Of a stretch of DNA of 64,000 nt, positions 1-64,000 are shown piece by piece; the first letter of the stretch is position 1; each line of letters opens with the position of its first letter. The position numbers and the translations under genes were made by a program. The stretch is from Halorarum salinum (GTDB taxonomy: Archaea; Halobacteriota; Halobacteria; Halobacteriales; Haloferacaceae): NCBI RefSeq assembly GCF_013402875.1, contig NZ_CP058579.1, positions 496,001 through 560,000 of the forward strand, given 5' to 3'. The notes under the pieces were generated by a model. It was not told the DNA's origin. It saw nothing but the letters and a program-made list of their open reading frames with translations, and ran no database searches.

Positions 1-102
1 GGACGCGTACGGCAGGTCGTGCTCGTCCAGTTTCCGGACGACCCGCTCGCAGTACGGACACGCCTGCAGTCGGTACAGCGTGATGGCCGGTTCGCGTGGC
101 AT
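1..102 (-). CDS. Glutaredoxin-like protein, N-terminal fragment
   Basis: This is the first 34 codons of a leftward gene whose remainder lies outside the window. The fragment begins MPREPAITLYRLQACPYCER, which is a beta strand followed by a CPYC redox motif at residues 15 to 18, as in glutaredoxins and other small thioredoxin-fold proteins. Such proteins reduce disulfides or carry glutathione- or thiol-linked electrons in the cytoplasm. The two cysteines of the active site are both present. Only the N-terminal strand and active site can be judged, so a glutathione S-transferase N-terminal domain protein is an alternative. Confidence 0.75.
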   Translation of the reverse strand, partial: MPREPAITLYRLQACPYCERVVRKLDEHDLPYAS

Positions 103-269
103 TGACGGGGCTAGGGCGGGCGCGGCCCTAACGTCTTCGCCCCCGGAACCTCGCGACGGGGGTGCGATACGCGGGCGTCGCCGTCGACGAGGCGCGTCCC
201 GGGCGGTTCTCACGCGCTGTACTTTGAGGACAACGCTTAATTCGGGTCCCCGGTAACCCACGGTATCGC

Positions 270-1679
270 ATGGGTTTGTCGATGGGATACCCCGCTCTAG
301 TGGCGCCCGCACCGCTGCAAGTGGGCGGTTTCGCCCGATCGCTGCCGATCAACGACACGACGATCACGATCGGAGGGGCCATCGCCATCCTCGTCCTCGT
401 CGCGCTCTCCGCGTTCTTCTCCTCCTCGGAGATCGCGATGTTCTCGCTCGCGAACCACCGCGTCGAACATCTCGTCGAGGAGGGCAAGCGCGGCGCGCGG
501 ACGGTCCAGCGGCTGAAGGAGGACCCCCACCGACTGCTCGTCACTATCCTCGTGGGGAACAACGTCGTCAACATTGCGATGTCCTCGCTGGCGACCGCCA
601 TCGTCAGCATCTACTTCGACGCGGGCCCCGCCGTCCTCATCTCCACGTTCGGCATCACCTCGCTCGTCCTGCTGTTCGGCGAGTCGGCCCCGAAGAGCTA
701 CGCCGTCGAGAACACCGAGTCCTGGTCGCTCCGCATCGCGCGCCCGCTGAAGTACTCCGAGTACGTCCTGCTGCCGCTGGTCGTCACCTTCGACCACCTC
801 ACCAGGCTCGTCAACAAGGTGACCGGCGGGCGCTCGGCCATCGAGACCCAGTACGTCACCCGCGACGAGATCCAGAGCATGATCCAGACCGGGGAGCGCG
901 AAGGGGTCATCGAGGAGGACGAGCGCGAGATGCTCGACCGCATCTTCCGGTTCAACCGGACCATCGCCAAGGAGGTCATGACCCCGCGGCTCGACATCAA
1001 CGCGGTCCCCAAGGACGCCAGCATCGACGAGGCGATCGAGACCTGCGTGCAGTCGGACCACGAGCGCGTCCCCGTCTACGAGGGGAACCTCGACAACATC
1101 GTCGGCGTCGTGAAGGTGCGCGACCTCGTCCGTGCCCGCTACTACGGCGAGGGGACCCCGGACCTCGCGTCGGTCGTCCAGCCGACGCTCCACGTCCCCG
1201 AGTCGAAGAACGCCGACGAACTGTTAGAGGAGATGCAGGAGGCCCGGATGCAGATGGTCGTCGTCATCGACGAGTTCGGCACCACCGAGGGGATCATCAC
1301 GCTGGAGGACATGGTCGAGGAGATCGTCGGCGACATCCTCGAGAGCGACGAGAAGGAGCCGTTCGAGTTCGTCGACGACCGCACCGTGTTGATGCGCGGC
1401 GAGGTGAACATCGACGAGGTGAACGAGGTGCTCGGCATCGACCTCCCCGAGGGCGAGGAGTTCGAGACGCTCGCGGGCTTCGTGTTCAACCGCGCCGGCC
1501 GGCTGGTCGAGGAGGGCGAGGAGATCAGGTACAACGATGTCTCCATCCGCATCGAGCAGGTGGACAACACCCGGATCATGCGCGCCCGGGTCACCATCGA
1601 GGACGACGACGGCGAGGGGGAACCGGAGCCGTCGGAGGAGGCGACCGACGCCGGATCCCAGCAGGAAGTCGAGAACTGA
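270..1679 (+). CDS. CNNM/HlyC-CorC family membrane protein with CBS pair
   Basis: A 469-residue integral membrane protein. Hydrophobic segments at about residues 33 to 180 form the DUF21/CNNM domain and include the conserved FFSSSEIAMFSL stretch and the GESAPKSYA motif. A CBS pair follows at about 220 to 345 (the segment EVMTPRLDINAVP marks its start), and a CorC_HlyC domain lies at about 365 to 445. The acidic tail is typical of haloarchaea. The family is linked to magnesium or other divalent cation transport and its regulation by nucleotide-sensing CBS domains. The ATG at 270 is preceded by an AT-rich box near 234 to 242, which fits a leaderless message. The ATG at 282 is an alternative start. 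The exact ion is not shown by sequence. Confidence 0.9.
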   Translation: MGLSMGYPALVAPAPLQVGGFARSLPINDTTITIGGAIAILVLVALSAFFSSSEIAMFSLANHRVEHLVEEGKRGARTVQRLKEDPHRLLVTILVGNNVVNIAMSSLATAIVSIYFDAGPAVLISTFGITSLVLLFGESAPKSYAVENTESWSLRIARPLKYSEYVLLPLVVTFDHLTRLVNKVTGGRSAIETQYVTRDEIQSMIQTGEREGVIEEDEREMLDRIFRFNRTIAKEVMTPRLDINAVPKDASIDEAIETCVQSDHERVPVYEGNLDNIVGVVKVRDLVRARYYGEGTPDLASVVQPTLHVPESKNADELLEEMQEARMQMVVVIDEFGTTEGIITLEDMVEEIVGDILESDEKEPFEFVDDRTVLMRGEVNIDEVNEVLGIDLPEGEEFETLAGFVFNRAGRLVEEGEEIRYNDVSIRIEQVDNTRIMRARVTIEDDDGEGEPEPSEEATDAGSQQEVEN

Positions 1680-1778
1680 GCGGCGCGGAAGCCGACAGCT
1701 GAATCAAGCTGAGAACGGACGTAACGCCGGAACCCGGTCGATGTTTGTCATTCTTGTCTGACCAGCCATTCCAGTCTG

Positions 1779-3023
1779 CTAGCGATCCAGTCCCTCATTT
1801 CTTTGATTTATGTAGTCTGCATAGGGTTGAAGCGCTTTCTCCGAAGGGACTCGAAGACATTCTCCATCGTATTGTTTCAGTTCGTCGTATCCTACAAGTT
1901 CAGCATGGCCTTGTAGGCTGATCTCATACTCCTCGTTGAGTTCGAACCACCCGTGGTCAAAAGCCCAATGATGGCGGGAACATAGTGCGAGGCCGTTCTG
2001 AGGCAAATCTGGCCCACCGTGAGCTTTGGGCAAGATATGAGCTGCTTCCAAGTTGTGGCTTCCGTCCGGGGATTCAATCAGCCCTCCACAGATCGCACAG
2101 CCATCGTAGAGATCATATATCACCTCACGGAATGCTGCCTCTCGTTTCTCTCGTTTTACCTTCTCAAGTTCGGAATCATCACTGTAGACGCGCAGATCTG
2201 CTTCTGTTACCTGCCGTAAAATCTCTGCCAAATCCTGAACCGAGTGGTCTTCTTCAAGCTCAAGATCATCCAGTATTCGCTGTGACCCTACACCCTGCTC
2301 CAGTAATCTGTCGACGATTTCTTTGCCGATTCCCTTCCAAGACGGCTTGTGTTTCCTGATAGCTATTTTGATCCCATGTGGGTCACGGTGCTCCAATACG
2401 TGCGGGTTTTGCTGAAAGAATCGATGGATAACTAATCCTGGTGAGTGTTCCCCATTCAGATAATAGATCGGTTCTGACGGATTGGTCGACCCGGAATCAA
2501 CATGAAACTTCCAGACTCCACGCTGGCGGTCTTTTGTGCTTACACTCTGTGGCATCTCGGTGGAAGCTGTAGGCCCATTGTTTCGAAGTTTCTCTATGTT
2601 CGCCGACCCCCTCTTTTCCTCGGGTGTTTCGATGGAACTGAATCGATACTGTTTCTCGTCCGGGTCTATCCCTGCCTCCTCGAGTGCAACGACGAACGAC
2701 TCAAACTCCTCGTCGTAGAGGATGTACGGATACTCCCCATGCTCTTCGACATCCGCACGCCGCGGCGGACGGTCCACTATGTCATCGACACTTCCGAGCG
2801 CCCTTAGGAGTCGCTCACGACTTACGTCCCATTCTACTCCATGGGTGGGCTGAATATCTGCTGCCCGTAGTGCGTCGTGCCAACTGCCGAATTCCTGCTT
2901 GTAGTAGTAGGGGGAATGCGGACCGTTTTCCCGCATTCCACGCACAGTCGGTACACCGTCGACCTTCTCGGCAAACGATCTCAGATCCGCTATGAGACGA
3001 TTACTTGTGAGTGTTTTATCCAT
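1779..3023 (-). CDS. HNH endonuclease with homing-endonuclease-associated repeats
   Basis: A 414-residue protein with an HNH nuclease module near its C terminus. CAIC at residues 309 to 312, AAHILPKAHGG near 327 to 337, and NGLALCSRHHWAFD near 343 to 356 supply the zinc ligands and catalytic histidines. The N terminus has two copies of a roughly 50-residue helical pattern, at about 6 to 56 and 67 to 119, with the GxW-x-ALxxA type ending (SWHDALRAAD, SFVVALEEAG). That pattern is known as the homing endonuclease associated repeat and is thought to bind DNA. The gene is clearly richer in A and T than its neighbours and less acidic in coding style, which suggests horizontal acquisition. It stands alone, convergent with the preceding gene. 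The target, whether host-invader or self, is unknown. Confidence 0.85.
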   Translation of the reverse strand: MDKTLTSNRLIADLRSFAEKVDGVPTVRGMRENGPHSPYYYKQEFGSWHDALRAADIQPTHGVEWDVSRERLLRALGSVDDIVDRPPRRADVEEHGEYPYILYDEEFESFVVALEEAGIDPDEKQYRFSSIETPEEKRGSANIEKLRNNGPTASTEMPQSVSTKDRQRGVWKFHVDSGSTNPSEPIYYLNGEHSPGLVIHRFFQQNPHVLEHRDPHGIKIAIRKHKPSWKGIGKEIVDRLLEQGVGSQRILDDLELEEDHSVQDLAEILRQVTEADLRVYSDDSELEKVKREKREAAFREVIYDLYDGCAICGGLIESPDGSHNLEAAHILPKAHGGPDLPQNGLALCSRHHWAFDHGWFELNEEYEISLQGHAELVGYDELKQYDGECLRVPSEKALQPYADYINQRNEGLDR

Positions 3024-3174
3024 GACGAATCGATCTCATTCCGATTACAAAACATTTCATTGCGTGTGATAGACCGCCGAATTCCTATCTCTCGGTTTGA
3101 GTCTTCTTCGAGGGGTTGAGGGTGGCAAGCCATCTGCTTAATTTGGTCGCAATCGCTATCCGGTCAGCCCAATC
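3024..3174. other. AT-richer intergenic region
   Basis: This spacer between the HNH nuclease start and the phosphate transporter stop has the same lower GC content as the nuclease gene. The acquired segment therefore probably extends to about 3170. I see no coding sequence or clear repeat ends in it. Confidence 0.5.
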
Positions 3175-4377
3175 TCACACCACCGTGTCGACCGCGAGGA
3201 ACGCCCCGTAGCCGACGCCGAGCGCGAGCGCCAGCGACCCGACCCACGCGAGCACCGTGTAGGCCATCTTCCGGGTGCTGACGCCCGCGCCGCCGGCGGC
3301 GTAGCCGGAGCCGACGATGGCGCTGACGATGATCTCGTTGAACGAGACGGGAATGCCGAACGCGACGGCGATCTGTGCGATCGCGAACGAGGGGATGAGC
3401 GCGGCGATCGAGCGTCGCGGGCCGAGGTTGGAGTAGTCCTGTGCGAGCGCCTTGATCATCCGCGGGGCGCCGGTCCACGACCCCGCGAGCAGGCCGAGTC
3501 CCCCGCCGACGAGCACCGCCGACAGGGGGATCGAGAGCCCCTCGTCGAGCAGCGGGACCAGCGGCCCGATCGCGAGCCCCACCTGCGAGCCCCCGGCCGA
3601 GAAGGCAACGAGGCCCCCGAGCACGAGCAGGAAGTGCCGCTGGCCGGCCTCCGGATCCCGGCCGGTGTCGTAGTGGAGCGCCGTGGCCGCCAGCAGCGCG
3701 AGCGCGACCGTGACCGCCACCCTGACGCCGATCGCCCCCATGGCCGGGGGGGACAGCGCGAGGAACTCGCGCGTGAGGGCGCCGGCGATCGAGCCCTGGC
3801 CTCCCTCGGGGCCGAGCGCCGCGAAGCCGATGTTGACGACGAGCGCACCGACGACCCCCGCGAGCCCGGCGGTCAAGAGCCGTTCCGGCACCCGTTCCTC
3901 GCGGAGCAGGCGGGCGGTGAGGTACGCCGTGCCGCCGCCGACGAACGGCGTCGCGACCCACAGCGCGGCGATCTCGCGGTACTTCGCCCACGCCGGGTCG
4001 CCGCCGAGCGCGAGCCCCACCCCGACGACGGCGCCGGTGACGGTGAACGCCGTGGCGATGGGGTAGCCCGCGAAGACGCCCACCGCGACGAGCGCGGCGG
4101 CGGTGAGCAGCCCGACGATGGCGGCGGTCGCGGTGATGGCCACGCCGCCGACGAGGTCGTTGCCGACCGCCTCGGTGACGTTCGCGCCCTGGAGCACCGC
4201 GCCGAGGAAGCCGAGGATCCCGACGACGAGCCCCGCCCGCATGACCGAGATGGCGTTGGCGCCGACCGCGGGGGCGAACGGCGTCGACCCCGAGGAGCCG
4301 GCGCCGATGGCCCACGCCATGAACAGCGAGGCGAGGCCGGCGATCGCTAGCGTCGCCAGCGTCGCGAGGTCGACCAT
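3175..4377 (-). CDS. PiT-family inorganic phosphate transporter
   Basis: A 400-residue polytopic membrane protein with about ten hydrophobic segments. The N-terminal half has the pattern GAGSSGSTPFAPAVGANAIS and then GANVTEAVGNDLVGG, and the C-terminal half repeats it as SWTGAPRMIKAL and PVSFNEIIVSAIVGSG. These are the paired signature regions of PHO-4/PiT transporters, which import phosphate or metal-phosphate with H+ or Na+. The ATG at 4377 has a weak TATA-like element 24 to 30 bases upstream on the minus strand. No PhoU-like partner lies next to it. The small membrane protein gene upstream points the same way. Confidence 0.9.
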   Translation of the reverse strand: MVDLATLATLAIAGLASLFMAWAIGAGSSGSTPFAPAVGANAISVMRAGLVVGILGFLGAVLQGANVTEAVGNDLVGGVAITATAAIVGLLTAAALVAVGVFAGYPIATAFTVTGAVVGVGLALGGDPAWAKYREIAALWVATPFVGGGTAYLTARLLREERVPERLLTAGLAGVVGALVVNIGFAALGPEGGQGSIAGALTREFLALSPPAMGAIGVRVAVTVALALLAATALHYDTGRDPEAGQRHFLLVLGGLVAFSAGGSQVGLAIGPLVPLLDEGLSIPLSAVLVGGGLGLLAGSWTGAPRMIKALAQDYSNLGPRRSIAALIPSFAIAQIAVAFGIPVSFNEIIVSAIVGSGYAAGGAGVSTRKMAYTVLAWVGSLALALGVGYGAFLAVDTVV

Positions 4378-4439
4378 ACCCCTCGCCTCGGGGGCCGCCT
4401 ACAAGTCGTTGTCCCTAGCAACTCGCCGTGGGGCGGTTC

Positions 4440-4595
4440 TCAGTCGCGCTGACCCGCCTCGTATCCCTCCTTCGCGCTGACGAGGATGCGCCGGACGAAG
4501 AGGTAGCCGCCGAGCACGAGGGCGACGATGACGACGAGGATGGCCGTGAGCACCGGGTTGGCGGCGACCGCCTCGCCGACGAGGTCGAGTATCAT
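4440..4595 (-). CDS. Small single-span membrane protein
   Basis: A 51-residue open reading frame that translates as an N-terminal amphipathic stretch (MILDLVGEAVAANPVL) and then one strongly hydrophobic helix (residues 17 to 36). A basic and polar tail with the pattern VRRILVSAKEGYEAG ends at Asp 51. The composition and one-pass topology look like a real protein: no rare codons interrupt it, and it fits between the phosphate transporter and a divergent regulator. Small proteins of this type are common in haloarchaea. I assign no function. Confidence 0.65.
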   Translation of the reverse strand: MILDLVGEAVAANPVLTAILVVIVALVLGGYLFVRRILVSAKEGYEAGQRD

Positions 4596-4741
4596 GTCGG
4601 TGGGTGGGTCGGAACGGCGGAAAGGCGTTTCGGGTACCCGTCCGGGTTCGCGCCGCTCCCGTCGAGCGAGGGGCCGTCGACGGACGACGACGCCCGAACG
4701 ACGGGAAGGCTTACGTTCGCCCCCTCGAATACCGCAAGTCG

Positions 4742-5398
4742 ATGGCCGACATACTGCCCTCCACCCCGGACCTCGGGAGCCCCGAGGAGCGGGAGCCTCG
4801 CGTGCTCGGCGTCGACGCCGAGGACGCCGAGGACGTGCTCTCGGCGCTGTCCTCGGACACGGCCCGGGAGCTACTCGCGACGCTCCACGAGGAACCGGGT
4901 CCCGCCAGCGACGTCGCGAAGCGCGTCGACACGAGCCTCCAGAACGCCCAGTACCACCTCAAGCGCCTCCACGACGCCGGCCTCGTCGAGGTCGGCGGCA
5001 CCGCCTACTCCGAGAAGGGGCGCGAGATGGACGTCTACACCCCGGCGGACCGCGCGCTCGTCCTCGTCGCCGGCCGCGAGGAGGACACCCGCGGGCTGAA
5101 GGGGACCCTCAAGCGCCTTCTCGGCGGGGTCGGCGTCGTCGCGCTCGTCTCCGTGCTCGTCGAGACGTGGCTCGACGGGCCGTTCGCACCCACGCTCCCG
5201 TTCGGGCAGACCGGCTCCGCCGACTCGGGCGGCGGCGGCGACGTGGAGATGATGGCGGTCGACGCCGCCGAGGCAGCGGCCTCGGAGCCGACGCTGTGGG
5301 AGCAGATCGCCGCCTCCCCCGGCGCGCTGTTCTTCCTCGGGGGCGTCGTGGCGCTCTCGCTGGCCGTAGCGTACGTCTACTGGCGCCACAGCCGGTGA
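4742..5398 (+). CDS. Winged-helix regulator with two C-terminal membrane segments
   Basis: A 218-residue protein. Residues about 28 to 95 form an ArsR-like winged helix: LSSDTARELLATLHEEPGPASDVAKRVDTSLQNAQYHL is helix-turn-helix, and the wing follows with GREMDVYTPADRALVL. Two hydrophobic helices lie near residues 125 to 145 and 190 to 212, so this is a membrane-tethered DNA-binding protein. The ATG at 4742 has a TATA-like box (about 4706 to 4715) at leaderless distance, and longer in-frame upstream sequence is not protein-like. Such regulators often control adjacent membrane genes in haloarchaea, but the ligand is not evident. Confidence 0.85.
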   Translation: MADILPSTPDLGSPEEREPRVLGVDAEDAEDVLSALSSDTARELLATLHEEPGPASDVAKRVDTSLQNAQYHLKRLHDAGLVEVGGTAYSEKGREMDVYTPADRALVLVAGREEDTRGLKGTLKRLLGGVGVVALVSVLVETWLDGPFAPTLPFGQTGSADSGGGGDVEMMAVDAAEAAASEPTLWEQIAASPGALFFLGGVVALSLAVAYVYWRHSR

Positions 5399-5580
5399 CT
5401 AAAAGAACTCTTTGAGGGTACAGTAGGTATATGATATTACCGCCGCTACCGGAGGGTACGGGTCCCCGGGACGCTTCGGCCCTCCACCGGTCCCCCTGGA
5501 CCTCCCTCCACTGATTCTTCGGACGTCGTCGCCCGCCGGCGGGGTCCCACACGGCCCCGGACGGGGGGTCGGCGGTCCGG
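5399..5580. other. Intergenic region
   Basis: These 182 bases separate two convergent genes. An AT-rich patch lies at about 5399 to 5445. It is probably the 3' end signal of the regulator gene. No open reading frame with haloarchaeal protein character is seen. Confidence 0.4.
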
Positions 5581-6105
5581 TCAGTTTCCGCCCGCGTCGA
5601 CCGTGAACCGCTCGAACACGTCGCCGTCGGGCGTGACGAGTCGCCCGTCCAGGCCGTTCCCGTCGGCCGACGGCTCGAGTTCGGCGTGTGCGGGGCGGTT
5701 CCCCCGCGGCTGGGCATGGCTCCCCGGGTTGAGCAGCGGCACCCCCGCGGAGTCGTCGAACTCGGGGCGGTGGCTGTGGCCGAACACGACGAGGTCGGCG
5801 TCGCGCTCGCGACCGAACATCGCGAGCCCCGTCGCGCCGCTGCGGCTTCGGTGCCGGACGGCGACGGCCGCTCCCTCGTAGGCGACGACGCGCTCGTGGG
5901 GCAGGCGCTCGCGGATGGGCGTGTCGTCGTTGTTGCCGACGACGCCGAACAGGGACTCGTTCTCCGCGAGGAACGCGTCCAGCACCGGTTCGCGGTAGAA
6001 GTCGCCCGCGTGGATAACGCGGTCGGCCTCGCGCACCGCCTCCAGGGTCCGCCCGCGGAGGCGGTGGGCGTCGGTGGCGTGGGTGTCGGAGACGACGGTG
6101 AGCAC
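5581..6105 (-). CDS. YfcE-type metallophosphoesterase
   Basis: A 174-residue calcineurin-like phosphoesterase. The metal-binding motifs are in order: SDTH at residues 6 to 9, GDF near 34, GNND near 59 to 62, GHSH near 110 and the NPGSHAQPRG segment. Enzymes of this MJ0936/YfcE family hydrolyse phosphodiesters and cyclic nucleotides with two bound metal ions; the physiological substrate is unknown. I chose the GTG at 6105, which begins VLTVVSDTH. The frame stays open upstream, but that sequence lacks any family similarity. Confidence 0.85.
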   Translation of the reverse strand: MLTVVSDTHATDAHRLRGRTLEAVREADRVIHAGDFYREPVLDAFLAENESLFGVVGNNDDTPIRERLPHERVVAYEGAAVAVRHRSRSGATGLAMFGRERDADLVVFGHSHRPEFDDSAGVPLLNPGSHAQPRGNRPAHAELEPSADGNGLDGRLVTPDGDVFERFTVDAGGN

Positions 6106-6213
6106 GCCGGGAGATACGGGCCGGGGGACCTGAAGGTTAGGTCTCGGCAGCGTCGACGCCGCCACGCGTGGCCCTTCACTACATCTAAGTCCGCCCCGGT
6201 CGACATTTGTCCA

Positions 6214-7176
6214 ATGGCCGGGAGCAAATCGGTCGTCATCGCGGCGCTGTTCGCGAACGGCGCCATCGCCGTCATGAAGTTCATCGGCTACCTGCTCACG
6301 GGAAGCCCGTCGATGCTCTCGGAGACGTACCACTCCATCTCCGACACCGGCAACCAGGTGTTCCTCCTCGTCGGCATCCGCTACTCGGGGCAGGACGCGA
6401 GCCGAACCCACCCGTTCGGCTACGGGAAGGCGCAGTTCTTCTACGCGTTCCTCGTCTCGGTGCTGCTGTTCGGCATCGCCGGCTGGGAGTCGTTCTCACA
6501 CGGCTGGAACGCGCTCACGGCGGGTGGGCACGGCGGGGAGCAGGTGGACGTCGTCATCGCGGGCGTGAACCTCACCCGGCTCCTCCCCGTGGAGGCGTTC
6601 TGGGTGAACGTCGTCGTCCTGCTGGGCGCCATCGGCTTCGAGACGTACGCGTTCGCCAAGGCGTACGCGGAGCTCCAGCGGCAGACGGAGCTGTACGGCT
6701 GGTCCGGCTTCCGCGAGGCGTTCCGGAAGACCAGCGACGTGACGACGCTCACCGCGTTCACCGAGGACGCGGTGGCGCTCGGGGGCGCGTTCATCGCGCT
6801 GGTCGGCATCACCGCCACGCGGCTCACCGGCGTCGAGGCGTACGACGCGGTCTCCGCGCTGTTCATCGGCGTCCTGCTGATGGGGTTCGCGCTCGCGCTG
6901 GCCTGGGAGAACAAGCGCCTGCTCGTCGGGGAGTCGCTCCCCCGCGAGGTCGAGGCGGGGCTCCGTGACGCGATCGGGGGTCGCGACTCGGTCGCCGAAC
7001 TCCGCGACTTCCGGACGATGTTCATTGGCGCCAACGAGGCGCTCGCGACCGCGGACGTGCGCTTCGCGGACGGGCTGTCGGCCGAAGAACTCGAGGACGA
7101 GATCGTCCGGCTCGAATCGGAGCTGAGAGAGCGGGACGAGCGGGTGAAGCTGGTCTTCGTCGAACCGGTGGAGTGA
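6214..7176 (+). CDS. Cation diffusion facilitator (CDF) metal exporter
   Basis: A 320-residue membrane protein with about six hydrophobic helices. The first metal-site helix reads SMLSETYHSISDTGNQV (S-E-x-x-H-S-x-x-D), and a second site lies around FTEDAVALGGAF. A cytoplasmic C-terminal ferredoxin-like domain follows. This is the ZitB/CDF family that exports Zn2+ or related divalent metals in exchange for H+. The loop between helices is longer than usual near residues 104 to 130 (a glycine-rich hinge). The ATG at 6214 is preceded by a TATA-like element at about 6182 to 6189. It is divergent from the phosphodiesterase gene. Confidence 0.9.
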   Translation: MAGSKSVVIAALFANGAIAVMKFIGYLLTGSPSMLSETYHSISDTGNQVFLLVGIRYSGQDASRTHPFGYGKAQFFYAFLVSVLLFGIAGWESFSHGWNALTAGGHGGEQVDVVIAGVNLTRLLPVEAFWVNVVVLLGAIGFETYAFAKAYAELQRQTELYGWSGFREAFRKTSDVTTLTAFTEDAVALGGAFIALVGITATRLTGVEAYDAVSALFIGVLLMGFALALAWENKRLLVGESLPREVEAGLRDAIGGRDSVAELRDFRTMFIGANEALATADVRFADGLSAEELEDEIVRLESELRERDERVKLVFVEPVE

Positions 7177-7286
7177 ACCCTCGGTCGGTGGTTCGTGGAC
7201 GGCCGCCGGCGTCGGCGGTACCCGAAAGGAGCAACGTCGCCCGGGGACCGCGCGATATTTCCCCCCGAGCCCCCACCATCCACGCG

Positions 7287-8312
7287 ATGATCGATCTCCG
7301 TTCGGACACCGTCACGAAGCCGAGCGACGCGATGCGGGAGGCCGCGGCGGGCGCCGACGTCGGCGACGACGTCTACCGCGACGACCCGACCGTCAACGAA
7401 CTCGAGGCGCGCGCGGCCGACCTCGCCGGCATGGAGGCCGCGCTGTTCGTCCCCTCCGGGACGATGGGCAACCAGGTCGCCATCCGCACCCACACCGACC
7501 GCGGGCAGGAACTGCTCTGTGACGAGGGGGCCCACGTGTACAAGTGGGAACTGGGCGGGATCCCCCAGCTCTCGGGCGTCCAGCCGCGAATCCTCGACTG
7601 CGACGAGCGCTGCGTCCCGACGCCGGAAGGGGTCGCGGACGGCTACGTCGCCGAGGACCTCCACCGGCCCGGCACGGGTCTGCTCTGCCTGGAGAACACC
7701 CACAACTCGCGCGGCGGCGTCGCCGTCCCGAAGGAGCACGTCGACGCCGCGGCCCGGGCGGCCCACGACCGCGACGTGCCGGTCCACCTCGACGGCGCGC
7801 GCTTCCTCAACGCCTGCGTCGCGCTCGGGGAGGAGCCGGCCGCCATGACCGAGCACGTCGACTCCGTGATGTTCTGCCTCTCGAAGGGGCTCGGCGCCCC
7901 CGTCGGGTCGGTGCTGGCCGGGGACGAGGCGTTCGTCGATCGGGCGCGGCGGGTTCGGAAGCTGTTCGGCGGCGGGATGCGGCAGGCCGGCGTGATCGCC
8001 GGTCCGGGACTGCTCGCGCTGGAGAACGTCGACCGGCTGGCCGAGGACCACGAGAACGCCCGACGACTCGCCGAGGGGCTGGACGACGTCGAGGGGCTCT
8101 CGGCGCCCGAACCGGACACGAACATCGTGATGGTGAACAGCGAGGCGGCGGGGCTCACCGGCGAGGAGCTCTCGGCGGCCTGCGAGGAACGCGACGTCGC
8201 GTTCGCGGCGTTCGGCGAGCACACCTGCCGGCTCTGCACCCACCTGGACGTGAGCGACGGGGACGTCGCGGTCGCGCTCGACCGCATCGCGGACGCGGTC
8301 CAGGCGGCCTGA
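7287..8312 (+). CDS. Low-specificity threonine aldolase / beta-eliminating lyase
   Basis: A 341-residue PLP enzyme of fold type I. It opens with the family signature IDLRSDTVTKPSDAM and has DDVYRDDPTVNELE, then PSGTMGNQVA, then HLDGARFLNA. The PLP lysine is in the segment SVMFCLSKGLGAPVGS (Lys near residue 195). These enzymes cleave L-threonine or L-allo-threonine to glycine and acetaldehyde. Length is normal for the family (about 340). An AT-rich box at 7251 to 7260 lies about 30 bases before the ATG. A low-specificity aldolase acting on beta-hydroxy amino acids is the safest call; other aromatic-amino-acid-lyase-like activities cannot be ruled out. Confidence 0.88.
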   Translation: MIDLRSDTVTKPSDAMREAAAGADVGDDVYRDDPTVNELEARAADLAGMEAALFVPSGTMGNQVAIRTHTDRGQELLCDEGAHVYKWELGGIPQLSGVQPRILDCDERCVPTPEGVADGYVAEDLHRPGTGLLCLENTHNSRGGVAVPKEHVDAAARAAHDRDVPVHLDGARFLNACVALGEEPAAMTEHVDSVMFCLSKGLGAPVGSVLAGDEAFVDRARRVRKLFGGGMRQAGVIAGPGLLALENVDRLAEDHENARRLAEGLDDVEGLSAPEPDTNIVMVNSEAAGLTGEELSAACEERDVAFAAFGEHTCRLCTHLDVSDGDVAVALDRIADAVQAA

Positions 8313-8464
8313 GGCGGCACCGGGTCCGGCTCTCCCCGGCAGCGCGTCGCTCCTCCGGTCGAACGTCGATACCGGTAGCCGGTCACGTGGTTTCGTTCAT
8401 CCGATGACGGGCAGGACTGAGCTGACGAGTTCGATACTACGTGTGAAGCTGTGATGGCAAACGG
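8313..8464. other. Intergenic region
   Basis: These 152 bases lie between two convergent genes. No gene, tRNA or clear hairpin is seen. The segment from about 8395 to 8460 is AT-richer, like the start of the next (lipoprotein) gene. Confidence 0.35.
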
Positions 8465-9097
8465 TTACTCGAAACACTCGACGGGATCGCCCGCCAGCCA
8501 CGGGTCAGGATCGAGCGCAGCCAGGTCCTCGGGCCTATCGCTACTCTCTGCGCGGATGAGGACGGACTGGTCGAGATAGTACGTTACGAAGATCGTCGGA
8601 GAATCACCGATAACGGTACCACCCGACCGCTCGACCGTCTCCGAATAGTGATACTGGATACGCACGAGAGCAGCGTTACCGGGCGAACTGAAGCTCTTCG
8701 TACCCTCGATCCCCACGAAGAACTGAGTGAGCCGTGCTCCCCACTCCGCAACTAGGGTATTCCGTCGATACGCTCGCTCGTAGGCCTCGACGTACTCGAC
8801 CGTGGAATCGTCGTCGTCGAACGAATCGAGGGGATCCGGATAGGACGTGGGCTCTACTGCTTCTTCCGCACTGGTGTCGGGTGCGTCGGGTTCTGGACGG
8901 TCGGCCGTTTCACAATCGTAGTCTGGTGGCTCGTCCCGGTCCTCGAACGAGGTGCCTTCTCGGGAGAGTCCCGTTTGCTCCGTCGTCGTTTCGGCATCGT
9001 CGTTCCCAGCGAGTCGTTCAGTACCGAGACAACCAGCGAGGATACCTGAAAGTCCAACCCCCGTGAGTAGATTGCGGCGACGGATTGGACCGTTCAT
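8465..9097 (-). CDS. Tat-exported lipoprotein of unknown function
   Basis: A 210-residue protein if started at the ATG at 9097. The N terminus MNGPIRRRNLLTG carries a twin-arginine signal, and LSGILAGC is a lipobox, so the mature protein should begin at that cysteine, about residue 22, and be membrane-anchored on the outside. An acidic, low-complexity linker follows (about 28 to 85). A folded domain (about 95 to 210) contains DSTVEYVEAYERAYRRNTL and YHYSETVERSGG. I do not recognise this domain. The upstream in-frame ATG at 9157 would bury the signal, which is why I reject it. The gene has somewhat lower GC than its neighbours. Confidence 0.75.
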   Translation of the reverse strand: MNGPIRRRNLLTGVGLSGILAGCLGTERLAGNDDAETTTEQTGLSREGTSFEDRDEPPDYDCETADRPEPDAPDTSAEEAVEPTSYPDPLDSFDDDDSTVEYVEAYERAYRRNTLVAEWGARLTQFFVGIEGTKSFSSPGNAALVRIQYHYSETVERSGGTVIGDSPTIFVTYYLDQSVLIRAESSDRPEDLAALDPDPWLAGDPVECFE

Positions 9098-9196
9098 TCG
9101 CAAGATCGTCGACACTCCGTCGATAAATGTTTTCTTCGTATCGAACGCGAGTTTCACGCTCCACCCTGAGTAACGAAACCGTGCTACTACCCACTG

Positions 9197-11938
9197 TCAG
9201 GTCGAGAACTCGAACCGCGCCCCGCCCGACTCCGCCTCCGCGAGGTCGACCGACCAGCCGTGCGCCTCCGCGACGCGGCGGACGATGGCGAGCCCGAACC
9301 CCGTCCCGTCCTCGCTCGTGGTCACCCCGGCGTCGAACACGGACTCGCGCTCGTCCGCGGGCACGCCCGGCCCGTCGTCCTCGACGGCGAATCCGGCGTC
9401 GGTACACGCCACGCGGACGGTCACGTCGGGGCCGCCGTGTTCGACCGCGTTCCGGAAGAGGTTCTCCAGCAGGTCCCGGAGCCGGTCCGGGTCCGCGTCG
9501 ACGACGCAGTCGTCCTCGGCGACGAGCGTCGCCGACGGCGTCTCCACGTGGAGCCAGGCGGTCCCCGCCAGGTCGGCGAGGTCGACCGCCTCCGTCTCGC
9601 CGACGACCCGCCCCTCGCGGGCGAGCCTGAGCAGGTCGTCGACCAGCCCGCGCATCCGGTCGAGCGCGTCCTCGACGGTCCGGAAGTGGTCGTCGTCGCC
9701 GGTCTCGCGCGCGAGGTCGAGGTAGCCCTCCGCCACCGAGAGGGGGTTCCGGAGGTCGTGGCTCACGACGGAGGCGAACTCCTCGAGGCGCTCGTTCTGG
9801 CGCCGGAGCGCCCGCTCCCGCTCCTTGCGCTCGCTGATGTCGGAGTAGATGGCGAAGCCGCCGACGTTCGCGGCGTCGAGTTCGAGCGGGACGACGTACA
9901 TCAGGAAGTCCCGTACCCCCTCGGCGGTGAGCCGCCGACACTCCTGTCTGACGTTGTCGCCGTGACGGAGCCGCCGGTTCAACTCGGCGGCCTCGGCCGC
10001 AGTCCCGGACTCGTCGGGGACGATGAACTCGTCCACGCTCTCGCCGAGCACCTCCTCGGCGGGGTAGCCGAACGTCTCCTCGAAGGCGGTGTTCACCCCG
10101 CGCGCGACCGGTTCGCCGTCCACCATCTCGAAGGAGACGGCGGCGTCGGGGATGTTCTCGAACAGCGCCGAGAGCCTGTCGCGCTCGTCCCGGAGGTCGC
10201 CCTCGGCGCGGACCCGTTCGAGCGCGACCGCGACGTGGGACATCAACAGTTCGGCGAGTTCGAGGTCGGTCTCGTCGAACGCCTCCGGCCGGGTAGACAC
10301 CGTCTGACAGACGCCGAGGTCGCCGACGGGGACGCTGACCCCGGACCGGTACTCCGACCTGGCCGGGGAGGCGTCCTCGCTGTCGGCGACGTCCTCGATG
10401 AGCATCGACTCGCCGGTTCGGTACGTCCGGCCGGTCACGCCCTCGGAGACGTGCATCGCTCGCGAGGCGTCCGGTTCGGCCCCCTCAGGTTCGGCAGCCG
10501 GCACGAGCATCTCCCCGCTCTCGTCGAGGAGGCTGATGGTACACCTGTCGAACGAGAGCACCTCCTCGGCGGCGAGGATGGCGCGCTCGAGCACCTCGTC
10601 CTCAGTCTCGGCCTTCGCGAGGTCGGCGGCGGCCCCGTGGAGTCGCTCGATGGTCCGGCGCGACTCCCTGAGCGCCGCCTCCGAGCGCACCCGCTCCCGG
10701 GTGGCGCTCGCGTGGGTGACGAGCAGTTCGGCCAGTTCCCGGTCCGACTCGTCGAAGGCGTCCTCCGTCTCGGCGATCACCTGGAACACGGCGTCGTCGC
10801 CGAACGGGATGCTGATGGCGCTCTGTGGCCCCTCGTGGTGGGGTCTCGCGTCCGGGTGGCCCGCCACGCGGTCGACGTGGAACGTCCGCCCCTCGGCGTG
10901 GGTCCGCCCGAGGATGCCGCTGTCGGGCGACCGCTCCGGCGCGTCCGGGTCGGTCGTCGCGACGGTCTCGAACCCGTCGCCGTCCGGCAGCGCGACGAGC
11001 AGGTACGACCGGTCGAACGCGAGCACCTTCTCGGCGATGTCGACGGTCAGTTCGAACAGGTCCTCCTCCGTGTCGGCGTCGACGAGTCCGGGCGCGGCGC
11101 GGTGCAGTTCGGTCACCTTCCGCTGGCGCTCGCGGAGGTCCGACTCGGCGGAGAGCCGCTGGTGGGCCTGCGCGACGTGGGTCGCGAACAGTTCGGCCAG
11201 TTCGAGGTCGGTCCCGGTGAAGGCCCGAGGGGCCCTCGCCGCGGCCTGATAGACGCCGACCTCGCCGACCGGGACGCTGACGAGCGACCTGATGTCGCCC
11301 GGGTTCGAGACGGCCGGCCGCTCCCGGACCTCGGGGACGACCTCCGACTCCCCGGTCCGGAGCGTCTCCCCGGCGATCCCCTCGTCGACGTCGGCGCCGC
11401 CGGCCATCGCCTCGCCGTCGCCGAGCCGGAACCGGGGGACGAGCCGGTCCCCGTCGCGGGTTCCGAGCCAGCAGTGGTCGAACGAGAGCACCCGCTCGGC
11501 CACCGCGCCCGCGCGTTCGTACAGTTCCTCGAACGTCCGCGCCGCGGCCATCTCGGCGGCGCCGTCGTGGAGTTCGGTGACCCGTTGCCGGCTCTCGCGC
11601 AACTGCAACCGCGTCTCGCCGGCGAGCGCGTGCCGGATCTCCTCCTCCAGGACCGCGGAGGGGGACTCACAGCGGGGAACGAAGCCGTCGGCGTACGGCG
11701 GCGGGTCGGCCGCGAAGGCCACGACCGGCGTGCCGGCGGCGTCGAGGCTCTCCACGGCCGCCCCCGGGAGCGTCGTCTCCCCCACGAGGACGACCGCGTC
11801 CGGCGAATCCGACTCGATCCTGGCCGGGAGCGTCGCGACCGTGACCGCCTCCGCGGTCACGTTCTCCCCCGCCAGGTCAGTGGCCACGTCTTCGGCGTCG
11901 TCGCCGTCGACGACGAGCAGCGAGAGCGACCGTGCCAT
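9197..11938 (-). CDS. Multi-GAF/PAS sensor histidine kinase
   Basis: A 913-residue soluble sensor kinase with no membrane segments. Order of domains: a receiver-like N terminus (about 1 to 105) with acidic pocket residues but no Asp at the phospho-acceptor position, and three GAF domains (about 120-270, 285-425 and 440-580). Each GAF is followed by a repeat ending THVAxAxxR. A PAS domain (about 595-700) comes next, then HisKA with the phospho-acceptor His in SVVSHDLRNPLSVAEGYL, and finally an HATPase domain with NAVEHGG and GTGFGLAIVRRV. It probably senses small molecules or redox state. No response regulator gene is adjacent, so the output is unknown. The ATG at 11938 is chosen; TTG and GTG codons upstream are possible. 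Confidence 0.92.
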   Translation of the reverse strand: MARSLSLLVVDGDDAEDVATDLAGENVTAEAVTVATLPARIESDSPDAVVLVGETTLPGAAVESLDAAGTPVVAFAADPPPYADGFVPRCESPSAVLEEEIRHALAGETRLQLRESRQRVTELHDGAAEMAAARTFEELYERAGAVAERVLSFDHCWLGTRDGDRLVPRFRLGDGEAMAGGADVDEGIAGETLRTGESEVVPEVRERPAVSNPGDIRSLVSVPVGEVGVYQAAARAPRAFTGTDLELAELFATHVAQAHQRLSAESDLRERQRKVTELHRAAPGLVDADTEEDLFELTVDIAEKVLAFDRSYLLVALPDGDGFETVATTDPDAPERSPDSGILGRTHAEGRTFHVDRVAGHPDARPHHEGPQSAISIPFGDDAVFQVIAETEDAFDESDRELAELLVTHASATRERVRSEAALRESRRTIERLHGAAADLAKAETEDEVLERAILAAEEVLSFDRCTISLLDESGEMLVPAAEPEGAEPDASRAMHVSEGVTGRTYRTGESMLIEDVADSEDASPARSEYRSGVSVPVGDLGVCQTVSTRPEAFDETDLELAELLMSHVAVALERVRAEGDLRDERDRLSALFENIPDAAVSFEMVDGEPVARGVNTAFEETFGYPAEEVLGESVDEFIVPDESGTAAEAAELNRRLRHGDNVRQECRRLTAEGVRDFLMYVVPLELDAANVGGFAIYSDISERKERERALRRQNERLEEFASVVSHDLRNPLSVAEGYLDLARETGDDDHFRTVEDALDRMRGLVDDLLRLAREGRVVGETEAVDLADLAGTAWLHVETPSATLVAEDDCVVDADPDRLRDLLENLFRNAVEHGGPDVTVRVACTDAGFAVEDDGPGVPADERESVFDAGVTTSEDGTGFGLAIVRRVAEAHGWSVDLAEAESGGARFEFST

Positions 11939-12186
11939 GAGATCCACCGATGTATCGCCCAAGAGTTGGCTAACTAGAATTTAAGAATATCGGTGGGGTT
12001 CGGCGCGCGGGGAGCGAGCGCGAACGGGCCGTCCACGGGGCGACTCCGGCGGTTTCCCGGATCGATCCGGTCGTCCTCCCCCGAACAGATCCGGCGGCCC
12101 GGGACGGCCCCGGTAGGGACCACTTTCGGTCCGGTTTCGGGCTGGCCCGGAACCCTTTTGCACGGTGACGGGGGTAGTGGGGCGTA

Positions 12187-14955
12187 ATGAGCGATCTTAC
12201 TGGGGAGTACCGCCTCGAGTACTTCGAGGAGGAAGGATTCCATCGACGGGAGTGTAGCTCCTGCGGGGACCACTTCTGGACCCGCGACCCCGACCGGGAG
12301 CTGTGCGGGGAGCCGCCGTGCGAGGACTACTCGTTCATCGACGACCCGGGGTTCGACGAGGCGTACAGCCTGGAGGAGATGCGCGAGGCGTTCCTCTCGT
12401 ACTTCGAGGCCAACGGCCACGAGCGCATCGATCCGTACCCGGTCGCGGCGAACCGGTGGCGCGACGACGTGCTGCTCACGCAGGCGTCCGTCTACGACTT
12501 CCAGCCGCTCGTCACCTCCGGGCAAGCGCCCCCGCCCGCCAACCCCCTGTGTATCAGCCAGCCGTGCATCCGGATGCAGGACATCGACAACGTCGGCAAG
12601 ACGGGCCGGCACACGATGGCGTTCGAGATGATGGCCCACCACGCCTTCAACGCGCGCGAGGAGGTGGGGGACAAGTACGCCTACAGCGGCGAGGTGTACT
12701 GGAAGGACGAGACGGTCCGCTACTGCGACGGCTTCTTCGAGTCGATGGGCGCGAACCTGGAGGAGATCACCTACATCGAGGACCCGTGGGTCGGCGGCGG
12801 CAACGCCGGCCCCGCCATCGAGGTAATCTACAAGGGCGCCGAACTCGCCACGCTCGTCTTCATGTCGATGGAGCAGGACCCCGACGGCGAGTTCGAGATG
12901 AAGGACGGGAACCGCTACTCGAAGATGGACACGTACATCGTCGACACCGGCTACGGGCTCGAGCGGTGGACCTGGATGAGCCAGGGCACCCCGACGGTGT
13001 ACGAGGCGGTGTACCCGGACGCCATCGAGTTCCTGAAGGAGAACGCCGGGATCGAACTCACCGACGAGGAGGAGACGCTGGTCCACCGCGCCTCGAAGCT
13101 CTCGGGTCACCTCGACATCGACGCGGCCGAGGACGTCGAGGCCGCCCGCGACAACATCGCGGACAAACTGGACGTGGAGACCGAGCGGCTGACCGAACTC
13201 CTCCGCCCGCTGGAGGACATCTACGCCATCGCGGACCACTGCCGGACGCTCGCGTACATGTTCGGCGACGAGATCGTCCCCTCGAACGTCGGCACGGGCT
13301 ATCTCGCCCGGATGGTGCTCCGCCGCACCAAGCGGCTCGTCGACAACGTCGGCGTCGACGCCCCGCTCGACGAGCTCGTGGACATGCAGGCCGACCGGCT
13401 CGGCTACCGGAACCGCGACACCATCCGCGACATCGTCCGCACCGAGGTCGAGAAGTACCGCGAGACGCTCGAGCGCGGCGGCCGGAAGGTCGAGGCGCTC
13501 GCCGACGAGCACGCCGGCACCGGCGAGCCCATCCCGGTCGAGGAGCTCATCGAACTGTACGACTCCCACGGCATCCAGCCCGACATGGTTCGGGAGATCG
13601 CCGAGGAGCGCGGCGCGACCGTGCAGGTGCCCGACGACTTCTACGGCCTCGTGGCCGCCCGTCACGACTCCGCGACGGAGTTCGGCGAGGAGGCCGAGGC
13701 CGACGAACGGCTCGCGGACCTCCCGGAGACGGAGAAGCTCTACTACGACGACCAGGAGCGCACGGAGTTCGAGGCGGTCGTCCTCGACGTGTTCGAGCGG
13801 GAGGACGGCTACGACGTCGTGCTCGACCAGACGATGTTCTACCCCGAGGGCGGGGGTCAGCCCGCCGACCGCGGGACGCTCTCGACCGACGACGTCACCG
13901 CCGAGGTGACCGACGTACAGATCCGGGACGGGGTCGTCCTCCATCGGGCCGACGAGGACCCCGGCAAGGGCGAGTTCGTCCGCGGGCAGGTCGACGGCGA
14001 GCGCCGGCGCCGGCTCATGCGCCACCACACGGCGACCCACGTCGTCGGCTACGCGGCCCGCGAGGTGCTCGGCGCCCACGTCCGGCAGGCGGGCGCCCAG
14101 AAGGGGCTCGACTCCTCGCGGCTCGACGTCTCCCACTACGACCGCATCACGCGCGAGGACGTGAAGGAGATCGAGCGCGTCGCCAACGAACTCGTCAGGG
14201 AGAACCACAGCGTCAAGCAGGAGTGGCCCGACCGCCACGCGGCCCAGTCGGAGCACGGCTTCGACCTCTACCAGGGCGGCATCCCGCCGGGCGAGCAGAT
14301 CCGGATCATCACCGTCGGCGAGGACGTGCAGGCGTGCGGGGGGACCCACGTCTCCCGGACCGGCGACATCGGCGCCATCAAGGTGCTCAAGACCGAGCCG
14401 GTCCAGGACGGCGTCGAGCGCATCGTCTTCGCCGCCGGCGAGGCCGCCATCGACGCGACCCACCGGACCGAGGACGCGCTGTACGACGCGGCCGAGGTGC
14501 TCGACGTGGACCCGCAGGACGTGCCCGAGACGGCCGAGCGCTTCTTCACCGAGTGGAAGGAGCGCGGTAAGACGATCGACCGGCTCCAGGAGGAACTGGC
14601 GAACCTCCGCATCGAGACGGCCGAGCCGGCCGCCGAGATCGACGGCACGCCGGCCATCGTCGAGCGGATGGACGCCGACGCGGACGAACTCCGCGCGGCC
14701 GCGAACGCGCTGGTCGAGGACGGCCGCATCGCGGTGCTCGGCTCGGGCGCCGGCGGCGCCGCGACGTTCGTCGTCGGCGTCCCGGACGGCGTGGGGCTGA
14801 ACGCCGGCGAGGTGGTCGGCGAACTGGCCGACCGCGTCGGCGGCGGCGGCGGCGGCCCGCCGGACTTCGCGCAGGGCGGCGGCCCCGACGTGGACGCGCT
14901 CGACGACGCGCTGGAGGCGGCCCCGGACGTGCTCCGGAACGTGCTGAACGCCTGA
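12187..14955 (+). CDS. alaS: Alanyl-tRNA synthetase
   Basis: A 922-residue class II aminoacyl-tRNA synthetase of archaeal type. It attaches alanine to tRNA-Ala, and its editing domain removes misacylated serine and glycine. An archaeal N-terminal extension with a [13 protein letters not shown] zinc-like element precedes the catalytic core, where [20 protein letters not shown] and FEMMAHHAF are class II motifs. The editing and zinc site has [17 protein letters not shown] and later [13 protein letters not shown], the HxxxH and CxxxH ligands. A glycine-rich segment near residue 880 joins the C-terminal (C-Ala) part. The ATG at 12187 has a TATA-like box (about 12151 to 12160) for leaderless expression. 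Length is normal for archaeal AlaRS. Confidence 0.97.
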
Positions 14956-15191
14956 ACTCCGGCGCGTCCTTCGACCGACTCGTTCCGAACCGACGCCGGT
15001 AGCAGTCGGACTGCGCGGTGGCGTTCCTGCGGGTCGGGTTACGTGAGTTCACGGAGGGACAGTCCGCCCGAGGGCGACGGTACTTCCGCGAGCACGGGCA
15101 CCGTTCCTGCCGGGACGAACCGACCGCGCGAGCGCCACCCCCTCAGAAACCCTAAGTCGCTCGGCCCCGACGATTGAAATAAAGCTGACAC
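14956..15191. other. Intergenic region
   Basis: These 236 bases hold no protein-like frame. The AT-rich stretch just before the next gene (about 15172 to 15190) is probably its promoter and leader. The middle is GC-rich with no convincing stem. Confidence 0.35.
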
Positions 15192-16706
15192 ATGTACGAG
15201 GATCTGACCTATAGGCGTGGGTTCCTGCTCCTCGAGGCGGGACGCGACGCCGACCGCTCCCCGATCGGAGGGTGGGACGTCGTTCCCCTCGACCGGTATC
15301 GCCTCCACGCACACCCCAAACTCCGGCACGCCGGCGCCGAGGACGGGGACGACAGGCTGCTCCTCCTCGGCCGCGTCTTCGACCCGATAAACGGCGTCGC
15401 CGACGCGGACGCGATCCTCGACACGCTCCTCGACCGGCTGGCGGCGTCCGACGAGCGGTTCTTCGACTACCTCGACTGTCTCAGCGGCAGGTTCGTGCTG
15501 TTCGTCGAGGGGGACGGTCGCGCGTTCGCGCTCGGGGACGCGACCGGGAACCGCGCGCTGTTCTACGACGACGACTCCGCGGACCCCAGGCTCGCGTCCC
15601 ACCCCGGGATCCTCGCCGGGATCGGCGGCTACGAACGGACGGACGGTGCCGAGACGATCCTGGACGTCGAGGCGCCGTGGTTCCCGGGCGCGGCGACCCC
15701 CTACTCGGAGGTCAAACTGTTGACGCCGAACACGCTGCTCTCGCTCCCCGACGCCGAGGTCACGCGGTTCTTCCCCCGCGAGCCGCTCCCATCGAACCCG
15801 CTGACGGACGGCCTGGTCGCCGAGGTCGCGGATATCTTCGAGACCTCGGTGGAGTTACTCGGCCGGGAGGCCGACCTGTCGCTCTCGCTGTCGGCCGGGC
15901 TCGACAGCCGGGTGAGCCTGGCCGCGACGCGGGACGTCTCGGACGAGGTGTACTACAACACGTGGATGACCGGGGAGGCGGACAAGGAGGTGGAGACCGT
16001 CACGGAGCTCTGTGAGCGCCTGGGCATCGAGTGCGCGCTCACGGACCTGTCCGAGGAGCCGGACGACGAGTTCCTCGAGGTCTTCATGCGGAACACCGCC
16101 GGGATGTCGCGGTGGAACCGCGCGCGGAACGCCTACAACCTCCACCGCCGCGACGCCCCCGGCGAGGACGCCGTCGAGATCAGGTCGAACGTCTCGGAGA
16201 TCGCCAGAACGTTCTACCGGGACCGGTTCACGTTCCTGCCCGACGAGGTGCGCGCGGAGACGTTCGCCAAGCTCTACGCCTACGAGGCCGGCTCCGACTA
16301 CGTGCAGGGGAAGTACGAGGAGTTCGTCGACAGGACCGACTTCTCCGAGGAGAACATCTTCAACTACGACATTTACGACCTGTTCTACTGGGAGTGCCGC
16401 ATCGGCTGCTGGCTCTCGCTGTGGCTGCTGGAGACGAGCATCGCCCAGGAGGAGGTCTCGCTGTTCAACAACCGCCGCCTGCTGAAGAAGATGCTGTCGG
16501 TGCCCTACGAGAAGCGCCGGAGCGACGAACTGTTCCACCGGGTCATCCGGGAACTGTGGCCCGAGTGTCTGAACGTTCCGATCAACCCGCACAAGGAGTC
16601 GAGCTTCGAGGGGATGGACCGGTTGGATCGGTTCCTCTCGGGGGCGATTCTCAGGGCGCCGGCGCCGGCGTACATGAAGATCCGAAAGATGCGGCGGAGC
16701 ATCTAG
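15192..16706 (+). CDS. Asparagine-synthetase-like protein
   Basis: A 504-residue protein related to the B-type asparagine synthetases. The C-terminal half has the adenylation-type PP-loop, LSLSAGLDSR at residues 231 to 240, which normally binds ATP and forms an acyl-adenylate. The N-terminal part keeps the fold of the glutamine amidotransferase domain (RVFDPINGVADADAILDTLL and FDYLDCLSGRFVLFVEGDG). It starts MYEDLTYRRGF and so lacks the Cys2 that gives glutaminase activity. It therefore should use ammonia or another amine donor, or have a different substrate. Members of this kind often sit in surface-polysaccharide clusters; here the neighbours are alaS and a secreted beta-helix protein. Two relatives lie in the gas vesicle locus at 57333 and 59060. 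Confidence 0.8.
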   Translation: MYEDLTYRRGFLLLEAGRDADRSPIGGWDVVPLDRYRLHAHPKLRHAGAEDGDDRLLLLGRVFDPINGVADADAILDTLLDRLAASDERFFDYLDCLSGRFVLFVEGDGRAFALGDATGNRALFYDDDSADPRLASHPGILAGIGGYERTDGAETILDVEAPWFPGAATPYSEVKLLTPNTLLSLPDAEVTRFFPREPLPSNPLTDGLVAEVADIFETSVELLGREADLSLSLSAGLDSRVSLAATRDVSDEVYYNTWMTGEADKEVETVTELCERLGIECALTDLSEEPDDEFLEVFMRNTAGMSRWNRARNAYNLHRRDAPGEDAVEIRSNVSEIARTFYRDRFTFLPDEVRAETFAKLYAYEAGSDYVQGKYEEFVDRTDFSEENIFNYDIYDLFYWECRIGCWLSLWLLETSIAQEEVSLFNNRRLLKKMLSVPYEKRRSDELFHRVIRELWPECLNVPINPHKESSFEGMDRLDRFLSGAILRAPAPAYMKIRKMRRSI

Positions 16707-16903
16707 CCGCGGCGCGTCCTTGAGGGCCAGCACCTTCCTCGTTCGTGCCGTCGGAGACGTCCCCAGTGCCGTTGGTCCTTCGAGGCGGCTCCATACAGCC
16801 GGTTTTTGAACGGCACGGGTCCAGAGCCGTTTGGGCCAGACGGCCGCTCCCCCATCATTTATCCTGAGGATAAGTAAGGATCACTCGGACTATTTTCGGG
16901 CGG
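16707..16903. promoter_or_regulatory. Promoter region of the secreted beta-helix gene with a dyad
   Basis: These 197 bases precede the beta-helix protein start. They contain an inverted repeat TTATCCTGAGGATAA at 16859 to 16873 (6-base arms around 3 bases). AT-rich sequence at 16870 to 16878 lies near the expected TATA distance. The dyad overlaps the likely promoter and could be an operator, but this is inferred from sequence only. Confidence 0.35.
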
Positions 16904-18274
16904 ATGTCACGAGCACTGAACGCGATCGCGTTGACCGCGATCATGGTCCTCTCACTGTTCGCTGGCGGGACAGCGGCAGTAGCCGGGATCGCACAGCAGA
17001 CCGAGAGCACGGCACCGACGGAGATCACCTCCTGCACGGTGATCGACTCGCCGGGTCACTACGTACTGACCCGGGACATCGTTCGGTCGGACGAGGGCGA
17101 GGGCCCGTGTATCGTGATCCGCGCGAGCGACGTCACGGTCGACGGGAACGGCCACGTCCTCGACGGGAACACCACCCAGGAGTCGAGCGACCGGGCCGGT
17201 ATCGCGACGACCGCCGCCCACCCCGTCGACAACGTCACGGTCGCGAATCTCACGCTTCGCCAGAACAGGGACAACGTTCGGTTCCACTCCGTGAGCGACG
17301 CACGGATCACGAACGTCTCGAGCCAGAGCCCGGAAGTCGGCAGCATCGTCGTCCGTGGGTCGGACCACGTCGAAATCAGCGACAGTTACGTGGAGGGGTC
17401 GTTCCAGGGGAACGGACTCACCATCGGCAACTCGGAGCACCTGAGCGTCGTGAACAACACGTTCGACGATGGATATTTCACGATCGTAGCGTCGGGGATG
17501 AACCGGTCCGTGATACGCGATAACTCGCTCCGCCGCACGAGCACGGCGATCAACCTCGCCAGCGGGACTGACAACGTGATCTCGAACAACACGATCCCGG
17601 GTCGCACCGACGAGGGGATCACGGTTCGCGGAAGCAACAACACGGTGCGCGGGAACACGATCTCGCTCGGTCACGACGGCATCGTCGTCTCGGGGTCGAA
17701 CCACACCGTCGCCGACAACACCGTCGATCGGATGGTCGGATGGGCCGCCAGCGCCGAGGGGACGGGCCACACGTTCGAGAACAACAGTTTCAGCGGCGGT
17801 GAGGCCGAGGGCGCGTCGGGTGGAGCGCTCGAGGTCAGCGGGTCCGGGCACGGGATCGAGAACAACTCCCTGACCGGCTTCCACGGCGTCCGGGTCACCG
17901 GCGCCACGGGATCGATCTCGATCGACGACAACCGGATTCGCGCCGTCCGCCACGTCGAGGTCGCCGAATCGAGCCTCTGTCCCGACCCCGGCGTCGTCGT
18001 CCACGCGCACGGGAACGCGTTCGACGCCGACTCCTACGAGGCGTACGATCGGTACGGCGTGCTGAACCACGACGACGACGTGGTGAACGCGACGAACAAC
18101 TACTGGGGCGCCGAATCCGGACCCTCGAGTCCCGACGGGGAGAACGTGACCGATCCGGTCACTGGCGAACCCGCAGACGAGACTGGCATCACCGTCTCCG
18201 AGGGTGTCCGCTTCGATCCGTGGCTGGAGGCGCCTCCCGAGAACGCGGGAGTCGAAAACGGGACTGACGCCTGA
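16904..18274 (+). CDS. Secreted right-handed beta-helix protein (NosD-like)
   Basis: A 456-residue exported protein. A Sec signal peptide (MSRALNAIALTAIMVLSLFAGGTAAVAG) ends near residue 28. The remainder is built of about 22-residue coils with repeated N-N-T/S patterns such as VVNNTFDDG, VISNNTIPG and TVRGNTISLG, which is the signature of parallel beta-helix NosD/CASH domains (about residues 60 to 420). Two cysteine pairs (C44/C69 and nearby) may stabilise the N-terminal cap. It should be a cell-surface or secreted carbohydrate-binding or copper-binding type protein, but neither is proven. No copper or nitrous oxide genes are adjacent, so NosD itself is unlikely. The dyad described above precedes it. 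Confidence 0.8.
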   Translation: MSRALNAIALTAIMVLSLFAGGTAAVAGIAQQTESTAPTEITSCTVIDSPGHYVLTRDIVRSDEGEGPCIVIRASDVTVDGNGHVLDGNTTQESSDRAGIATTAAHPVDNVTVANLTLRQNRDNVRFHSVSDARITNVSSQSPEVGSIVVRGSDHVEISDSYVEGSFQGNGLTIGNSEHLSVVNNTFDDGYFTIVASGMNRSVIRDNSLRRTSTAINLASGTDNVISNNTIPGRTDEGITVRGSNNTVRGNTISLGHDGIVVSGSNHTVADNTVDRMVGWAASAEGTGHTFENNSFSGGEAEGASGGALEVSGSGHGIENNSLTGFHGVRVTGATGSISIDDNRIRAVRHVEVAESSLCPDPGVVVHAHGNAFDADSYEAYDRYGVLNHDDDVVNATNNYWGAESGPSSPDGENVTDPVTGEPADETGITVSEGVRFDPWLEAPPENAGVENGTDA

Positions 18275-18340
18275 CCGGAACCGCCGAGGTTCCCGAACTG
18301 ACCCCGCCGATTTTTGTCCCGCCGCGACCACCCCGAACCA

Positions 18341-18673
18341 GTGCCGACCGAGTACGACAAACTGATTCGCGACCGCATCCCCGAGGTGATCGAATCCAAC
18401 GGCGAGACGGCCGTCACCCGGCGGGTCGAGGGCGAGGAGTACGGCGACTACCTGGCCGAGAAACTGGTCGAGGAGGCGTCCGAGTTCCGCGAGGCCCGCG
18501 AGGACGAGGGGGAGGACGCGGACCGCGAACTCGCCGACGTGCTGGAGGTCGTGGAGACGCTGCTCGACCGCCGCGACCGTGAACGAATCGACCGGCTGCG
18601 GGCCGACAAGGTCGGGGAGCGCGGCGGGTTCGCGGAGGGGATCGTGCTCGAACGGGTCGAGGGCGGGGACTGA
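18341..18673 (+). CDS. MazG-like nucleotide pyrophosphohydrolase
   Basis: A 110-residue protein that opens with the pattern EYDKLIRDRIPEVIE, typical of the phosphoribosyl-ATP-pyrophosphohydrolase-like/MazG superfamily. Acidic metal-binding helices follow: EKLVEEASEFREARED and DREL-ADVLEVVETLLD. These enzymes hydrolyse non-canonical or excess NTPs to NMP and PPi as a housekeeping step. The GTG at 18341 gives the family N terminus, and a TATA-like ATTTTT box at about 18310 to 18316 fits leaderless initiation. The gene sits just upstream of the M29 peptidase gene on the same strand. Confidence 0.8.
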   Translation: MPTEYDKLIRDRIPEVIESNGETAVTRRVEGEEYGDYLAEKLVEEASEFREAREDEGEDADRELADVLEVVETLLDRRDRERIDRLRADKVGERGGFAEGIVLERVEGGD

Positions 18674-18764
18674 CCCACCGGGCCCGACTCCCGTTCCCCG
18701 CACCCGGACCGAACGCCCGTCCGGCATCCGAAACCGATACCTTCCGGCGTCCGAATCCACGGGC

Positions 18765-19850
18765 ATGGACCCCCGAATCCGCGAACACGCGGAGACCATC
18801 GTCGACCACTCCCTCGACCTCGAGGCGGGCGACGACCTCGTCGTCCAGCTCCCGGCCGAGGCGGCCGACCTCGCGGTCGCCGTCCACGAACTCGCGGGCG
18901 ACCGCGGCGCGAACCCGGTGTTCCTGAACAACTCCGACCGCGCCCAGCGGGCGTTCCTCCGCGCCCGCGGGGACGACTTCGAGACGCCCGACCACCAGCT
19001 GGCCCTGTTCGAGGAGGCCGACGCGTTCGTCATCGCCCGCTCGGGCGGCAACGTCGCCGAGAAGTCCGACGTCGACCCCGGGACGACCGCGGCGTACAAC
19101 CGCGCGTTCCGGCCGGTCCAGCGGGAGCGGCTCTCCAAGCGCTGGTGTCTCACCCAGTACCCGACCCCCGGCTACGCCCAGCTCGCGGGGATGAGCACCG
19201 ACGGCTACGAGAACTTCGTCTGGGACGCCGTCTCGCTCGACTGGGAGGAGCAGGGCGAGTTCCAGCAGCGGATGGTGGACCTGCTGAACGACGCCGACGA
19301 GGTTCGCATCCGGTCCGGCGAGGGGACCGACCTCACGATGTCCATCGCGGGCAACACGGCCGTCAACGACGTGGGGAGGAAGAACCTCCCCGGCGGCGAG
19401 GTGTTCACCGCGCCCGTGAAGGACTCGGTGAACGGCGAGGTCCACTTCGACATGCCGCTGTACCGGCAGGGCCGCGAGATCGAGGACGTCCGCCTCCGCT
19501 TTTCGGACGGCCGCGTCGAGTCGTTCTCCGCCGGGCGAAACGAGGACGTGCTGGAGGGCGTGTTCGACACGGACGAGGCCGCCCGCTACCTGGGCGAACT
19601 CGGCATCGGGATGAACCGCGCCATCGACCGGTTCACCTACAACATGCTGTTCGACGAGAAGATGGGCGACACCGTCCACATGGCCGTCGGCAGCGCCTAC
19701 CCGGAGACGGTCGGCGAGGGGAACGAGGTGAACGACTCGGCCGAGCACGTGGACATGATCGTCGACATGAGCGAGGACTCGGTCATCGAACTCGACGGCG
19801 AGGTCGTCCAGCGGGACGGGACGTTCGCCTTCGAGGATGGCTTCGAGTAA
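18765..19850 (+). CDS. M29-family aminopeptidase
   Basis: A 361-residue protein of the AmpS/PepS aminopeptidase family (M29), a dinuclear metallopeptidase that removes N-terminal residues from small peptides in the cytoplasm. The C-terminal half carries the metal ligands: GEVHFDMPLYRQGR, IGMNRAIDRFTYNMLFDEKMGDTVHMAVG and the E-H-V-D-M-I-V-D-M segment near residue 325 to 333. The ATG at 18765 follows an AT-rich box (18735 to 18743) at leaderless distance. Length agrees with the family (360 to 410). Confidence 0.9.
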   Translation: MDPRIREHAETIVDHSLDLEAGDDLVVQLPAEAADLAVAVHELAGDRGANPVFLNNSDRAQRAFLRARGDDFETPDHQLALFEEADAFVIARSGGNVAEKSDVDPGTTAAYNRAFRPVQRERLSKRWCLTQYPTPGYAQLAGMSTDGYENFVWDAVSLDWEEQGEFQQRMVDLLNDADEVRIRSGEGTDLTMSIAGNTAVNDVGRKNLPGGEVFTAPVKDSVNGEVHFDMPLYRQGREIEDVRLRFSDGRVESFSAGRNEDVLEGVFDTDEAARYLGELGIGMNRAIDRFTYNMLFDEKMGDTVHMAVGSAYPETVGEGNEVNDSAEHVDMIVDMSEDSVIELDGEVVQRDGTFAFEDGFE

Positions 19851-20004
19851 CCGGCCTCGGGGAGCGGCGGCGGGTCGGCCGCGCGTCGTCGGCCGCACCC
19901 CGACGGCAACACGCCGACGGCCACACCTCGACGGACGACGGTGCGAGTGACCCACTCGCACGGATTCGGTGGGATTTATGACCGTGGAATCATCTCTCAC
20001 ACCC

Positions 20005-20157
20005 GTGCCGAAAGTAAACTGTCCCGACTGCGGCCGCGGGATCGGGATGCACGAACTCGAGGCGAAGACGACGGCCCAGTCCGGCGGCTTCTCGACGCGC
20101 TACCGGTGCCCCTTCTGTCGAACCGACATGGACGACGTCACCGAGTTCCTCGTGTAA
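20005..20157 (+). CDS. Small two-CxxC zinc-ribbon protein
   Basis: A 50-residue protein with two knuckles, CPDCGRG near residue 6 and CPFCRT near residue 37, which should bind one zinc. Between them lie MHELEAKTTAQSGGFSTRYR residues. I chose the GTG at 20005 because a TATA-like box (about 19973 to 19980) lies some 26 to 32 bases before it. The in-frame ATG at 19978 overlaps that box. Small zinc proteins of this kind are abundant in haloarchaea and mostly of unknown role. Confidence 0.7.
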   Translation: MPKVNCPDCGRGIGMHELEAKTTAQSGGFSTRYRCPFCRTDMDDVTEFLV

Positions 20158-20199
20158 CCATCGGTGGCGACGTTTCGGGGGCGAGAACGAGCCGAGTGG

Positions 20200-20655
20200 C
20201 TACTCCACGTCGAGTTGGAACTGGCCGTTCTCCACGACGCTGTTCAACACGACGGAGGTGTTCGTCTCGCGGATGTCCGCGTCCGCCAGCAGCCCCTTGA
20301 TGCCGTCGTTCATCTCGTCGGTGTCCCTGAACTTCCCGATGGCGATCACGTCGTAGTCGCCGGTCACCTCGTAGACGGACACCATCTGTTTCTGCTGACG
20401 GAGCCGGTCGACGATGTCGGGCAGCGCCTCGCCCTCCACCTTCAACTGGACGATGGCGGTCACGTCGTAGCCGAGCTTGCCGTAGTTCACCCGGGGGGTG
20501 TACCCCTCGATGACGCCCTCGTCCTCCAGGTCGCGGAGGTGGTTCGAGACGGTGGTCACGGACACGTCCAGCTCCTCGCCGAGGCTGCGGAGGCTGGCGC
20601 GACCGTTCCCGAGCAGTGCGTTGACGAGTTTGGCGTCGAGGTTTTCGTACGTCAT
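20200..20655 (-). CDS. lrp: Lrp/AsnC-family transcription regulator next to glnA
   Basis: A 151-residue regulator. The N-terminal helix-turn-helix is [37 protein letters not shown] in outline (about residues 12 to 47). The C-terminal RAM/ASNC ligand-binding domain follows from about residue 65, with [16 protein letters not shown] and a closing beta sheet. It lies divergently from the glutamine synthetase gene, as the Lrp gene does in other haloarchaea, where such proteins respond to nitrogen or amino-acid status. The ATG at 20655 has an AT-rich box at about 20681 to 20692. The name lrp refers to the family and this conserved neighbour. Confidence 0.88.
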
Positions 20656-20781
20656 CACGCTTACCCACGGGATAGGGGGTTTAGAATTTTACGAACGTCC
20701 AGTACTATTACCTAGATGGGAAGGTTGCACCGACCGACAACGATTTTATACTGGGAGTGTACCATCCCAACGTCAGAGTTC
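20656..20781. promoter_or_regulatory. Shared lrp-glnA regulatory region
   Basis: Divergent promoters lie in this 126-base spacer. Reading right, a TTTTATA box at 20744 to 20750 lies 32 to 38 bases before the glnA ATG, which leaves a very short leader. Reading left, an AT-rich box at about 20681 to 20692 serves lrp. The segment between them (about 20695 to 20735) is the natural place for an Lrp or nitrogen operator; I see no clear inverted repeat. Confidence 0.6.
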
Positions 20782-22161
20782 ATGACGCACGACAACGCGG
20801 TACCGGACGGCGGGCTGAGCACGGACGAACAGCGGGTCATCGACGCGATCGAGGAGGAGGGGATCGACTTCCTCCGCCTCCAGTTCACCGACATCCTGGG
20901 AACCGTGAAGAACGTCTCCATCCCGGCCTCGCAGGCCGAGAAGGCGTTCTCCGAGGGGATCTACTTCGACGGGTCGTCGATCGACGGCTTCGTCCGCATC
21001 CAGGAGTCGGACATGCGGCTCACGCCGGACCCGGCGACGTTCGCGGTGCTCCCCTGGCGGACCCGCGAGGGCGAGAACGGCGGCGCCGCGCGGCTCATCT
21101 GTGACGTCGTCGACACCTCCACGGGCGAGCCATTCGAGGGCGACCCGCGGGGCGTGCTGAAGGGCGTCATCGACCGCGCCGCCGAGATGGGGTTCGAGGT
21201 CAACGCCGCCCCCGAACCCGAGTTCTTCCTCTTCGAGGAGGACGAGGATGGGCGCGCGACCACGAAGACCAACGACGCGGGCGGCTACTTCGACCTCGCG
21301 CCGAAGGACCTCGCACAGGACGTGCGCCGCGACATCATCTACGGCCTGGAGGACATGGGCTTCGAGATCGAGGCCAGCCACCACGAGGTCGCCGAGGGCC
21401 AGCACGAGATCAACTTCGAGTACGACGACGCGCTCACGACTGCGGACAACGTCGGCACCTTCCGCACGGTCGTTCGGGCCATCGCCGCCCAGCACGACCT
21501 CCACGCGACGTTCATGCCGAAGCCCATCGCCCGCATCAACGGCTCGGGCATGCACGTTCACCTCTCGCTGTTCACCGAGGACGGCGAGAACGCGTTCCAC
21601 GACGACGACGACGAGTTCAACCTGAGCGAGACCGCCAAGCAGTTCACCGCCGGCATCCTCGAGCACGCGCCCGCCATCGCGGCCGTCACGAACCCGACGG
21701 TCAACAGCTACAAGCGGCTCGTCCCCGGCTACGAGGCGCCCGTCTACGTGGCGTGGTCCGACCGGAACCGCTCGGCGCTCATCCGCAAGCCGGCCGCGCG
21801 CGTCCCGGCGGCCTCGCGCATCGAGGCGCGCTTCCCCGACCCGTCGTGCAACCCGTACCTCGCGTTCGCCGCGCTCATCAGCGCCGGTCTCGACGGCGTC
21901 GAGCGTGGCCTCGACTGCGACGACCCGATCCGCGAGAACATCTACGAGTTCGACGAGCGGAAGCGCGAGGAGTACGGCATCAGCACGCTCCCGTCGAACC
22001 TCGGCGAGGCCGTCGACGAGTTCGAGGAGGACGAGGTCGTCCAGGACGCGCTCGGCGACCACATCAGCGAGAAGTTCGTCGAGGCGAAGACCGCCGAGTA
22101 CGACGAGTACCGCGTCGAGGTCTCCGAGTGGGAACTCGACCAGTACCTCGAGACGTTCTAG
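20782..22161 (+). CDS. glnA: Glutamine synthetase
   Basis: A 459-residue type I glutamine synthetase, which makes glutamine from glutamate, ammonia and ATP and is the main ammonium assimilation step. Motifs in order: [19 protein letters not shown] (the DGSS signature), APEPEFFLF (Glu metal ligands), [25 protein letters not shown], and the ATP-binding segment [20 protein letters not shown] followed by [13 protein letters not shown]. The adenylylation tyrosine region of bacterial GlnA is not evident, as expected for archaea, where GlnK-type regulation is usual. The start at 20782 has a strong TATA box (see the intergenic entry). Confidence 0.97.
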
Positions 22162-22236
22162 GCCCGCCCGCAACGGTCCACCTTTCTTCGCGGCCCGGCG
22201 CCGAAACGGCGGAGCGACGGCGGCGCGACGGTCCCG

Positions 22237-23211
22237 TCAGTTCTCCTCGGGCACGCCCGCAACCGAGGGGCGCCCCAGACGGCCGACGACGGTCGGCCAC
22301 GCGACGACGAGCGCGACCGCGAGGAACGACAGCGGCAGCACGGCGAGCAGCCGGTAGCGCGTCGTGTCGGGGACGACGCCGAACACCACCGGAAGGCCGA
22401 CGAGGGTGATCCCGTAGGCGCCGAGAAACAGGGCGCCGACGATCGCCGCGCCGAAGAGCGCCCCCGCCGGACCGACGGCCGCGGTCTCGGCCCCGCGGAG
22501 CCGCCAGACGAGGTAGCCGCCGAACGCGCCGCCGGCGGCGATGGCCGCCTCGAGCACCTCGCCGTCGTGACCTGCGAGGAACGCGACGACGAGCGCGAGG
22601 ACGCCGAGGATCGCGGACGTGAAGAACACGCGGTCGGGCCTGGGCCGGAAGCCGGAGCGGGCGATGCGGTGGAGGACGGCCAGCGCCACCAGTCCGACGA
22701 CGATGCCGGCGAGCACGTCCACCAGGTAGTGGACCCCGAGGACGATCCGCGAGAGCGAGACGGCGGCGACGACGACGCCGGCGGCGAGCCAGCGGACGCG
22801 ACGGCTCCACACGTCGAGGAACGTCGCGAGGCCGCCGTACACCATCGTCGCCGCGATCGCGTGGCCCGAGGGGAAGCCGAACCCGGTTCCGGTGGCGGCG
22901 TTCAGGTAGGCGGCGCCGAGCAGGTCCGGGAGCCACGTGGGGACCGTCGCCGACCCGGCGCCGAGCGGCCGGGGGACCGCGAGGAGGCTCTTCAGCGCGG
23001 TCGTCACCGCGAGCGCGGCGAGCGCGATGGCCAGCAGCGTCGTCCCCACGTGCCGGGGATTGACCGCGAGCCGCCGGTTGCCGAACCAGTACAGCAGCGT
23101 CAGCCCGAGATAGAGGAACCACGCGTCGCCGAGTTGCGTGACGGCGGCCGCGACCGGGACGAGCCAGTCCGGTCCGGCCGCGAACGCCTCCACGAGTCCG
23201 AGTCCCCGCAC
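22237..23211 (-). CDS. PAP2-family membrane phosphatase
   Basis: A 324-residue polytopic protein with the three PAP2 motifs: KSLLAVPRP near residues 74 to 82, PSGH near 113 to 116, and SRIVLGVHYLVDV near 160 to 172 (the SR-x5-H-x3-D motif). Such enzymes act on lipid phosphates or isoprenyl diphosphates at the membrane. The last third has further hydrophobic helices with no extra motif. The GTG at 23211 is 4 bases past the end of the BrkB gene upstream, so the two are very likely in one operon. Confidence 0.88.
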   Translation of the reverse strand: MRGLGLVEAFAAGPDWLVPVAAAVTQLGDAWFLYLGLTLLYWFGNRRLAVNPRHVGTTLLAIALAALAVTTALKSLLAVPRPLGAGSATVPTWLPDLLGAAYLNAATGTGFGFPSGHAIAATMVYGGLATFLDVWSRRVRWLAAGVVVAAVSLSRIVLGVHYLVDVLAGIVVGLVALAVLHRIARSGFRPRPDRVFFTSAILGVLALVVAFLAGHDGEVLEAAIAAGGAFGGYLVWRLRGAETAAVGPAGALFGAAIVGALFLGAYGITLVGLPVVFGVVPDTTRYRLLAVLPLSFLAVALVVAWPTVVGRLGRPSVAGVPEEN

Positions 23212-23214
23212 CGC

Positions 23215-24546
23215 TCACCTCCGGTCCCGGACGGCGTCCAGCGCCTTGCCCGGGACGTCGAGCGCGTTCAGCCCCACCCCGACGAGGACGAACAGGGTGT
23301 AGAGCCCGAGCGTCGAGAGGAACGTCACGACCATCGCCACGATGGCGACCCAGCGGTCGAGCCAGTAGAACGCGCCGAGGGTGAGCACGACGCCGTACAG
23401 GAGCACCAGGTACGGTCCCCACCCGCGGGCGTGGCCGCGGCGCATCCGCGCGCGGACGTATCGCTTCAGTTCCGACTCCAGCGCCGGCTTCTCGACGGTT
23501 CGGCCGTCGATCTCGTCGACGTCGGCCCGCAGCGCCGCCACCCGCCGGTCGAGTTCGGCGACGTCGGGCGCGGGCCCGTCCTCGTACTCCTCCCCGCTCA
23601 TGTGTGCTCCGGCATGCGCGGCGTCCCCTTTACCGTGCCGGTCTCCCCGCTCGCGGTGCTCGTCTCCCGGACCGCCCGGCTCGCCCCCGTCGCCGATGGG
23701 GGCCCGCGAACCGACGCCGTCGGTCGCGTCGGCTCCCCGACGGCGGTCGGCCGCGAGCGTCACGTTCACGACGACCCCGACGAGCACGACGATGCCGCCG
23801 AGGTAGAGCCACGTGACCAGCAGCAGCACCGCGCCGATGACGCCGTACACCTGAGGGCCCCCGCCGGCGCTCTGGAGCCCCACGTACGCCTGGAACAGCG
23901 CCTGGAGCACCGTCCAGCCGACGCCCGCGAACACGGCGCCCGGGAGCACCTCGCGGAGGCTCACGTCCCGTTCCGGGAAGAAGTAGTACATCGGGAGGAA
24001 CGCGACCGTCAGCACGGCCGGGAGCGTCAGGATGCTCGCGACGCCCAACCCGAGGCCGAGGTCGACCGTGAGGAGGACGCTCCCGATCGCGAGCATCAGG
24101 ACGAAGCTCGCGCCGATGCTGGCTGCGACGACGATCGACTCCCGGAGCTGTGCGAGCAGCGACGGGGGGTCCTCCGAGCCGTAGATGTTGCGGAAGGCGG
24201 TGTCGATGCCACGGAACACCTTCAGCGACCCCCAGACAGCGAGCAGGACGCTGAAGACCGTGGTCCCGCCCCGTCCGGCCCCGCTCTCGAGGGCCTCGAC
24301 GACGAACTCCTGGCCCGCGTCGGTCAGCAGGCCGGAACTGGCGGCGACGACGGTCGTCGCGAGCCGCTCCTCGCCGACCGCCGTCGCCACGATGAACAGC
24401 AACACGACCGTCGGGAGCAGCGAGACGAACGCGTAGTAGGCGACGCCCGCCGCCAGGAACGTGACCTCCTGGTCGCTGGCCGTCCGGACGACCCGCCGTG
24501 CTACCCTGACTGTCCGCCGAACGCGGGCCCGGGCTCGGGAGGACAC
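23215..24546 (-). CDS. YihY/BrkB-family membrane protein with extended C terminus
   Basis: If started at the GTG at 24546 this is 443 residues. The first half is the BrkB/YihY domain (about six membrane helices; the segments VTFLAAGVAYYAFVSLLP, FRGIDTAFRNIYG and GWTVLQALFQAYVG are characteristic). A low-complexity hydrophilic linker follows, then MSGEEYEDGPAPDVAELDRR, a short coiled part and two more hydrophobic helices containing RRGHARGWGPYLVLLYG. A leaderless box near 24568 to 24582 supports the GTG start; the frame stays open to 24651, but that extension is proline- and arginine-rich. An internal ATG at about 23599 could start a separate protein. Function is unknown. Confidence 0.75.
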   Translation of the reverse strand: MSSRARARVRRTVRVARRVVRTASDQEVTFLAAGVAYYAFVSLLPTVVLLFIVATAVGEERLATTVVAASSGLLTDAGQEFVVEALESGAGRGGTTVFSVLLAVWGSLKVFRGIDTAFRNIYGSEDPPSLLAQLRESIVVAASIGASFVLMLAIGSVLLTVDLGLGLGVASILTLPAVLTVAFLPMYYFFPERDVSLREVLPGAVFAGVGWTVLQALFQAYVGLQSAGGGPQVYGVIGAVLLLVTWLYLGGIVVLVGVVVNVTLAADRRRGADATDGVGSRAPIGDGGEPGGPGDEHRERGDRHGKGDAAHAGAHMSGEEYEDGPAPDVAELDRRVAALRADVDEIDGRTVEKPALESELKRYVRARMRRGHARGWGPYLVLLYGVVLTLGAFYWLDRWVAIVAMVVTFLSTLGLYTLFVLVGVGLNALDVPGKALDAVRDRR

Positions 24547-24651
24547 GGGCAGTAATTCACCGGACGGCGACAAGAAAGCTCGGGCGGTTTCGGTCGGTTT
24601 CCGGGCGTGCTCGGGGGTGACGCCCCGGCGCTCCACCCGCCGGACAGCCAT

Positions 24652-24907
24652 AACCGCTCTGCGCGTGCCGGCCAGCCTCCGATCACGCGAGCGAGGGTGA
24701 TCTCACGGGACCGAAGGTTCCGGGTAGTGCTCGCCGGACGCACGCGAGGGACGAGCACCACGGCGCGGGAGCGAAGCGAGCGAGCCGAGGAGCACAGAGC
24801 GTGCCGCGCGAGTCGACAGCCGCGGGGGCTTTCTGGAGTTCCTCCGCGACGACCGAACCCACCTCCCGGACGACGGCAGCGAGGCCTTGGAACGGCGAAA
24901 TCAGAAC
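24652..24907. other. Intergenic region with a partial dispersed repeat
   Basis: These 256 bases between convergent-side ends hold no gene. The stretch 24753 to 24835 matches the core of the hairpin repeat family seen at 37621 and 52478. The rest is ordinary GC-rich sequence. Confidence 0.5.
24753..24835 (+). repeat. Partial copy of the GC-rich dispersed hairpin repeat
   Basis: The order of blocks is GAGCACC, then GGGAGCGAAGCGAGCGAG, then GAGGAGCACAGAGCG, then CAGCCGCGGGGGCTTT. This follows the same block order as the copies at 37 and 52 kb (AAGCACCGCAGGAGCGA, GACGAGGAGCGCAG, ACCGCGGGGGCTT). The first arm of the hairpin is missing. It may be an old, decayed copy or a regulatory RNA remnant. 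Confidence 0.45.
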
Positions 24908-26026
24908 CTACCCCAGGTCGGCGGTCGCCTCGCGCATCTCCGCGACGGTGGCATCCGTCTTCACCGCGGTGCCCGAGTAGTGGGCCCTGCTGGCCTCGTA
25001 GCCGGCGTCCCGGAGGGTCGCGACGAACTCGTCCATCCCCGAGGCCGGCCGGTTCCACAGTTCGCAGAGCCGGTGCTGGTCGTAGTGGGTCGGCCTGTCC
25101 AGTTCCCCGGAGACGGTCCCGAGCAGCTTCCGGGCGCGCTTCGCGGTGCCCATGTCGTCGGTGACCGCCTCGCGCACGGCGTCCGCGAACCCGGGGTCCG
25201 CGATCCGGCCGAGCCAGATTGGCCCCGCCGTGACCGACCGGTTCGAGCCGCAGTGCGGGCACGCCTCCGGCGGGTTCGCGATCAGCCCGAACTCGTGCTC
25301 GCGCTCGAGGCAGTCCTGGCAGTGGTGGACGTACCCCAGTTCGTCGACGCAGTCGTTCGCCGCCGAGGCCGAGGCGTCCAGTTCGAGGTACGTCCGAGCG
25401 TAGTGCCGGGAGACGTGCGAGAGGACCGGGCGGGCCGCCTTGTCCCGGCTGGCGGCCCGGCGGACGAGCGCGGAGACGAGCACCCGGAGGCCCATCTCGG
25501 CGTGGTAGTCGGTGTTGCGCGGCACCGTCGAGTAGCGCCTGACTCCGGCGTCGAAGTGGGCGCCACACAACGGGGCCGTGTCGGTGGCCGTGACACAGAG
25601 CAGGTTCCTGGTCCCCGCCACGGCGGCGTCGGCGAACGGCATCGGCGAGCCGTACGGGTCGACGTCGACCACGTCGAAGAAGTCGGTGTGGAGCAGCGCG
25701 TTCGCGTCCCCCTCCACGGCCTCGCAGCCGTCGTAGTTCGCGAGGTTCCGGGCGGCGAGCGCGACCGCCTCCTCGTCCACGTCGGCGCAGGTGACGCTCC
25801 ACCCCTCGGCGGCCGCGCGGGCGCCGCGGACCCCCGAGGCGGCCATCGCGTCGAGGTACGTGTCCGCCCGCGGCTCCCGGTCGGCGTACGCCCGCAGGGT
25901 CGCGACGGTGACGTCCCGGTTCAGTTCCATCTCGGGGTTGTAGAACACCTCGCCGCCGCGCCCGTCGCTGGCGCCGTCGCGGGCGCTCTCGACCTCGACC
26001 GCCACCCCGCCCTCCTCGATTCGCAT
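24908..26026 (-). CDS. trm1: tRNA (guanine(26)-N2)-dimethyltransferase
   Basis: A 372-residue Trm1, which methylates guanine 26 of tRNAs twice using SAM. A Rossmann-type SAM domain occupies the first two-thirds, with [15 protein letters not shown] and [16 protein letters not shown], then the catalytic [14 protein letters not shown] motif, and [11 protein letters not shown]. The C-terminal third has a zinc-like cluster, [13 protein letters not shown] and [18 protein letters not shown]. The ATG at 26026 has a TATA-like box about 30 bases upstream on the minus strand. Length is normal for archaeal Trm1. Confidence 0.95.
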
Positions 26027-26206
26027 CGTGCTACGTTGGTGTGGGCGACTCCCGGGGATAAGCGACCCGACTGCGTGACCCCCGCGACCAGCCGTGTGGC
26101 GCCCGGTTCCGCGCCCGACCGCGAGCGACCTGGGCCGCCCGAGCGGTCGACCCGGCCGATTCGGGGCTCCGAAGTGGTTTAGGCCCGTGCCCGCCTAGCG
26201 CCTGGC

Positions 26207-26635
26207 GTGACGGAGGGGAACGCCGACGCCGGCCTGGACGCCGACGCCGACAGCGGCGGCGACGGCCCCTCGGACGCCGAGGTCTCGGAACTCGCCGCGG
26301 AGGACTGGCGTGCGGCGCTGGCAGCGGCGGGGGAGCTCGGCCCGGAGATCACCCGTGCCATCATGGACACCCACGGCAACCGCGGCCGGCGGGCCATCGA
26401 GGCCGTCTCGGAGGAGCGGGTGAAGCAGTACCGGGACTTCACGGTCGTCGTCGGCCACCGCCGCGAGCACGTCGTCGAGGCGGGCAACTGCGACTGCGAG
26501 GACGCGGCGTACAACCTCGACGCCGAGGAACCCGACGAGCGCTGCTGGCACGCGCTCGCCGTCGACATCGCCGAGCGATTGGGGCGCGTCGACCACCACG
26601 ACATGTGGTACTCGGACGTTCGCGAGTTCCTGTGA
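26207..26635 (+). CDS. SWIM zinc-finger protein
   Basis: A 142-residue acidic protein. The C-terminal half shows the SWIM zinc pattern: NCDCEDAAYNLDAEEPDERCWHALAVDI, i.e. C-x-C, then C-x-H. The FTVVVGHRREHVV segment just before it is the usual beta hairpin. SWIM domains mediate DNA or protein contacts, for example in recombination factors. The GTG at 26207 is preceded by a TATA-like box (about 26174 to 26183). The gene is divergent from trm1. The role is unknown; a link to RadA-paralogue partners is only a family-level possibility. Confidence 0.8.
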   Translation: MTEGNADAGLDADADSGGDGPSDAEVSELAAEDWRAALAAAGELGPEITRAIMDTHGNRGRRAIEAVSEERVKQYRDFTVVVGHRREHVVEAGNCDCEDAAYNLDAEEPDERCWHALAVDIAERLGRVDHHDMWYSDVREFL

Positions 26636-26782
26636 GTCGCAACCGCGGACTCGCGGCACGGGCGACGTTCCCGCTGACCGCGCCACGGACCGTCCCGATA
26701 TGAAAACCTGTCGACGGTCCGCGCTCGTCGGCAGTCCGTGGTTCGGGTATAGGTGGCCCCGGCCCGCTCGTCGAGTCGCGAC

Positions 26783-28033
26783 ATGTCCCCCGAACCACGA
26801 CGGCCCTCCGCCGACCGAACGCGCCGGCGACTGCTCGCGACCGGCGGCGCGGCGTTCGCCGCGTCGCTGTCCGCCCTGACCGCCGGCTGCCTCTCCAGCC
26901 TTCCCCCGCTCGGAGAGGGGCAGCGCTACGGGCGCATCGAGGCCCCGCCCGCCGACGACCCCGCGTACCGCCGGTGGCTCCCCGCGCCCTCGAGCGTGGA
27001 TCACCCCGTCGAGCGGTACCACCTCTCGGCACTGCGACCCGCCGCGTCTCGCGCCGGAGCGCCCGGGAAGCTCGCCGGCGCCCGGGCGCGCCACAGGGCG
27101 GACGTCGACTACTTCGGGATCGGCTTCGAGAACCACGACCTGTTCGTCGACTCCGCCTTCGGGACCGTCGTCGAGGCCGCGTTCGACCGCGGGATCGTCG
27201 TCGCGACGGTCGCGGACAGCGGCTACGAACGGGCCGGCGAGTACAGCGGCTACACGCTCCTCGAGCGGTCCGACGTCCGGCGACGCGTCGCGGTCGGCGA
27301 CGACGCCGTCGTGTGGACGAGCGCGTACCACCACGAGCACCCCGACCTGGAGGCGCTCGTCGACGCGGGGGGCGGGAAACGCCGCCGGTACCACGAGCGG
27401 AACGCGGCTTTCGAGCAGCTCACCCGAGCCGCGGGCGGGAACCCGTATCTCGGCGTCAACGACGCCGTCCACGACCCGACGGGGCGGCCGGCGATGCTCG
27501 CGGACGCCGTCCGGTTCGGCGGCGACGCGGCCTACCAGGAGGTCCGCTACCGGTACCTGACCGACAGCGTGCCGACCGCGCGGGCGCTCGAGGCCGCGCT
27601 GGAGGAGGACGACCACCGGTTCGTCGACGGGGCCGACGCGTTCGACGTCCGGATCGACGGACCGCTCGCGACGGTGACGACGCGTGTCCCGCTCCGTCCC
27701 GACCGCGGGACCGACCCGGCGCCCGACCTCCCACAGGTTACCTGGGGCGTCGACCACGACGCGGACGCGGGCCGGGTCACGTTCCGCCACGAGGCGGGCG
27801 AGCCGGTCCCAGCGGGGATGCTCGGATACGACGTGGTCCGCCCGTCAGCGCCCGGACGGATCCGGGAACGGCCGTTCCCGCCCGGCGTCGACCCCGTCGC
27901 CGCCGGTGCGGAGGCGACGGTCGACCTGAGCGAGTACCCGGACGCGACGGGCGTGAACGTCGTCTACGCGGGCGGCGGTCGGCGGTACCACGTCCCGTTC
28001 TGCTTCGAACTCGCGGGTGGGAACGATGGCTGA
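26783..28033 (+). CDS. Tat-exported lipoprotein of unknown function
   Basis: A 416-residue protein. The N terminus is TRRRLLATGGAAFAASLSALTAGC: a twin-arginine signal plus lipobox, with Cys near residue 34 of the full protein. The mature part has the segment DYFGIGFENHDLFVDSAFGTVVEAAFDRG and a later YRYLTDSVPTARALEAAL. I do not recognise a family. The ATG at 26783 is chosen because a longer start at 26753 would move the signal inward. It reads into an overlapping regulator gene (28125), so the two may be coupled. Confidence 0.75.
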   Translation: MSPEPRRPSADRTRRRLLATGGAAFAASLSALTAGCLSSLPPLGEGQRYGRIEAPPADDPAYRRWLPAPSSVDHPVERYHLSALRPAASRAGAPGKLAGARARHRADVDYFGIGFENHDLFVDSAFGTVVEAAFDRGIVVATVADSGYERAGEYSGYTLLERSDVRRRVAVGDDAVVWTSAYHHEHPDLEALVDAGGGKRRRYHERNAAFEQLTRAAGGNPYLGVNDAVHDPTGRPAMLADAVRFGGDAAYQEVRYRYLTDSVPTARALEAALEEDDHRFVDGADAFDVRIDGPLATVTTRVPLRPDRGTDPAPDLPQVTWGVDHDADAGRVTFRHEAGEPVPAGMLGYDVVRPSAPGRIRERPFPPGVDPVAAGAEATVDLSEYPDATGVNVVYAGGGRRYHVPFCFELAGGNDG

Positions 28034-28124
28034 GGCGGCCGCGCGACCGTGGGTTCCCGTCATCCCGCCGGACGTGTCCCGGGGGGGCGCCGCACGCGCG
28101 TTCCGGAACGTATTCCAGAGTCCG

Positions 28125-28484
28125 ATGACAGACGAAGGTGAGATGGCCGACGTCGACCTCGAGACCGTCGTCTCGCTGCTGGACGACGAGCACGTCCGGT
28201 CGATGCTGGTCGCGACCAGCGAGACGCCGCTGTCGGCCAACGAACTCAGCGAGCACTGTGGGGTCTCCGCGTCGTCGATCTACCGGCGGCTCGACCGGCT
28301 GGCCGACGCAGACCTCGTCGGCGAGCGAACGCGGCCGCGGAGCGACGGCCACCACGAGACGGTGTACGTCTCCCGGCTCGACCGGTTCGAACTCGCGATA
28401 GGCGACGGAGACCTGTCGTGGGACCTCGACCGCCGACGCGACGACGTCGCCGATCAGCTCACGCGCATGTGGGGGCGGTTCTGA
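28125..28484 (+). CDS. Winged-helix regulator paired with a small membrane protein
   Basis: A 119-residue protein. The helix-turn-helix is LSANELSEHCGVSASSIYRRLDRLADADLV (about residues 41 to 70), followed by a wing with DGHHETVYVSRL. It resembles ArsR/MarR-type regulators. The ATG at 28125 and another at 28143 are both possible; a weak TATA-like patch lies near 28109 to 28117. Its stop overlaps the ATG of the next gene (TGATG), so the two are translationally coupled. This pairing of a small regulator and a small membrane protein is common in haloarchaea. Confidence 0.75.
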   Translation: MTDEGEMADVDLETVVSLLDDEHVRSMLVATSETPLSANELSEHCGVSASSIYRRLDRLADADLVGERTRPRSDGHHETVYVSRLDRFELAIGDGDLSWDLDRRRDDVADQLTRMWGRF

Positions 28485-28807
28485 TGCCGGTCGTCGGGCT
28501 CGGCTCGCCGGTCGGCCTGCTCGCGGGGGTCGCGGCGACGGCCTCTGCGGTCGTCGGCCTCTACATCGGCTACCAGGCGTACCGCGGGCTCCGCCGCAAC
28601 GACGACCGGTCGATGCGGTGGCTCTCAGTCGGGATGATCCTGCTCTTCGGGCTGACGTACACGCTCGCGGTCGCCGGCCAGGGGCTGATCGCGTTCCGCG
28701 TCGTCCCCATCCACCTCCAGGACGCCTTCCGGCTGCTGGTACGGCTGACACAGCTCGTCGGCCTCGGATGCATCGCCTACTCCCTGCGGGTCGCGACGGG
28801 CCGGTGA
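28484..28807 (+). CDS. Small three-span membrane protein
   Basis: A 107-residue hydrophobic protein with about three membrane helices: VGLLAGVAATASAVVGLYIG, MRWLSVGMILLFGLTYTLAV and LVRLTQLVGLGCIAYSLRV. The short loops carry basic residues (RGLRRNDDRS). It is coupled to the regulator upstream and resembles small haloarchaeal membrane proteins often found beside winged-helix genes. It could be a sensor for that regulator, but this is inference. Confidence 0.7.
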   Translation: MPVVGLGSPVGLLAGVAATASAVVGLYIGYQAYRGLRRNDDRSMRWLSVGMILLFGLTYTLAVAGQGLIAFRVVPIHLQDAFRLLVRLTQLVGLGCIAYSLRVATGR

Positions 28808-29103
28808 AGCCGGTTCGCGGCGCGTATCGGCCCGTACCGTCGCTCCTCCGCCGCGGACGGGGACTCCCCGTCCCGTCTGCCGTCGGCGTGCGCGAGTTCG
28901 GGCGCACGCCGGTTCACGAGCGCCGTTCAGGTCGGGCCGGGAAGTACGCCCCGTCTCGCCGTGCCTGCGTTTTCCCGTCCACGACCCCGAAGCGATCCCG
29001 GTCCGCGAGCCGGGAGTCCCCGCAGACGGCCCGTGACGGCCTCGTGCGACCTCCGACCCGCCCAGACGGAAGCGTTTAGACGGCCGGCCGGCTACGCTTC
29101 GGT
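28808..29103. other. Intergenic region
   Basis: These 296 bases contain no protein-like reading frame. A TTTAGA-like promoter box at about 29072 to 29080 lies ahead of the TRAM gene. The rest is GC-rich and shows no strong stem. Confidence 0.4.
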
Positions 29104-29559
29104 ATGTCGGACTGTCCACTCGCCGACGACTGCCCACGGTTTTCGGAGCGGATCAACGGGATGGGATGCCAGCACTACGGCGACCGCGGCGGCGCCGAGT
29201 GGTGCAACAACTACGACATGCCCATCGCCGACCTGAAGCAACAGCCCGTCAAGCCGGGCGAGGAGGTCGTCCTCGACGTGGAGGACATCCACGAGAGCGG
29301 CGCCGGCGTCGGCCGGACCGAGGACGGCTTCATCGTCATGGTCGACGGCGCGCTCCCCCCGGCCCGCGTCCGCGTCCGCATCGACCGCGTGAAGCAGAAC
29401 CACGCGAAGGCGAAGGAGGTGCTCGAGAAGCTTCCGCTCGAGGGGGACGGGGACGACGTCGACCTCGACGAGGCGGACCCGGCGAGCGAGCGGGACCGGG
29501 AGCGGGAGGAGAAGGAGGAACAGCGGCTCGGATCGCGCGACAACTTCTGGGGCTCGTAG
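29104..29559 (+). CDS. TRAM-domain protein with N-terminal cysteine cluster
   Basis: A 151-residue protein. The first part has cysteines in CPLADDCPRF and GMGCQHYGDRGGAEWC, possibly a metal site. A TRAM domain at about residues 48 to 107 (VKPGEEVVLDVEDIHESGAGVGRTEDGFIVMV, then VRVRIDRVKQNHAKAK) is a small beta-barrel that binds RNA in tRNA-modifying enzymes and in archaeal single-domain proteins. The tail is charged (ERDREREEKEEQ). Such proteins may act as RNA chaperones or aid translation. The gene lies apart from tRNA modification genes. Confidence 0.85.
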   Translation: MSDCPLADDCPRFSERINGMGCQHYGDRGGAEWCNNYDMPIADLKQQPVKPGEEVVLDVEDIHESGAGVGRTEDGFIVMVDGALPPARVRVRIDRVKQNHAKAKEVLEKLPLEGDGDDVDLDEADPASERDREREEKEEQRLGSRDNFWGS

Positions 29560-29635
29560 GCCGCCACCGCCCCGGGAATCGCGCAGGGACAGTCCGGACT
29601 ATCCTTTTTTGTGACCTCCGCCCCGAGTCTCGGAC

Positions 29636-30124
29636 ATGGTCGATTCGGAGGGGGACGCCGGCGCGGTCGAGGTCGACGTGGACGAACTCCTCGACAGCGT
29701 CGGGTTCGACCCCGAGCGGAGCGTGCTCACCCGCCGGCAGGCCGAGGTGCTGGCGCTCCGCGAGCGCGGCACCCGCCAGGCCGACATCGCGGCGCTGCTT
29801 GGCACCTCCCGGGCCAACGTCTCCAGCGTCGAGGCCAGCGCCCGCGAGAACGTCGCCAAGGCGCGCGAGACGGTCGCGTTCGCCGAGGCGCTCGCCGCCC
29901 CGGTCCGGGTCGAGGTGGAGACGGGTGCCGACCTCTACGACGTCCCCCAGCGGGTCTACGACGCATGCGACGCGGCGGGCGTGAAGGTGAACCACACCGC
30001 CCCGGACCTGATGAAACTCGTGAGCGACGAGGCGGGCGACGCCGTCCAGGGCCGGAAGGTCGTCGTGCCCATCCTCGTCGGCGTCACCAGCGGCGGGTCG
30101 GTTCGGGTGCGGCAGTCGGAGTGA
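29636..30124 (+). CDS. Tfx-family DNA-binding protein
   Basis: A 162-residue protein. Residues about 31 to 80 match the Tfx helix-turn-helix: LTRRQAEVLALRERGTRQADIAALLGTSRANVSSVE, a strongly conserved archaeal pattern. A C-terminal domain follows, which ends GGSVRVRQSE. Tfx was first described as a molybdenum-linked regulator in methanogens; its haloarchaeal role is unknown. The ATG at 29636 has a TTTTTTGT box at about 29601 to 29609. The gene is monocistronic by spacing. Confidence 0.88.
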   Translation: MVDSEGDAGAVEVDVDELLDSVGFDPERSVLTRRQAEVLALRERGTRQADIAALLGTSRANVSSVEASARENVAKARETVAFAEALAAPVRVEVETGADLYDVPQRVYDACDAAGVKVNHTAPDLMKLVSDEAGDAVQGRKVVVPILVGVTSGGSVRVRQSE

Positions 30125-30224
30125 CGGCGACTCGGGCGGCGACGGCTGTGGTCGCGCCACCGAGCGCACTCGCGTCGGGTCCGCGTGGACGGTCTCTCCT
30201 CGACGGCGCTTACCGCGTCGAAAC

Positions 30225-30698
30225 TCAGTCGTCCGCCGGCATCTCCTCGGCGAAGAGGTCGTCAGGGACGGCGCCGATCTGCATCAGCATCGGCAGCATG
30301 TTCACTTCCTGCCAGGATTCGGCGAGCTCGCCGTCCTCGACGCGGCTGATGTCGATCCCCGTCATCGTGACCTCCTCGTTCGTCGGCTCGACGCCCGCCA
30401 TCTCGCCGGTGTGGGTGCCCCGCATCGTCCAGCGTGTCACGACCCAGTCACCGGTCGAGATGACCTGCTCGGCCTCGATCCGACCGTCGACGACGCCGGC
30501 GCCCATCTCGGCCATCTCCCGGTAGCCGTCGGGACCGCGTACCGGTTCCGGCATCGACGAGTCGTGGAGGACGTAGTCGTCCGCGACCAGTTCGTCGATG
30601 ACGTCGAAGTTCCCCTTCTCCCAGACCTCCTCGTTGAGGCGTCGGACCACTCGCTCGTTGTCGTCGGCTCTCGTCGCGTCGTCTTTGGCTGTCGTCAT
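30225..30698 (-). CDS. SnoaL-like/NTF2-fold ester cyclase family protein
   Basis: A 157-residue single-domain protein of the NTF2-like fold. The pattern is VVRRLNEEVWEKGNFDVIDELVADDYVLHD, then GPDGYREMAEM, and later VVTRWTMRGTHTGEMAGVEPTNEEVTMTG. Proteins of this SnoaL/ester-cyclase group are often involved in small-molecule catalysis or as binding proteins, with no fixed substrate. I chose the ATG at 30698 over the GTG at 30704 for its better N terminus. It is isolated by orientation. Confidence 0.82.
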   Translation of the reverse strand: MTTAKDDATRADDNERVVRRLNEEVWEKGNFDVIDELVADDYVLHDSSMPEPVRGPDGYREMAEMGAGVVDGRIEAEQVISTGDWVVTRWTMRGTHTGEMAGVEPTNEEVTMTGIDISRVEDGELAESWQEVNMLPMLMQIGAVPDDLFAEEMPADD

Positions 30699-30912
30699 GG
30701 TCACGTCCCAGCGTGCCGGGACGTACAGTCCGGACGCTCCCGGAGCGCATTGTTATGAGCGACCGCGTGCCCGGTACGGGTGACACGTTCCCGAAACGGC
30801 CATCGGTTCCCCCCGAAACGGGACGTTACCGCCGTCAGTCCGGCGTTACTCCGCGGTTCCGCGCCCGAACGGAATGCGGCCCGGACTCCCGGTAGGGCCG
30901 GCGGTCGCCCCG
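30699..30912. other. Intergenic region
   Basis: These 214 bases lie between the NTF2-fold gene start and the stop of the guanylyltransferase gene. I find no gene or strong repeat in them. Confidence 0.35.
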
Positions 30913-32043
30913 TCAGAACTTCCCCTCCCGCTTCAGTTGCTCGACCACCTCGCGCACCCGCTGGGCCTCGCCCTTCGGCACCACGAGCACGCGGTCGTCG
31001 CAGGCGACGACACAGAGGTCGTCAACGCCGACCAGCGAGACGTGTCTCCCGTCGCTGGCGACGACGTTGCCCGACGCGTCGAGCGTCAGCGCGTCCGACG
31101 CCAGCGCGTTGCCGTCGGCGTCCGTCCCGAGCACGCGTTCGAGCGCGTCCCACGAGCCGAGGTCGTCCCAAGCGAAGTCCGCGGGCACGACGACGGCGTC
31201 CTCGGCCCGCTCCATCACCGCGTAGTCGATGCTCACGGGCTCCACGGCGTCGAAGCCCCGTTCCGGGTCGCCGGCCTCCAGCGCGTCGACCAGCGGCGCC
31301 AGCGGCGTGTCGCGCGCGGCCGCCAGGAGCGCGTCGGGCGTCCACGCGAAGATGCCCGCGTTCCAACGGTAGCCGGCGTCGACGTACTCGCGGGCCGTTC
31401 CGGCGTCGGGCTTCTCGTGGAACGCGGCCAGGTCGCGGTAGCGGTCGTCGCCCCCCTCCGGCCCGGGTTCGACGTACCCGTACCCCGTGTCGGGCCGGGT
31501 CGGTTCCACCCCGAAGGCGACGAGCGACCCGGTGTCGGCGGCGACGCGCGCGCCGCGGGCCATCGTCCCCGAGAAGGCGTCCGCGTCGGGGACGTGGTGG
31601 TCCGCGGGGAGGCAGACGACGACCGGGTCCCGGTTCCGGGTAGCGCCGTCGCGGACGCGTTCGCGGGCCGCCCAGGTCGCGTACAGCAGCGCCGGGCCGG
31701 TGTCCTTCCCGGCCGGTTCGACGACGACCCCGGCGTCGAGCGCGTGGTCGTCGATCTCGTCCGCGAACTCGGGGCGGGTGGAGACGAGCACCTCGTCGGC
31801 GAAGTCGGTTCGGGCGACCGTCCGGGCGAGGAGGCTCCCGTCCGCGTCGCCCGCGGCGCCGGTCACGCCGCCACCGGCACCGAGGGGGAGGAACTGCTTC
31901 GGCCGGTCGCTCCGCGAGGCGGGGTAGAGCCGCGATCCGGTGCCGCCCGCGAGCACCACCGCGACGACGGGGCGGGCCGGCGCGTCACCGTTCACGGCCG
32001 ACGCTTCCGGCCGCCCTCGCCGTCCGTCGTCGGATCCGCTCAC
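30913..32043 (-). CDS. Mannose-1-phosphate guanylyltransferase
   Basis: A 376-residue nucleotidyltransferase. The N-terminal signature VVAVVLAGGTGSRLYPASR and the following RPKQFLPL are the classic guanylyltransferase motifs. Other recognisable stretches are ADHHVPDADAF, EPTRPDTGYGYVEPG, YRWNAGIFAWTP and PVSIDYAVMERAEDAVVVPADFAWDDLGSWDAL. It makes GDP-mannose from GTP and mannose-1-phosphate for glycan synthesis or N-glycosylation. The GTG at 32043 overlaps the stop of the small gene upstream in a GTGA arrangement, so the two are translationally coupled. Confidence 0.92.
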   Translation of the reverse strand: MSGSDDGRRGRPEASAVNGDAPARPVVAVVLAGGTGSRLYPASRSDRPKQFLPLGAGGGVTGAAGDADGSLLARTVARTDFADEVLVSTRPEFADEIDDHALDAGVVVEPAGKDTGPALLYATWAARERVRDGATRNRDPVVVCLPADHHVPDADAFSGTMARGARVAADTGSLVAFGVEPTRPDTGYGYVEPGPEGGDDRYRDLAAFHEKPDAGTAREYVDAGYRWNAGIFAWTPDALLAAARDTPLAPLVDALEAGDPERGFDAVEPVSIDYAVMERAEDAVVVPADFAWDDLGSWDALERVLGTDADGNALASDALTLDASGNVVASDGRHVSLVGVDDLCVVACDDRVLVVPKGEAQRVREVVEQLKREGKF

Positions 32044-32351
32044 CACGTCTGCACCCGTCCGTCGCGCACGTCCTCGGCACAGCCCTCGCAGTCCACGTTG
32101 TCGGCCTCGAAACAGTCCGGCCGGCCCTCCGCGTCGACGGCCACGGCGCGCCGCTCGACGTACCGCCGGCAGACGACGCGGGCGTTCCCCTCGCCGTCGT
32201 CCGGGAGGCCGAACTCCGCCGGGTCGACCCGGTCCGGGGCGCCTCCTTCCCGTCGGCCCTCCCGGTAGGCGTCCCTGCTCCGGGCGTACTCCCGGCCGGC
32301 CTTCCGGGCCTGCTGGCGCAGGACCCGGCGGAGGCGGTCGGTCAACGTCAT
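32040..32351 (-). CDS. Small cysteine-containing protein upstream of guanylyltransferase
   Basis: A 103-residue protein that begins MTLTDRLRRVLRQQARKAGREYARSRDAYREG, a basic helical part. The C-terminal half is VVCRRYVERRAVAVD, then PDCFEADNVDCEGCAED, in which four cysteines could bind metal. The ATG at 32351 is chosen; longer in-frame sequence upstream is arginine-rich and unlikely. It overlaps the guanylyltransferase start by four bases. I do not recognise its function. Confidence 0.7.
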   Translation of the reverse strand: MTLTDRLRRVLRQQARKAGREYARSRDAYREGRREGGAPDRVDPAEFGLPDDGEGNARVVCRRYVERRAVAVDAEGRPDCFEADNVDCEGCAEDVRDGRVQTW

Positions 32352-32556
32352 GCCCGACCCTGCGCCGGCCAGCGACATAGGTCCGTTGCCGTCCTCCCGC
32401 CCCTCTCCGCCGGTGCGGTCGACCGCCGGCGCGGCCGGTCCCCGTCGACGCGTCCGGACCCGTTTCACTTCCGCTCCGCTCCCGGAGCGTTAAATAGGAT
32501 GAGGAACCAACCGGCGTACGCCTCCCACCGAAAAACTGAGCGGAGGCAGGAGAACC

Positions 32557-33486
32557 ATGGCAGATTTGCAAACCCAGGCGGAAGAGATACACGAGCAGTT
32601 TTCCGACCACCTCGACGTCACGGTCGAGGAGGTCGAGGAGAAACTCGACGCGCTCGTCACGGAGTACAGCGTCCCCGTCGACGAGGCGCGCCGGAGCGTC
32701 GTCAACTCCTACCTCGACGAGGCGGGGATGGAGCGGGACGAACTCGCGCCCGGCGGCGCCGAGGCGGCGCTCGTCGGCGAGATCGACGAGGACGAGCAGT
32801 GGGTCGACCTCCGGGTGAAGGTGGCCGACCTCTGGGACCCCGGCCACGAGTCGATCGCGCAGGTGGGCCTGCTCGGCGACGAGTCGGGCACCATCAAGTT
32901 CGTCGCCTTCGACACCAGCGACCTCCCGAAGTTGGAGGAGGGCGCGAGCTACGCGCTCGGCAACGTCGTCACCGACGAGTACCAGGGCAACTACTCGGTG
33001 AAGCTCAACCGGACGACCACCATCGAGGAACTCGACGAGGAAGTCGAGGTCGGCGACGACTCCTCGGAGGTCGAGGGCGCGCTGGTGGACATCCAGTCCG
33101 GGTCGGGGCTCATCAAGCGCTGCCCCGAGGAGGACTGCACCCGCGTCCTCCAGAACGGCCGCTGTAGCGAACACGGCCAGGTCGACGGCGAGTTCGACCT
33201 GCGGATCAAGGCCGTCCTCGACGACGGCGAGGTCGTTCAGGAGGTCATCTTCGACGAGGAGGCGACCACCGACCTGACGGGCATCTCCCTCGCGGACGCA
33301 AAGAGCATGGCACAGGACGCGCTCGACACCACGGTCGTCGGCGAGGAGATGGCCGACCAGGTCGTCGGACACTACTACCGCGTCCGCGGGCCGACGTTCG
33401 GCCGGTACGTGCTCGTCGACGAGTTCGAGGAGCTGTCCGGGCCGGCGGATGCCGAGGACGTGCTGATCAAAGCGAGGTCGATGTGA
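32557..33486 (+). CDS. rpa3: Replication protein A (RPA3-type, with zinc finger)
   Basis: A 309-residue single-stranded-DNA-binding protein. An N-terminal helical part (about 1 to 60) is followed by an OB fold (about 70 to 155, with WVDLRVKVADLWDPG and FVAFDTSDLPKLEEG). A zinc finger, CPEEDC plus a C-x2-H pair (C-x4-C-x8-C-x2-H), lies at about 189 to 207. A C-terminal part follows. In Haloferax volcanii an RPA of this size with one zinc finger lies in an operon with an RPA-associated protein; the gene after this one matches that partner. The name rpa3 reflects this arrangement and is inferred. It protects single-stranded DNA in replication and repair. Confidence 0.88.
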   Translation: MADLQTQAEEIHEQFSDHLDVTVEEVEEKLDALVTEYSVPVDEARRSVVNSYLDEAGMERDELAPGGAEAALVGEIDEDEQWVDLRVKVADLWDPGHESIAQVGLLGDESGTIKFVAFDTSDLPKLEEGASYALGNVVTDEYQGNYSVKLNRTTTIEELDEEVEVGDDSSEVEGALVDIQSGSGLIKRCPEEDCTRVLQNGRCSEHGQVDGEFDLRIKAVLDDGEVVQEVIFDEEATTDLTGISLADAKSMAQDALDTTVVGEEMADQVVGHYYRVRGPTFGRYVLVDEFEELSGPADAEDVLIKARSM

Positions 33487-33487
33487 A

Positions 33488-34090
33488 ATGAGCGGAAACG
33501 TTCCCACCCGAGAGGTCGCCCGCCGGGCGTTCGCCCGCGAGTACAACGACGGCAGCTACACGTTCAAGGAGTCCGAGGACGAGCGGGCGCCGCTGTACCT
33601 GCTGCTCCCCACCGGGGAGCGCGCGAACCGCGTGTTCCTCGTCGGCACCCTCACCGAGAAGGAGGACGTCGGCGAGGACAGCGAGTACTGGCGCGGCCGA
33701 ATCGTCGACCCGACGGGCACGTTCTTCGTGTACGCCGGGCAGTACCAGCCCGAGGCCGCCAGCGCGCTCCGCGAACTGGAGCCGCCGGCCTACGTCGCGG
33801 TGGTCGGCAAGCCGCGGACCTACGAGACCGACGACGGAAACGTCAACGTCTCGGTCCGCCCCGAGTCCATCACCGCCGTCGACGCCGCCACGCGCGACCG
33901 CTGGGTCGTCGAGACGGCCCGGCGGACCCTCGAACGCGTCGAGCGGTTCGACGACGAGGGCAACGAGTACGCGCTGATGGCCCGCGAACAGTACGACCTC
34001 CCCGTGGAGGAGTACGTCGACGCGGCCGTCGCCGCGCTCGAATCGCTCGACGGCGGCGACGAACTCGAGGGGGAAGAGGCGCCCGCGTAG
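33488..34090 (+). CDS. rpap3: RPA-associated protein (COG3390 type)
   Basis: A 200-residue protein that begins MSGNVPTREVARRAFAREY. An OB-fold-like part follows, with YLLLPTGERANRVFLVGTLTEKEDVG and EYWRGRIVDPTGTFFVYAGQYQPEA, then acidic helices. It starts 1 base after the RPA gene stop. In Haloferax volcanii the products of such pairs form a complex that binds single-stranded DNA, and this one probably is the same. The symbol is inferred from that operon. The frame, spacing and length agree. Confidence 0.85.
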   Translation: MSGNVPTREVARRAFAREYNDGSYTFKESEDERAPLYLLLPTGERANRVFLVGTLTEKEDVGEDSEYWRGRIVDPTGTFFVYAGQYQPEAASALRELEPPAYVAVVGKPRTYETDDGNVNVSVRPESITAVDAATRDRWVVETARRTLERVERFDDEGNEYALMAREQYDLPVEEYVDAAVAALESLDGGDELEGEEAPA

Positions 34091-34465
34091 GCCCGCCGAG
34101 GGTCGCGCGACGCCCCTTCCCGCGTTCCCCCTGCGGCTTTTTCGGGAACCGGCCGGCGAGCGGCGACGATACCTGGACGACCGCCGTCGAGTCGGCAGCA
34201 GGGGTGGCGCGCGGCGACCGCGCTTTCGTGCGCGGCCGACGACGCGTGAGGGCCGAGCGGGCCGGCGCGCCATGAAGGCGCGCCGATCGTGAGCGAGTCG
34301 GCTGGGGAGGGTGTGGCTCCCATCACGCCCAGGCGTAGTGGTCTGCTCGACCGACCGGCCGGACCGTTCGAACGCACCACCTGCCGATCCGTCGGGATCC
34401 CCCCACACGAGGCATACACCCGTCTGACGAACCGTTAAGTGATACACGGACCCAACGAGTACGAC
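34091..34465. other. Long intergenic region with a hairpin
   Basis: These 375 bases contain no protein-like frame. They include a 9-base stem at 34263 to 34271 and 34277 to 34285 around five bases, made of two GGCGCGCC blocks. Nearby is the block GCTGGGGAGGGTGTGGCTCCC, which resembles dispersed haloarchaeal repeats but does not match the other copies here. A promoter box (GTTAAGTG, about 34433 to 34440) lies before the next gene. Confidence 0.5.
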
Positions 34466-34903
34466 ATGAGCAACAAGAACAAGACGATCTCCTTCCGCGT
34501 CAACGAGGACGCGTTCGAGGCGCTCCGGGAGATCGCGGACGAGCGGGACCTCTCGCTGTCGGCGGTGTTCCGCGACTACGTCGACGCGCTCGTCACCCAC
34601 GACGGCCAGATCCGGGTCGTCCCCGAGCACGAGTACGAGGCCGACGGCGACGACGACGCGCCGTTCCCGCCGACCGTGTCGGTCCCGCGGAGCTTCGTCC
34701 GCGAGCACGAGCGCCTGGAGCTCGAGGCCGAGCACCTGCGCGAGCAGCTCGACGAGTACAAGGAGTACGCGACGTACCTCCACGACCGCATCGAGTCGGA
34801 CGCCGACGACGGCGAGGACGTGGTGAACCTCGAGGACCTCGACCAGGAGCGCGACGTGCCGGACGTCGACCTGGAGTCCGACGAGCCGTACAAGCTCGGC
34901 TGA
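34466..34903 (+). CDS. Ribbon-helix-helix protein
   Basis: A 145-residue protein. The N-terminal part, MSNKNKTISFRVNEDAFEALREIADERDLSLSAVFRDYVDALV, is a CopG/NikR-type ribbon-helix-helix DNA-binding fold (beta strand TISFRV, then two helices). The rest has a coiled, acidic segment (LELEAEHLREQLDEYKEYATYLHDRIE), which may be a dimerisation arm. It is probably a transcription regulator. The ATG at 34466 has a TATA-like box about 28 bases upstream. No obvious regulated gene is adjacent, apart from the convergent cysteine-cluster gene. Confidence 0.82.
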   Translation: MSNKNKTISFRVNEDAFEALREIADERDLSLSAVFRDYVDALVTHDGQIRVVPEHEYEADGDDDAPFPPTVSVPRSFVREHERLELEAEHLREQLDEYKEYATYLHDRIESDADDGEDVVNLEDLDQERDVPDVDLESDEPYKLG

Positions 34904-34951
34904 GCCGGGGGACGAGCGCCCGCCGAACGCCCGCCGAGCGCCCGTACAGCT

Positions 34952-35407
34952 CTACCCGGCGAGCGCCCGTTTCGCGTCCCGCGCCTTCTCCTCCATCTCC
35001 CGGTCGCCCTCCACGTCGGCGAGCGACTCGACCGCCTCCAGCGTCCGCACCGCCGAGTCGAGGAAGGAGAGCACGTCGCCGGGGTAGGCGTACAGCATGT
35101 AGTCGTCGCCCATGACGTCGACGATGGCGTCCGGACCCATGCCCTGTGCCCGGAGCTCCAGCAGGTACCGGACGAACTTCCGCTCGGGGTGGCCACAGTA
35201 GGGGGCGTCCTCGCAGTCGCAGTCCAGGAAGTCCTCGGCGAACTCCAGCAGGCGGTCGCGCGTCGCCTCGTCCACCTCGGCCAGGCCCTCGCCGGTGAAG
35301 ACGAGGTCCAGCGTCGCGCCCTTGAACGCGCCCTTCGGCACGCTCGTCCCGAGCTGGGAGGCGATCTGCCGGTGGTTCTTGAGGTAGATCTTGTCCGTGA
35401 TGGCCAC
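34952..35407 (-). CDS. Cysteine-cluster protein (helicase-associated domain type)
   Basis: A 151-residue protein. It begins VAITDKIYLKNHRQIASQLGTSVPKGAFKG. The middle carries DCDCEDAPYCGHPERKFVRYLLELRAQG, with three cysteines and one histidine in a possible metal site. The C-terminal part has YAYPGDVLSFLDSAVRTLEAVESL. From memory, similar C-terminal regions occur fused to archaeal superfamily II helicases (the DUF5814 region); here a helicase gene of that type lies 2.5 kb away at 37859 without this part. The GTG at 35407 has a GCTTTTGG box some 30 bases upstream. The split is inferred and needs a profile search. Confidence 0.65.
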   Translation of the reverse strand: MAITDKIYLKNHRQIASQLGTSVPKGAFKGATLDLVFTGEGLAEVDEATRDRLLEFAEDFLDCDCEDAPYCGHPERKFVRYLLELRAQGMGPDAIVDVMGDDYMLYAYPGDVLSFLDSAVRTLEAVESLADVEGDREMEEKARDAKRALAG

Positions 35408-35566
35408 TGCTACTCGAAGGAAGGCGCGAGCGGGCCAAAAGCCCGACGGTCCGCTGGCCGCCGCGTCCGGCGACACGCTGGCTGCGTATCCACCGTGCGT
35501 CCGCGTCACACCGCCCGATTGCGTTCGTAACGTATTTGAGTCGGAACGCAGTAGTTGTCGGTGCGT

Positions 35567-35640
35567 GTCCGGGTTGGGGTAGTGGACTATCCTTCAGCCT
35601 TGTGGAGGCTGAGACGCGGGTTCAATTCTCGCACCTGGAC
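35567..35640 (+). tRNA. tRNA-His (GTG anticodon)
   Basis: A cloverleaf can be drawn by eye. The acceptor stem pairs TCCGGGT (35568 to 35574) with ACCTGGA (35633 to 35639). The extra G at 35567 pairs with C at 35640, the G-1:C73 pair specific to tRNA-His. The anticodon stem is CAGCC/GGCTG around loop TTGTGGA (35600 to 35606), so the anticodon GTG is at 35602 to 35604. The T-arm has GCGGG and CTCGC around TTCAATT. There is no intron and no encoded CCA. An AT-rich box at 35531 to 35540 is a likely promoter. Confidence 0.93.
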
Positions 35641-35719
35641 CTCGAAACGGTTTCTCGCGGTTCGTCCGTCGCCGGTGGGCCGTCGCCGTTCCCGCCCGGC
35701 CGAGCCGGATCCGCGTGGG

Positions 35720-36901
35720 TCAGCGGCCGCTGACCTCCGGCAGGCTGTCGCCGCCCCGGAGCCCGCCGGTGAGCGCGGTGCCGCCCGACTGGATGACGTC
35801 GAAGGCGGTCATCAGGTCGGTCCGGGAGATGAGCCCGACGAGGTCGCCGCTCGCGTCGATGACGACGAGTCGGCCGACGCTCCGGTCCTGCATCTCGTCG
35901 AGCGCGTCGAGCGCGTCCGACTCCGGCATCACGCTGGCGATGTCGGTCTCCATCACGTCGTCGACGGTGTAGGCGTCCCGCTCGACCTCCCGAACGCCCT
36001 GGGCGTCCTCGAGGGTGACCATGCCGACGAGGCGGCCGCCCTCCATGACGGGGTAGCCCGTGTGACGCTCCGTGAACATCCGCTCCATGAGCCCCGCGAC
36101 GGAGGTGTCGGGCGTCACCGTCTTCAGCTCCTCGCGTGGGGTCATGATGTCCTCGACGGCGACGTCCTCGAAGGCGGCCCGGAGCACCGTCTGCTGGGCC
36201 TCCCCTGCGCCCGCGATGTAGATGAAGAACGCCAGGCCGACGACGATGAGGTCGCCGTTGAACAGCCCCCAGAGCCCGAGCAGGAACGCGAACACCTTCC
36301 CGACCTCGGCGGCGATCTTGGTCGCCTGGGCGTGCGGGCGGTTCCGCGCGAGCAGCGCCCGCAGCACGCGCCCGCCGTCCATCGGGAAGCCGGGCAGCAT
36401 GTTGAACGCCGCGAGCACGACGTTCATCAGCGCCAGGTACGCGACGACGAACGCCACCTCCGGCGGGAGCGACAGCGCCCCGAACGCGACCCAGGCGATG
36501 ACGCCGAGCAGGACGCTGACGACGGGGCCCGCGACGGCGATGGTCAGCTCCTGTCTCCAGTTCTCGGGCATCTCCTCGAAGCTCGCGACGCCACCGAACA
36601 GCCAGAGCGTGATCGACTCGATCTCATAGCCGAACCGCATCGCGACGAACGAGTGGCCGAACTCGTGGAGCAGCACGGAGACGAACAGCCCCACGGCGGC
36701 GGCGGTTCCGAGGACGAACGGGAGCTGTCCCCCGGTGAGCGCCGCGGCGTCGAGGGAGGAGCCGAGCACGTCGTTGATGAGTTCGGTGAACTGTCCGACC
36801 TGTGTCCCGATGATCCACGCGAACAGCGGGAGCACGAGCAGGAACGTCCAGTTCAACCGGACGGGGATGCCCGCGACCCGTCCCAGCGTGATTCCTCGCA
36901 T
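35720..36901 (-). CDS. Site-2 protease (M50) with two CBS domains
   Basis: A 393-residue intramembrane metalloprotease. The first zinc motif is LLHEFGHSFVA near residues 70 to 80, and the second zinc ligand motif is NMLPGFPMDGGRVLRALL near 166 to 183. About six membrane helices occupy the first 230 residues. Two CBS domains follow (about 250 to 370), which sense adenine nucleotides. Such proteases cleave membrane-bound regulators or signal proteins. The ATG at 36901 has a TTTATACC box at 36925 to 36932 on the minus strand, so it should be leaderless. The box is shared with the divergent cupin gene. Confidence 0.92.
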   Translation of the reverse strand: MRGITLGRVAGIPVRLNWTFLLVLPLFAWIIGTQVGQFTELINDVLGSSLDAAALTGGQLPFVLGTAAAVGLFVSVLLHEFGHSFVAMRFGYEIESITLWLFGGVASFEEMPENWRQELTIAVAGPVVSVLLGVIAWVAFGALSLPPEVAFVVAYLALMNVVLAAFNMLPGFPMDGGRVLRALLARNRPHAQATKIAAEVGKVFAFLLGLWGLFNGDLIVVGLAFFIYIAGAGEAQQTVLRAAFEDVAVEDIMTPREELKTVTPDTSVAGLMERMFTERHTGYPVMEGGRLVGMVTLEDAQGVREVERDAYTVDDVMETDIASVMPESDALDALDEMQDRSVGRLVVIDASGDLVGLISRTDLMTAFDVIQSGGTALTGGLRGGDSLPEVSGR

Positions 36902-36922
36902 GCGAACCCGTAGCAGTCGGGC

Positions 36923-36933
36923 AGGTATAAAGC
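36923..36933. promoter_or_regulatory. Bidirectional TATA-like element (GGTATAAAGCC)
   Basis: The sequence reads as a TATA element for both strands. Leftward it is 24 to 31 bases before the protease ATG. Rightward it is about 38 to 43 bases before the cupin ATG. It is the only AT-rich run in the 67-base spacer, so both genes probably use it or parts of it. Confidence 0.5.
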
Positions 36934-36968
36934 CGGGCGTTGATGTGGGTGCGGAACCAGGGGGTCGT

Positions 36969-37373
36969 ATGGTGGATTCGGAGCCAGCGGCCGAGGGGTC
37001 CGAGGTCGAACCGGTCGTGAAGCGCGCCGGGGACGTGGAGTACGCCGACGTCGGCGCGGCCGACGGGATGTCGCGGGGCGTGTTCCTCGACGAGTCGGAC
37101 GGCGCGCCGAACTTCGCGCTCCGGCGGTTCGTGCTCGACCCCGGAGCGTCGGTCCCCGAGCACACGAACGAGGTGGAACACGAACAGTACGTGCTGTCCG
37201 GAGAGTACACCGTGGGAATCGGCGAGGAGGAGTACACGGTCTCGGCGGGGGACGCGCTGCTGATCCCGGCCGGCGTCGTTCACTGGTACGGGAACGACTC
37301 CGAGGAGGAGGGGTCGTTCGTCTGCGTCGTGCCGAACGGCGACGACGCGATCGAACTGGTGGATTCCGCCTAG
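36969..37373 (+). CDS. Cupin-domain protein
   Basis: A 134-residue protein with one cupin barrel. Motif 1 is HTNEVEHEQYVLSGEYTVGIG (residues about 59 to 80; His and Glu metal ligands), and motif 2 is GDALLIPAGVVHWYGND. These small proteins bind metal and act as enzymes or sensors; the ligand cannot be told. An acidic start (MVDSEPAAEGSEVEP) precedes the barrel. The gene is divergent from the site-2 protease and is followed by the structured repeat. Confidence 0.85.
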   Translation: MVDSEPAAEGSEVEPVVKRAGDVEYADVGAADGMSRGVFLDESDGAPNFALRRFVLDPGASVPEHTNEVEHEQYVLSGEYTVGIGEEEYTVSAGDALLIPAGVVHWYGNDSEEEGSFVCVVPNGDDAIELVDSA

Positions 37374-37418
37374 GTTCCCGGTAGCGGTGACGAAGTGACC
37401 TCGAAAGCGCCCGGCCCG

Positions 37419-37753
37419 TTTCGGTCCCACCCTGCCGGATGGTCCGACCAGCGTCGTGTCTGCTTCCCCGCCCCTCCCCGGCGGGCGCGGCTCCCGGCGC
37501 CTCCGGCGCCGCTCGCGGTGCGCCCGCCGCATCCCCCCGACCATCGACCAGCAAACGTCACGTCCGACTACCCACGGCATGCACGTTCGGTAGTCGGACC
37601 CGCGTCGCTCGGCCGAATTTCGGCAGGGTGGGACTGAAAGGGGCCGCGGCTCTCGGCGAACCGCGGGCCCTCAAGCACCGCAGGAGTGAGGGCGAAGCCC
37701 GAACGACGAGGAGCGCAGAGCGGTCCGCGGAAGCCGAGAGCCGCGGCCCCTTT
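37419..37753. repeat. Structured GC-rich repeat with three inverted pairs
   Basis: Three inverted pairs occur in a gene-free 485-base gap. The pair 37419-37437 and 37621-37639 match in 18 of 19 positions and frame the left part. The pair 37562-37572 and 37589-37599 are perfect 11-base arms around 16 bases. The pair 37637-37657 and 37733-37753 are perfect 21-base arms around 75 bases. The right part (from 37621) shares its block order with copies at 24753 and, inverted, 52478. It is unlike any IS element here: I see no transposase. It may fold as RNA or as cruciform DNA. Confidence 0.7.
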
Positions 37754-37858
37754 CGAGCCGTTCCGACCAGTCCCGAAGACATTACGAAATCCATCAACGA
37801 CCCACGAGCAGAAGCCGAACGCCTGAAATAACACACCCGCCTACGAACCCCCAACGAC

Positions 37859-39895
37859 GTGTCCGAACAACTCCCGCAGGTCGAGACGCTGTTCCTCCAC
37901 CAGCAGGGCGACGAGTTCGCCGTCGCCGTCCGCCGGGGCGGCGAGCGGCGGCTCCGCGGCGTCCTCGAACTGAAGGAGACCGACGCGGGTCCCCGCCCCC
38001 GCCGGTTCCGGGTCAAGCGCGGCTCCGACGAGGAGCCCCGACAGCCCGACCAGTTCGTCGACCTCGCCAGGGCGGCCGAGCGCATCCGCATCTCCGAGCA
38101 GACCGCCCGGAGCGCGCGAAAGCGGCTCGACGAGATGCTCGACGCCTACCAGCTGGAGGCCGTGCAGGTGCGCACCTGCCGGTACTGCGCGAACGACGGG
38201 CGCTACTCGCCGATCACCGAGGAGACGGCGGTGAAGGCCGACCGCGACTTCATCTGCCGGGACTGCGCGACGCGGGAACTCGAGCGCGAGCTCTCCTACA
38301 AGGGCCAGTTCACCGGCGCCGCGCAGGACCGGCTGGAGGAACTCCTGCTCGAGGTCGGCGACCTCGACCGCATCACGAACCTGCTCCAGGGGAACCTCGA
38401 CCCCGACCTCACGAAGTTCGACACCATCTCCGCGACCGTCGACGAGATCGACCCGGTCAGGACGGACGAGCTGACCCTCCACCCCGCGCTCCAGGACCGC
38501 ACCGAGGACCGCTTCGAGGAGCTCCTCCCGGTCCAGAGCCTCTCCGTGCGCAACGGCCTGTTCGACGGCGACGACCAGCTCGTCGTGAGCGCGACGGCGA
38601 CGGGCAAGACCCTGGTCGGCGAACTCGCCGGCGTCAACAACGCCCTGAACGGGAACGGGAAGATGCTCTTCCTGGTCCCCCTCGTCGCGCTCGCGAACCA
38701 GAAGCACGAGGACTTCGAGGACCGCTACGGCGACGTGCTCGACGTGACGATCCGCGTCGGCGCCTCCCGCATCAACGACGACGGGAACCGGTTCGACCCG
38801 GACGCCGACGTCATCGTCGGCACCTACGAGGGCATCGACCACGCGCTCCGGACGGGCAAGGACATGGGCGAGGTCGGCACCGTGGTCATCGACGAGGTCC
38901 ACACCCTCAAGGAGGAGGGCCGGGGCCACCGCCTCGACGGGATGATCAGCCGCCTGAAACACTACACCGAGCGGCGGAACTCGCCGGCCCAGTGGGTGTA
39001 CCTCTCGGCGACCGTCGGCAACCCCGCGTGGCTCGCCGAGAACCTCGGCGCGACCCTGATCGAGTTCGAGGAGCGCCCGGTGCCCATCGAGCGCCACGTC
39101 ACCTTCGCCGACTCGCGCGAGAAGCTTCGCCTCGAGAACGACCTCGTGAAGCGCGCGTTCGACGGCAAGTCCTCCAAGGGCTACCGCGGGCAGACGATCG
39201 TCTTCACCAACTCCCGCCGCCGGTGTCACGAGATCTCCCGGAAGCTCGAGTACTCCTCGGCCCCCTACCACGCCGGCCTGGACTACAAGCGCCGCAAGAC
39301 GGTCGAGCGCAAGTTCGGGAACCAGGACCTCGCCGCAGTCGTCACGACCGCCGCGCTCGCCGCCGGGGTCGACTTCCCGGCCTCGCAGGTGATCTTCGAC
39401 ACGCTGGCGATGGGCATCGAGTGGCTCTCCGTCCAGGAGTTCGAGCAGATGCTCGGCCGCGCGGGCCGGCCGGACTACCACGACGAGGGCAAGGTCTACG
39501 CGCTCGTCGAACCCGACGCGGTCTACCACAACTCGATGGAGATGACCGAGGACGAGGTGGCGTTCAAGCTGCTGAAGGGCGAGATGGAGGACGTCCGGAC
39601 GGTGTACGACGAGTCGAGCGCCGCCGAGGAGACGCTGGCGAACGTCGTCGTCGCCGGCAAGCGCGCGAAGGCGCTGAACGACCGGATGCTCGGCGACGTG
39701 CCGACGACCCACGCGGTCGGCAGGCTGCTGGAGTGGGAGTTCATCGACGGCCTCTCGCCGACGCCGCTCGGCCGGGCAGTCACCCGGCACTTCCTCGCGC
39801 CCGACGACGCGTTCCGCATCCTCGACGGCATCCGGCGGGGCGCGACCGCGTACGACGTCGTCGCGGACATGGAACTGGCCGACCAGGAGCTGTAG
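37859..39895 (+). CDS. DEAD/DEAH-box superfamily II helicase
   Basis: A 678-residue helicase. The Walker A motif is VVSATATGKTLVGEL near residues 240 to 250, and the DEVH box is VVIDEVHTL near 345. SATVGNP is motif III and QMLGRAGRPDY is motif VI. The N-terminal domain (about 1 to 200) has a zinc ribbon, CRYCANDG and CRDCATREL. The layout resembles the archaeal Ski2/Hel308-related helicases. The start is GTG at 37859, with an AAATAAC box about 27 to 36 bases upstream. The gene is isolated, though the C-terminal domain expected from related helicases may be the separate gene at 34952. DNA or RNA as substrate is not settled. Confidence 0.9.
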   Translation: MSEQLPQVETLFLHQQGDEFAVAVRRGGERRLRGVLELKETDAGPRPRRFRVKRGSDEEPRQPDQFVDLARAAERIRISEQTARSARKRLDEMLDAYQLEAVQVRTCRYCANDGRYSPITEETAVKADRDFICRDCATRELERELSYKGQFTGAAQDRLEELLLEVGDLDRITNLLQGNLDPDLTKFDTISATVDEIDPVRTDELTLHPALQDRTEDRFEELLPVQSLSVRNGLFDGDDQLVVSATATGKTLVGELAGVNNALNGNGKMLFLVPLVALANQKHEDFEDRYGDVLDVTIRVGASRINDDGNRFDPDADVIVGTYEGIDHALRTGKDMGEVGTVVIDEVHTLKEEGRGHRLDGMISRLKHYTERRNSPAQWVYLSATVGNPAWLAENLGATLIEFEERPVPIERHVTFADSREKLRLENDLVKRAFDGKSSKGYRGQTIVFTNSRRRCHEISRKLEYSSAPYHAGLDYKRRKTVERKFGNQDLAAVVTTAALAAGVDFPASQVIFDTLAMGIEWLSVQEFEQMLGRAGRPDYHDEGKVYALVEPDAVYHNSMEMTEDEVAFKLLKGEMEDVRTVYDESSAAEETLANVVVAGKRAKALNDRMLGDVPTTHAVGRLLEWEFIDGLSPTPLGRAVTRHFLAPDDAFRILDGIRRGATAYDVVADMELADQEL

Positions 39896-39955
39896 CGAAG
39901 GGGCCGACCGATAGCGGGGGCGACGGATAGGGAGGGACGACGGGTGACGAACGGC

Positions 39956-41047
39956 CTACGGGTCGAACTCCCCGTCGACGATGCTGGCCCCGAGCCTCGC
40001 CACGTACTCCGTCCACGCGCCCTTCCCGGACTCGCCGCTCGCATCCAGCCGGTGCCGGTACAGGTCCTCCCAGACCGTCGCGAGTCCGAACGCCGCGTGC
40101 GCCAGGAAGAACCGTTCGTGCTCGAACGGGATGCCCGTCCGCTCCTCCCAGCGGGCCACCAGTTCGCGCCTGTCGGGGCCGCCCGGTTTCGCGGAGAACG
40201 GACAGAGCCCGGACCCGTTGACCGCCTCCAACCCCCGCATCGCGTCCCTCGAGTAGCTCCCCTCGAGCGCGTCGAGCGACGGCGTCGGGTCGCCGTCGTC
40301 GCGCCACCGCAACAGGAGGTAGCCCAGGTCGGTTCGCGGATCGCCGAGCGTCGCGGTCTCCCAGTCGAGACCGCCGGCGAGTTGGGGGTCCTCCGTCCCG
40401 GCGAACAGCACGTTGCCGGGTCTGTAGTCGCCGTGGACGAGTGCCGTCACCGGCTCCGAGGGCGGGTTCTCCCGAAGCCAGTCGCCGACCGAGCGAAGCG
40501 TCGGGAGGTCACGGCCCGTCACGTCCGTCGCCGCGTCGAGGCGGTCGGCGGCGCGAACGACCTGCTCCAGCGGCGGTTTCCGCTCGCAGACGCCCTCGAA
40601 CGGCTCGACGTCCAGCGTGTTGATGTCGGCGAGCGTGTCGGTCAGGAGACGGGCCACCCGGCTCCGGGCGCCCGGGTCGCGGAACCGCTCGGGGAGGTCG
40701 GTCCCCAGCGGGATCGGCTCGCCGTCGAGGTGCGTGGTGACGACGAACGCGTCCCCCACGATCGAGTCGTCCTCGCGGAACAGGACCGGCGTCTGCGTCG
40801 GTATCGCGGCGTCCTGGAGCCTCTGTAGCACCCGATACTCCTGCTCCAGGTCGTTGAACGGGTCCGTCTTCCGCAGCCCGTTCGGTCGGTGCAGAACGTA
40901 CGCCCGCTCGTCGTCGGGGGTCGAGATCGCGACGATCAGGTTCAGTTTGTCGCTGAGCACCTCCGTGTCGGTCACCTCGACGTCCAACTCCGTCGAGAGG
41001 TACGCCGCGAGTTCGGCGCGATCGACGCCGTGCCCGACCCCGTCCAT
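39956..41047 (-). CDS. Aminoglycoside/choline-kinase-like phosphotransferase
   Basis: A 363-residue kinase-fold protein. The catalytic loop is ALVHGDYRPGNVLF (near residue 212 to 225), and the metal-binding segment is GLDWETATLGDPRTDLGYLLL (near 238 to 258). An ATP-binding N-lobe precedes them. Members of this APH/ACAD10-like group phosphorylate small alcohols or amines, and many are annotated as antibiotic resistance by fold only; an actual aminoglycoside role is unlikely in archaea. The ATG at 41047 is in the divergent spacer shared with the permease gene. Confidence 0.85.
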   Translation of the reverse strand: MDGVGHGVDRAELAAYLSTELDVEVTDTEVLSDKLNLIVAISTPDDERAYVLHRPNGLRKTDPFNDLEQEYRVLQRLQDAAIPTQTPVLFREDDSIVGDAFVVTTHLDGEPIPLGTDLPERFRDPGARSRVARLLTDTLADINTLDVEPFEGVCERKPPLEQVVRAADRLDAATDVTGRDLPTLRSVGDWLRENPPSEPVTALVHGDYRPGNVLFAGTEDPQLAGGLDWETATLGDPRTDLGYLLLRWRDDGDPTPSLDALEGSYSRDAMRGLEAVNGSGLCPFSAKPGGPDRRELVARWEERTGIPFEHERFFLAHAAFGLATVWEDLYRHRLDASGESGKGAWTEYVARLGASIVDGEFDP

Positions 41048-41225
41048 ACCCCTCCGACCGCGTCGCCCGGAAAAAGGCTCCCGGTGGTGTGGGACGGCGT
41101 TGCGGTCGCGGTCGACGTGCCCCGCCGCCCCGTTTCGATCCCGTGTCCGTTCAGTCGGAATCCGTCCTGATCCGTCCCGACCCCGTTCCCACACCCTTTT
41201 GCCGTCACCCATCGTCCGACCGCCC

Positions 41226-43088
41226 GTGCCGGTCGCCCCCGAGATACTGCTGATACTCGTGCTCGTCCTCGGGGTGCTGGTGCTGTTCGTGACGGAGCCG
41301 GTTCCGGTGGACGTCACGGCGCTCGGCCTGCTGGTCACGTTGCTGCTCGTCGGGCCGGTGTCGACGGCGCTCGCGGACGCCGGCCTCGTCGCCGGGTCGG
41401 TCGAACTCGTCTCCGTCGAGGAGGGGCTCTCGGGGTTCGCGAACGCCGCGACGCTGACGGTCCTCGCCATGTTCGTCCTCAGCGAGGGCGTCAGGCGGAC
41501 GGGCGTCGTCCAGCGGCTCGGCGCCCTCATCTCGCGGCTCACCGGGGGCGACGAGTCCCGACAGCTCGGGGCGACCATCGGGCTCGTCGGTCCGGTCTCC
41601 GGGCTCATCAACAACACCGCCGCGGTCGCCGTGCTCCTCCCGATGGTGACCGATCTCGCCGACCGCGGGGGGACCTCACCCTCGAAGCTCCTGCTGCCGC
41701 TGTCGTACGCCTCGATGGTCGGCGGGACGCTCACGCTCATCGGCACCTCGACGAACATCCTCGCCTCGGACCTGTACGCCCGGCTCGCGCCGGAGGCGAT
41801 CGCCCGCGAGTTCCGCATGTTCGAGTTCCTCCCGCTCGGCGCCGTCCTGCTGGTCATCGGCTCGGTCTACCTGCTCACGGTCGGCCGCTGGCTCACGCCC
41901 GCGAGGATCGAACCGCGCGCGGACCTGACCGAGGAGTTCGAGATGGCCGAGTACCTCACCGAGGCCGTCGTCCGGGCGGACTCCCCCCTCGTCGGACGGC
42001 GCGTCGAGAGCGTCCTCGAGGACACGACGTTCGACGTCGACCTCGTCCAGCTCATCCGCGACAGGCGCGTGTTCCTCGAGCCGCTCGGGCAGAAGGAGAT
42101 CCAGGCCGGCGACGTGTTCGCCGTCCGCACCGATCGGGCCACGCTGGTCGACCTGCTCGACGTGGAGGGGCTCGACCTCGTCCCCGAGGCGACCGTGGCC
42201 GAGGAGGACCTCGAGGCCGCGCCCGGGCCCAAGAACCTCGTCGAGGTCGTCGTCGCCCCCGGCTCCTCGCTCGTCGGAGAGTCGCTCGCGACCGCGCGCT
42301 TCCGGCAGCGCTACGACGCGACGGTGCTCGCGCTCCGGCGCGGCGGGGAACTCATCCGCCAGCGGATGGACGACGTGCCGCTCCGCGTGGGGGACACGCT
42401 GCTCGTGCAGGCGTCGGCGGACTCGCTCGAACGGCTCGACGCCAACCGGAACTTCATCGTCGCCCAGGAGGTCGAACGCCACGACTACCGCGAGTCGAGG
42501 ACGCCGGTCGCCGTCGGCATCGTCGGCCTCGTCGTCGCGCTCGCCGCGCTGGGCGTCATGCCCATCGTCGTCTCCGCGCTCGCGGGCGCGCTGGCGATGG
42601 TACTCACGGGCTGTCTCCGCCCGCCGGAGGTGTACGAGGCGGTCCAGTGGGACGTCATCTTCCTGCTCGCGGGCGTCATCCCGCTGGGCATCGCCATGGA
42701 GTCCTCGGGCGCGGCGGGACTGCTCGCCGACGCGGTGGTCGCCGCCGGCGACGTGCTCCCGCCGCTGCTCCTGCTCGGCGTCTTCTACGTCGTCACGGCG
42801 CTGCTGACGAACGTCGTCTCGAACAACGCGAGCGTCGTGCTGATGATCCCCGTCGCCATCGAGGCGGCGGAAACGCTCGGCGCGAACCCGCTCGCGTTCG
42901 CGATGGCGGTCACCTTCGCGGCCAGCACCGCGTTCATGACGCCGGTCGGCTACCAGACGAACCTGTTCGTCTACGGCCCCGGCGGGTACAAGTTCACGGA
43001 CTACGTGCGCGTGGGCGGGCCGCTGCAGGCCATCTTCGCCGTGGTGACGACGATCGGCGTGGACTACTTCTTCGGGTTGGGGATGTAG
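41226..43088 (+). CDS. SLC13/DASS-type permease with two TrkA-C domains
   Basis: A 620-residue membrane protein with about 10 to 12 helices in two blocks (about 1 to 215 and 410 to 620). Between them lie two RCK_C (TrkA-C) domains at about 230 to 310 and 330 to 390. The transport signature includes LINNTAAVAVLLPMV and, in the second half, NVVSNNASVVLMIP, the paired SNT/TNT-like motifs. Members transport dicarboxylates, sulfate or other anions with Na+. The start is GTG at 41226, with a CCTTTTGC box at about 41195 to 41201. The substrate cannot be told. Confidence 0.9.
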   Translation: MPVAPEILLILVLVLGVLVLFVTEPVPVDVTALGLLVTLLLVGPVSTALADAGLVAGSVELVSVEEGLSGFANAATLTVLAMFVLSEGVRRTGVVQRLGALISRLTGGDESRQLGATIGLVGPVSGLINNTAAVAVLLPMVTDLADRGGTSPSKLLLPLSYASMVGGTLTLIGTSTNILASDLYARLAPEAIAREFRMFEFLPLGAVLLVIGSVYLLTVGRWLTPARIEPRADLTEEFEMAEYLTEAVVRADSPLVGRRVESVLEDTTFDVDLVQLIRDRRVFLEPLGQKEIQAGDVFAVRTDRATLVDLLDVEGLDLVPEATVAEEDLEAAPGPKNLVEVVVAPGSSLVGESLATARFRQRYDATVLALRRGGELIRQRMDDVPLRVGDTLLVQASADSLERLDANRNFIVAQEVERHDYRESRTPVAVGIVGLVVALAALGVMPIVVSALAGALAMVLTGCLRPPEVYEAVQWDVIFLLAGVIPLGIAMESSGAAGLLADAVVAAGDVLPPLLLLGVFYVVTALLTNVVSNNASVVLMIPVAIEAAETLGANPLAFAMAVTFAASTAFMTPVGYQTNLFVYGPGGYKFTDYVRVGGPLQAIFAVVTTIGVDYFFGLGM

Positions 43089-43156
43089 GACTCGGCGGTC
43101 GGCGAGCGGTCGGAACGAAACGCTTACCCACAGTTCGACCTCAAGAATAGACGCAA

Positions 43157-43229
43157 GGGACCGTGGGGTAACCTGGTAACCTTCGAGCCTTGGGTGCTCG
43201 TGCTCTTAGTTCAAATCTGAGCGGTCCCA
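43157..43229 (+). tRNA. tRNA-Pro (TGG anticodon)
   Basis: The acceptor stem is GGGACCG with CGGTCCC, followed by discriminator A (43229). The anticodon stem is CGAGC/GCTCG around loop CTTGGGT (43189 to 43195), with the anticodon TGG at 43191 to 43193. The T-arm has CTTAG and CTGAG around TTCAAAT. No intron and no encoded CCA. The spacer upstream contains an AT-rich promoter-like run near 43117 to 43127. An endonuclease-like remnant follows the tRNA by 109 bases. Confidence 0.93.
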
Positions 43230-43338
43230 CTTTCCGCTGCCGACGGACCCGGACGGTCCGTGGTGTCCCTCGACCGGGTTCGCATCGCCGTTCGTCCCGT
43301 CACGTGTGTAGAAATGCGAACACGACCCAGTCCGCCCG

Positions 43339-43680
43339 ATGGGTCCGCTCGACGAACTGGCAACACACGAGAAGGGCGATCACACCGAAGCCGTCGTGAT
43401 TTCGGAACTGAAACGACGGGGAGTATCGGTGTGTGCCCCGTTCGGAGACAACGACCGGTACGATCTCATCGCCGAGTCCGCGGAGTCCCTGTTCAGGCTA
43501 CAGGTGAAAACCGGCTGGCTTCGTGAGGTGGTGGTCGAATTTAGCGGTCAATCACAGCACGTGAACGCCGCCGGGAACACATACAAACCGTACGAGGACG
43601 ACGTCGACTTCTTCGTCGTCTACTGCCACGAGCTCGATTCGATGTATCTAGTAGCGGAGGACGCGTTCGACACCGGCTAG
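43339..43680 (+). CDS. PD-(D/E)XK nuclease-like protein (group I intron endonuclease fold)
   Basis: A 113-residue protein with the PD-(D/E)XK pattern. Glu17 lies in the first helix (KGDHTEAVVISEL), Asp42 in NDRYDLIAES, and Q-x-K at 55 to 57 in LFRLQVKTG. The signature PFGDNDRYDL is typical of the small group-I-intron-associated endonuclease family. It seems short at the C-terminal end compared with about 150 residues in other members, ending shortly after FFVVYCHELDSMYLV. It lies between tRNA-Pro and mcm and could be a domesticated or decaying element. The ATG at 43339 has a promoter-like AT stretch at about 43307 to 43316. Confidence 0.75.
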   Translation: MGPLDELATHEKGDHTEAVVISELKRRGVSVCAPFGDNDRYDLIAESAESLFRLQVKTGWLREVVVEFSGQSQHVNAAGNTYKPYEDDVDFFVVYCHELDSMYLVAEDAFDTG

Positions 43681-43759
43681 CTCGCCACCCCCTCGAACCC
43701 CCCTTCAGTTCCGGTGGAAGGCGATACTTCTTACCCCGGGAGGCAGTAACTCCGTCCCA

Positions 43760-45871
43760 ATGAGCCAGATGGAGCGCCAGGAACTCGACCAGTTCCTGAG
43801 TTTCTACCGCACGTACTACGGCGACGACATCGCGTCGCTCGCCCAGCGGTACCCCAAGGAGCAACGCTCGCTCCACGTCGAGTACGACGACCTCTACACG
43901 TTCGACGCGGACCTCGCCGAGCGCTACCTCCAGCACCCCGAGGACATGCAGCGCGTGGCCGAGGAGGCCCTCCGGACCTACGACCTCCCGGTCGACATCT
44001 CGCTCGGGCAGGCCCACGTTCGGATGCGCGGCCTGCCGCGCGAGCGCACCATCGACATCCGAAACATCCGGGTGCAGGACGACCACATCGGGTCGATGGT
44101 CGCCGTCCAGGGCATCGTCCGGAAGGCGACCGACGTGCGCCCGAAGGTGACCGAGGCGGCCTTCGAGTGCCAGCGGTGCGGGACGATGACCTACATCCCG
44201 CAGGCCGACTCCGGGTTCCAGGAGCCACACGAGTGCCAGGGCTGTGAGCGCCAGGGGCCGTTCCGGGTGAACCACGACCAGTCCGAGTTCATCGACTCCC
44301 AGAAGCTCCGGGTCCAGGAGTCGCCCGAGGGGCTGCGCGGCGGGGAGACACCCCAGAGCATCGACGTGAACCTCGAGGACGACGTCTGCGGGGCGGTGAC
44401 GCCGGGCGACCACGTGACGGTCGCGGGCGTGCTCCACATCGAGCAGGTCACCTCCGGTCAGGAGAAGACGAACATCTTCGACCTGTACATGGACGGCGTC
44501 TCGGTCGTCATCGAGGACGAGGAGTTCGAGGACATGGACATCACCGACGAGGACAAGGAGGAGATCTACGAGCTCTCCAACCGCGAGGACATCTACGAGG
44601 AGATGGTCGGCTCCATCGCGCCGTCCATCTACGGTTACGACCAGGAGAAGCTCGCGATGATCCTCCAGCTGTTCTCGGGCGTGACCAAGCACCTGCCCGA
44701 CGGCTCGCGCATCCGCGGCGACCTCCACATGCTCCTCATCGGGGACCCCGGCACGGGGAAGTCACAGATGCTCTCGTACATCCGGCACATCGCGCCGCGC
44801 TCCGTCTACACCTCCGGGAAGGGTTCCTCCTCGGCCGGTCTCACCGCCGCAGCGGTCCGCGACGACTTCGGCGACGGCCAGCAGTGGACCCTGGAGGCCG
44901 GCGCGCTCGTACTGGCTGACAAGGGGATCGCCGCCGTCGACGAGCTGGACAAGATGCGTTCGGAGGACCGCTCCGCGATGCACGAGGGGCTCGAGCAGCA
45001 GCAGATCTCCGTCTCCAAGGCCGGCATCAACGCCACCCTCAAGAGCCGGTGTTCGCTGCTCGGCGCGGCGAACCCGAAGTACGGCCGCTTCGACCAGTAC
45101 GAGCCCATCGGCGAGCAGATCGACCTCGAACCGGCGCTCATCTCCCGGTTCGACCTCATCTTCACCGTCACCGACCAGCCCGACCCGGACCACGACGCGA
45201 AGCTCGCGGAACACATCATCACCACGAACTACGCGGGCGAGCTGAACACCCAGCGCGAGAAGGTGACGAACTCGGAGTACACCTCCGAGGAGGTCGAGAA
45301 CGTCACCGAGGAGGTCGCGCCGGTCATCGAGGCGGACCTGCTCCGGAAGTACATCGCGTACGCGAAGCGGAACTGCTACCCGACGATGACCGACGAGGCG
45401 AAGGAGGCCATCCGCGACTTCTACGTCGACCTCCGCTCGAAGGGCGCCGACGAGGACGCCCCCGTTCCGGTCACCGCCCGGAAGCTGGAGGCGCTCGTCC
45501 GGCTCTCGGAGGCGAGCGCGCGCGTTCGCCTCTCGGACACGGTCGAACGCCAGGACGCCGATCGCGTCATCGAGATCGTCCGGTCGTGCCTGCAGGACAT
45601 CGGCGTCGACCCCGAGACGGGCCAGTTCGACGCGGACGTGGTCGAGACGGGCACCTCGAAGACCCAGCGCGACCGCATCAAGGGGATCAAGGACCTCATC
45701 TCGAGCCTCTCGGAGGAGTACGACGACGAGCCGGGCGCACCCGTCGAACAGATCCTCGAACGGGCCGACGAGGTCGGCATGGACCCGGACAAGGCCGAAC
45801 AGGAGATCGAGAGCCTTCGCCGGAAGGGCGAGGTGTACGAGCCGCAGAACGGCTACATCAGGACGACGTGA
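43760..45871 (+). CDS. mcm: MCM replicative DNA helicase
   Basis: A 703-residue MCM protein, the hexameric helicase of archaeal replication. Its N-terminal part (about 1 to 260) has the zinc cysteines CQRC and CQGC near residues 136 to 157 and the OB-fold segment VAVQGIVRKATDVRPKV. The AAA+ core has Walker A GDPGTGKS (near 331), Walker B ADKGIAAVDELDKM, and the arginine finger region LISRFDLIF. A C-terminal winged-helix part ends the protein. No intein is present, although haloarchaeal MCMs often have one. A coupled downstream gene (stop and start overlap) begins at 45871. Confidence 0.97.
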   Translation: MSQMERQELDQFLSFYRTYYGDDIASLAQRYPKEQRSLHVEYDDLYTFDADLAERYLQHPEDMQRVAEEALRTYDLPVDISLGQAHVRMRGLPRERTIDIRNIRVQDDHIGSMVAVQGIVRKATDVRPKVTEAAFECQRCGTMTYIPQADSGFQEPHECQGCERQGPFRVNHDQSEFIDSQKLRVQESPEGLRGGETPQSIDVNLEDDVCGAVTPGDHVTVAGVLHIEQVTSGQEKTNIFDLYMDGVSVVIEDEEFEDMDITDEDKEEIYELSNREDIYEEMVGSIAPSIYGYDQEKLAMILQLFSGVTKHLPDGSRIRGDLHMLLIGDPGTGKSQMLSYIRHIAPRSVYTSGKGSSSAGLTAAAVRDDFGDGQQWTLEAGALVLADKGIAAVDELDKMRSEDRSAMHEGLEQQQISVSKAGINATLKSRCSLLGAANPKYGRFDQYEPIGEQIDLEPALISRFDLIFTVTDQPDPDHDAKLAEHIITTNYAGELNTQREKVTNSEYTSEEVENVTEEVAPVIEADLLRKYIAYAKRNCYPTMTDEAKEAIRDFYVDLRSKGADEDAPVPVTARKLEALVRLSEASARVRLSDTVERQDADRVIEIVRSCLQDIGVDPETGQFDADVVETGTSKTQRDRIKGIKDLISSLSEEYDDEPGAPVEQILERADEVGMDPDKAEQEIESLRRKGEVYEPQNGYIRTT

Positions 45872-46164
45872 TGGATCGGATCTCCGCGCTCCGGAACGTC
45901 GAAGACGCCCTCAGGGAGTTCGAGGAGGGCGAGGCCGACCTCGCGGAGACCGAACGCCGCGTCGGCACCGTGCTCCGGACGTTCGCGACCGAGTTCGAGA
46001 CGCCGGGGAAGCGAGCGTACCGCGCCGTCGTCGGCGGGAGCGACGGGGGCGACGCCGATGCGGGCACCGTCGTCGTCGCATCCTCGCCCGCGGAGGCCCG
46101 CGAGCGCGCCGGGACGCTCGCCGACCGGGACCCGGCGGAGGTGACCGTCGAGCCCCTCGAGTGA
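45871..46164 (+). CDS. Small acidic protein coupled to mcm
   Basis: A 97-residue protein that begins MDRISALRNVEDALREFEEGEADLAE. Its first half is helical and acidic; the second has a beta hairpin with GTVVVASSPAEARERAG. The ATG at 45871 overlaps the TGA of mcm by one base, so it is translationally coupled to the helicase. I recognise no domain; it could bind MCM or DNA. Confidence 0.75.
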   Translation: MDRISALRNVEDALREFEEGEADLAETERRVGTVLRTFATEFETPGKRAYRAVVGGSDGGDADAGTVVVASSPAEARERAGTLADRDPAEVTVEPLE

Positions 46165-46230
46165 CCGGGAATAGCAAACGACTTATTACATAGTAATCAC
46201 ATATACCGACAGAGTAGTGGGGGTTTACAG

Positions 46231-46878
46231 GTGACCGAACGCCAACTCGAGCACGACATCAGGGGCCGACTTTCGGACGCAGCGACGGTGCTGCTCCTGT
46301 CCCCCTCGTTCACGGAGGGCCAGGGCGACCTCTGTGCGGATCTCCTCGTCCCGAGAGAGTCGACGGGACAGAACGCGCTGTGGGTGTCCTACACCAAGTC
46401 CCCCGACGAGCAGGTCCGCCGGTTCCGGTCCCACTCGGCGGGCACGCCGCGCGACGTCGGCGTCATCAGCGTCGACGACGCCGCCCGGTCGGCGACCGCC
46501 GCGGCCGGCAACGCCGTGGGGGCGGCCGGCGCCGGGACGGCGGGCGGGCCCGGGGCCACGACGGAGACGGTGACCAGCCCCGGCGACCTGACGGGACTCG
46601 GCATCCGCATCACCGAGTACCTGCAGCGCTGGCGGAACGCCGACGGGCGGACCGTCGTCTGTTTCGACTCGCTCACCGCGATGCTCCAGTACGTGGACCT
46701 CGAGACGGCATACCAGTTCCTCCACGTTCTCACCGGACGGTTCGCGACGGTCGACGCGTTCGCACACTTCCACATGGATCCGACCGCACACGACGACCAG
46801 ACGGTGGAGACGATCGTCTCGCTTTTCGACGCCGTCGTGGAACTCGACGACGACGGCGCCACCGTCCGCACGCGCTGA
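46231..46878 (+). CDS. RecA/KaiC-like protein without a P-loop
   Basis: A 215-residue protein with the core of a RecA/KaiC-type ATPase. It has a beta strand then LLLSPSFTEGQGDLCADLL where Walker A should be, with no GxxxxGK[ST], and later TVVCFDSLTAMLQYVDLETAYQFLHVLTGRF, which is the Walker B strand and switch region. ATP binding is therefore unlikely. Similar degenerate proteins occur in haloarchaea near mcm and minD. The GTG at 46231 has a TATA-like run (about 46199 to 46207). The AT-rich stretch 46180 to 46210 stands out from the GC-rich surroundings. Confidence 0.72.
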   Translation: MTERQLEHDIRGRLSDAATVLLLSPSFTEGQGDLCADLLVPRESTGQNALWVSYTKSPDEQVRRFRSHSAGTPRDVGVISVDDAARSATAAAGNAVGAAGAGTAGGPGATTETVTSPGDLTGLGIRITEYLQRWRNADGRTVVCFDSLTAMLQYVDLETAYQFLHVLTGRFATVDAFAHFHMDPTAHDDQTVETIVSLFDAVVELDDDGATVRTR

Positions 46879-46915
46879 CGACAGCTTTATTTTCGATAGC
46901 GGATCAGCCGTAACC

Positions 46916-47254
46916 ATGATGCTGGTCGTGGCCCACTCGGCCGGGGCGCGGACGACCCTCCGGAACGTCTGCCGGACCCACGGGGACGTCGTCCGCCAGC
47001 GGTTCGGTCGCGCCGCGCTGCTGTCCGAGACGGAACTGGGCGCGTTCCTCGCCTGCCGGCTCCGGGCCAAACACGGCGCGGACGTCCAGGTGGAGCGGAC
47101 CGAACCGTTCAACGAGTTCCGGTCGGTCCGGCCGGCCGTCAGGGAGGCCGCGACGGCCTACGAGGGGCGCGATCACCCGAGCACGCCGTACGCGAAGTTC
47201 GCCGCGGGGACGGTCCACCCGGACACGGACGCGATGGCCGGGACGGAGCTTTGA
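46916..47254 (+). CDS. Conserved small protein of the mcm-minD block
   Basis: A 112-residue protein that starts MMLVVAHSAGARTTLRNVCRTHGD. A beta-rich part follows, with SETELGAFLACRLRAKHG and later PYAKFAAGTVHP. No domain is recognised. Its stop overlaps the TTG start of the next gene by four bases (TTGA), so they are coupled. A TTTATTTT box (about 46884 to 46892) gives a leaderless start at 46916 or 46919. Confidence 0.7.
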   Translation: MMLVVAHSAGARTTLRNVCRTHGDVVRQRFGRAALLSETELGAFLACRLRAKHGADVQVERTEPFNEFRSVRPAVREAATAYEGRDHPSTPYAKFAAGTVHPDTDAMAGTEL

Positions 47255-48075
47255 GGTTCGAGCTGGACGGCCGGGTCCACGCCGGCCGCGCGGTCGACCT
47301 GCGGGGAACCGACGCCACGACGGAATCGGTCCTGGAGGCGCTGGAACTCGACGCGGACGACCCGCTCGGGGCCGTCACGGCGGACCCGCCGTCGCTCGTC
47401 CGGACGCTCGCCCGCGCCGCCCGTTCGCGGGGACACGGAGCGCCGCAGGACGACCGGATCGCGGAACTGCGGGATCGACTCGCGGACCGCGACGCCGTCG
47501 CCGGAGTCGACGGCCCCGACCCCGCCGGTTCCGCCGCCGCCACCGACCTCGCGACGGCGCGCGAGCGGGCCGCGGAGGCGGCGGCCGACGTGGACATGCT
47601 GCGCGAACGGGTCGCGGCGGCCCGTGGGCGACTCCAGGCGGCCCGCGAGGCGGGGACCGACGTGGACGAGCGGGCGGAGGAACACGCGGCGGCCGCGCAG
47701 GACCTCACCGACGCCGAGACCGACCGGGTTGCCGCCGAACAGGCGCTCGAGGCCGCGACCGAGCGGGCCAGGGAACGCCGGGTGGAACGCCGCCGGACGC
47801 TCCGTCTGCGCGACGAACTGGGGAACCGCGAACGGGAGGCCAGACGCGCGCTCGCCCGTGGGGCGTACCGGGAGTTCTCGGCGACCCTCGAACGGGTCCC
47901 CGGGAAGGCGCGACCGGGGGACGGACCGACCGAGTTCGAAGGCGACCGCGTCACGGCACACCTGGCCGCGGTCGCGCTCGCGGACAGGGGAGCGCCGGTC
48001 GTGCTCGCGGTCGACCGCTTCGAGGGGCCGGCGGCGGCGGCGACGCGGCTCGGGGTCCCAGTCGTCCAACTTTAA
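47251..48075 (+). CDS. Coiled-coil protein of the mcm-minD block
   Basis: A 274-residue protein. The N terminus has MRFELDGRVHAGRAVDLRGT; the middle (about 90 to 190) is a long alanine-, arginine- and glutamate-rich helix predicted as coiled coil (ATARERAAEAAADVDML through ATERARERRVERRR). A globular end contains VAHLAAVALADRGAPVVLAVDRFEG. The start codon is TTG, overlapping the previous gene. The coiled region suggests a scaffold or partner for the ATPases nearby; this is inference. Confidence 0.72.
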   Translation: MRFELDGRVHAGRAVDLRGTDATTESVLEALELDADDPLGAVTADPPSLVRTLARAARSRGHGAPQDDRIAELRDRLADRDAVAGVDGPDPAGSAAATDLATARERAAEAAADVDMLRERVAAARGRLQAAREAGTDVDERAEEHAAAAQDLTDAETDRVAAEQALEAATERARERRVERRRTLRLRDELGNREREARRALARGAYREFSATLERVPGKARPGDGPTEFEGDRVTAHLAAVALADRGAPVVLAVDRFEGPAAAATRLGVPVVQL

Positions 48076-48100
48076 CCCCGAAGCCGGGGCCAATGTCCCC

Positions 48101-48889
48101 ATGCCAGTCACGCTCGCGGCCGACGTGGAGGTCCGCGCCGACATCGCGCTCGTCACCGCCACCGTCGAGAGCCCGACCCCGGTCGCACGGCGCGTCGAGG
48201 TGGCGAACCGGCTGGACGGCCCGGTGCTCCCGCCGCGTCGCGACGGCGTTCCCGAGGCCGGCTGGGACCGGGACGGCCTGACGCTCGTCGTGGACGCGGA
48301 CGACGCCGTCTCGTTCGGGTACGCCTGTCCGCTCGCGGACGGCGAGGCCGCTGACCCGCCGGCCGAGCTCGCAGCGGTCGGTGACCCCGGCGACGACCGG
48401 CCGGGGACGGCTCCGGTCGAGCGCGCACGTCGTGACCTCGGGGGGTTCCGGCCGCCGCGGGACGCCGTTCCGGTCCCCCGTACCGACGGTTCCCGGGACG
48501 GCGATGACGGGTCCGAACCGGGGTCGACGGACGACGAACCGGTCCCCGGACCCGACTCCGCCGACGGCGAGGGCGGGAGCCCCGCTACCGCCCGGGCCGG
48601 CGTGAACGCTCCCACGGACGACGACGGCGACGCACCGTTCCCGGCGGCCGTGGCCGCGTACCTCGACCGCGCCGAGGGCCGGATCGATCGCGCCGAACGG
48701 CTGACCGGCGCGTCGGTCCCCGAGGCGACGGCCGCGCTCGAGAGCCACGACCGGCACCCCGCCGACCTCGCAGCCGCGGTTTCGGCCGACGCGGACTCGC
48801 TCGATCTGCTCGCGGAGCGTGCGGCCGGCCTCGCCGCCCGCGCCGGGGAGGCCGACGTCCCCGTCGACGCGCTCGGGAGGCTGGCGTGA
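48101..48889 (+). CDS. Conserved protein of the mcm-minD block with disordered linker
   Basis: A 262-residue protein. It begins MPVTLAADVEVRADIALVTATVESPTPVARRVEV, a beta-rich domain (about 1 to 90). An acidic glycine-rich linker (about 118 to 185) follows, then a helical domain with AAYLDRAEGRIDRAERLTGASVPEATAALE. Its stop overlaps the minD GTG (GTGA). An AACTTTAACC promoter-like box lies about 30 bases before the ATG. It is likely to work with the adjacent MinD, but no motif proves it. Confidence 0.72.
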   Translation: MPVTLAADVEVRADIALVTATVESPTPVARRVEVANRLDGPVLPPRRDGVPEAGWDRDGLTLVVDADDAVSFGYACPLADGEAADPPAELAAVGDPGDDRPGTAPVERARRDLGGFRPPRDAVPVPRTDGSRDGDDGSEPGSTDDEPVPGPDSADGEGGSPATARAGVNAPTDDDGDAPFPAAVAAYLDRAEGRIDRAERLTGASVPEATAALESHDRHPADLAAAVSADADSLDLLAERAAGLAARAGEADVPVDALGRLA

Positions 48890-49545
48890 TCCTCGCGGTG
48901 ACCGGCGGGAAGGGCGGCGTCGGGAAGTCGACGCTCGCGTACAACCTCGGCGCGGCGCTCGATGCGGTGGTCGTCGACGCCGACCTCGCGATGGCGGACC
49001 TCCCGCACGGTCGGGGACCGGACCTCCACGACGTGCTCGCCGGCCGCGCGGACCCCGTCGAGGCGCTTCGACCGGGTCCCGTCGACCTCCTCCCCTGCGG
49101 GCGCTCGCTCGCGGGCGCCCGAGCGGCTGACGTCGAAACGCTGGCCGAGGCCGTGCGGTCCGTCGCGCCCGGCAGGGACGTGCTCGTCGACTGCCCCGCC
49201 GGGCTCCGGACGGACGCCGGCGTCCCGCTCGCGGCCGCGGACGCCTGCGTCGTGGTCGCCTCGCCGCGCGCGTGGGCGCTCGCGGACGCCGTCCGATCCC
49301 GGGAACTGGCGCGGGAACTCGACGCCGGCCTCGTCGCCGTCGCGCTCAACCGCGTCGTCGAGGAGCCCCCGACGGCGTCCGTCGAGCGTGCGCTCGCCGC
49401 CCCGACCGTCGCCGTTCCGGCGGACCCGCGACTCGGCCGATCCGTCGCCGAGGAGGAGCCGGTCGGGAATGTGGCGCCGAGCAGCGCGGGCGCCAGGGCG
49501 ATGGGGGAGCTCGCTTCCGCCGTTCAGTCCTGCAGGTCGGCGTAA
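48886..49545 (+). CDS. minD: MinD/ParA-family ATPase
   Basis: A 219-residue ATPase with an intact deviant Walker A, TGGKGGVGKSTLAYNLG at residues 6 to 22. It continues VVVDADLAMADLPHGRG (Walker A' Asp), VLVDCPAGLRTDAGVPLA (Walker B), and ALNRVVEEPPTAS. Proteins of this family place or segregate structures in the cell through ATP-driven membrane or partner binding; in Haloferax a MinD in this gene block (MinD1, by memory) has been noted. The GTG start overlaps the stop of the preceding gene. Its last 22 bases overlap the convergent tfb gene. Confidence 0.85.
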   Translation: MILAVTGGKGGVGKSTLAYNLGAALDAVVVDADLAMADLPHGRGPDLHDVLAGRADPVEALRPGPVDLLPCGRSLAGARAADVETLAEAVRSVAPGRDVLVDCPAGLRTDAGVPLAAADACVVVASPRAWALADAVRSRELARELDAGLVAVALNRVVEEPPTASVERALAAPTVAVPADPRLGRSVAEEEPVGNVAPSSAGARAMGELASAVQSCRSA

Positions 49546-50381
49546 CTGTTCCGCAGCGTAACCGGGGTGACGTCCGCCACCGCCGCGGCGCCCGCCTGCG
49601 TGCAGTCGGCTCCGGCGTCGCGGGCGGCGGCGTACAGGCACGCTGCGGCGACCCCGCCCGGGTTCCTGCCGTTGACGATCCCCCGATCGCGGGCGCGTTC
49701 GAGGTACTCCCTCGCGACGCGCTCCACCTCCGGACCCAGATCGAGCTCGGAGGCGAACCGCGGGAGGTACTCGACCGGGTCGATGGGGCCGACGGGGAGC
49801 CCGAGGTCGCGGTTGAGCGCGTCGTAGGCCGCGCGGAGCTCGTCCTCGTCGGCCTTGGCCTCGGCGAGTAGCTCCCCGCGCGTCCGGGAGATGCCGGCGA
49901 CCCGGCAGGCGGCGTACACTGCGGCGGCGGCGAACCCCTCGATGGAGCGGCCGCGGAGGAGGTTCTCCTTCTGGGCCGACTGGAACAGCGAACACGCCTG
50001 GTCGCGGATTCGGTCGCCGAGTGACTGGTTGCTCGTCAGCCGCCGGATCTCGGTGAAGCCGTACACCTGGTTCCGCTCGCGTTTGGTCGAGATGCGTGCC
50101 CGCGTGTGCTGGCGCCGCATCCGAGCCCACTGCTTGCGTTTTCGTCCCTTCACGCGGCTACGTCCGATCTCGGTGGAGAGGCCGCGGTCGTGCCGCGACC
50201 GGGTGAGCGGCGCGCCGGTCCGCCGCGGGTCGGTGTCGTCGTCCGAGAACGTCCGCCACTCGGGGCCCCGGTCCAGTCGGTCGGCGGCGACGACGAGGCC
50301 GCAGTCGCCACACACCGTCTCGTCGCCGTCGGCGCGCAGTCGTCCGTCACATTCCGGGCAGGCAGTTCGTGCCGTGCTCAT
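49524..50381 (-). CDS. tfb: Transcription initiation factor IIB
   Basis: A 285-residue TFB. It has the zinc ribbon CPECDGRLRADGDETVCGDCG near residues 8 to 28, the B-finger/linker region (EWRTFSDDDTDPRRTGAPLT), and two cyclin-like repeats (about 95-185 and 190-280), with GFTEIRRLTSN and SLFQSAQKENLLRGRSIEG, then ARDRGIVNGRNPGGVAAACLY. It recruits RNA polymerase to TBP-bound promoters and is one of several TFBs in haloarchaea. The ATG at 50381 has a TTTAAGTAA box at about 50405 to 50416. Its 3' end overlaps minD by 22 bases. Confidence 0.93.
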   Translation of the reverse strand: MSTARTACPECDGRLRADGDETVCGDCGLVVAADRLDRGPEWRTFSDDDTDPRRTGAPLTRSRHDRGLSTEIGRSRVKGRKRKQWARMRRQHTRARISTKRERNQVYGFTEIRRLTSNQSLGDRIRDQACSLFQSAQKENLLRGRSIEGFAAAAVYAACRVAGISRTRGELLAEAKADEDELRAAYDALNRDLGLPVGPIDPVEYLPRFASELDLGPEVERVAREYLERARDRGIVNGRNPGGVAAACLYAAARDAGADCTQAGAAAVADVTPVTLRNSYADLQD

Positions 50382-50550
50382 ACTCGGAACTTGCGCCCGA
50401 TTCCTTACTTAAACCAGGGACGAATCGGCGGAATCGGCGTCGGGTTCGCCGGTCGAACGTACCGGTTATCGATACGTTCCGGCACGAGCCGACGATGTAT
50501 TCCGTCCGATTCGAGGTGAATTTATAACGGATGACGGCGAAGCGACGCGT

Positions 50551-51066
50551 ATGGCGCTGTCGGACATCGCAGCCGGGATCGAGGTGACGACCGAGCAGCG
50601 CGACCGCGGCGTCGCGACGGTCGACGACACCGGCGGGGACCTCCGCGACCGGCTCGCGGGTCGGGCGGACGCGCTCCCCTGCACGCCAGCCGCGGCCGCG
50701 ACGGTGCTCGAGTCCCACACCGGCGGCACGAGCGTCGGCGAGAGCGCCCGCGAGGCCGGCGTCGCGCCGATGACCGCCGCGAAGGCGCTCCACCGCTGTG
50801 GGGTCCCCGGCGTCTCGCCGCTCGCGCCGGCCGGCCGTCGGGTGGTCCGCGACTGGCTCGCGGGCGAACTCCCCCGTTCCGACGCGCTCGAACTGACGGG
50901 CGGCGACGAGGCGGCGTTCGCGCTCGCCGCATACGTCGAGACGCACGACCCGGTTCCCGAACTGGCCGAAGCCGTCGAGTCGGCCGCCGGTCCGGACGGG
51001 AACGCGACCGTCGAGAAGCGCGACGCGCTCGCGGGGACGATGACCGACGCGGCGGACCTCCGCTGA
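50551..51066 (+). CDS. Helix-turn-helix-like protein of unknown function
   Basis: A 171-residue, alanine-rich acidic protein. The segment GTSVGESAREAGVAPMTAAKALHRCGV (about 58 to 85) looks like a helix-turn-helix, and GRRVVRDWLAGELPRSDALELTGGDEAAFALAAYV is a second helical part. It may bind DNA. The start ATG at 50551 has a strong TTTATAA box (about 50519 to 50526). It is divergent from tfb, which hints at regulation, not proven. Confidence 0.68.
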   Translation: MALSDIAAGIEVTTEQRDRGVATVDDTGGDLRDRLAGRADALPCTPAAAATVLESHTGGTSVGESAREAGVAPMTAAKALHRCGVPGVSPLAPAGRRVVRDWLAGELPRSDALELTGGDEAAFALAAYVETHDPVPELAEAVESAAGPDGNATVEKRDALAGTMTDAADLR

Positions 51067-51120
51067 CGGACGGTTCGAGCGGCGTCCACGACCGTCGGGC
51101 AGCCTCCACGGCCGCCCGGT

Positions 51121-51915
51121 TCACCGACCGAGTCCGCCGATTCCCTCCCGGATCCTGTCGAGCCCGTTTCCGTCGTCGAACTCCAGGTCGAGTTCCACGT
51201 CGAACAGCGATTCGACCGCCGCCGCGGTCGCCGCGGCGAGGTCCCCGTCGCGGGGACACTGCGGCCCCTCCGCGGGGGCGGCGTCCACCGTCGGAACGGT
51301 CGCGGCGGCGGCCGGCAGATCCGTTCCCACCGACAGGGTGCGGTCCGGGTCGACGCCGACGTCGCGGAGTCGATCCGCCGTCCGGCGGCGCGCGTCCGCG
51401 CCCCGCTCGGAACCGGGAACGACGAGTCCGACGCGGTCGACGGCGTTCACGGCGGCGACGTGCTGGTTCGCGGCGACGGGCGGGACGTCCACGAGGACGC
51501 AGTCGAACCCGGCGGCCGCCTCGGCGACGCGGTCCTCGAATGACTCCGCCGCCTCGACCGTCTTCGCGCGGGCGAGGCGTTCGAAGGGGGCCAGCGCGGG
51601 CGCGAGCGCGACGCGGCCGGGCGCGTCGGCGGCGGCGAGCCGGTCGGGGGAGTCGACCCCGGCCGTCCGGTCGGGTGCGTCGATCTCGAGGTCGTGGAGT
51701 CCGTCCGCGAGCGGCCGCTCCGGGTGGAGACAGAGGTCGGTGAGGTCCGGGTCGACGCGTCCCGGGAGGTACTCCGAGAGCCCCTGGGTCGCGTAGGCGG
51801 CGTCGAGGACGGCGACGTCGCGTCCGTCGAGCGCCAGGATCGCCGCACACTCGACCGCCGTTCGCGTGGTGCCGACGCCGCCGGCGACGCCGACGAGCGC
51901 GAGCGTTCGGATCAT
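51121..51915 (-). CDS. MinD/ParA-like protein with degenerate P-loop
   Basis: A 264-residue protein of the ParA/MinD fold. It begins LALVGVAGGVGTTRTAVECAAILAL, where the usual K-G-G-x-x-K-[ST] reads A-G-G-V-G-T-T, so both signature lysines are missing. The fold is otherwise present: DVAVLDAAYATQGLSEYL and FDCVLVDVPPVAANQHVAAVNAVDRVGLVV. It may bind nucleotide weakly or act as a non-hydrolysing partner of the active MinD two genes away. The ATG at 51915 has an ATAAAATTT box (51940 to 51949). Confidence 0.8.
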   Translation of the reverse strand: MIRTLALVGVAGGVGTTRTAVECAAILALDGRDVAVLDAAYATQGLSEYLPGRVDPDLTDLCLHPERPLADGLHDLEIDAPDRTAGVDSPDRLAAADAPGRVALAPALAPFERLARAKTVEAAESFEDRVAEAAAGFDCVLVDVPPVAANQHVAAVNAVDRVGLVVPGSERGADARRRTADRLRDVGVDPDRTLSVGTDLPAAAATVPTVDAAPAEGPQCPRDGDLAAATAAAVESLFDVELDLEFDDGNGLDRIREGIGGLGR

Positions 51916-51957
51916 GCCCGTTCTGGTCGCCCCTCCGCCGATAAAATTTCGGGTCGG

Positions 51958-52377
51958 CTACGACGAAACAGATTCGGCGATGTCGTCGAGCTCCTCGTCG
52001 GAGAGCTCCGGCGGGGTGCCCGCGACCCGGTGGATTGGCCCCCCGTCGTCGTCGGCGAAGCGCGGGATGACGTGGACGTGAACGTGGGGGACCTCCTGGC
52101 CGGCGTCGGGCCCGTCGTTGACCGCGATGGTGTGGGCGTCGGCGTCGACGGCGTCCTCGACGCGCGGCGCGAGTTCGTGGACCAGGTCGAACACGTGGCG
52201 CGACTCCTCCCGGGACATGTCCGCGAGCCTGGTGCGGTGGGCCTTCGGGACGACGAGCGTGTGGCCCGGCGACATCGGGTTCGCGTCGAGGAACGCGACG
52301 GCGTCGTCGTTCTCGTCGACGATGCGGCCGGGGATGTCGCCCGCGACGATGGCACAGAAGATGCAGTCCTCGCTCAT
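51958..52377 (-). CDS. HIT-family hydrolase
   Basis: A 139-residue protein. The HIT triad is HVHVHVIPRF near residue 97 to 106, and the N-terminal CIFCAIVAGDIP is the zinc-binding start seen in Hint-type members. Such proteins hydrolyse nucleotide phosphoramidates or dinucleoside polyphosphates. The ATG at 52377 is followed on the upstream side by the repeat copy at 52478. The ParA-like gene lies just downstream on the same strand, 42 bases away. Confidence 0.92.
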   Translation of the reverse strand: MSEDCIFCAIVAGDIPGRIVDENDDAVAFLDANPMSPGHTLVVPKAHRTRLADMSREESRHVFDLVHELAPRVEDAVDADAHTIAVNDGPDAGQEVPHVHVHVIPRFADDDGGPIHRVAGTPPELSDEELDDIAESVSS

Positions 52378-52727
52378 GGTTGGTACGTGGGCGGTGAGTC
52401 GCTTGAATCTACGGGCGATTCTGACTGTTCGTGACCGTTGGGTGTTCGGTGATCGTTTCGAGTATCGGAGCGACGACCGCGGAAGCCCCCGCGGTTCTCG
52501 GCTCGGTGCGGCCGCTGCGCTCCTCGTCGCTCACTGCGTTCGCTCCTGCGGTGCTTGTCGGTCCGCGCCTTCCCCGAGAACCGCGGCCCCTTCCAGTCCC
52601 GCCCGTCGGCTGGACGGTCCGTCGTCACTCCCGGGGGTTCGGACACGTCGCGGAGGGAATCCGGCCGTGCGGGTCCAGTCGGCCGGTTGGGTCGTCGCGG
52701 TGGAAGGGAGAGGTCCGGGAACCGACG
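52378..52727. other. Intergenic region with a repeat copy
   Basis: These 350 bases separate the HIT start from the glycosylase stop. They include the repeat at 52478 to 52604. I find no gene; apparent frames here come from the repeat. The rest is GC-rich. Confidence 0.5.
52478..52604 (-). repeat. Copy of the GC-rich dispersed hairpin repeat
   Basis: Read on the minus strand, the block order matches the right part of the copy at 37621: GGGACTGGAAGGGGCCGCGG, then AAGCACCGCAGGAGCGAA, then GACGAGGAGCGCAG, then AACCGCGGGGGCTT. Perfect 13-base arms lie at 52489-52501 and 52574-52586. This copy lacks the 21-base arms of copy A and has a somewhat different loop. It is therefore a diverged member of one family. 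Confidence 0.6.
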
Positions 52728-53396
52728 TCAGGGCAGATTCGCGGCGATGCGCTCGCGGTACTCCGCCTCGTTCAGGCCGAGCCGCGAGAGCCACACCTCC
52801 TGGTAACTCGGGTGGAGAATCGGGAGGAGCGTGACGCCCAGCGTCGGGCACTCTCGAGGGTCACACACCGAGTCGAGGAAGCCGTCGAGCGTCTCGCCCT
52901 CGAACGCGAGCAGCGTCTCCGTGGCGTGTCTCCCGGTGGCGACGACGACGTCCGGGTCGACGACCTCGAGTTCCGACTCGAGGTGGCCGCGGCAGTTCGA
53001 CAGTTCCTCGTCGGTCGGTTCGCGGTTGCCTCCGTCCTCGCCCTCGGGGAAGCACTTCACCGCGTTCGTGTAGAACGCCCGGTCCGCGTAGCCGAGGTCC
53101 GCGAGCAGGCGGCGGATCCGGCGCCCGGAGTGGCGCGACGTGTACGCACAGCCCGTGTGGTTGCCGCCCTTCCACGTCCCCGCGTCCGGGTCGCCCGCGC
53201 CCGGCGCCTCGCCCACGACGACCACGTCCGCGTCGCGGGGGCCGTTCCCCCAGGAGATGCGGGTGCGCGACTCGACGAGCGCGGGACACCGCCGACAGTC
53301 GGCGTCGAGCACCAGGCGGTCCTCCGGGTCGGGGTGGTCCGGTCGCTCCGCGGGGGTCGCCCGGTCCGCCCGGTCCCGCCGCTCCGGGTCGGCCAT
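52728..53396 (-). CDS. Uracil-DNA glycosylase superfamily protein (Fe-S type)
   Basis: A 222-residue protein. The first motif is VVVGEAPGAGDPDAGTWKGG (family motif GEAPG), and motif 2 is LLPILHPSYQEVW. The cysteines CRRC (near residue 35) and the later CDPRECP pair could hold a 4Fe-4S cluster, as in type IV and V enzymes. It should remove uracil from DNA. The ATG at 53396 is preceded by a long charged stretch; the gene is 2 bases after the small membrane protein gene, so an operon is likely. Confidence 0.85.
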   Translation of the reverse strand: MADPERRDRADRATPAERPDHPDPEDRLVLDADCRRCPALVESRTRISWGNGPRDADVVVVGEAPGAGDPDAGTWKGGNHTGCAYTSRHSGRRIRRLLADLGYADRAFYTNAVKCFPEGEDGGNREPTDEELSNCRGHLESELEVVDPDVVVATGRHATETLLAFEGETLDGFLDSVCDPRECPTLGVTLLPILHPSYQEVWLSRLGLNEAEYRERIAANLP

Positions 53397-53398
53397 CG

Positions 53399-53626
53399 TC
53401 ACTCCGTCAGCGGGAGGACGACGCCGAAGACGAACACCGAGAGCACGGCGCCGAGGATGCTCAGGTACTCGAGGTCGGTGAGCAGCATGGCTTCCCAGCC
53501 CGGGAGCGCGATCCCCGCGGCGGCCGCGCCGAACTGCGCGAGGAGCGCGAGCACGAACGTCGCGGCACAGACCGCGACGCCGCCCTTCGTGAGACGTGCG
53601 TAGTCGAGGTCGCCGTATCGACCCAT
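53399..53626 (-). CDS. Small two-span membrane protein
   Basis: A 75-residue protein with two hydrophobic helices: GGVAVCAATFVLALLAQFGAAAAG and YLSILGAVLSVFVFGVVLPLT. It begins MGRYGDLDYARLTK. It is in an apparent operon with the glycosylase downstream (2-base gap). No family is recognised. The ATG at 53626 is the only reasonable start. Confidence 0.68.
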   Translation of the reverse strand: MGRYGDLDYARLTKGGVAVCAATFVLALLAQFGAAAAGIALPGWEAMLLTDLEYLSILGAVLSVFVFGVVLPLTE

Positions 53627-53653
53627 GGTCCGCGGTGGCCCGCACGCGACTGT

Positions 53654-53974
53654 GTGCTTTTCGGTCCGGTCGTCGCCGGTCCCGACCGAAAGGCCCGGAA
53701 GCGTCCGCGGGAACCCCAGACCACGCGTGACCACCTCCTCGACGCGTTCTGGAGCGGAGCCGAGTGGCTCGTCACGGCGGCCGCGACGGTCGGACTGGCG
53801 GGGCTCGGCGTCCACTTCGAGCGCGCCGGCGAACTCGCGCTCGCCGCCGGGCAGGTCGAGTACGCCGCCGTCGACTTCGTTCTCGCGGCGCTCGCGCTCG
53901 TCTGGGGGCTCTACCTGTGCGGCTACGCGGCGCTCCTGCCGAAGACGCGGGCGTACCTCGCAGACCGGGCCTGA
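53654..53974 (+). CDS. Small two-span membrane protein
   Basis: A 106-residue protein with two helices: GAEWLVTAAATVGLAGLGVHF and AAVDFVLAALALVWGLYLCGYAALL. Both halves are clearly hydrophobic, and the protein has a basic N-terminal part (GPDRKARKRPREPQTTRDHLLDAF). The start is GTG at 53654; no ATG is in frame before the first helix, so the start is uncertain. It is divergent from the preceding small membrane gene. Confidence 0.6.
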   Translation: MLFGPVVAGPDRKARKRPREPQTTRDHLLDAFWSGAEWLVTAAATVGLAGLGVHFERAGELALAAGQVEYAAVDFVLAALALVWGLYLCGYAALLPKTRAYLADRA

Positions 53975-54010
53975 CGGGTCCGACCGGCCGTCGACTCGAC
54001 CCCCCTGCGC

Positions 54011-54862
54011 CTACAGCGCGTCCGCCACGACCGGCGCGACCGACACCGCGCTCGCCTCGCGCTCGACCGTGTCGGTTCCGAACACGCGCTCGACGCCCGC
54101 GGCCGCGAGCTTCGTCCGGGCGTTCCCGACCAGCATCGGGTGGACGCAGGCGGTGAACACGCGCTCCGGGCCGCGCTCGCGGAGCGCCGCCACGGCCTCG
54201 CTCATCGTCGACCCGGTGGCGATGATGTCGTCGACGACCACCACGTCCCGGCCCGCGGCGTCGGCGCCGCTCGGCCGCACGGTCACCTCGCCGGTCCCGT
54301 GGTCGCGCTCCTTCTCGAAGTGGTCGACCGTCCCCCGGCCGTAGGCGTCGCGGGTCGTCCCGGCGACGCCCTCGGCGCTCGCGTCCGGCCCGAGGAACAG
54401 GGGGTCGACGAGGTCGTCCGGCAGGGGGTCGGCCAGCAGCCGCGCGGCGTCGACCACGACCGTCCCGACCTCGAAGAAGTCGGCCACGCCGGCCTCGTGG
54501 GGGTTGACGAGCACGACCCGGTCGGCCCCGGTCGAGACGGCGCGGGCGACCGCGCGCGCGGACACCGGCTCGCCGGGCTCGAACGCCCGGTCCTGCCGCG
54601 CGTAGCCCATGTACGGCAGCACCGTCGTCACGGTCCCGGCGCCCGCCTCCCGGACCGCGTCCTGGAGCTGGAGCAGCTCCACCAGCGCGTCGTTCGAGAC
54701 GGTCGCGGCGACGACGACGGCCCCCTCGCCCGCGAAGTCGGGCACCGAGGCGCACTCCTCGCCGTCGGGGAAGACGCGGTACTCCGGCGTCGCGAGCGGC
54801 CGGCCCGTCTCGGCGGCGAGCGCGGCCGCGAGCGACTGCGAGGCGGACCCGGGTACGAACAT
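54011..54862 (-). CDS. prs: Ribose-phosphate pyrophosphokinase (PRPP synthetase)
   Basis: A 283-residue enzyme, which makes PRPP from ribose-5-phosphate and ATP. It begins MFVPGSASQSLAAALAAETGRPL. The flexible ATP loop region, LPYMGYARQDRAFEPGEPVSARAVARAV, follows. The PRPP-binding motif is DVVVVDDIIATGSTMSEAVAALRE near residues 205 to 228. It is shorter than bacterial Prs, as in archaea. The start ATG at 54862 has a TTGTACC box on the minus strand at about 54881 to 54892. PRPP feeds nucleotide and NAD synthesis. Confidence 0.95.
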   Translation of the reverse strand: MFVPGSASQSLAAALAAETGRPLATPEYRVFPDGEECASVPDFAGEGAVVVAATVSNDALVELLQLQDAVREAGAGTVTTVLPYMGYARQDRAFEPGEPVSARAVARAVSTGADRVVLVNPHEAGVADFFEVGTVVVDAARLLADPLPDDLVDPLFLGPDASAEGVAGTTRDAYGRGTVDHFEKERDHGTGEVTVRPSGADAAGRDVVVVDDIIATGSTMSEAVAALRERGPERVFTACVHPMLVGNARTKLAAAGVERVFGTDTVEREASAVSVAPVVADAL

Positions 54863-54931
54863 ACGCGGGAGTAACCGCCCCGAGGTACAAACCGGTTCCT
54901 ACTCGGCACCGCACGGCGCCGGGCTCCCGCC

Positions 54932-55747
54932 TCACTCCGCGCCGGGGAGGACGACCGCCGAGGCGTCCGGCACGCCGAGGTGGCGCCCCCGCCAGTCGCC
55001 GTCGCGGTTCACCCGCAACTCCCCGTCGCCGGCGACAGCCACCGCCAGCTCGGCGTCGACCGCGACGTCCACGACGCCGGCCACCGCGTGCTCGGTCCAC
55101 TCGACGCCCTCGTCGGTCCGCTCGTACACCGCCCCGCCGGTCGCCGCGACCGCCCGTTCGCCGGCCGGGTCGGTCGCCACGGCGCGGAACCCGCCGGACA
55201 GGTCCCGCATCCAGCCGTTCCCGAGGGTGTAGAGCCCGTCCCCGGTCACGGCCAGCGGGACGCCGCCGGCGGCCACGTCGCAGGCGTCGTCGAGCCCGAC
55301 GTGCTCGAGGTCGCCCCCGCGAACGCGGTGGACGCCGTCCGCGGCCGCGACGAGCGGGCCGGACAGCCGTCGCGGCCCGTCGACCCGGCCGAGTTCCTCC
55401 CAGCCGGCCTCGTCCCCGCCCGGCGAGCCGTCCGCGTCGCCGCGAAGCCGCGAGACGGTCCCGTCGGGTGCGGCCGCGAGGGTCGCGTCGCCGTCGACGC
55501 CGACGGCGACCGCGGGGCCGTGACCGGTCGGCTCGAACGTCCCGACGAGGACGTCCTCGTCGGTCGCGACCGCGAGCGCCCCGCCGTCGTTCGCGAGGTC
55601 GTGGGCGGTACAGCGGTGCTCGATGCCGAACTCGCCCACGATGTCCCCGGAGACGCTGGCGGCGACGACGCCGATGGGGGAGGCGACGAGCGCCGTCGTC
55701 GTCCCGGTCTTCGCGTCGTAGACGCGCTTCTCGTCGATGGTGGGCAT
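54932..55747 (-). CDS. Beta-propeller-like protein of unknown function
   Basis: A 271-residue protein made of repeated short strands with G-D-G patterns: VAVGVDGDATLAAAPDGTVSRL, then VAAADGVHRVRGGDLEHVGLDD, LAVTGDGLYTLGNGWMRDLSGGF, and VAVAGDGELRVNRDGDW. This fits a beta-propeller. Haloarchaeal genomes keep a protein like this beside prs, which is annotated from memory as HVO_0234 family. No catalytic residues are evident. It is likely to be part of a complex or a ligand-binding protein. Confidence 0.75.
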   Translation of the reverse strand: MPTIDEKRVYDAKTGTTTALVASPIGVVAASVSGDIVGEFGIEHRCTAHDLANDGGALAVATDEDVLVGTFEPTGHGPAVAVGVDGDATLAAAPDGTVSRLRGDADGSPGGDEAGWEELGRVDGPRRLSGPLVAAADGVHRVRGGDLEHVGLDDACDVAAGGVPLAVTGDGLYTLGNGWMRDLSGGFRAVATDPAGERAVAATGGAVYERTDEGVEWTEHAVAGVVDVAVDAELAVAVAGDGELRVNRDGDWRGRHLGVPDASAVVLPGAE

Positions 55748-55958
55748 GCTTCCTGCCGGACGCTACCGCGTGGCGGCCGATAAACGGTCCGGGTCCGGTC
55801 CCGCCGGTCCGGCATCGGCCCGGAACTCGCTCCGATCGCCGCGGAGGCTCCCGCGGTCGCCACCTCGGGGGTTCCGATCGGGCGTCGCCGCCGGCGAACG
55901 GGCCCGCCTTGTACTGGCAGGCAGTCACCTCTTGCTCGGCGTCCCCCGACTGGCGACC
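55748..55958. other. Intergenic region
   Basis: These 211 bases lie between divergent genes. A GC-rich stretch has no strong stem; a TTGTACTG-like run at about 55909 to 55916 may be part of the next gene's promoter. No gene is seen here. Confidence 0.35.
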
Positions 55959-56183
55959 GTGCGAAAGACAGCCGACGACCTCCCGATCGGGAAGTTCGAC
56001 ACGATGACGCGCCTGAACCTCGTCTCCATCCTGATCCAGGCCGGGAACGCGCTCCGGAAGGGGAACCGGAGACAGGCGGCGCTGCTGTTCGGCGCCGCGA
56101 CCATCGCCCCGCGATACAGGCTGGCCTCCTACGTCGTGCAGGGCGGGATCACCCTCAACAACCTCCGGAAGCGGCTTCGCTGA
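55959..56183 (+). CDS. Small conserved-looking protein
   Basis: A 74-residue basic protein that begins VRKTADDLPIGKFDTMTRLNLVSILIQ. It continues with a helical middle (GNALRKGNRRQAALLFGAATIAPRYRLASYVVQ) and ends LNNLRKRLR. The frame stays open upstream, but that sequence has no protein-like character, so GTG at 55959 is chosen. It could bind membrane or nucleic acid, but nothing is recognised. Confidence 0.6.
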   Translation: MRKTADDLPIGKFDTMTRLNLVSILIQAGNALRKGNRRQAALLFGAATIAPRYRLASYVVQGGITLNNLRKRLR

Positions 56184-56248
56184 CGCCGCCGAACGGGCGA
56201 GGTCGAACCGACGCGGGATCGAAGGAGCCGGGGCCGGAAACGACGTCC

Positions 56249-56848
56249 CTACTCGTACTCGTCGGAGATCTCCCTGGAGCGGCGGTACCGCTCCCGGAGC
56301 CGGTAGCCGACGATCCCGCCGTCCGCGCCGAGCTGGATGGCGTACCGACCGAGGAGGTCCTCGGTGTCCGGGATCGCCGACCGCTCCAGCGCCTCGACGA
56401 CGACGAGCCACTCCTCGCCGTCCTCGCCGTCCCGCCGCTCGATCTCGATGATGCGGTCGAGCGGCGCGCCGACGACCTCGCCGGTCACCGACTCGATGCG
56501 CGCCCGGACGTCCATCACGCCCGAGAGGTCCCCGTCCCGGCCGGCGCTCGCGTCCGAATCGCCCGACTGCTCGTCGGTCGCCCCCTCGCTCTCCTCGCTC
56601 TCGTCTGCCGCCCCCTCCTCAGCTTCCGCCGCCTCCTCGTCGGTCCCCCCACCGGCGTCGCCCTCGTCGGTCTCTTCGTCCGCGTCGGCCTCGGCGGTCG
56701 GCTGGCCGCCGTCCGCGGACGTCTCGTCGACGGTTTCGTCCTCCGGGCCGTGTTGGTAACAGTAGCCGTCCTCGCCCGCCGGACGGGTGCATCGCTCGCC
56801 GTCCGCCGTGAGGGCACGACACTGTCGGGTGTCCTGTTTGGTCGCCAT
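56249..56848 (-). CDS. gvpO: Gas vesicle protein GvpO with N-terminal zinc motif
   Basis: A 199-residue protein. The C-terminal third matches GvpO: EEWLVVVEALERSAIPDTEDLLGRYAIQLGADG, then YRLRERYRRSREISDEY. The N terminus is CRALTADGERCTRPAGEDGYCYQHG (C-x8-C-x8-C-x2-H), a likely zinc site. A long acidic, low-complexity linker (about 36 to 105) joins them. Known Halobacterium GvpO is shorter and lacks the cysteines, as far as I remember. GvpO is needed for gas vesicle formation in Halobacterium. The gene lies 57 bases after gvpA on the same strand. Confidence 0.88.
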   Translation of the reverse strand: MATKQDTRQCRALTADGERCTRPAGEDGYCYQHGPEDETVDETSADGGQPTAEADADEETDEGDAGGGTDEEAAEAEEGAADESEESEGATDEQSGDSDASAGRDGDLSGVMDVRARIESVTGEVVGAPLDRIIEIERRDGEDGEEWLVVVEALERSAIPDTEDLLGRYAIQLGADGGIVGYRLRERYRRSREISDEYE

Positions 56849-56904
56849 CGTTCGTGTCTCTCCGATCAGTCGCTGGCTACTCGTTCAAACCGGAAGCCAC
56901 GCCG

Positions 56905-57162
56905 TCAGGCCTCCGGTGCGGTGACTTCGAGCTCCTGGAGGTCCTCCAGGTCGCCGGAGGCCTCCGCTTGTTCGAGTCTCGCCATTTCCGTCGCGTACTG
57001 GAGGAAGGTGTCGACCGACGCGACGACGACGCGTGCCTCGACCGTCAGTATCTCGATGCCGACCACCGAGACGCGGGCCCAGATGTCGATCACGATCCCC
57101 TTGTCGAGCACCCGATCGAGCACGTCGGCGAGGCTTGAGGTGTCCGGTCCAGTTTCTACCAT
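56905..57162 (-). CDS. gvpA: Major gas vesicle structural protein GvpA
   Basis: An 85-residue protein with the strict GvpA pattern: [51 protein letters not shown]. GvpA forms the ribbed shell of the gas vesicle, which gives buoyancy. An acidic tail ([19 protein letters not shown]) follows. The usual gvpC and gvpN are missing between gvpA and gvpO. A candidate promoter lies upstream (see the separate entry). The asparagine-synthetase-like genes upstream point the same way. Confidence 0.96.
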
Positions 57163-57191
57163 GGGGCTGTCGGTAGTTCGGTCGCCTCCCG

Positions 57192-57204
57192 TTTAGGATT
57201 TGTT
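57192..57204 (-). promoter_or_regulatory. Candidate gvpA promoter box
   Basis: On the minus strand the run AAATCCTAAAC lies 30 to 42 bases before the gvpA ATG. It is the only AT-rich segment in the 170-base gap from the asparagine-synthetase-like gene to gvpA. The distance fits a TATA box with a short leader. There is no test of it here. Confidence 0.4.
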
Positions 57205-57332
57205 GCCGGCCATGGCAAGCAGCGCCGTCCGACGGCGCCGCCCGACGGCGTTCGGCGACCGGGAACGACGACGGGAGCCGGCGGGAGACGGGCGCACGGG
57301 GGAGCGGTCCGCGCGGGGAACCCGGACGTCGG

Positions 57333-59063
57333 TCACGGGTCCCGCTCGCGAACGGAGAGCCACCAGCGGAGGTCGTCGAGCCGCAACTTCAGCCGCGTCG
57401 GGAGCTCCCAGACCGCGGGGTCGTCGGGGAAGAGCTGGCGGTCGAGGTCGTACTTCTCGTAGACCGTGGTGCGGTCGGGCCAGGACGGCTCGACCGACTG
57501 GACAAGCGGGAGCTTCCGCCTCGCGAACCGTTCGGCCTGGCTGAGGATGTTCGACCGGCGCGGATGGCTGGGCGGTCGATGGCGGAAGATGGCGTCGTCG
57601 AGGTCGGCGAGCGCCTCGTGGACCGTCTCGGGGTGGCGGTGGGTCGGCGGCGTTCGGCGGTGCCACTCGAGGAGCTCGGTGTCGGCGGCGACGAACGCCT
57701 CGACGTAGTTGTCCGCGAGGTGGTGCCGGAACGAGAGCGTGGGCTGGTTGCGCACCATGAGGAGGTCCATCGCGTTGTGGACCGAGTCGGCACGGCGCTT
57801 GCTGGCCTCGAACTCGGCCCCGAGGGAGTCGGCGAGAAACGCGCCGGGGTCGCCGGGCGCGTCGTCGAGGTCGAGCCCGTGCTCGCGGAGCAGGTCGCCC
57901 GCGCAGTCGACGAGCCTGGCGCTCCCGTCGGGCAGGTAGCCGAGCGTGTCGAGCAGCGACGCCACCGGGTCGACGTCGGGGTCGACCGCCTGGAACGGCA
58001 CCTTCGTCCCGAACAGATCGGCGCCGTCCCGCTCGAGGAAGTACCCCTTCAGTAACGTGTCGTACAGCAGTCCGTGGTAGATCGTCTCCGCGTCGATGGC
58101 GTCGTCGTAGCCGGCGTGGTGGATGTGTAGCGACTCGCGCAACCCCTGCGAGTACAGGACCTTCCGGTCGTCGAGGTACCGCTCGTCGGGCGCCAGCACC
58201 TCGTGGGCGAGGCCGTACTGGGTCGCGAGCCGCTGGGCGACCGCCGCCTCCTGGGAGTCCGCCCAGCCGACCGTGTAGCTGTGGGAGATGTCCGGCACGC
58301 CTGCCAGTAACGAACGGGAGTCCTGGCCGGCCGAGAGCAGGATTCCCTTTCGGTCGGGGAACGAGCGCCGGCGCTGGATGGCTCGCCAGAGCCGCTCGGA
58401 TAGCTCGCTCACGTAGTCGAACTCCCGGGGATCGTAGACGAACCGCCGGAACTCACCCACGTCGTCCGCGGCGAGGTAGCCGTCGAACGGGATCCGTCGA
58501 ACCGGCTCGAACAGCGTCTTCTCCCCGAGCACCGTCCCCAGGTGGAGGAACTCGAACGGCGCCCGGCCGTCGATCGGGAGGGCGGCGGGGACGCCTACGA
58601 CCGTCGAGAGGTCGGTCCCGAAGGCCCGAACGCCGCCGGCGTCGACGTAGAAACACTCCCACGAGCGGACGGCGTCGGTCGCCACGAACGCCCGACCGTC
58701 GTACTCGAGGACCGCGACGTACGAGCCGTTGGCGACCGAGAGGCCGTCGCGCCCCGCCTCGACGTACGCCTCGTAGAGCTCCGCCGCCGGCCCGCCGTCG
58801 CCCGTGGCGTGGGCCTCCCCCCAGATGACGCAGAAGCCGTCCTCGTCCCGGTGGACGTCGGTCCGTCCGGGGTGGCCGATGTGGCCGTCGCGCACGCCGA
58901 CGGTCACCGTCTCGCCGGCGACGACGATGTCGAACTCCGCCTCGTCGCGGAGGCTACGGAAGGCGTCGACGTCGCCGAACACACCGAACAGCTCCTTGGC
59001 CATGTGGACGCCGCCGGGCGTCGGCGGCCCGGTGGACGTCGCGGCCTCCGCTTCGTATCTCAT
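57333..59063 (-). CDS. Asparagine-synthetase-like protein in gas vesicle locus (second)
   Basis: A 576-residue protein. The PP-loop is GILLSAGQDSRS at residues 240 to 251, and the N-terminal half keeps the class II amidotransferase shape (ANGSYVAVLEYDGRAFVATDAVRSWECFYVDAGG). Its start, MRYEAEAATSTGPPTPGG then MAKELFGVFGD, lacks the nucleophilic Cys2, so it has no glutaminase activity by sequence. It overlaps the stop of the preceding gene by four bases (ATGA), so it is translationally coupled. It lies 170 bases before gvpA. The substrate may be an amidated or aminoacylated product, but this is unknown. Confidence 0.82.
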   Translation of the reverse strand: MRYEAEAATSTGPPTPGGVHMAKELFGVFGDVDAFRSLRDEAEFDIVVAGETVTVGVRDGHIGHPGRTDVHRDEDGFCVIWGEAHATGDGGPAAELYEAYVEAGRDGLSVANGSYVAVLEYDGRAFVATDAVRSWECFYVDAGGVRAFGTDLSTVVGVPAALPIDGRAPFEFLHLGTVLGEKTLFEPVRRIPFDGYLAADDVGEFRRFVYDPREFDYVSELSERLWRAIQRRRSFPDRKGILLSAGQDSRSLLAGVPDISHSYTVGWADSQEAAVAQRLATQYGLAHEVLAPDERYLDDRKVLYSQGLRESLHIHHAGYDDAIDAETIYHGLLYDTLLKGYFLERDGADLFGTKVPFQAVDPDVDPVASLLDTLGYLPDGSARLVDCAGDLLREHGLDLDDAPGDPGAFLADSLGAEFEASKRRADSVHNAMDLLMVRNQPTLSFRHHLADNYVEAFVAADTELLEWHRRTPPTHRHPETVHEALADLDDAIFRHRPPSHPRRSNILSQAERFARRKLPLVQSVEPSWPDRTTVYEKYDLDRQLFPDDPAVWELPTRLKLRLDDLRWWLSVRERDP

Positions 59064-60937
59064 TGCCGTTCTCTCACGGCGTTCTCGCCGGTCAGTCGGG
59101 CGATCCGTTCGGTCACCGGCATCTCGAGGAACGTGATCAGCGAGTAGAGGTGCGGGGCGTTGCTCTCCCCGTCGAGGTGCGCCCGGTAGCACTCGAGGGC
59201 GCCCTCGCGGTCGAGGAACGGCAGCGCGTCGAGCACGTCCTCGCGCTCCTCCAGCGTCTCGGGAACGAACGAGCGCGCGCGGACGAGCTCCCCCCGCTTG
59301 GGCCAAGGGCCGTGGCCGAGGTGCGGTTTCGGTGGCGACTCGTCGACGAGGTGTTTCCGGCGGAAGCCGTTGATGTTCTTCCCGAGGAAGTCGACGAGGA
59401 ACGAGTGGTGGAGCGACATGCCGGTGCCGGCGTGAGGGATCTCGGCGAGCTCCGCGTCGAACTCCGCAACCGCTTGCTTGACAAGGTTCCGACGCAGCTG
59501 ATAGCGAATCGGCACCTGCTGCTGGAGGTCGAGCAGCCGGTTGTCGATGAACGGCGACCGGTAGGGGGCCAGCTGAATCAGGCTCCGCGAGAAGGCGGCA
59601 GCGCTCTTCGAGCTCATCGGGAAGAAGTAACCGTACATGAGGAGATCCCGGAGCGACCCGTAGTGGACGCCGTGGCTGACGATGCCGTCCTCGACCCGCC
59701 GGATGTTCTCCGACAGCACGTCCGTAACCGAGCGTGACGTCCGGAGGTACGGTACCGGCTCGTCGGCCTCCTCGGTTTGGGCGGCGACGTAGTCGTCGAC
59801 GGAGCCGATGGGCTTGTTGATCGGGAACGAGACGTTTCCGATCGTCCCGAGCGACACGCTCAACGTCGGGAGATGGTGAGCCGAGAACAGTATATCGGCG
59901 TTCAGCCCGGAGGCCAGCACGTCGACGTCGTCCGTGATCTCGTCCTCGAACTCCTGGAAGACCGCCTGGTCGAACCAACTGCTGAAGTTCAACAGCGGTG
60001 CGTTTCGCTCCAGCGCCCGCTGCTCGTACCCCTCGTCGCGCTTGAGGAGGTGAAACTCGTCGCCGCGTGCCTCGGCCGCTCGGCGCGCGGTGCGGGCCTC
60101 GCGGCTCATCCAGCCCGCGGTGTGGAACGCGGTGACGGGCTGGTCGATCGCAGCCTGCACCAGCCGCGAGTCACTCCCTCCCGACAGCAGGAGGCCGTAG
60201 TCGAGGTCGTCGTCCGTCCACTCCGAGAGCACCCGGTCGATCGTCTCGGTGAACTCCTCGAGGAGCTCCGAGAACGGCCGGTCCACGGGCTGGTACGAGG
60301 GCCGCCAGTAGCGGTCGACCGTCGGCGAGACGTCCTCGAGGTCGACGGTCGTCACGGCGCCCGGCTGGAACTCCTCGACGCCCTCGAGCGGCGTCTTCAC
60401 GCCGGGGACGCGTCGAAGCGTCAGGTACTCCTGGAGGTAGTCGAGGTCGAACCGCTCCGTGACCGCGGGGTGGTGGACCAGCGCCTGTGCGTTCGAGGCG
60501 AACACCAGGCTTCCGTCGCGACCCCGGGCGTGGTAGATCGGCCTGGTCGCCAGCCGGTCGGTCACGAACGAGACGGTCCCCGCGGCCCGGTCGTGGATCA
60601 CGAGCGCGAAGTCTCCGTTGAGCTCCGACACGAACGACGGCCCGTACTCGTCGTACCGGTCGGCACAGTAGGCGGCGCTCCCGTCCGGTGGGCCCCGCCG
60701 GGGCGCGTAGTCGTCACCGCTGCCGTGACCGTAGACGTCGCCCCACACCCACAGCACGACGTCCCCGTCGCCGGCCGTCGCGGGCTGGTCGCCGGCGAGC
60801 AACTCGTGGAACGACGCCGCCAGCGCGACGTCGCCGTCCTCGTATCGGCTCGCCCGCTCGTCGTCGCGCCAGCCGATCCACTCGACCATCGGGTCGACGT
60901 CGTACTCCCCTCCGACCTGGCCACAGATGCCTACCAT
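59060..60937 (-). CDS. Asparagine-synthetase-like protein in gas vesicle locus (first)
   Basis: A 625-residue protein. The N terminus is MVGICGQVGGEYDVDP, in which Cys is at position 5, not 2. The rest of the amidotransferase fold is well kept: SFVSELNGDFALVIHDRAAG and VTDRLATRPIYHARG. The PP-loop is LLLSGGSDSR at 249 to 258. A long C-terminal region (about 430 to 625) has helical segments such as SLRDLLMYGYFFPMSSK and an unusual closing part. Its stop overlaps the next gene's start. It is close to, and divergent from, gvpF, with a 391-base spacer between them. Confidence 0.85.
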   Translation of the reverse strand: MVGICGQVGGEYDVDPMVEWIGWRDDERASRYEDGDVALAASFHELLAGDQPATAGDGDVVLWVWGDVYGHGSGDDYAPRRGPPDGSAAYCADRYDEYGPSFVSELNGDFALVIHDRAAGTVSFVTDRLATRPIYHARGRDGSLVFASNAQALVHHPAVTERFDLDYLQEYLTLRRVPGVKTPLEGVEEFQPGAVTTVDLEDVSPTVDRYWRPSYQPVDRPFSELLEEFTETIDRVLSEWTDDDLDYGLLLSGGSDSRLVQAAIDQPVTAFHTAGWMSREARTARRAAEARGDEFHLLKRDEGYEQRALERNAPLLNFSSWFDQAVFQEFEDEITDDVDVLASGLNADILFSAHHLPTLSVSLGTIGNVSFPINKPIGSVDDYVAAQTEEADEPVPYLRTSRSVTDVLSENIRRVEDGIVSHGVHYGSLRDLLMYGYFFPMSSKSAAAFSRSLIQLAPYRSPFIDNRLLDLQQQVPIRYQLRRNLVKQAVAEFDAELAEIPHAGTGMSLHHSFLVDFLGKNINGFRRKHLVDESPPKPHLGHGPWPKRGELVRARSFVPETLEEREDVLDALPFLDREGALECYRAHLDGESNAPHLYSLITFLEMPVTERIARLTGENAVRERQ

Positions 60938-61328
60938 CGAGGAGTCCTCATGCGTCCCGTCGACGACCCTCCCGGTTCCGCCGTCGGCACTTCACGTGGT
61001 TCTCTCCTCCCCACATGCATACCATATCACACCGCCTCGCGTCCTTGTATGTGATGGCCTGGTATCAGAAGGACATCAGATGATTCGCTGTGGTCGCGTC
61101 GAACGTCGTCCCCGGGGCCCAACCACTTTACTGTCTTCCCGCCCTATGCGTCGAGGAAGACAAGTTCGACACGTGGTCGACACGATCGTGTCGACCAGCG
61201 ACAACGAACGGAACGAGGACTCCCGGCCGGCGATCGGCGACGACCGAGGCCCGTCACCGCGGCGCCGTCGACGAACGGCGGAACCCCACGCCGATGCAGG
61301 CCCGTGCACGTCCTCCCCGCATGACACC
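60938..61328. promoter_or_regulatory. Divergent gas vesicle regulatory region
   Basis: These 391 bases separate the leftward asparagine-synthetase-like pair from rightward gvpF. They include AT-richer segments (about 61010 to 61085), the inexact dyad ATACCATATCACAC and GTATGTGATGGCCTGGTAT around 61020 to 61070, and the perfect palindrome at 61174 to 61197. I see no reading frame of protein character. In Halobacterium this site would hold gvpD, gvpE and their promoters; here none of those genes is seen. Confidence 0.55.
61174..61197. promoter_or_regulatory. Perfect 24-base palindrome upstream of gvpF
   Basis: The left half is TGGTCGACACGA and the right half TCGTGTCGACCA, with no spacer. The TCGACACG unit also occurs once just left (61166 to 61173), so the area has two direct copies of it. 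It lies 132 bases before the gvpF start. It could be a dimer operator, a transcript hairpin or a terminator of an earlier transcript. Confidence 0.6.
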
Positions 61329-61958
61329 ATGTCGAGTTCCCAACTGTACCTGTACGGCGTCACGGAATCGACCGACATCCGGTTCGAGACCGACGCGGTC
61401 GGCGGTGCGACCGAGGTCAGGACCGTCACCCACGGTCCGCTCTCGGGCATCGTCTCCGACATCGACACGACCGAGCCCGAACGCACCGACGATGACGTCG
61501 AGGCTCACGACGAGGTGCTCCGGGAGGTGCTCACGGCCGAGGAGGACCGGACCGTCGTCCCGATGCGGTACGGGATGGCGTTCAAGAGCACGCGAACCCT
61601 CAAGAACCTCCTCCGGCAGGCCCGCCCGGTTCTCACGCGCTCGCTGCGCGACGTCGAGGGAACCGTCGAACTCGGCGTGAAGGTCGTCGAACGCGAGGAC
61701 GCGGACGTCGACCCGGAGGCGCTGGAGGCGGCGGCCGAACGCTTCGACGAGGTCAGCCGGAAGCGCCACGACGGCGACCTGTTCAGCGACAGGCTCCTCC
61801 TGAACCGGTCGTACCTCGTCGAGCGGGAGGACACCGACGCGTTCGACGACGCGGTCGAGTCGCTCCGCGAGGAGTACGGCGAGGACGTGATCGTCCAGTA
61901 CAGCGGCCCGTGGGCGCCGTACAACTTCGTCGACATCGAGATCGGGGTGGACCGATGA
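61329..61958 (+). CDS. gvpF: Gas vesicle protein GvpF/L
   Basis: A 209-residue GvpF/L-family protein. It begins MSSSQLYLYGVTESTDIRF, then SGIVSDIDTTEPERTDDD, DEVLREVLTAEEDRTVVPMRYGMAF, and the C-terminal signature VIVQYSGPWAPYNFVDIEIG. GvpF is an accessory protein needed early in gas vesicle assembly; it contacts GvpA. It is first in a run with gvpG, H, I-like and J. The ATG at 61329 is chosen because the upstream frame is not protein-like. The stop overlaps gvpG (ATGA). Confidence 0.92.
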   Translation: MSSSQLYLYGVTESTDIRFETDAVGGATEVRTVTHGPLSGIVSDIDTTEPERTDDDVEAHDEVLREVLTAEEDRTVVPMRYGMAFKSTRTLKNLLRQARPVLTRSLRDVEGTVELGVKVVEREDADVDPEALEAAAERFDEVSRKRHDGDLFSDRLLLNRSYLVEREDTDAFDDAVESLREEYGEDVIVQYSGPWAPYNFVDIEIGVDR

Positions 61959-62212
61959 CGTTCCTCCTCGACGACCTCCTGTTGGGGCCGTTCGTGACGA
62001 TACTCGACGTGCTACACGCGGTGGCCATCGAGGAACTGTACGACGTGGAGGGGATCCGGGACGACCTGAAGGAGAACCAGTTGCTGTACGAACTCGGCGA
62101 GCGCCCGCAGGCGGAGTACGAGCGGCGCAAGGCCGAACTGGAGGCGGAACTCGACGCGGCCGAGGCGGCCCGCGAACAGCTGCGGAACAAGCAGGTGGAG
62201 GTGCAGGGATGA
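61955..62212 (+). CDS. gvpG: Gas vesicle protein GvpG
   Basis: An 85-residue protein that begins MTFLLDDLLLGPFVTILDVLHAVAIEELYDVEGI. A charged coiled-coil end follows (PQAEYERRKAELEAELDAAEAAREQLRNK). This is the GvpG pattern and size. It overlaps gvpF by four bases and gvpH by four bases. GvpG is an accessory protein that binds GvpF in Halobacterium. Confidence 0.9.
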   Translation: MTFLLDDLLLGPFVTILDVLHAVAIEELYDVEGIRDDLKENQLLYELGERPQAEYERRKAELEAELDAAEAAREQLRNKQVEVQG

Positions 62213-62874
62213 CCGACGACGCCGACCGCGACGGGGACGACCGAAACGGTCGGGACGTCGACCGCGGCGAGGACGCCGGCAGCCGTGACGAGGACGTCGA
62301 GCGGGAGGAGGACCACGTCGAGCGGGAGGGTGAGGACGACGTCGGTCGGGAAGCGGACGACGGCGACCGAGACGACGTCGAGCGCGCCGACGACCCCTCC
62401 GGGGACGAACCGGTCGACGACGGGCCGCGTCGGGAGGGCGTCGACCGAAGGCCCGACCGGGAACGGTCGCTCCCCGAACGCCTGCACGAACTGGCCGAGG
62501 ACCTCCTCGACGCCGGATCGATCGGCGGCGAGGGTCGAGCGGGACGGATCAGCTACGGCTACACGGCCCGGACCGGTCCCGGCGGCCCGCCGTCGGCGAG
62601 GCGTCGCCGCGGGGCTCGCCGGACGTCCCCCCGGGCCGACCGTCCCGACGTCCACTCGACCGTCGAGCGGGACGGCGACGACCTCCGCGTCGTCGCGGAC
62701 CTGCCGGGCGTCGACGTCGAGGAACTCACCGTCGGCGTGGACCAGGAACGGGACGAACTCGTGGTCGCCGTCGCCGACCGAGTGCTCACCCGCGTCCCCC
62801 TCGAGGGCGCGGACACCTTCGTGAACGCCTCGCTCAACAACGACGTACTCACCGTACGCCTCACCAGACAATGA
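62209..62874 (+). CDS. gvpH: Gas vesicle protein GvpH
   Basis: A 221-residue protein. The first half is a very acidic and disordered part (RDVDRGEDAGSRDEDVEREEDH). The second (about residue 140 to 221) is like an Hsp20 domain: VHSTVERDGDDLRVVADLPGVDVEELTVGV, then FVNASLNNDVLTVRL. GvpH has been described as a chaperone-like protein that helps other Gvp proteins. It is longer than in Halobacterium because of its linker. It overlaps both neighbours by four bases. Confidence 0.85.
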   Translation: MTDDADRDGDDRNGRDVDRGEDAGSRDEDVEREEDHVEREGEDDVGREADDGDRDDVERADDPSGDEPVDDGPRREGVDRRPDRERSLPERLHELAEDLLDAGSIGGEGRAGRISYGYTARTGPGGPPSARRRRGARRTSPRADRPDVHSTVERDGDDLRVVADLPGVDVEELTVGVDQERDELVVAVADRVLTRVPLEGADTFVNASLNNDVLTVRLTRQ

Positions 62875-63734
62875 CCGACACAGCCAAGCGACCGACGGAC
62901 GACGACCTCGCGGATCGCCTCGGCAGCCTCGACGATCTCGCCCGAGAGGGGCTGTTTCGACTCCACGACCACCTCGACGAGGTCGACGACTTCCTCTCGT
63001 GGCTCCGCGAGGAGATCCCGTCCGACGGGGACGGGATCGTCGCGGAGATCCACGACCTCGTCGAGGCCGTCGACGAGTTCGAGGACATCGTCGCCGAACT
63101 GGACCCGGAGGCGCTCGCCGAGGCGATCGACCTCGACGAGATCGACGCCGAGGACGTTCGGGCCGTCATGGACTCCGAGGAGGACCTGGACCTCCGGGAC
63201 TTGCTCGCTGTCCTCGACCTCGAGGGGCTCTGGCACGCGACCGACGTCCGCGACCTCTGGACCGAGATACGGAAGTTCCAGGAGGAGGCCGACGACGTCG
63301 ACTTCGGGGGCGACGACGGGGAGGCCGACGGGGACGGCGAGGGGGACGGTCTCGACGTTCCCGGCGTCGACACGGACGACGTCGGCATGGACGACGTCCC
63401 CACGGACCTGGCGGACGACCTCTCGGAGAAGCGCATCCAGTCGACGGTGATGGACGGCGTCGAGGAGTTCCGCTCGTCGGTGCTGGCCGCCCGCGCGGAA
63501 CTGAAGGAGGTGGTCGAGGAGAACCGGGAGCGGGCGGAGGACCGGAGCCGGGAGGTCCACTCGCGCAACCCGACCGCGGTGTCGACGCTCCCGCGGTCGC
63601 GCTCGACGACGCGGTTCGTCGGCCGGTTCTCGACGGTTCCCCGGGAGACCAGGTACTCCTCGGCGGAGAACAAGCGCCGGCTCTACGGCCGGCGGCTCGA
63701 GAGGGAGACCGAGGAGGTGGCGGAGGATGCCTGA
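62871..63734 (+). CDS. GvpI-position protein with acidic N-terminal domain
   Basis: A 287-residue protein in the position of gvpI (after gvpH and before gvpJ). Its first 190 residues are very acidic and helical (LAREGLFRLHDHLDEVDDFLSWLREEI and EEDLDLRDLLAVLDLEG). The last 90 are basic: AELKEVVEENRERAEDRSREV, then PRSRSTTRFVGRFSTVPRE and YSSAENKRRLYGRRLERE. Known GvpI is a basic protein of about 140 residues, so the last part could be GvpI and the first an added part. The start overlaps gvpH and the stop overlaps gvpJ by eight bases, so all are coupled. I cannot confirm the gvpI link. Confidence 0.65.
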   Translation: MTDTAKRPTDDDLADRLGSLDDLAREGLFRLHDHLDEVDDFLSWLREEIPSDGDGIVAEIHDLVEAVDEFEDIVAELDPEALAEAIDLDEIDAEDVRAVMDSEEDLDLRDLLAVLDLEGLWHATDVRDLWTEIRKFQEEADDVDFGGDDGEADGDGEGDGLDVPGVDTDDVGMDDVPTDLADDLSEKRIQSTVMDGVEEFRSSVLAARAELKEVVEENRERAEDRSREVHSRNPTAVSTLPRSRSTTRFVGRFSTVPRETRYSSAENKRRLYGRRLERETEEVAEDA

Positions 63735-64000
63735 CGCGCGACCGACGCGGACCCAGAGCGACCTCGCGGACGTGCTCGAACTCCTCCTCGACAAGGGGGT
63801 CGTCGTCAACGCCGACGTGGTGGTCTCGATCGGCGACACGGAGCTGCTGTCGGTCGAACTGCGCGCGGCCATCGCCTCCTTCGACACGGCCGCGAAGTAC
63901 GGGCTCCAGTTCCCCGCCGGCACCGACACCGACCGGCTCGCGGCCGCCGCCGGCGTCCCGGAGATCCGACACACTGCGGACGACCAGACGACGCTCGGCG
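63727..64000 (+). CDS. gvpJ: Gas vesicle protein GvpJ, N-terminal part
   Basis: The first 91 residues of a GvpJ/GvpM-type protein. It has the GvpA-like pattern SDLADVLELLLDKGVVVNADVVVSIGDTELLSVELRAAIASFDTAAKYGLQFPAG. The reading frame runs off the right edge. GvpJ is a minor, GvpA-related protein thought to take part in the tip or nucleation of the vesicle. Its ATG at 63727 lies inside the end of the previous gene. Confidence 0.9.
   Translation, partial: MPDARPTRTQSDLADVLELLLDKGVVVNADVVVSIGDTELLSVELRAAIASFDTAAKYGLQFPAGTDTDRLAAAAGVPEIRHTADDQTTLG

What the first reader, a model, noticed from the sequence alone, without database searches (positions are those of the whole stretch)
37374..37858. 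Gene-free structured element with three inverted pairs
In 485 bases there are a 19-base pair (18 matches), a perfect 11-base pair and a perfect 21-base pair. The layout of left arm, central hairpin and right long stem is complex. It could be an RNA with strong folds, a cruciform, or an insertion element without a transposase (MITE-like).
Basis: seen in the sequence. Interest (0 to 1): 0.5.

Follow-up and report, generated by a model that had tools for sequence, protein, structure and literature searches.

The report
Modular hairpin repeat of haloarchaea
The gene-free stretch is one copy of a modular, hairpin-forming DNA repeat that is scattered between genes in many salt-loving archaea, and whose hairpin core comes, goes and is swapped while its edges stay in place.

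Summary
The three inverted pairs are real and beyond chance (longest perfect pair 22 bp; 500 shuffles reach at most 14). The stretch is one copy of a dispersed, modular repeat family in a haloarchaeal genome. The element (about 37399-37764) holds module A between two divergent 'hub' motifs (GGGYGGGACTGAAAGGGG) and, on the right, a ~120-nt hairpin, module B. The hub occurs 97 times in this genome, in 200 of 392 genomes of the order and in none of 241 sampled genomes of the phylum outside it. In 144 copies of B the 12-bp stem is 87% Watson-Crick paired, against 19-22% when slid by one base. Between three species of the genus the edges stay at several loci while B is absent, replaced or shortened; at the window's locus the relatives hold only stubs. 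No Y1 transposase was found in these three genomes, and tnpB in this genome is one broken gene. Best reading: a non-autonomous, hairpin-dependent intergenic repeat, similar in kind to Haloquadratum SMR/PATE and pneumococcal BOX, filed under neither. An RNA role stays open.

The parts
37399..37408 (.). Left outer end CCTCGAAAGC; left side of the frame, without a B hairpin
   Evidence: Shared with the G001 ortholog (TGACCTCGAAAGC); the left hub was scored empty
37415..37432 (-). Left hub, GGGTGGGACCGAAACGGG on the minus strand
37412..37646 (-). Module A, multi-helix core bounded by two divergent hubs; sequence-conserved in three species of the genus
37479..37529 (.). GC-rich hairpin inside A (arms 37479-37488 / 37520-37529)
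37562..37599 (.). GTCCGACTACC / GGTAGTCGGAC hairpin inside A
   Evidence: columns 162-168 / 185-191, nearly invariant
37626..37643 (+). Right hub, GGGTGGGACTGAAAGGGG
37636..37754 (+). Module B: long hairpin, arms 37636-37657 / 37733-37754. In this copy the usual GGGG/GGGG internal loop is fully paired (CCCCTTTC end)
   Evidence: the family stem covaries
37673..37683 (+). Conserved B core motif AAGCACCGCAG
   Evidence: Present in copies from many genera
37708..37718 (+). Conserved B core motif GAGGAGCGCAG
37750..37764 (+). Right outer end CTTTCGAGCCGTTCC
   Evidence: TCGAGTCGTTCC at the same place in G001
36969..37373 (+). Upstream neighbour, cupin-domain protein
37859..39895 (+). Downstream neighbour, DEAD-box helicase; used to find the orthologous locus in G001 and G002

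Best explanation
The stretch is one copy of a non-autonomous, hairpin-dependent intergenic DNA repeat family of haloarchaea. Shown: the family has a fixed frame (the hub on one side, a GGGGCTTYCG end on the other). Between them lies a hairpin core whose stem stays complementary although its sequence differs from copy to copy. At a given locus the frame persists between species, while the core can be absent, shortened or different. Module A is a genus-level segment between two divergent hubs and is found at the same locus in two or three species at several loci. Inferred: the hub strand folds as a hairpin in DNA, and an unidentified recombinase or the replication and repair machinery acts on it. 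Cores are lost by deletion between short repeats in the two arms (CCGCGG or CCGG), and gained by insertion or conversion from other copies. The stems stay paired because only perfect hairpins propagate, because one arm is used to repair the other, or both. The window copy is an A+B form whose relatives at the same locus are stubs. Any effect on neighbouring transcripts is secondary and untested.
For: Copies and frame: 59 blastn matches; 97 hubs with 0 in the reversed control; of 101 hubs (up to 3 mismatches), 57 were scored with a forward core, 7 with an inverted core, 27 as empty, 3 as unclear and 7 without an end motif. Stem: 144 distinct copies, 1503 of 1728 cells Watson-Crick, 383 and 330 when slid by one; 1574 cells paired including G-U against a shuffle mean of 1052 and maximum of 1130; 124 of 144 stems have at least 10 of 12 pairs and there are 99 distinct 5' arms. 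GRAAG/CTTYC next to the stem is A:T in 108 and G:C in 23 of 144 copies. Turnover at fixed loci: clean absence of the core in G002 against G000 (SET4); different cores in all three species between the same hub and end; A kept at the same place in two or three species while B differs (SET1-SET4); stubs at the window locus. Position: 90 of 101 hubs lie outside predicted genes. No Y1 transposase in G000-G002.
Against: No new insertion with a target duplication was seen, and no enzyme is linked to the family. The different cores at one locus could in part be rapid in-place evolution. Strand asymmetry in the stem is weak (G-U 40 to A-C 23, p = 0.043 with copies treated as independent). The window copy has a fully paired CCCC end, so it is absent from the 144-copy set. 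Gene calls rest on amino-acid composition only.
Confidence: 0.6

Rival explanations
1. A family of structured non-coding RNAs. The hub strand is transcribed, and the conserved loops (hub, AAGCACCGCAG, GAGGAGCGCAG) bind a protein or another RNA.
For: Covarying stem with conserved loops across many genera; strong folding; G-U exceeds A-C on the hub strand.
Against: The G-U excess is weak. Copies take all orientations relative to genes (24 convergent, 36 co-directional, 14 divergent of 74). Cores are missing at many hubs. No Rfam family matches. Exact hub number runs from 0 to 72 between genomes.
Confidence: 0.2
2. A classical MITE moved by a DDE transposase that recognises its terminal repeats.
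For: Terminal inverted repeats (hub pairs and CCTCGAAAGC/CTTTCGAG ends), small size, many copies.
Against: No transposase-like gene was recognised by eye between neighbouring hubs. No target duplication was identified. Copies diverge strongly (69-97% identity to the window copy, the highest only over 30-60 nt) and several sit at old orthologous loci.
Confidence: 0.1
3. Structural or regulatory DNA hairpins (nucleoid, supercoiling, 3'-end processing), kept by selection and spread by duplication and gene conversion only.
For: Intergenic placement, stable loci for A.
Against: High and patchy copy number; no clear orientation bias; clean core absence between species.
Confidence: 0.1

Closest known systems
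Small mobile repeats, type A (SMR-A), and PATEs of Haloquadratum walsbyi (PMC3119063, passages read)
   Same: Haloarchaeal, transposase-free, about 110 bp with terminal inverted repeats, tens of copies, inserted into palindromes; different repeats or flipped repeats at one position ('SwitchRepeats') and terminal-only stubs after core deletion
   Different: Here the copies diverge strongly (commonly over 95% identical in SMRs), the stems covary, a hub motif is shared by half of the sampled genomes of the order, extra modules A and C exist, and no intact IS605 machinery was found in this genome. The HqIRS sequences themselves were not compared.
BOX elements of Streptococcus pneumoniae (PMC3049150, passages read)
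   Same: Modular intergenic repeats with conserved stem-loops; a central module may be absent or multiple
   Different: Reported with TIRs and target duplications and a related IS; here no duplication or related IS was found. Unrelated lineage; sequences not compared.
REP/BIME and REPIN elements with RAYT transposases (PMC3733652, passages read; PMC3116915, search listing only)
   Same: Tagged imperfect palindromes, single or in inverted pairs, between genes
   Different: No GTAG or CGTC tag; no Y1 transposase in the three genomes of the genus
ERIC/IRU repeats of enterobacteria (recalled; ERIC was only a search term)
   Same: A ~127-bp imperfect palindrome between genes
   Different: Other domain of life; modular here

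Membership tests
REP/REPIN with RAYT | Y1 tyrosine transposase (PF01797) in the same genome | tested here: not met
   0 matches in G000, G001 and G002, against 32 of 60 searched genomes with one
REP/REPIN with RAYT | GTAG or CGTC tag at the foot of the hairpin | tested here: not met
   The foot is GGGYGGGACTGAAAGGGG
MITE | Terminal inverted repeats | tested here: met
MITE | Target-site duplication | tested here: inconclusive
   At the clean site (SET4) the only repeated word is CCGCGG (TCGCGG/CCGCGG in the filled copy), which is palindromic and part of the stem
MITE | Partner transposon with the same ends | tested here: inconclusive
   No transposase recognised by eye between hubs 0.9-5 kb apart; not every hub neighbourhood was checked
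SMR-A (Haloquadratum) | About 110 bp with prominent inverted terminal repeats | tested here: met
   B from hub to end is most often 115-133 nt with a 12-bp stem
SMR-A (Haloquadratum) | High identity within a type (commonly over 95%) | tested here: not met
   Copies of the B half over 80 nt or more are 73-86% identical to the window copy
SMR-A (Haloquadratum) | Inserted into near-terminal palindromes of PATE or IS605 elements | tested here: inconclusive
   The core sits in a palindromic frame; this genome has one broken tnpB and no Y1 tnpA, with no hub or end motif near that tnpB
PATE / IS605-derived | Palindromes related to IS605-type ends | not tested
   No IS605 end sequences were compared
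BOX-like modular repeat | Modules present in variable combination | tested here: met
   A, B and C modules around one hub; 27 of 101 hubs scored as empty of B
BOX-like modular repeat | Transcribed with structural effect | not testable with these tools
   No transcript data
Structured RNA (Rfam) | Match to a known family | tested here: not met
Structured RNA (any) | Covarying helix | tested here: met
   Module B; module A nearly none
Structured RNA (any) | Discrete transcript | not testable with these tools
   No RNA-seq

The most novel reading that the evidence does not exclude
The hub with its matching end is an order-wide docking frame for interchangeable hairpin cassettes. An unknown haloarchaeal enzyme, not a Y1 or intact TnpB system in this genome, puts cassettes in, takes them out and swaps them at the same place. 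The divergent hub pairs (starts 35-50 nt apart in several other genomes, about 200 nt with module A here) would be the basic unit of a previously undescribed class of hairpin-driven mobile DNA.
Probability: 0.25. Interest if true: 0.75.

Novelty: new variant of a known kind. Interest (0 to 1): 0.5.

Why it matters
A hairpin repeat whose hub is present in half of the sampled haloarchaeal genomes, with up to 72 exact hubs per genome, shapes intergenic DNA across a whole order, yet its motif words were found in no held open-access haloarchaeal paper. Its stable frame and variable core make an open question testable: what mobilises transposase-free repeats in haloarchaea, which the Haloquadratum authors called enigmatic. 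The elements may also serve as inversion endpoints.

Tried and rejected
Rfam at gathering score and at E <= 10: nothing relevant. A CRISPR link was considered because the hub's TGGGAYTGAAA resembles the 3' end of haloarchaeal CRISPR repeats (recalled); I set it aside because no array was seen and the hub is dispersed. Viral origin: 0 exact hubs in viral contigs and no phage match; plasmids 4 records, with no annotated feature under the best match of each. Autonomous partner: ordinary-looking genes lie between neighbouring hubs. G-quadruplex formation by the hub G-runs was considered but not tested. A cis-regulatory leader was set aside because orientations are mixed. A pooled query of flanking genes for 12 loci was printed but never searched; two longer stretches were searched instead. 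The 'A-like' count is too loose and is not used.

Rows dropped: 2 of 17 A modules were left out of alignment A1 for length or divergence. The window's own B copy is not in the 144-copy set. About five of the 27 'empty' calls (1124236, 1163034, 3510125, 3815267, 3873204) look like other hairpins or chance end matches on reading. One search scored only 12 candidates per genome, so its counts are lower bounds.

Full report
OBSERVATION. The three inverted pairs are present as described, and the longest, a perfect 22-bp pair, exceeds every one of 500 dinucleotide shuffles (maximum 14) and every other 485-bp tile of the window (next best 13). The stretch folds far better than shuffles on both strands (z -6.2 and -4.1). 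No frame tested through it matches Pfam (four frames). It lies between a cupin gene and a DEAD-box helicase gene. Rfam finds nothing here.

IT IS A FAMILY. blastn of the 485 bases against the window's own genome (4.26 Mb, two contigs) gives 59 matches, some over most of the composite and many over the right half only. Reading the copies shows a shared 18-nt word, the hub GGGYGGGACTGAAAGGGG: 97 places at one mismatch or less, 0 in the reversed control. In the window it occurs twice, divergently, at 37415-37432 (minus) and 37626-37643 (plus); 16 such divergent pairs up to about 320 nt apart appear among 101 hubs (counted by eye).

MODULES. Between the two hubs of the window lies module A (~235 nt with hubs). 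It recurs in three species of the genus and is conserved mainly as sequence: RNAalifold predicts 58 pairs, of which only 5 have a change on both sides, and the covariation term is +0.46 kcal/mol (15 of 17 modules found were aligned). Downstream of most hubs lies module B, a hairpin most often 115-133 nt from hub to end, with two conserved core motifs (AAGCACCGCAG, GAGGAGCGCAG) and the end GGGGCTTYCG. Upstream of many other hubs lies a third module, C, with GGGAYGAG-like and GGGGAGG motifs (44 of 101 hubs carry both; that pattern also admits the A variant). Read on the left-hub strand, A shares the GGGATG ... stem ... GGGGAGGCGTGGGG layout with C; this is read from the sequences and was not tested statistically.

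COVARIATION OF B. To avoid circular alignment I anchored the stem only on the flanking conserved words. In 144 distinct copies (67 from this genome, 77 from others), 1503 of 1728 cells are Watson-Crick at the right register and 383 or 330 when slid by one base. Counting G-U as well, 1574 cells pair, against a shuffle mean of 1052 and maximum of 1130. 124 of 144 stems have at least 10 of 12 pairs, with 99 distinct 5' arms; the excess holds within this genome and among the others apart. Next to the stem, GRAAG pairs with CTTYC: A:T in 108 copies, G:C in 23, rarely mixed. G-U cells exceed A-C cells on the hub strand only weakly (40 to 23, p = 0.043, copies treated as independent), so strand and molecule (RNA or DNA) are not settled. 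In the window copy the usual G-rich internal loop is fully paired (end CCCCTTTC), which makes its 22-bp perfect arm and keeps it out of the 144-copy set. One other copy of this genome, 1499465, shows the same end.

TURNOVER AT FIXED LOCI. At one locus (G000 C1:3628277) the hub and the GGGGRCTTCC end are kept in three species, but the cores between them are different. At SET4 the core is present in G000 and cleanly absent in G002, leaving GGAAGGGG-CCGCGG-GGGCTTCCG. At SET1 the right core is in G000 only and a left core in G002 only. Module A itself is at the same place in G000, G001 and G002 (SET1, SET2) or in G000 and G002 (SET3, SET4); one search also points to shared loci for SET5 and L014. 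The SET2 and SET5 alignments are ragged, so I lean on SET1, SET3 and SET4. At the window's own locus G001 holds only TGACCTCGAAAGC-CTCCGCGGCTC-TCGAGTCGTTCC and G002 a different stub. This fits loss of the whole core between CCGCGG words of the two ends, but the direction is inferred. Of 101 hubs in this genome, 57 were scored as filled forward, 7 inverted, 27 empty, 3 unclear and 7 without an end motif (about five of the empties are doubtful on reading). The end motif occurs 93 times at one mismatch or less, some of them far from any hub, as expected for stubs. At another locus the gene block between two elements is inverted in G002, while G001 has a gene and no element there.

DISTRIBUTION. 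Exact hubs occur in 27 of 60 relatives, in 200 of 392 genomes of the order and 63 of 95 genera, with up to 72 copies, and in 0 of the 241 genomes of the phylum outside the order. Named carriers include Haloferax, Halobaculum, Haloglomus and Halomicrococcus. None in viral contigs or phages; 4 plasmid records, with no annotated feature under the best match of each. Hub pairs with starts 35-50 nt apart are common in some genomes (places listed).

PLACEMENT AND MOVER. 90 of 101 hubs lie outside predicted acidic-protein genes; of 74 with genes on both sides, 24 are convergent, 36 co-directional and 14 divergent. Between hubs 0.9-5 kb apart lie ordinary-looking genes. PF01797 (Y1 transposase) is absent from G000, G001 and G002, although 32 of 60 searched genomes have it. 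PF07282 (TnpB) gives one broken gene in G000, without hub or end motif nearby. So neither RAYT nor, in this genome, an intact IS605 system seems to drive the family now.

MECHANISM. Most likely this is non-autonomous DNA that depends on hairpin formation. The hub and the end are the stable frame; the core is a hairpin that is gained, lost, flipped or swapped. Stem pairing is kept by use of the hairpin, by arm-to-arm repair, or both. Shown: family, frame, covariation, differences at fixed loci, distribution, missing Y1. Inferred: the DNA rather than RNA level, the route of gain, the direction of change, the enzyme.

KNOWN RELATIVES. The nearest kind in print is the SMR-A and PATE group of Haloquadratum walsbyi: about 110 bp, inverted repeats, no target duplication, insertion into palindromes, switch of repeats at one place, terminal-only stubs, mobilisation 'enigmatic' (PMC3119063, passages). 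The pneumococcal BOX is the nearest modular analogue (PMC3049150, passages). REP/RAYT membership fails on the transposase and on the tag (PMC3733652, passages). Searches of the held papers for the motif words found no haloarchaeal paper: one search gave one unrelated paper, none. Term searches brought up the Haloquadratum paper, but no listed title described this repeat. Subscription papers and ISfinder were not searched.

Noticed in passing
window 52489-52604: A second module B copy (hub at 52587-52604, minus strand; G000:C1:548489-548604) of the GGAAG/CTTCC type.
   Followed up: partly
window 24819-24834: A solitary end motif GCCGCGGGGGCTTTCT, possibly a stub of the same family.
   Followed up: no
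L076 1500-4090 against G002:C1:2608264-2610371: The gene block between two elements is inverted in G002 relative to G000; the breakpoints lie at the elements.
   Followed up: partly
filled cores in L072, L078, L091 and others: Smaller hairpins are nested inside module B cores (for example CACGGGCGC...GCGCCCGTG and GAGACGCC...GGCGTCTC), like hairpins within hairpins.
   Followed up: no
upstream of many hubs, e.g. L033, L034, L122: Module C (GGCGCGCGG hairpin, GAGGGAYGAG..., GGCTGGGGAGG...) is a further structured module, present in several genera and sometimes in divergent pairs.
   Followed up: partly
L104 (G042), just upstream of the hub: Tandem repeat of the kind GCGAAGGTGGCCGGCACATCCGGTGA directly upstream of a hub in another family of the order.
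   Followed up: no
hub motif, window 37626-37643: TGGGAYTGAAA resembles the 3' end of haloarchaeal CRISPR repeats (recalled); probably coincidence.
   Followed up: no
window 35568-35640: tRNA gene, plus strand.
   Followed up: no
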